From contig JAUWLW010000063.1 of assembly GCA_030613505.1 (NCBI GenBank), forward strand, positions 1 to 13,272: DNA of 13,272 nucleotides. The letters are read 5' to 3'. Numbering within the stretch: the first letter of the stretch is position 1; each line of letters starts with the position of its first letter. The stretch comes from Candidatus Zixiibacteriota bacterium. Lineage in GTDB: Bacteria; RBG-13-66-14; B26-G2; WVWN01. A model generated the notes under the pieces. It had not been told where the DNA came from and searched no databases. It saw only the letters and a list, made by a program, of their open reading frames with translations. Below, piece by piece: positions 1 to 13,272 of the stretch. The translations under genes and the position numbers were made by a program.

Positions 1-915
1 GACGTAGCCGAACTTCTCCTCCACGTCCTTGACCAACTTCTCGGATAACACGCGGAGCGGTATGTTCATCGGGCAGGCGCGCTCGCACTCGCCGCACTCG
101 ACGCAGCGGCCCGCGGTGTGGAAGACGCGCACCAGATGGAAGGCGACCAGGTCCTCCTCCGCCGTCGCGGGGCCGATCCACGCCGGGTTGCGCTGTTCGG
201 CGAAGCACTCCTCGCAGTAGCAGGCCGGGCAGACCTGGCGGCAGGCGTAGCAGCGGATGCAGCGGCCCAGCTCCTCGGCGACCCAGGCCCACCGCTGCTC
301 GCTCGAACGCGCCTCGTGCTCGCGGACGCGCGCGTACCGGTCCGCTTCGGCCGGCGGCGCGGCCGCGCCGTAGGTTACGTCAGCCAGCGGCGGCTCGAGC
401 CTCGTGCAAACCGCGCAGCTCGCGTCGACGTAGTCGCCGAGGGGCAGCCGCTCCTCGCCGCCGTCGGTTGTCGTCACGACTATCGCGTCGCTTTCTACGT
501 TCGCATCTCTGACGCGGTAAGCGCCGACGGCTTCGTAAACCTTTCCCCGGGCCACCATCGGCGAGCAGTTGACGCCGATGACGTAAACGTCGTCCCGACG
601 GAATTGATTCTCCTGGATGTACGTCACGAGCGCGCGGGCGTCGCACGGCTTCGCGACGACGGCGACCTTCCGCGCCTTCTCGGCGTCGAAGTCGCGCCGC
701 TTGCGGCGGTCGCGTATATATTCCAGGACGTAGCGCGCGAGGCCCGCGGCGCAGTACCGGTTCCAAATCAACTTTTCGGCGTCGGCCGCGTCTTTTACCA
801 GCGCCGGCCTGGCGGTGAGCGGGACCGTCCCCTCAACGAAGCCGATTACGACTTCGGCCTCGCCCGACGTGAGCAACTCCCCGGCTTTCGCTCGGATTTC
901 TTTTTCCACCGTCAT
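1..915 (-). CDS. FrhB/FdhB-like 4Fe-4S dicluster protein, 3' end outside window
   Basis: This is the first 305 residues; the C-terminus lies beyond the window edge. The N-terminal part resembles the beta-subunit family of F420-hydrogenase and formate dehydrogenase (KPCDARAL at 89-96, VIGVNCSPM at 112-120, CAVC at 167-170). Two 4Fe-4S ferredoxin motifs follow: C219/C222/C225/C229-P and C271/C274/C277/C281-P. The linker between them carries three more cysteines (C232, C234, C237). Proteins of this type pass electrons between a hydride-handling subunit and Hdr/MvhD, which fits its place as the last visible gene of the hdr operon. The ATG at 915 is the only sensible start, because an in-frame stop lies 21 nt upstream and the previous gene ends 11 nt away. 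No strong ribosome site is visible, so it may rely on coupling. It could be a FlxB/FlxC-type subunit rather than true FrhB. I see no signal peptide or membrane segment. Confidence 0.85.
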   Translation of the reverse strand, partial: MTVEKEIRAKAGELLTSGEAEVVIGFVEGTVPLTARPALVKDAADAEKLIWNRYCAAGLARYVLEYIRDRRKRRDFDAEKARKVAVVAKPCDARALVTYIQENQFRRDDVYVIGVNCSPMVARGKVYEAVGAYRVRDANVESDAIVVTTTDGGEERLPLGDYVDASCAVCTRLEPPLADVTYGAAAPPAEADRYARVREHEARSSEQRWAWVAEELGRCIRCYACRQVCPACYCEECFAEQRNPAWIGPATAEEDLVAFHLVRVFHTAGRCVECGECERACPMNIPLRVLSEKLVKDVEEKFGYV

Positions 916-926
916 AAAAGCGTCGA

Positions 927-1289
927 TTAGAGCCTCTTAACCTCTCGCCGGATGTCGTCCAAAGTCGTCCGCGGGTTTTGCGACTCGACGACGTCCCAAA
1001 GTTTTTTAAGGTCGTCGCACGCGTACTCGTCGCAGTACGCGCAGTTGGCGACGTCCTTCTCGCGGCAGCAGTCTTTCATTCGGCATTGCGTGCACCAGGT
1101 GAAGAGGCGCTTCTCCGTCTGGGTGCAGCTGTAGCAGATTACGTCCTCGGGCGTGAGTGGCTCGTCGGCGGTCGACCACTCCTCGGCCGTCTTGGCGAGC
1201 AGCTCCGCGTCGCCGGTTTGCGTCCCGACGAAGGCCGGACAGGAGGCGCAGTCGAGGCCGCAGAACGCGATTATCTTTTCCTCGGCCAT
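927..1289 (-). CDS. DUF3795 cysteine-rich protein (copy 2)
   Basis: A 120-residue cysteine-rich protein of the DUF3795 type. The N-terminus has an AFCGLDCASCPAF motif (C10, C14, C17). C52/C55, C66/C69/C74/C75 and C83/C86/C91 follow; this spacing suggests bound iron-sulfur clusters or zinc. The biochemical role of the family is unknown. I chose the ATG at 1289 because it lines up with the start of the neighbouring paralogue. It overlaps the upstream gene's TGA by one base (TGATG) and has an AAGGGG ribosome site just upstream. The reading frame stays open further upstream, but that part only runs antiphase through the neighbour. By hand alignment it is about 40-45% identical to the preceding gene, so the two are a tandem duplication. 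Its place between mvhD and an FrhB-like gene suggests an accessory or maturation role in the Hdr complex; that is inference. Confidence 0.87.
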   Translation of the reverse strand: MAEEKIIAFCGLDCASCPAFVGTQTGDAELLAKTAEEWSTADEPLTPEDVICYSCTQTEKRLFTWCTQCRMKDCCREKDVANCAYCDEYACDDLKKLWDVVESQNPRTTLDDIRREVKRL

Positions 1290-1645
1290 CACGACCCCTT
1301 GAGGATCCGGCGGATTTCCTCCAGCGTCGTCTTGGCGTCGACGCACATCGACCACGGCTTCTCGAGCTTGTCGCAGGGGAATTCGTCGCAGTGGGCGCAA
1401 TTTTCGACGCCCTTCACGAAGGCGCATTGCCGGACGTCACAATCCTGGCAAAACTTGGCGGCCCTTTTGTCCTCGTAGATGCAGCCGTCGCACCATAGGT
1501 CCGCGGCCGTGAGCGGGTACTCGTCGGAGGACCATTCTTTCGCTTGCTTCGAGACCGCCTTCTCGTCGTCCGCCAGCGTCGCCTTGAACGCCGGGCACTC
1601 CGTACACAGGATCCCGCAGAAGGCGATCATTTTTTCGTCGGCCAT
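1289..1645 (-). CDS. DUF3795 cysteine-rich protein (copy 1)
   Basis: A 118-residue DUF3795-type protein and the tandem paralogue of the next gene. Cysteines C10, C14, C17, C52, C55, C66, C69, C74, C83, C86 and C91 sit at exactly the same positions as in the second copy with no gaps. The other copy alone has C75, and this one alone has C101. The fixed cysteine ladder implies a metal-binding fold kept under selection in both copies. A very strong Shine-Dalgarno (TAAGGAGGG, 1653-1661) precedes the ATG, so this gene starts a new translational unit 30 nt after mvhD and feeds the second copy through a one-base stop/start overlap. No function is established for the family. The AFCG..C..C start is typical of it and makes the assignment firm. 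Confidence 0.87.
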   Translation of the reverse strand: MADEKMIAFCGILCTECPAFKATLADDEKAVSKQAKEWSSDEYPLTAADLWCDGCIYEDKRAAKFCQDCDVRQCAFVKGVENCAHCDEFPCDKLEKPWSMCVDAKTTLEEIRRILKGS

Positions 1646-1652
1646 TTAACGA

Positions 1653-1661
1653 CCCTCCTTA
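1653..1661 (-). promoter_or_regulatory. Strong ribosome binding site of the DUF3795 pair
   Basis: On the minus strand this reads TAAGGAGGG, nearly the full anti-16S complement, about 7 nt before the ATG at 1645. It is the best ribosome site in the minus-strand operon and much better than those of mvhD, hdrB and hdrC, so the DUF3795 proteins may be made in higher amounts than their neighbours. Confidence 0.7.
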
Positions 1662-1675
1662 AGCTTTACGAGCGT

Positions 1676-2125
1676 TTAAACTTTTTCCGGTTCCGCGTAT
1701 TTTTTAACCATCCGCTTCGCCGGTCCCAACTCGCGGACGCGGTCCACGACGGTCTTGATTACGTCGGCGTACTTACCGCCCTCGCTGGCGGATATCCAGG
1801 AGAAGTTGACGCGCCCGGGCTCAAGGCCGAAGTACTCGACGAAGTCCTTGAGGAGCGTGAAGCGGCGCCGCGCGGCGTAGTTGCCGGCGATGTAGTGGCA
1901 GTCGCCCGGGTGGCAGCCGGAAACCAGCACGCCGTCCCAGCCCTCCAGCAAGGCGCGTATCACGTAAAGCGGTTTGACTCGCGCCGAGCACGGGACCTTG
2001 ACGACGCGCACGTTGGGCGGGTACTGCAACCGCGAGACGCCCGCCAGGTCCGCGCCCGCGTAGCTGCACCACGTGCACAGGAACGCGAGGATCTTAGGTT
2101 CCCAGTCTTTACCGTTGTCGGCCAT
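1676..2125 (-). CDS. mvhD: MvhD/FlpD-type [2Fe-2S] subunit of Hdr complex
   Basis: A 149-residue protein of the methyl-viologen-reducing hydrogenase delta-subunit family (hydrogenase iron-sulfur subunit). All family signatures are present: FLCTWCSYAGAD with C17 and C20, PCSAR with C46, and GCHPGDCHY with C71 and C76. These cysteines hold a [2Fe-2S] cluster in known members. The protein is the electron bridge between an input module (hydrogenase, formate dehydrogenase or NAD(P)H oxidoreductase) and HdrA. Length is normal and no extra domain is fused. It follows hdrA in the same direction, separated by 136 nt of palindromic repeats. The ATG at 2125 is the only possible start. Its ribosome site (GGGAG) is only 2 nt from the ATG and directly abuts a hairpin. 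No hydrogenase large subunit is in the window, so the input partner is probably the FrhB-like protein and genes beyond position 1. Confidence 0.95.
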   Translation of the reverse strand: MADNGKDWEPKILAFLCTWCSYAGADLAGVSRLQYPPNVRVVKVPCSARVKPLYVIRALLEGWDGVLVSGCHPGDCHYIAGNYAARRRFTLLKDFVEYFGLEPGRVNFSWISASEGGKYADVIKTVVDRVRELGPAKRMVKKYAEPEKV

Positions 2126-2132
2126 GTCTCCC

Positions 2133-2150
2133 GTCGGCCTGAAGGCCGAC
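2133..2150. repeat. Perfect hairpin next to the mvhD ribosome site
   Basis: GTCGGCCTGAAGGCCGAC is a perfect inverted repeat: 8-bp arms and a 2-nt turn, or 7-bp arms with a TGAA loop. Its CTGAAG centre is the same as in the two larger hairpins at 2174-2193 and 2237-2256 although the stem bases differ. On the mvhD transcript it ends one base before GGGAG, the only ribosome site for mvhD. Confidence 0.75.
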
Positions 2151-2198
2151 GTTAACGCTTCGCCGCTGATTCTCCGGCGGCTAAAGCCGCCGGTATCG
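2147..2198. repeat. 52-nt palindromic repeat, copy A
   Basis: The unit starts CGACGTTAACGCT and ends with the 20-nt palindrome CCGGCGGCTAAAGCCGCCGG (2174-2193) plus TATCG. It matches copy B, 63 nt further on, at 46 of 52 positions by direct comparison with no gaps. It is REP-like: intergenic, palindromic and repeated. I found no third full copy in this window. Confidence 0.8.
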
Positions 2199-2209
2199 AG
2201 TTATTTACC

Positions 2210-2261
2210 CGACGTTAACGCTGCGCGGTTGAGGCTCCGGCGGCTGAAGCCGCCGGTATCG
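2210..2261. repeat. 52-nt palindromic repeat, copy B
   Basis: Second copy of the unit, with the palindrome CCGGCGGCTGAAGCCGCCGG at 2237-2256. It ends on the base directly after the hdrA stop codon (2262-2264), so the hdrA mRNA runs straight into the hairpin. Such elements can stabilise an upstream message or lower expression of the downstream gene, here mvhD. No U-run follows, so it is not a classical terminator. Confidence 0.8.
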
Positions 2262-5200
2262 TTATAGCGCCGTGATGGCGTCCAGCAGTTGTTCATCGGT
2301 TATGCCGGCGATATCTACCGCCGCGGACCAGCAGGCCGCGGCGCAGCTGCCGCACCCCTTGCACAGGCCGGCGTTGACCTCCGCCAACATCTTTTCCTTG
2401 TTGACCTCAATCGCGCCGTAGGGGCACACGCGCTCGCACGTCCCGCAGGCGATGCAGCGCCGCTCGTTCACGACGGCGACGCGGCCTTCGGCCTTTATCG
2501 TGGGCTTGGCGAGTATGGTCGCCGCCCGGGCGGCCGCGGCCTGCGCCTGCGCGATGGACTCCTCGATCGTCTTGGGGTTGTGCGCCAGGCCGCAGACGAA
2601 AACGCCTTCGGTCGCGAAGTCCACCGGCCTGAGTTTCATATGCGCCTCGAGGAAGAAGCCGTCCGCCGTGAGCGGGACCTTGAGCATCTCGGCCAGTTCC
2701 TTGTTGGCCTGGGCGTCGGGCCACGTCCCCTGCGCCAGCGCGACCAGGCCGACCTCGATTTCCACGTCCTCGCCCAGGATGATGTCGTACCATTTGACCT
2801 TCACTTTATCGCCCTGCGGCGCGACGGTCGGCTTGTTCTCCGGATCGAACCGCGCGAAGAAGACGCCTTTCTCGCGGGCCTCGCGGTAGAGGTCCTCGGC
2901 CTCGCCGTACGTCCGCAGGTCTCGGTAAAGTACGTAGACGTCCGCTTCGGCCTCGAGCTCTTTTAATTTAAGGGCGTTCTTTACGGCCTCGGTGCAGCAC
3001 ACGCGCGAGCAGTAGGGGTGTTCGTCGTCGCGGGAGCCGACGCACTGGATCATGACGACGCTTGCGGCGTCGTGCGGGACCTTGCCCGCGGCCAGCGCCT
3101 CCTCCAGCTCGCGCTGCGATACGACGCGGTCGCTCGAGCCGTAACCGAACTCGTCGTGCTCGGCCATCCGCGCGCCCGTCGCGACGACTACGACGCCGTG
3201 CTCGAGCTCGTGCTCGCCATTCTTATCCTCGACGACCGAGACGTAGTTGCCGACGAAGCCGGACACCGACTTGAGCTTGGCGCCGGCGAAGAGTTTTATC
3301 TTGTCGTGGCCTTTGACCTTGGCGACGAATTCGTCGAGGAACGGCCCCACTACGGCGCCGCCCGGCAGGTATTTGATGTGATGGAGGTGGCCGCCGAGCT
3401 CGTTTTCCTTTTCCACCAGATATGTCTCGAAGCCCTGGTCGGCGAGGCCGAGGGCCGCGGTCATCCCCGCGGCGCCGCCGCCCACCACCAGCGCCGTCTG
3501 CGTAACCGGCAGTTCGATGTCGGTCAGCGGCGTGAGGTTGACGGCTCGCGCGACCGCCATCCGCACCAGCTCCTTAGCCTTGGCGGTGGCCTCCGCCGGC
3601 TGCTTCATGTGGACCCACGAGCAGTGCTCGCGGATGTTGGCCATCTCGAAGAGGTAGGGGTTAAGGCCGGACTCGCGGAGGGTCTCGCGGAAGAGAGGCT
3701 CGTGCGTGCGCGGCGTGCAGGAGGCGACGACGACGCGGTTGAGGTTGTGCTCGTCGATTTTCTCGGCGATGAGCTTCTGCGTGTCCTCGGAGCAGGTGAA
3801 GAGGTTGCGCTCGGTGTACGTAACCCAGGGCAGCGTCTCGGCGTACTCGACGACGGCGGGCACGTCCACGACGCCGCCGATGTTGATGCCGCAATGGCAG
3901 ATGAAGACGCCCACGCGCGGCGGCTCGCCCTTGATGTCCCGCTCGGCCGGGAAGGAGGCCTCCGTCGTCTCCGTCCAGCGGGCCGGCGCGACGGTCGCGG
4001 AGGCCCGCGCCGCGGCCGCGGATGCCTGCGTCACCGACTCCGGGATGTCTTTTGGGCCGGCGACGGCGCCGGCGGCGAAGACGCCCGCTCGGGACGTATC
4101 CGTAGGCCGGAAGGGCGGCGACGCGACGAAGTCGTACTTATCGACTTCCAGGCCGAGCCGCTCGAGCATGGCCTTGGTATCGGCGTCGACCGTAAGGCCC
4201 ACCGAGAGCACGACCAGGTCGAACTCCTCGCGGGAGAAGGCGCCGGCCTCGTCCTCGTATTTCAAGACGAGCTTGCCGTTCTCGCGCTCGACGCTGTCGA
4301 CGCGCGAGCGGATGAAGCGGACGCCGTACTCGCTCTCGGCGCGGTCGATGTAGCGGTCGAACTCCTTGCCGAAGGACCGCATGTCCATGAAGAAGATCGT
4401 GGGCTCGACGTTGGCGTCGTGTTCCCGGGCGATGACGGCCTGCTTCGTGGCGTACATACAGCACACCGACGAGCAGTAGCCGCGATTGACGGTGGTATCC
4501 CGCGAGCCGACGCACTGCAGCCACGCGACCTTCACCGGCGCGGCGCCGTCGCTTTGGCGCTGGAGGTGGCCGCCGAACGGCCCGGAGGCCGAGAGCAGCC
4601 GTTCGAATTCGATGGAGGTTACGACGTCGCCGAGGCGGCCGTAGCCGTACTCGCTCTTGAGCGCGGCGTCGAACTCCTCGAAGCCGGGCGCCAGGACCAC
4701 GGCGCCGACCGGAATCTCTTCTATCTTCTCGACGTCGAAATGCCGGATGGCCTCCGGCTCGCAGGCCGCGACGCACTCCAAACATTCCGAGCAAAGGCCG
4801 CAGCTCAGGCAGCGCTTCGCCTCGGCGACGGCCTGCTCCTCCGTCAGGCCCAGCTCTACCTCGTCGAAGTTGCCCTCTCGTTTCGCGGGCGGGAGCTCGG
4901 CCATCTCGGCTCGAGGCGTCGGCGCGGCCTCGTCCTTGGGAACGTCCTTGGATTCGACTGCCGGAAGGGCCGACGGCTCGGGTACCGGATACTCGCCGCC
5001 GTTGAGGTAGTCGATTATGCCGCGGGCGGCGCGGCGGCCTTGCGCCATGGCCTCGGTAACCATACCCGGGCCGGTGACCATATCGCCGCCGGCGAAGACG
5101 CCGGCGCGGCCGGTCATGCCGGTCTTCTCGTCGACCTCTACGGTACGCCATTTCGTAAGGCAAATCGCCTCGTCGGCGTCGAGGTGGTCTATGGCCGGCG

Positions 5201-6704
5201 CCTGGCTTATGGCCGGGATGACCATGTCGAGCTCGACGTCGTAGGTGTCGCCCTCGATGGGGACCGGGCGCCGGCGGCCGCTCTCGTCCGGTTCGCCCAG
5301 CTCCATCCGCTGGAGGCGCATGCCGACGACGCGGCCTTCTTTACCGAAGATATCGTCGGGCGCCGTCAACAGCTCGAGACCCACGCCCTCGCGCAGCGCC
5401 TCGTCGATTTCCAATTCGTCCGCCGGCATCTCCTTCCGCGTGCGGCGGTAGAAGATCGTAACGTCGGCGCCGAGGCGCTTGGCCGTCCGCGCGGCGTCAA
5501 CGGCGGCGTTGCCCCCTCCTATTACCGCGACCTTCTTCCCGACTCGAACTTCGCCTTTCTGGTTGAACTCCCGCAGGAACTCGACGGCGCCGACGACGCC
5601 TTCCAATTCCTCGCCCTCGCAGCGGAGCTTGAGGCTTTCGTGGGCGCCGACGCCGACGAAGGCCGCCTTGTAGCCGTCCTCGAGCAGGTCGTCGAGCGTG
5701 AAGGTCTTACCCAGTTCGGCGTTGTAGTGGAACCGGATGCCGAGCTTCTCCAGGAAGCCGACGTCGCGGTCCAGCACGTCGCGGGGGAGGCGGTAGGTCG
5801 GGATGCCGACGCGCAGCATGCCGCCGGCGAACGGCAGCGCCTCGAAGATGTGGACCTCGTAGCCGGCGAAGGCGAGGTCGTGGGAGCAGGTGAGGCCCGC
5901 GGGCCCCGCGCCGACGACGGCCACGCGCTCGGCCTTCTTCTCAATTTCGTAGTCGTCGACGTACGAGTACTCCGGCTCGTTGGCGACTTCCCAGTCGGCG
6001 GCGAAGCGCTTGAGCGCGCGGATGGATACCGCCGCGTCCACCTCGCCGCGGAGGCACTCCTCCTCGCAGGGGTGATGGCACACGCGGCCGCACACGCCGG
6101 GGAGCGGGTTCTGCTTGCGGATGAGCGCGAGGGCTTCTTTAAATTTGCCCTCGGCGATGAGGGCGACGTAGCCCTGCGCCGCCTGGTCGACGGGGCAGGC
6201 GCTGCGGCACGGCGCTTTGCCGCGCTTCGTGATGGCGAAGCAGTTGGGGATGGCCTGGGCGTACGGTCGGTAGATGGCGCGCCGCTGGACCAGGCCCACC
6301 TCGTACTCGTCCGGGTACTCCACCGGGCACACGGAGACGCAGTCGGTGCAGCCGGTGCAGGCGTCGAGGTCGACGTAGCGGGCGTGGCGCCGGACGTGGG
6401 CGGTGAAGTTGCCCGCCTCGCCCTCCAGCTTCTCGAGTTCGGCCAGCGTGAGAATTTCGACGTTCTCGTGGCGGCCGGCCTCGACCAGCTTGGGCGCCAG
6501 GATGCACATCGAGCAGTCGTTGGTGGGGAAGGTCTTGTCGAGCTGGGCCATCGTCCCGCCGATGGCGGCGCCCTTCTCGACGAGGTATACCTTGACGCCG
6601 GCGTTGGCCAGGTCGAGCGCGGCCTGGATGCCGGCGACGCCGCCGCCCACCACCATCGCCGCGCCTATGGCGTTACAAGGGGTTTCGGATGAGGTGTTAA
6701 CCAT
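2262..6704 (-). CDS. hdrA: Giant HdrA: tandem HdrA cores with inserted GltD-like NADPH module
   Basis: A 1480-residue flavin/iron-sulfur protein, more than twice the usual HdrA (~650). Core 1: FAD motif VVGGGVAG (18-25), ferredoxin motif C116/C119/C122/C126. A GltD/NfnL-like module is inserted at about 165-570: Cys-rich helical domain (C166, C170, C205, C209, C213, C217), FAD site VVGAGPAG (263-270), NADPH site VIGGGNAA (394-401) with YRRTRKEMPA (419-428), typical for the 2'-phosphate. Then come cysteines 632-648, CVGSRD (731-736) and YCSSVCC (743-749). Core 2 (about 931-1480) begins with the HdrA N-terminal domain (C937, C939, C971, C996), FAD site VVGGGAAG (1073-1080), CVGSRD (1221-1226), and two 4Fe-4S motifs at 1417-1427 and 1448-1458. 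Three FADs, NADPH and several clusters suggest electron bifurcation between NADPH, ferredoxin and the HdrB substrate. The ATG at 6704 overlaps the upstream stop (TAATG) and has GAGGA upstream. The role is inferred; the family is certain. Confidence 0.95.
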   Translation of the reverse strand: MVNTSSETPCNAIGAAMVVGGGVAGIQAALDLANAGVKVYLVEKGAAIGGTMAQLDKTFPTNDCSMCILAPKLVEAGRHENVEILTLAELEKLEGEAGNFTAHVRRHARYVDLDACTGCTDCVSVCPVEYPDEYEVGLVQRRAIYRPYAQAIPNCFAITKRGKAPCRSACPVDQAAQGYVALIAEGKFKEALALIRKQNPLPGVCGRVCHHPCEEECLRGEVDAAVSIRALKRFAADWEVANEPEYSYVDDYEIEKKAERVAVVGAGPAGLTCSHDLAFAGYEVHIFEALPFAGGMLRVGIPTYRLPRDVLDRDVGFLEKLGIRFHYNAELGKTFTLDDLLEDGYKAAFVGVGAHESLKLRCEGEELEGVVGAVEFLREFNQKGEVRVGKKVAVIGGGNAAVDAARTAKRLGADVTIFYRRTRKEMPADELEIDEALREGVGLELLTAPDDIFGKEGRVVGMRLQRMELGEPDESGRRRPVPIEGDTYDVELDMVIPAISQAPAIDHLDADEAICLTKWRTVEVDEKTGMTGRAGVFAGGDMVTGPGMVTEAMAQGRRAARGIIDYLNGGEYPVPEPSALPAVESKDVPKDEAAPTPRAEMAELPPAKREGNFDEVELGLTEEQAVAEAKRCLSCGLCSECLECVAACEPEAIRHFDVEKIEEIPVGAVVLAPGFEEFDAALKSEYGYGRLGDVVTSIEFERLLSASGPFGGHLQRQSDGAAPVKVAWLQCVGSRDTTVNRGYCSSVCCMYATKQAVIAREHDANVEPTIFFMDMRSFGKEFDRYIDRAESEYGVRFIRSRVDSVERENGKLVLKYEDEAGAFSREEFDLVVLSVGLTVDADTKAMLERLGLEVDKYDFVASPPFRPTDTSRAGVFAAGAVAGPKDIPESVTQASAAAARASATVAPARWTETTEASFPAERDIKGEPPRVGVFICHCGINIGGVVDVPAVVEYAETLPWVTYTERNLFTCSEDTQKLIAEKIDEHNLNRVVVASCTPRTHEPLFRETLRESGLNPYLFEMANIREHCSWVHMKQPAEATAKAKELVRMAVARAVNLTPLTDIELPVTQTALVVGGGAAGMTAALGLADQGFETYLVEKENELGGHLHHIKYLPGGAVVGPFLDEFVAKVKGHDKIKLFAGAKLKSVSGFVGNYVSVVEDKNGEHELEHGVVVVATGARMAEHDEFGYGSSDRVVSQRELEEALAAGKVPHDAASVVMIQCVGSRDDEHPYCSRVCCTEAVKNALKLKELEAEADVYVLYRDLRTYGEAEDLYREAREKGVFFARFDPENKPTVAPQGDKVKVKWYDIILGEDVEIEVGLVALAQGTWPDAQANKELAEMLKVPLTADGFFLEAHMKLRPVDFATEGVFVCGLAHNPKTIEESIAQAQAAAARAATILAKPTIKAEGRVAVVNERRCIACGTCERVCPYGAIEVNKEKMLAEVNAGLCKGCGSCAAACWSAAVDIAGITDEQLLDAITAL

Positions 6705-7066
6705 TATTCCTCGCCGCGGATGCGGATGCGAGCTTCCTCTACGATCCAGATTTCGCCGGCGGGGGGTTCTTTATCCAAACGCGGTATCAATCCTCGGACG
6801 TTATTAATAACGTAATCTTTATCTTGCTTCGCGTAGCGGAGGACTATTATACCGGCGTGGGTGCCCGGCGGGTATTCCCTTATATCAGCAAACGACAAGT
6901 CCAACGTGACTAAAATTAAACCCTCGGTCCGGCAAAACGAAAAAACCTCTGCGTCGGACTTTCCGCCCAACCCTTCCCCGATTACCGTTTCGGCGGCGTG
7001 CCCGGCGGCGATGAATAACGCCGTTAAGTCCGCGGGTAGGTTTTCGTCCAACTTCAAACGCGTCAA
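6704..7066 (-). CDS. DUF5615 PIN-like protein, putative toxin
   Basis: A 120-residue protein of the DUF5615 PIN-like type, the usual partner of DUF433 in toxin-antitoxin-type pairs and thought to be a ribonuclease. Visible motifs are LDENLP near the N-terminus (D7, E8), GGKSDAEV (D38) and LVTLDLSFADIREYPPG (D56, D61), followed by GIIVLR. Family members commonly read DxDF at the third motif; here it is DLSF, so one acidic residue is replaced by S58. It starts with TTG at 7066, behind GGGAG in the tail of the DUF433 gene, so the pair is coupled. Its stop overlaps the hdrA start by one base, and the hdrA ribosome site lies inside its last codons. Base composition is AT-richer than in the hdr genes, which suggests separate origin. 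No toxin activity can be shown from sequence. Confidence 0.85.
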   Translation of the reverse strand: MTRLKLDENLPADLTALFIAAGHAAETVIGEGLGGKSDAEVFSFCRTEGLILVTLDLSFADIREYPPGTHAGIIVLRYAKQDKDYVINNVRGLIPRLDKEPPAGEIWIVEEARIRIRGEE

Positions 7067-7069
7067 CTT

Positions 7070-7315
<246 letters not shown>

Positions 7316-7326
7316 TTACAGCGTTC

Positions 7327-7407
7327 CTAAGCCACCGGATCGGCGACGCCGCCGCCCACCACCATCGCGGCCCCTACGACGCCTTTACATTTATTTTCGG
7401 AGGCCAT
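7327..7407 (-). pseudogene. hdrA 5'-end remnant (22 codons of homology)
   Basis: Read on the minus strand from the ATG at 7407, this gives MASENKCKGVVGAAMVVGGG followed by VADPVA and a TAG. The complete hdrA begins MVNTSSETPCNAIGAAMVVG and continues GGVAGIQ, so the first FAD motif is shared in the same frame. A perfect 28-nt match links 7341-7368 with 6632-6659; homology fades on both sides. After GVA the remnant leaves the HdrA sequence and stops within five codons. It is therefore a truncated second 5' end of a hdrA gene, not a working enzyme. The differing first 11 codons argue for a divergent hdrA source rather than a fresh duplication. A leader-peptide role for the 26-residue product is possible but unsupported; no clear ribosome site precedes it. 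Confidence 0.8.
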
Positions 7408-7414
7408 TTCGACA

Positions 7415-7834
7415 CTAATCTTTAATTGGTATGGGTTTCGTGTTTATGCTTTCTAACGTCTTTATATATTCTTTGGGTAAACCGTGGGCCTTTGCTCCGC
7501 CAATAATGAGTTTGAGATACCATTCGTACGGCGGTTCCCCCGTTTTATGGTCCGATTGATAAGTTAGGACTTTTTCTGTCGAACCGTCTTCCAAATTTAC
7601 CCGTAAACCTTCTACGGGCTTGTATTTACCTTCTTTATCGTTCAATAGTTTCCTCTCAGCCTCGTCGATCTCGTATACTACGCCTCGCACAATACCTTTT
7701 TCGCTTTTTTCTATGTTGGCCTTCGCGGAACCGTCTTCGCTTTTCTTGTTGAATACGAGTTTCCATCCCTTCAGCTCGGCTCGGTATAGAAATCGGCCCG
7801 AGTCGATATCGCGTTTGAGCCAACATGCGCACAT
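7415..7834 (-). CDS. Gamma-glutamylcyclotransferase-like protein, start codon lost
   Basis: From the ATG at 7834 this encodes 139 residues of the GGCT/AIG2-like fold, seen in SGRFLYRAELKGWKLVF (12-28), IVRGVVYEIDEAERKLL (48-64), DKEGKYKPVEGLRV (66-79, with the expected catalytic glutamate E68) and VLTYQ (89-93). The family removes gamma-glutamyl groups as 5-oxoproline or acts in related ways. The essential substrate-loop motif FAYGSN is encoded in frame just upstream of this ATG (7869-7835 region), preceded by codons for V-A-T-F-K-H beginning with GTA at 7870. No ATG, GTG, TTG or CTG lies in that frame before a stop inside hdrB, although GAGGAGGAG sits right before the GTA. The gene is either broken or uses an unusual start. 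It is AT-richer than the hdr genes and lies in the hdrB-hdrA junction, suggesting acquisition. Confidence 0.7.
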   Translation of the reverse strand: MCACWLKRDIDSGRFLYRAELKGWKLVFNKKSEDGSAKANIEKSEKGIVRGVVYEIDEAERKLLNDKEGKYKPVEGLRVNLEDGSTEKVLTYQSDHKTGEPPYEWYLKLIIGGAKAHGLPKEYIKTLESINTKPIPIKD

Positions 7835-7884
7835 ATTGGAGCCGTACGCGAAATGTTTGAATGTAGCTACTTCTCCTCCTCGGG

Positions 7885-8769
7885 TTAAGGCTCCGCGAAC
7901 GCTGCTATCAACTTCTCACACTTGTTCTTGGCTAGCTTGAGCTGCATATCTTTGGCCGAAAGGCCGAGGGCGAGGCCCAGCACCTGCGGCAGGAAGAGGA
8001 CCGGAAGGTCGAGCTCCTGCTCGATGTGGGCGGCTATTTTTTTCTGGTTGTCGTCGTACATCACGGCGCAGAACGGGCAGACGAGGACGACGGCGTCCGA
8101 GCCGGCGGCCTTGACGCGCGACAGCTTCTCGCCGGCCATGGCGAGAGAGATGTCCGCGTCGATGCCCAACAGCGCGCCGCCGCAGCACTTCTTGTATTCG
8201 GCGTACTCTACGACCTCGGCCCCCGTCGCCCGCAGCAGCTCGCCGATGGAATGGGGCGCCTCCGGGTCCTCGGCGTCGTGGAAGGCCCAGGAGGGTTTGA
8301 GGTAGTGGCAGCCGTAGTGGACGGCGAAGCGGAAGTCGGCCAGCGGCGCGACGACCTTTTCCTTAATCGCCTCCGGCCCGATCTCCTCGTAGAGCCACCG
8401 CGCGAAGTGGCGGACCCGCGGCGGCCTCTCGACCTTACGATTCACCTTGGCGAGCTTCTCGTTGACCTTTTTGCGTAGGTCGTCGTCCTCGGCCAGCTCC
8501 TCCGCCGTCTCGGCCAGGACCGACGCGCAGCTCGAGCACAGCGCCAGGACCTCCAGCCCCGCCTCCTCCGCGACGGCCAGGTTGCGCGCGGCCAACAGCA
8601 GCGTCCCCTCCCGCGTCGCCGACTTGATGGGGAAGCCGCAGCAGGCGAAGTCCTGCTGGGGCTCGAGCTCGGCGCCGAAGAGGCGCGCGACCTCGACGGC
8701 CGACTTCTCGTATTGGCGGCCGCGCAGCGGGATGGTGCAGCCGAGGAAGAGAGCGTACTTGTTTTCCAT
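7885..8769 (-). CDS. hdrB: HdrB, CCG-domain heterodisulfide reductase subunit
   Basis: A 294-residue protein with two complete CCG domains: C11, C43-C44, C78, C81 and C154, C195-C196, C231, C234. In known HdrB these hold two noncubane [4Fe-4S] clusters that reduce the disulfide substrate. The length is normal and no cysteine is missing, so catalysis is expected. The natural substrate in a bacterium without coenzyme M/B is unknown; a small-molecule or protein disulfide is possible. The gene follows hdrC by 11 nt. The ATG at 8769 is the only start that keeps the LGCTIPLR motif at the usual distance from the N-terminus. The ribosome site is weak, which suggests coupling to hdrC. The last codons overlap nothing, and the cyclotransferase-like frame begins 15 nt after the stop. 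Confidence 0.95.
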   Translation of the reverse strand: MENKYALFLGCTIPLRGRQYEKSAVEVARLFGAELEPQQDFACCGFPIKSATREGTLLLAARNLAVAEEAGLEVLALCSSCASVLAETAEELAEDDDLRKKVNEKLAKVNRKVERPPRVRHFARWLYEEIGPEAIKEKVVAPLADFRFAVHYGCHYLKPSWAFHDAEDPEAPHSIGELLRATGAEVVEYAEYKKCCGGALLGIDADISLAMAGEKLSRVKAAGSDAVVLVCPFCAVMYDDNQKKIAAHIEQELDLPVLFLPQVLGLALGLSAKDMQLKLAKNKCEKLIAAFAEP

Positions 8770-8780
8770 AGATTAGAGCG

Positions 8781-9245
8781 TTACGATTCTTCCAGCAACT
8801 TGCCCACCTCGTCGCAGGTGGTCTTGAGCTCGGCGAGGCCCATCTTGGCGCGCTTCTTGTTGTCGAACTCCTCCAGCTCGTACAGGCGGCCGAACTGCTT
8901 GAGGAGCTCGAGCTGGGTCACGTACGCCGGGTGGAGCTTGCCCTCGCGCGCGGCGATATTCTTCACCGCGGTGATTATCTCGGCGAAGGAGACGTCCTGC
9001 GGGCAGCGCTCCTCGCACGAGTAGCACGTCGAGCACAACCAGATGAAATCCGACTCCAGGACGCGGTCGCGCAGGCCCAGGAGGATCATACGGATTATCT
9101 TGCGAGGGTTGTAGCGCTCGTCGATGGCGCGGACGGGGCAGGCCGCGGTGCAGGTGCCGCAAGCGAAGCAGTACTTTATGGCTTCGCCGCCCGGCTCCGC
9201 GGCGACCTCGTGTTTGAAGTTGGGGTCGGTTTTGGATATGGTCAT
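8781..9245 (-). CDS. hdrC: HdrC, 2x[4Fe-4S] heterodisulfide reductase subunit
   Basis: A 154-residue ferredoxin-like subunit. Two classic motifs bind [4Fe-4S] clusters: C26/C29/C32/C36-P and C71/C74/C77/C81-P. HdrC relays electrons from HdrA to HdrB; its gene precedes hdrB as in many bacteria. The start at 9245 gives MTISKTDPNF. The frame stays open upstream to 9530, but that part is arginine/proline-rich, crosses the promoter and terminator, and has no HdrC similarity, so I reject it. The ribosome site before 9245 is poor. The gene sits 27 nt downstream of an intrinsic terminator on its own strand, so its transcription from the promoter at 9414-9442 must pass that signal. Confidence 0.92.
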   Translation of the reverse strand: MTISKTDPNFKHEVAAEPGGEAIKYCFACGTCTAACPVRAIDERYNPRKIIRMILLGLRDRVLESDFIWLCSTCYSCEERCPQDVSFAEIITAVKNIAAREGKLHPAYVTQLELLKQFGRLYELEEFDNKKRAKMGLAELKTTCDEVGKLLEES

Positions 9246-9271
9246 CGTTCGTAACGTAAACGGAGTGGGAC

Positions 9272-9304
9272 AAAAAAGCCCACGCCCCGTTAAGGGGTAT
9301 GGGC
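9272..9304 (-). terminator. Intrinsic terminator upstream of hdrC (possible attenuator)
   Basis: On the minus strand GCCCA-TA-CCCC, loop TTAAC, GGGG-CG-TGGGC form a stem of nine Watson-Crick pairs plus one wobble and one mismatch, followed by six T. No other minus-strand gene ends here, since the next gene upstream is divergent. It therefore ends either a small RNA or a regulated leader of hdrC. Confidence 0.72.
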
Positions 9305-9407
9305 CTAAGCAAGCGGCGGTACGCTCGGGCAAGGAGCAGGTGGAAAGGGCAGGCGCGAACTTCAGGCCGTCGCGTCGGCCGGCGCTCCGCCTAGGAAGCG
9401 GCAACGC
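9272..9407 (-). ncRNA. Candidate ~135-nt structured leader RNA or sRNA
   Basis: The segment runs from the start site predicted for the promoter at 9414-9442 to the terminator at 9272-9304. It holds no ATG on the minus strand. A closing helix is possible between 9391-9382 and 9324-9315 (nine pairs, one A-A mismatch). Inside it GGCCG and CGGCC (9380-9376 with 9369-9365) form a perfect hairpin with a 6-nt loop. The rest is a pyrimidine-rich stretch (9353-9330) with CCACCU and CUCCUU, complementary to Shine-Dalgarno sites. I do not recognise a known riboswitch, 6S, SRP or tmRNA. High GC makes chance pairing easy, so the structure is tentative. Confidence 0.4.
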
Positions 9408-9413
9408 TCGTAA

Positions 9414-9442
9414 AATGTAAGATAACCGCGGCGGGGTGTCAA
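9414..9442 (-). promoter_or_regulatory. Sigma70-type promoter of the hdr operon
   Basis: On the minus strand TTGACA (9442-9437) is followed after exactly 17 nt by TACATT (9419-9414). The -35 box is perfect and the -10 box matches 4 of 6. The expected start is near 9407. It is the best minus-strand promoter seen and is placed correctly for hdrC-hdrB and the genes behind them. Confidence 0.65.
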
Positions 9443-9489
9443 GTGAAATCCTACACAAAGTCCGCGTTTTTTTAAGGCAACGCTGGATT

Positions 9490-9504
9490 TCCGGCCTCGC
9501 CGGA
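9490..9504. promoter_or_regulatory. Palindrome between the divergent promoters
   Basis: TCCGGC-CTC-GCCGGA is a perfect 6-bp inverted repeat, 17 nt before the -35 box of the ald-like gene and about 50 nt from that of the hdr operon. It could be an operator for a dimeric regulator shared by both operons. Such a short GC-rich palindrome may also be chance. Confidence 0.3.
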
Positions 9505-9520
9505 TTTACCAAAATTAAGG

Positions 9521-9549
9521 TTGACCGCAACTCGGTTAAATATTATAAA
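9521..9549 (+). promoter_or_regulatory. Sigma70-type promoter of the ald-like operon
   Basis: TTGACC (9521-9526), 17 nt, then TATAAA (9544-9549): five of six matches in each box with ideal spacing, in an AT-rich patch. The expected start is near 9556, giving a 5' leader of about 46 nt before the ATG at 9602. Confidence 0.65.
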
Positions 9550-9573
9550 CATGTATAAAATGTCTTGGGCACG

Positions 9574-9596
9574 TCCCGGCGGACGCCCGGGAGGAG
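9574..9596 (+). promoter_or_regulatory. Hairpin overlapping the ald-like ribosome site
   Basis: TCCCGG (9574-9579) can pair with CCGGGA (9587-9592), a 6-bp GC-rich stem. Its 3' arm covers the first half of the strong ribosome site GGGAGGAG (9589-9596), which lies 5 nt before the ATG at 9602. Folding would hide part of the site and could lower translation. Confidence 0.4.
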
Positions 9597-9601
9597 TAGT
9601 T

Positions 9602-10720
9602 ATGGATATCGGAATCCCCAAAGAGCAGACGTCGGCGGAGACGCGCGTGGCGGTGACGCCCATGGGCGCGTACGCGTATACGCGGGAAGGCCATCGCGTC
9701 TTCGTGGAGACGAAGGCCGGCGCCGACGCCGGTTTTACGGACGAGGAATACGAGAAGGCCGGCGCGACGGTCGTCTTCTCGCCGCAGGAGGTCTACGGCC
9801 GAGCCGAAGTCGTGGCCAAGGTGCAGCCGCCCGCCGTCGACGAGATAGCGTTGATGAACGAGGGGGCCGTCGTCTTCAGCGCCATTCAGCTCGGCGCCCA
9901 GGTGGACGAGGCCGTGCGGGCGATGTTGGACAAGAAGGTCGTGGCCATCGGCTACGAGATCTTGGAGGACGAGCGCGGCGAGTTCCCGGTGATGAAGATA
10001 ATATCGGAGCTGGTGGGCCACATGGCGCCCAGCATCGCCGGCCGCTACCTGTCCCATTACGAGGGGGGGCGCGGCGTCGCCCTCGCCAACCTCCCCGGCA
10101 TACCGCCGGTGGCGGTGGCCATCGTAGGCGCCGGCAACGTGGGGACCACGGCGGCGAAGTCCTTCGCCGCCCTGGGCGTCCAAACCCACCTCTTCGACCG
10201 CGCGGTCGCCAATTTAAGACGGGGCGAGGCCGTGGTGCCGGCTGTCATCACCCACATGGCGGAGGCTCCCAATATAGCCCGGGCGTGCGAGTACGCCGAC
10301 GTCGTCATAACCGCGGCCTACGTCCACGGCGACAGGCCGCCCATGCTGGTTACGGAGGAGATGGTCCGTTCGATGAAGGCGGGCGCCGTCCTGATGGATA
10401 TCGCCATCGACCAGGGCGGCTGCGTCGAGACCAGCCGGCCCACGAGCCACGCCGACCCAGTGTTCGAGAAATTCGGCGTCACCCACTATTGCGTGCCCAA
10501 CATCGCCTCCGCGGTGCCGCGCACCTGCTCGTACGCGTTCAATAACAACCTCAAGGAATATTTGGCCGAAGTGGCGGCGTCGGGCGTGGCGGAGGCGGCG
10601 CGTCGGAAGGCGGGTTTGCGTAAAGGGATATACTACCACGGCGGCGTCTGCACCCATCCCCGCCTGTGCGATCTATTCAGTCTCGAGTATACGCCCATCG
10701 ACGAAATTATCGGCGGCTAA
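9602..10720 (+). CDS. Alanine dehydrogenase-family protein, catalytic His replaced by Gln
   Basis: A 372-residue protein, the normal length for Ald, which interconverts L-alanine and pyruvate with NAD. Visible family marks are IPKE (5-8), R15 in TRVAVTP, K73 in VAKVQPP, the Rossmann motif VGAGNVG (175-181) with D199 in HLFDR, and MDIAIDQGGCVETSRPT (265-281) with D270. In Ald the position after TYL is a catalytic histidine (H96 in the Mycobacterium enzyme); here it is Q96 in SAIQLG. The other three active-site residues are in place. The substrate or mechanism may therefore differ. The C-terminus carries an added HGGVCTHPRLCDLF stretch. Start 9602 was chosen for the IGIPKE N-terminus and the GGGAGGAG site; an upstream ATG at 9521 lies in the promoter. 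It is first in an operon with a CoA-transferase. PntA-like alternatives are less likely. Confidence 0.88.
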   Translation: MDIGIPKEQTSAETRVAVTPMGAYAYTREGHRVFVETKAGADAGFTDEEYEKAGATVVFSPQEVYGRAEVVAKVQPPAVDEIALMNEGAVVFSAIQLGAQVDEAVRAMLDKKVVAIGYEILEDERGEFPVMKIISELVGHMAPSIAGRYLSHYEGGRGVALANLPGIPPVAVAIVGAGNVGTTAAKSFAALGVQTHLFDRAVANLRRGEAVVPAVITHMAEAPNIARACEYADVVITAAYVHGDRPPMLVTEEMVRSMKAGAVLMDIAIDQGGCVETSRPTSHADPVFEKFGVTHYCVPNIASAVPRTCSYAFNNNLKEYLAEVAASGVAEAARRKAGLRKGIYYHGGVCTHPRLCDLFSLEYTPIDEIIGG

Positions 10721-10748
10721 CGGCCCGGGCGTTCGCGGAGCGACGACC

Positions 10749-12053
10749 ATGGTAATGAGTTGGCTCGAAGATTACAAGAACAAGCGGACGACCGCGGCCG
10801 AGGCGGTCGAGGTCATAAAATCGGGCGACAACGTGCACATCCACCCCGGCTGCGCCGAGCCTATAACGCTGGTGGAGGCCATGACGGCCCGGGCGCCGGA
10901 GCTGGAAAACGTGAAGGTGTGGCACCTCTTGACCTTCGGCCCCGCGCCGTATATGGCGCCCGAGATGGCGCCGCACTTCCGCCACGTGGCCTACTTCACC
11001 GGCCCCAACGCCCGCGAGGCGGTGAACGAGGGCCGCGCCGAGTACATCCCCATTTATCTCTACGAAATAGGCAACCTGATACTCGAAGGTTTCTACGACG
11101 TGGACGTCGTCCTGTGCAACCTCTCGCCGCCGGACGAGCACGGCTTTTGCTCCTTCGGCGCCGGCGTGGACGTCACCAAGCCCGCGGCGGAGAAGGCCCG
11201 GAACGTCATCGCGCAGATAAACCCCCGGGTGCCGCGGGCGCTGGGCGACTCGTTCATCCACATGCGCAAGCTGACGCACATCGTCGAGATAGACGAGCCG
11301 CTGAAGGAGATGCCGGGAGCGGGGGAGGTATCCGAAACGTCGTTGAAGATAGGCCGCTACGTCGCGGAGCTCATCGAGGACGGCTCCACCATGCAGATGG
11401 GCATCGGCGAAATTCCGGACGCGGTGCTGGCGTCGCTGGGCAGCCACAAGGACCTCGGCGTCCACACCGAGATGTTCTCCGACGGCGTCATCGACCTCCT
11501 CGAGAAGGGCATCGTCACCAACGCCCGCAAGACGCTTCATCGCGGCAAGGTCATCGCCGGCTTCATCCTGGGCAGCCGCCGCCTCAACGAGTACGTCGAC
11601 AACAACCCGGTATTCGAGTTCCACCCCACCTATTACGTCAACGACCCGTTCATCATCGCCCGGAACGAGAAGCAGGTGGCGCTCAACTCCGCTATCGAGG
11701 TGGATATCACAGGCCAGGTGTGCGCCGACTCCATCGGGACCCACATATACTCCGGCTTCGGCGGCCAGGTGGATTTCATCCGCGGCGCGGCGTACTCGAA
11801 GGGCGGCAGGCCCATAATCGCGCTGCCCTCCACCGCCAAGGGCGGCGACGTCTCGCGCATCGTCAACACGCTAAGGCCCGGCGCCGGCGTCGTGACCAAC
11901 CGCGCCGACGTGCATTACGTCGTGACGGAGTTCGGCGTCGCGTCGCTGCACGGCCGCTCGCTTCAGCAGCGCGCCAGGGAGATGTTGAACATCGCCCACC
12001 CCGACTTCCGCGAGGAGCTGGAGCGCGCGGCACGGGAGAGGAAGTTGTTGTAG
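10749..12053 (+). CDS. Acetyl-CoA hydrolase/transferase family (4-hydroxybutyrate CoA-transferase-like)
   Basis: A 434-residue class I CoA-transferase, close in length to 4-hydroxybutyrate CoA-transferase (~438). These enzymes move CoA between an acyl-CoA (usually acetyl-CoA) and a carboxylate through a glutamyl-CoA thioester. Motifs: GIGEIPDAVLASL (218-230), LGVHTEMFSDG (236-246) with E241 as the likely catalytic glutamate, SAIEVDITGQV (314-324), and the glycine loop GFGGQVDFIRGA (336-347). GGRPIIALPSTAKGG (352-366) and VVTEFGVASLHGRS (391-404) complete the C-terminal domain. The ATG at 10749 has GGAG 9 nt upstream; a second ATG two codons later is possible. It follows the Ald-like gene by 28 nt. 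The context suggests activation of an acid produced from an amino acid, but the substrate cannot be read from sequence. No signal peptide. Confidence 0.9.
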   Translation: MVMSWLEDYKNKRTTAAEAVEVIKSGDNVHIHPGCAEPITLVEAMTARAPELENVKVWHLLTFGPAPYMAPEMAPHFRHVAYFTGPNAREAVNEGRAEYIPIYLYEIGNLILEGFYDVDVVLCNLSPPDEHGFCSFGAGVDVTKPAAEKARNVIAQINPRVPRALGDSFIHMRKLTHIVEIDEPLKEMPGAGEVSETSLKIGRYVAELIEDGSTMQMGIGEIPDAVLASLGSHKDLGVHTEMFSDGVIDLLEKGIVTNARKTLHRGKVIAGFILGSRRLNEYVDNNPVFEFHPTYYVNDPFIIARNEKQVALNSAIEVDITGQVCADSIGTHIYSGFGGQVDFIRGAAYSKGGRPIIALPSTAKGGDVSRIVNTLRPGAGVVTNRADVHYVVTEFGVASLHGRSLQQRAREMLNIAHPDFREELERAARERKLL

Positions 12054-12073
12054 AGTTTTCCGGGAGGAGCGAA

Positions 12074-12919
12074 GTGAATAGGGTCGCGTTTATATTATTT
12101 ATTTTCTTTGTTTTGGGTTGCGGCGGCGAAGAACCCGAAGCCGACGGCGTTATTCCTGTTTTGCTGGGCGTAAGCGGCGAGCCGTCGTGGAGTTCCAAGG
12201 ACGTTATTGCGGTAGGGTTCGGCCCTTATATATATTACTGCGACCCCTACGGGAAAAATAAGGGGGATATTAAACCCGAGCCTAAGATGGAGGTTTACGA
12301 CTTGAATTGGTCGCCGGACGGCGAAACGATTATTTACGAGGGTTACGAATGGACGGAGAATAAAACAAAACTTTATAAAGTGGAGTTCCCCGGCGGGCGG
12401 ACAAGCTTATTTTTGGACCAGCACGCCGGCGACCCCGCGTGGTCGCCCGACGGGAAGTACATAGCTTATACAAAGTTCGTAACGCACGCCGAGATTATTT
12501 GTATCGTACCTGCCGCGGGAGGAGAAACGATAGAATTGGTACCGCCGGGCGACGTATTAGACCCGGAATGGAGCCCCGATAGCGAAAACGTTTTTTACAC
12601 GAAGCGTTTACCGGGCCACAGGTTCGAAATTTGGGCGGTAAATATTAAGGACAAGAAAAAGAAGAAGTTCGTCACGGAAGGTATGGACCCGGCTTGGCAC
12701 CCGTTCGGAGAGCGACTCGCTTTCGTTAAACAGGTAGGCGAAGGCTACGATATATATTTAATGGACGCCGCTACCGGCCGGGCTACGAAGTTCGTGGGTA
12801 CGCCCCGGGGAGAAAACGAATGGTGGGCTGTGGATCCTAAGTGGAGCCCTAAAGGCGACTGGATTGCGTTTCACGGGATCAGGGAATATTTCGGCGTTTA
12901 CAAAAAAAAGTTTCCCTAA
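12074..12919 (+). CDS. TolB-like beta-propeller lipoprotein
   Basis: A 281-residue predicted lipoprotein. It starts with GTG at 12074 behind a strong GGGAGGAG. The N-terminus is NRVAFILFIFFVLGCGG: one hydrophobic stretch ending in a lipobox (V-L-G-C) with the lipidated cysteine at about residue 16. Six PD40-type repeats follow, with cores PSWSSKD, LNWSPDGE, PAWSPDGK, PEWSPDSE, PAWHPFGE and PKWSPKGD, each followed by a beta strand such as YIAYTK. That is the layout of a six-bladed TolB-type propeller, a protein- or ligand-binding scaffold outside the cytoplasmic membrane. It is visibly AT-richer than the CoA-transferase gene, so it may be a later addition to the operon. It overlaps no gene and ends 51 nt before a terminator. 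The partner is unknown. Confidence 0.88.
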   Translation: MNRVAFILFIFFVLGCGGEEPEADGVIPVLLGVSGEPSWSSKDVIAVGFGPYIYYCDPYGKNKGDIKPEPKMEVYDLNWSPDGETIIYEGYEWTENKTKLYKVEFPGGRTSLFLDQHAGDPAWSPDGKYIAYTKFVTHAEIICIVPAAGGETIELVPPGDVLDPEWSPDSENVFYTKRLPGHRFEIWAVNIKDKKKKKFVTEGMDPAWHPFGERLAFVKQVGEGYDIYLMDAATGRATKFVGTPRGENEWWAVDPKWSPKGDWIAFHGIREYFGVYKKKFP

Positions 12920-12970
12920 AAAAATAGCAGTTTCGGGGGAACTAAACACGTACGTTGATGGCAATCGCGC

Positions 12971-12994
12971 GCCGGCCCCCCCGGCCGGCTTTTT
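12971..12994 (+). terminator. Intrinsic terminator after the propeller gene
   Basis: GCCGGCC (12971-12977), loop CCCCC, GGCCGGC (12983-12989), then TTTTT (12990-12994). The 7-bp stem is perfect and all G-C. It closes the ald-like/CoA-transferase/propeller operon and separates it from the adenosine deaminase gene. Confidence 0.85.
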
Positions 12995-13011
12995 CGTCTT
13001 GGCTGTAAACT

Positions 13012-13272
13012 ATGAATCTCAGCGCCGCAGAAGAACTAAGCGAATTCGCGATAAAAATCCCCAAGGTGGAGCTCCACCTCCACCTGGAGGGGGCGATTTC
13101 GCTCGAGACGTTGCTCCGGTTCATCCGGCGGGCCGGGACCGAGCCGGGCATCCAGACCGTCGACGACTTGCGGGAAAGGCTCGATTACGCCGATTTCGCG
13201 CACTTCATCGAGAGGTGGAAGTGGACGAACCGATTCCTCGGCGAGGAGAGCGATTTCGAGGAAATCGCGTAT
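13012..13272 (+). CDS. Adenosine deaminase family protein, 3' end outside window
   Basis: The first 87 residues of an adenosine deaminase-family hydrolase; the rest lies beyond the window. PKVELHLHLEGAISLETLL (18-36) holds the HxH metal pair (H22, H24) and the substrate-side LEGA loop. The following YADFAHFIERWKWTNRFL fits the usual DL..FL..F helix. The enzymes deaminate adenosine or related aminopurines; the metal- and substrate-binding residues that would separate adenosine from adenine are not in view. An in-frame TAA two codons before the ATG at 13012 fixes the start. No Shine-Dalgarno is visible in the 18 nt between the terminator and the ATG, so the message may be leaderless or poorly translated. 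A promoter must lie close to or within the terminator region; I could not identify one. Confidence 0.88.
   Translation, partial: MNLSAAEELSEFAIKIPKVELHLHLEGAISLETLLRFIRRAGTEPGIQTVDDLRERLDYADFAHFIERWKWTNRFLGEESDFEEIAY

Follow-up and report, generated by a model that had tools for sequence, protein, structure and literature searches.

The hdrC gene in the genome studied here is preceded by a promoter and an intrinsic terminator, and the locus raises the question of what the segment lying between them does. The window (the whole stretch of DNA analysed, 13,272 nucleotides) contains the hdr genes listed in Table 1 together with the other features discussed below. An earlier note on this DNA had described the promoter, a segment of about 135 nt and the terminator, and all three were confirmed. 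It had also held that transcription must read through the terminator to reach hdrC. This stands, since hdrC starts 26 nt past the terminator T-run and ald is divergent, so that no gene upstream needs the terminator. The comparison covered all four genomes of the genus in the set, namely that of the window (G000) and G001, G002 and G003, all of Candidatus Coatesbacteria; G004, from the same order as the window's genus, was compared as well. A search with HdrC found homologues 94% identical in Candidatus Coatesbacteria bin961 (CP070633) and in A-C077, the latter labelled Zixiibacteriota; matched by position, these two are G002 and G003.

Table 1. Coordinates of the features of the hdr leader and the adjoining genes in the window.
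Feature	Position	Strand	Remarks
hdrA2-like gene	2262..6704	-	Carries a GltD-like NAD(P)-binding module
hdrB	7885..8769	-	Downstream gene; TIGR03288, E 3e-72, under the family cut-off; Pfam CCG domains
hdrC	8781..9245	-	First gene of the operon, ATG 9245; TIGR03290, E 5.8e-36, under the family cut-off
Possible read-through helix GUGGG/CCCAC around the T-run	9265..9283	-	Tentative, predicted
Intrinsic terminator	9272..9305	-	Stem 9305-9277, T-run (T6) 9277-9272; first four bases are the P1 3′ strand
Antiterminator / aptamer-like domain (predicted)	9302..9380	-	Same unconstrained predicted fold in 4/4 genomes
Predicted helix P1	9380-9377/9305-9302	-	3′ strand (9305-9302) shared with the base of the terminator stem
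Predicted helix P2	9373-9366/9317-9309	-	
Predicted helix P3	9360-9353/9330-9323	-	
5′ hairpin at the transcript start	9382..9407	-	Predicted fold, different stem bases in three genus members
Sigma-70-type promoter TTGACA-17-TACATT	9414..9442	-	-35 TTGACA 9442-9437, 17 nt, -10 TACATT 9419-9414; kept in 4/4 genus members; expected start ~9409
Candidate Rex-like (or CRP-like) operator TTTGTGTAGGATTTCACTTG	9440..9459	-	Overlaps the -35
Divergent ald promoter TTGACC-17-TATAAA	9521..9549	+	From sequence; core kept in 4/4 genomes; ald starts at 9602

The operon itself varies among the relatives. HdrA of the window is a 1480 aa protein with a match to PRK12771 at residues 161–662, which constitutes the GltD-like module and suggests NAD(P)H as the electron partner. 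Between hdrB and hdrA (window 6704–7834) an AIG2-like gene, a small ORF and a DUF5615 gene are inserted; the last two look like a toxin–antitoxin pair. In G001, hdrB is followed by two other small ORFs of unknown type, and in G002 and G003 an HdrA-like gene lies directly 3′ of hdrB. Judged by eye, hdrCB of G003 is followed (L041:3899–5449) by the N-terminal part of HdrA and then by NuoE-like and NuoF-like proteins, so the composition of this operon looks different from that of the window. No Shine–Dalgarno sequence is visible before the hdrC ATG (window 9250–9245) or before hdrB (8769), unlike the ald and transketolase genes, which have one.

By base composition, the two boundaries of the segment are unexceptional. 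Promoter-like matches number 2 against 2.4 expected, which is not remarkable alone, and terminators of −18 kcal/mol or better occur in 9 of 30 shuffled windows, again near chance level alone. Both elements are considered real because they are conserved: the promoter, a 79-nt domain and the terminator are syntenic upstream of hdrC in all four genomes of the genus, with the ald start codon on the opposite side. The distance from TTGACA to the ATG is 197, 194, 196 and 197 nt in the four genomes, and the −10 element reads TACATT, TAGATT, TAAATT or TAAAAT. Identity to the window (G001/G002/G003) is 100/97/97% for the upstream box with the −35, 92/84/74% for the 79-nt domain and 91/80/83% for the terminator; it is 61/62/64% for the post-terminator UTR, 69/39/56% for the upstream spacer and 74/73/79% for the four-fold sites of hdrC. 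In its most distant copy, the domain is conserved no better than synonymous sites and above the flanking noncoding DNA. The terminator stem, GGCCCAU-a-CCCC/GGGG-c-GUGGGCU (−19.5 kcal/mol), leads into the run of six T; 26 of its 35 alignment columns are invariant, the loop varies and the T-run is kept, and the terminator has a z of −3.4.

The 79-nt domain is predicted to form an extended stem composed of helices P1, P2 and P3. The four RNAs share one common fold when the terminator 3′ arm is held unpaired, and the segment alone folds into the same stem without constraint in each of the four genomes. P1 pairs GGCC with GGCC and is followed by a 3×3 loop GAC/UUA (CAA in G002); P2 is GCGACGGC/GCCG-b-UUGC, followed by a variable loop, and P3 is GUUCG-c-GC/GC-c-CGAGC, closed by an apical loop. 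The RNAalifold energy of the domain is −49.2 against −36.1 ± 3.7 for column shuffles (z −3.5; none of 1000 as stable). The antisense strand is weaker (z −2.5), and windows upstream of the leader range from z −1.1 to 1.0. Of the P1–P3 pair cells, 97.4% are standard, with two single-sided changes and no double (compensatory) change among the four closely related sequences; P1–P3 thus shows stability and conservation, but covariation proof is absent. Taken in full, the 138-nt RNA of the window is not more stable than its shuffled versions (z −0.69). The closing helix proposed in the earlier note, 9391–9382/9324–9315 (GGCGGAGCGC/GCGUACCGCC), is broken on inspection in G001 and G003, at least two of the three relatives. 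A shorter antiterminator, GGCCU(g)AAG/CUUAGGCC, was rejected, as it is present only in G000 and G001.

The 3′ strand of P1 is at the same time the first four bases of the terminator 5′ arm, so the stem and the terminator are mutually exclusive. Folding of the growing chain was calculated as an equilibrium at each length, not as kinetics. In these calculations the probability of P1 is 0.8–1.0 in G000, G002 and G003 and 0.4–0.8 in G001 until the terminator 3′ arm emerges; it then falls to near zero within 2–3 nt as the terminator base forms. Such a course is what one would expect if an antiterminator depended on stabilisation from outside. A tentative helix around the T-run appears in the P1-forced and minimum-energy folds of the extended G000 transcript, with partial counterparts in some relatives.

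The reading that best accounts for these data, with a probability of roughly 0.63, is a cis-acting transcription attenuator in the hdrCBA 5′ leader, in which an antiterminator domain provides an ON switch. The terminator stands after the promoter and ahead of hdrC, with which the operon begins, and the conserved fold predicted as its alternative would exclude it, though compensatory double changes are lacking. RNA polymerase would start at about 9409, and the domain would fold into the long P1–P2–P3 stem as it emerges. Upon emergence of the terminator 3′ arm, P1 would be displaced, because its 3′ GGCC strand doubles as the base of that hairpin, and transcription would stop at 9272. If P1–P3 were stabilised, whether by a ligand, by a protein or by pausing of the polymerase, the terminator base would be blocked and the polymerase would read through into hdrC; in such a switch, P1 and the terminator would compete directly. 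We infer transcription, termination, control of read-through and the direction of the switch from conservation, the shared predicted fold, the terminator overlap and the operon geometry. The leader probably determines the amount of enzyme produced. The reading is weakened by the small sample of four closely related sequences with no P1–P3 pair changed on both sides, by the length of P1 (only 4 bp) and by single-sequence comparisons with dinucleotide shuffles, where the excess stability of P1–P3 is clear only in G003 (z −4.5; the other three near −1). The fold obtained from G003 alone also counts against it, fitting 17–19 of its 29 pairs in the other genomes, compared with 7–13 for slid versions.

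The missing double changes would also suit a fixed leaky terminator giving constant low hdr expression, with the P1–P3 fold incidental or serving only to stabilise the mRNA, a role for which a 5′ hairpin at the transcript start would be appropriate. This alternative is unlikely: it leaves unexplained a fold that is common to all four genomes and much more stable than shuffled columns, and addition of the P1 3′ strand, the very part that overlaps the terminator, strengthens the signal from z −1.9 to −3.5.

The earlier note had left the choice between an attenuated leader or riboswitch and a small RNA. The conserved alternative fold sharing the terminator 5′ arm favours the attenuated leader, and a separate sRNA is less economical. 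A stand-alone trans-acting sRNA of about 135 nt, with hdr transcribed by leaky read-through, would have its own promoter, a 5′ hairpin, a structured body and a strong terminator, and would be present, as the segment is, in one copy per genome. However, hdrC shows no other promoter, the P1/terminator overlap would have no role, and the exposed pyrimidine stretch (CCACCU/CUCCUU), the candidate single-stranded region, is not conserved and is absent in G003. Together with the arrangement in G004, in which a similar promoter serves hdrC directly, this makes the sRNA unlikely. Translation-coupled control, by a leader peptide or by translation of the leader as an N-terminal extension of HdrC, is very improbable. 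In its favour, G000–G002 keep an open frame ahead of hdrC through most of the leader, and hdrC has no Shine–Dalgarno sequence. In G003, however, that frame is shifted or interrupted by a stop, homologues begin at the annotated hdrC ATG, the four genomes hold no conserved short ORF with a ribosome-binding site before the terminator, and the TTG and GTG codons that do occur in the segment, which the earlier note had described as free of ORF starts, include none that all four genomes share or that a Shine–Dalgarno sequence precedes.

G004 has a promoter with the same ACTTGACAC core, the same GAGCG start and the same 5′ hairpin directly before hdrC, with no terminator. This arrangement suggests that the leader promoter belongs to hdr, and the terminator-less leader suggests that the attenuator is specific to the genus. 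The 5′ hairpin is predicted in the minimum-energy folds of G000 and G001 and in the antiterminator fold of G002; it lies at the same place in G004, is weak in G003 and is not significant against alignment shuffles (z −0.25). The hairpin predicted in the G004 hdrC leader (L007:1391–1497) pairs bases just 5′ of the ATG and possibly acts in translational control.

Control of initiation is probably a separate matter, exerted by Rex at the candidate operator over the −35. The box around this operator and the −35 has 27 of 29 columns invariant in the four genus genomes. The Staphylococcus aureus Rex consensus is TTGTGAAW4TTCACAA (PMC2883068), and the hdr site fits it at 11 of the 14 specified bases. 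A consensus-like site at a promoter is thus accompanied by a rex gene in the genome, and rex was found in all five genomes checked. A CRP-family protein, encoded in all four genus members, is an alternative candidate binder. The transketolase promoter of G000, G001 and G003 carries a box that differs from TTTGTGTAGGATTTCACTTG by three mismatches at most, and the palindrome TGTGAAATGTTTCACA precedes a second hdrC–hdrB operon, being perfect in G000 and keeping the inner GTGAAAT-N-TTTCAC arms in G001 and G003. The hdr leader promoter, the transketolase promoter and the second hdrC–hdrB operon are therefore candidates for a small redox regulon.

A more specific proposal, which we regard as unlikely, is that P1–P3 serves as the aptamer of a riboswitch class not yet described and confined to this Coatesbacteria genus, which would sense an Hdr-linked metabolite (e.g., a redox cofactor) and switch on the operon, acting in series with Rex, which would control the same promoter. 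The single copy counts against the attenuator reading, being unusual for a metabolite riboswitch. When the domain was searched for with a covariance model, the four known copies came out at E 5e-18 or better; further matches in the same genomes or phylum are weak (E 0.03 or worse), no second copy beyond the four known occurs at E 0.01 among 242 genomes, and the loci of hdrC relatives searched in other phyla give no match. The earlier note recognised no known class, and the scan agrees with it: none of the Rfam 15 families matches the window at the gathering threshold, and relaxed thresholds yield only weak matches at chance level, to families of other kinds in the region of the window and, in three relatives, to one miRNA family. 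At the level of titles and abstracts, the literature offered no relevant precedent for an hdr riboswitch or a Coatesbacteria riboswitch.

The attenuator layout is known in principle, and the hdr leader RNA matches no described family. If the switch is confirmed, an uncultured phylum would have an electron-transfer operon of the heterodisulfide-reductase type governed by its leader RNA, with control at two levels: a Rex-like (NADH/NAD+) operator at initiation and an RNA switch at elongation. Antiterminators of ANTAR proteins consist of two hairpins with hexaloops bearing A1 and G4. A hairpin with a six-base loop can likewise form beside the hdr terminator, but on inspection of the fold its loop, UACCGC, lacks the A1/G4 signature and has no matching second hexaloop. 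RAT antiterminators of the LicT/BglG type are stems of about 30 nt with internal loops that share bases with the terminator 5′ arm and occur in sugar-uptake operons. The hdr antiterminator stem also shares bases with the terminator 5′ arm and has internal loops; unlike RAT, the domain is about 79 nt long and the operon is not one of sugar uptake. The Bacillus subtilis pbuE adenine riboswitch is of the ON type, and its P1 competes with the terminator (folding analysis in PMC3280964). The hdr leader has no Rfam purine riboswitch match and forms one extended stem in place of the three-way junction of pbuE. As in pbuE, P1 of the putative sensing domain is predicted to form early and the terminator to take over as the chain grows, and stabilised P1 would lead to read-through.
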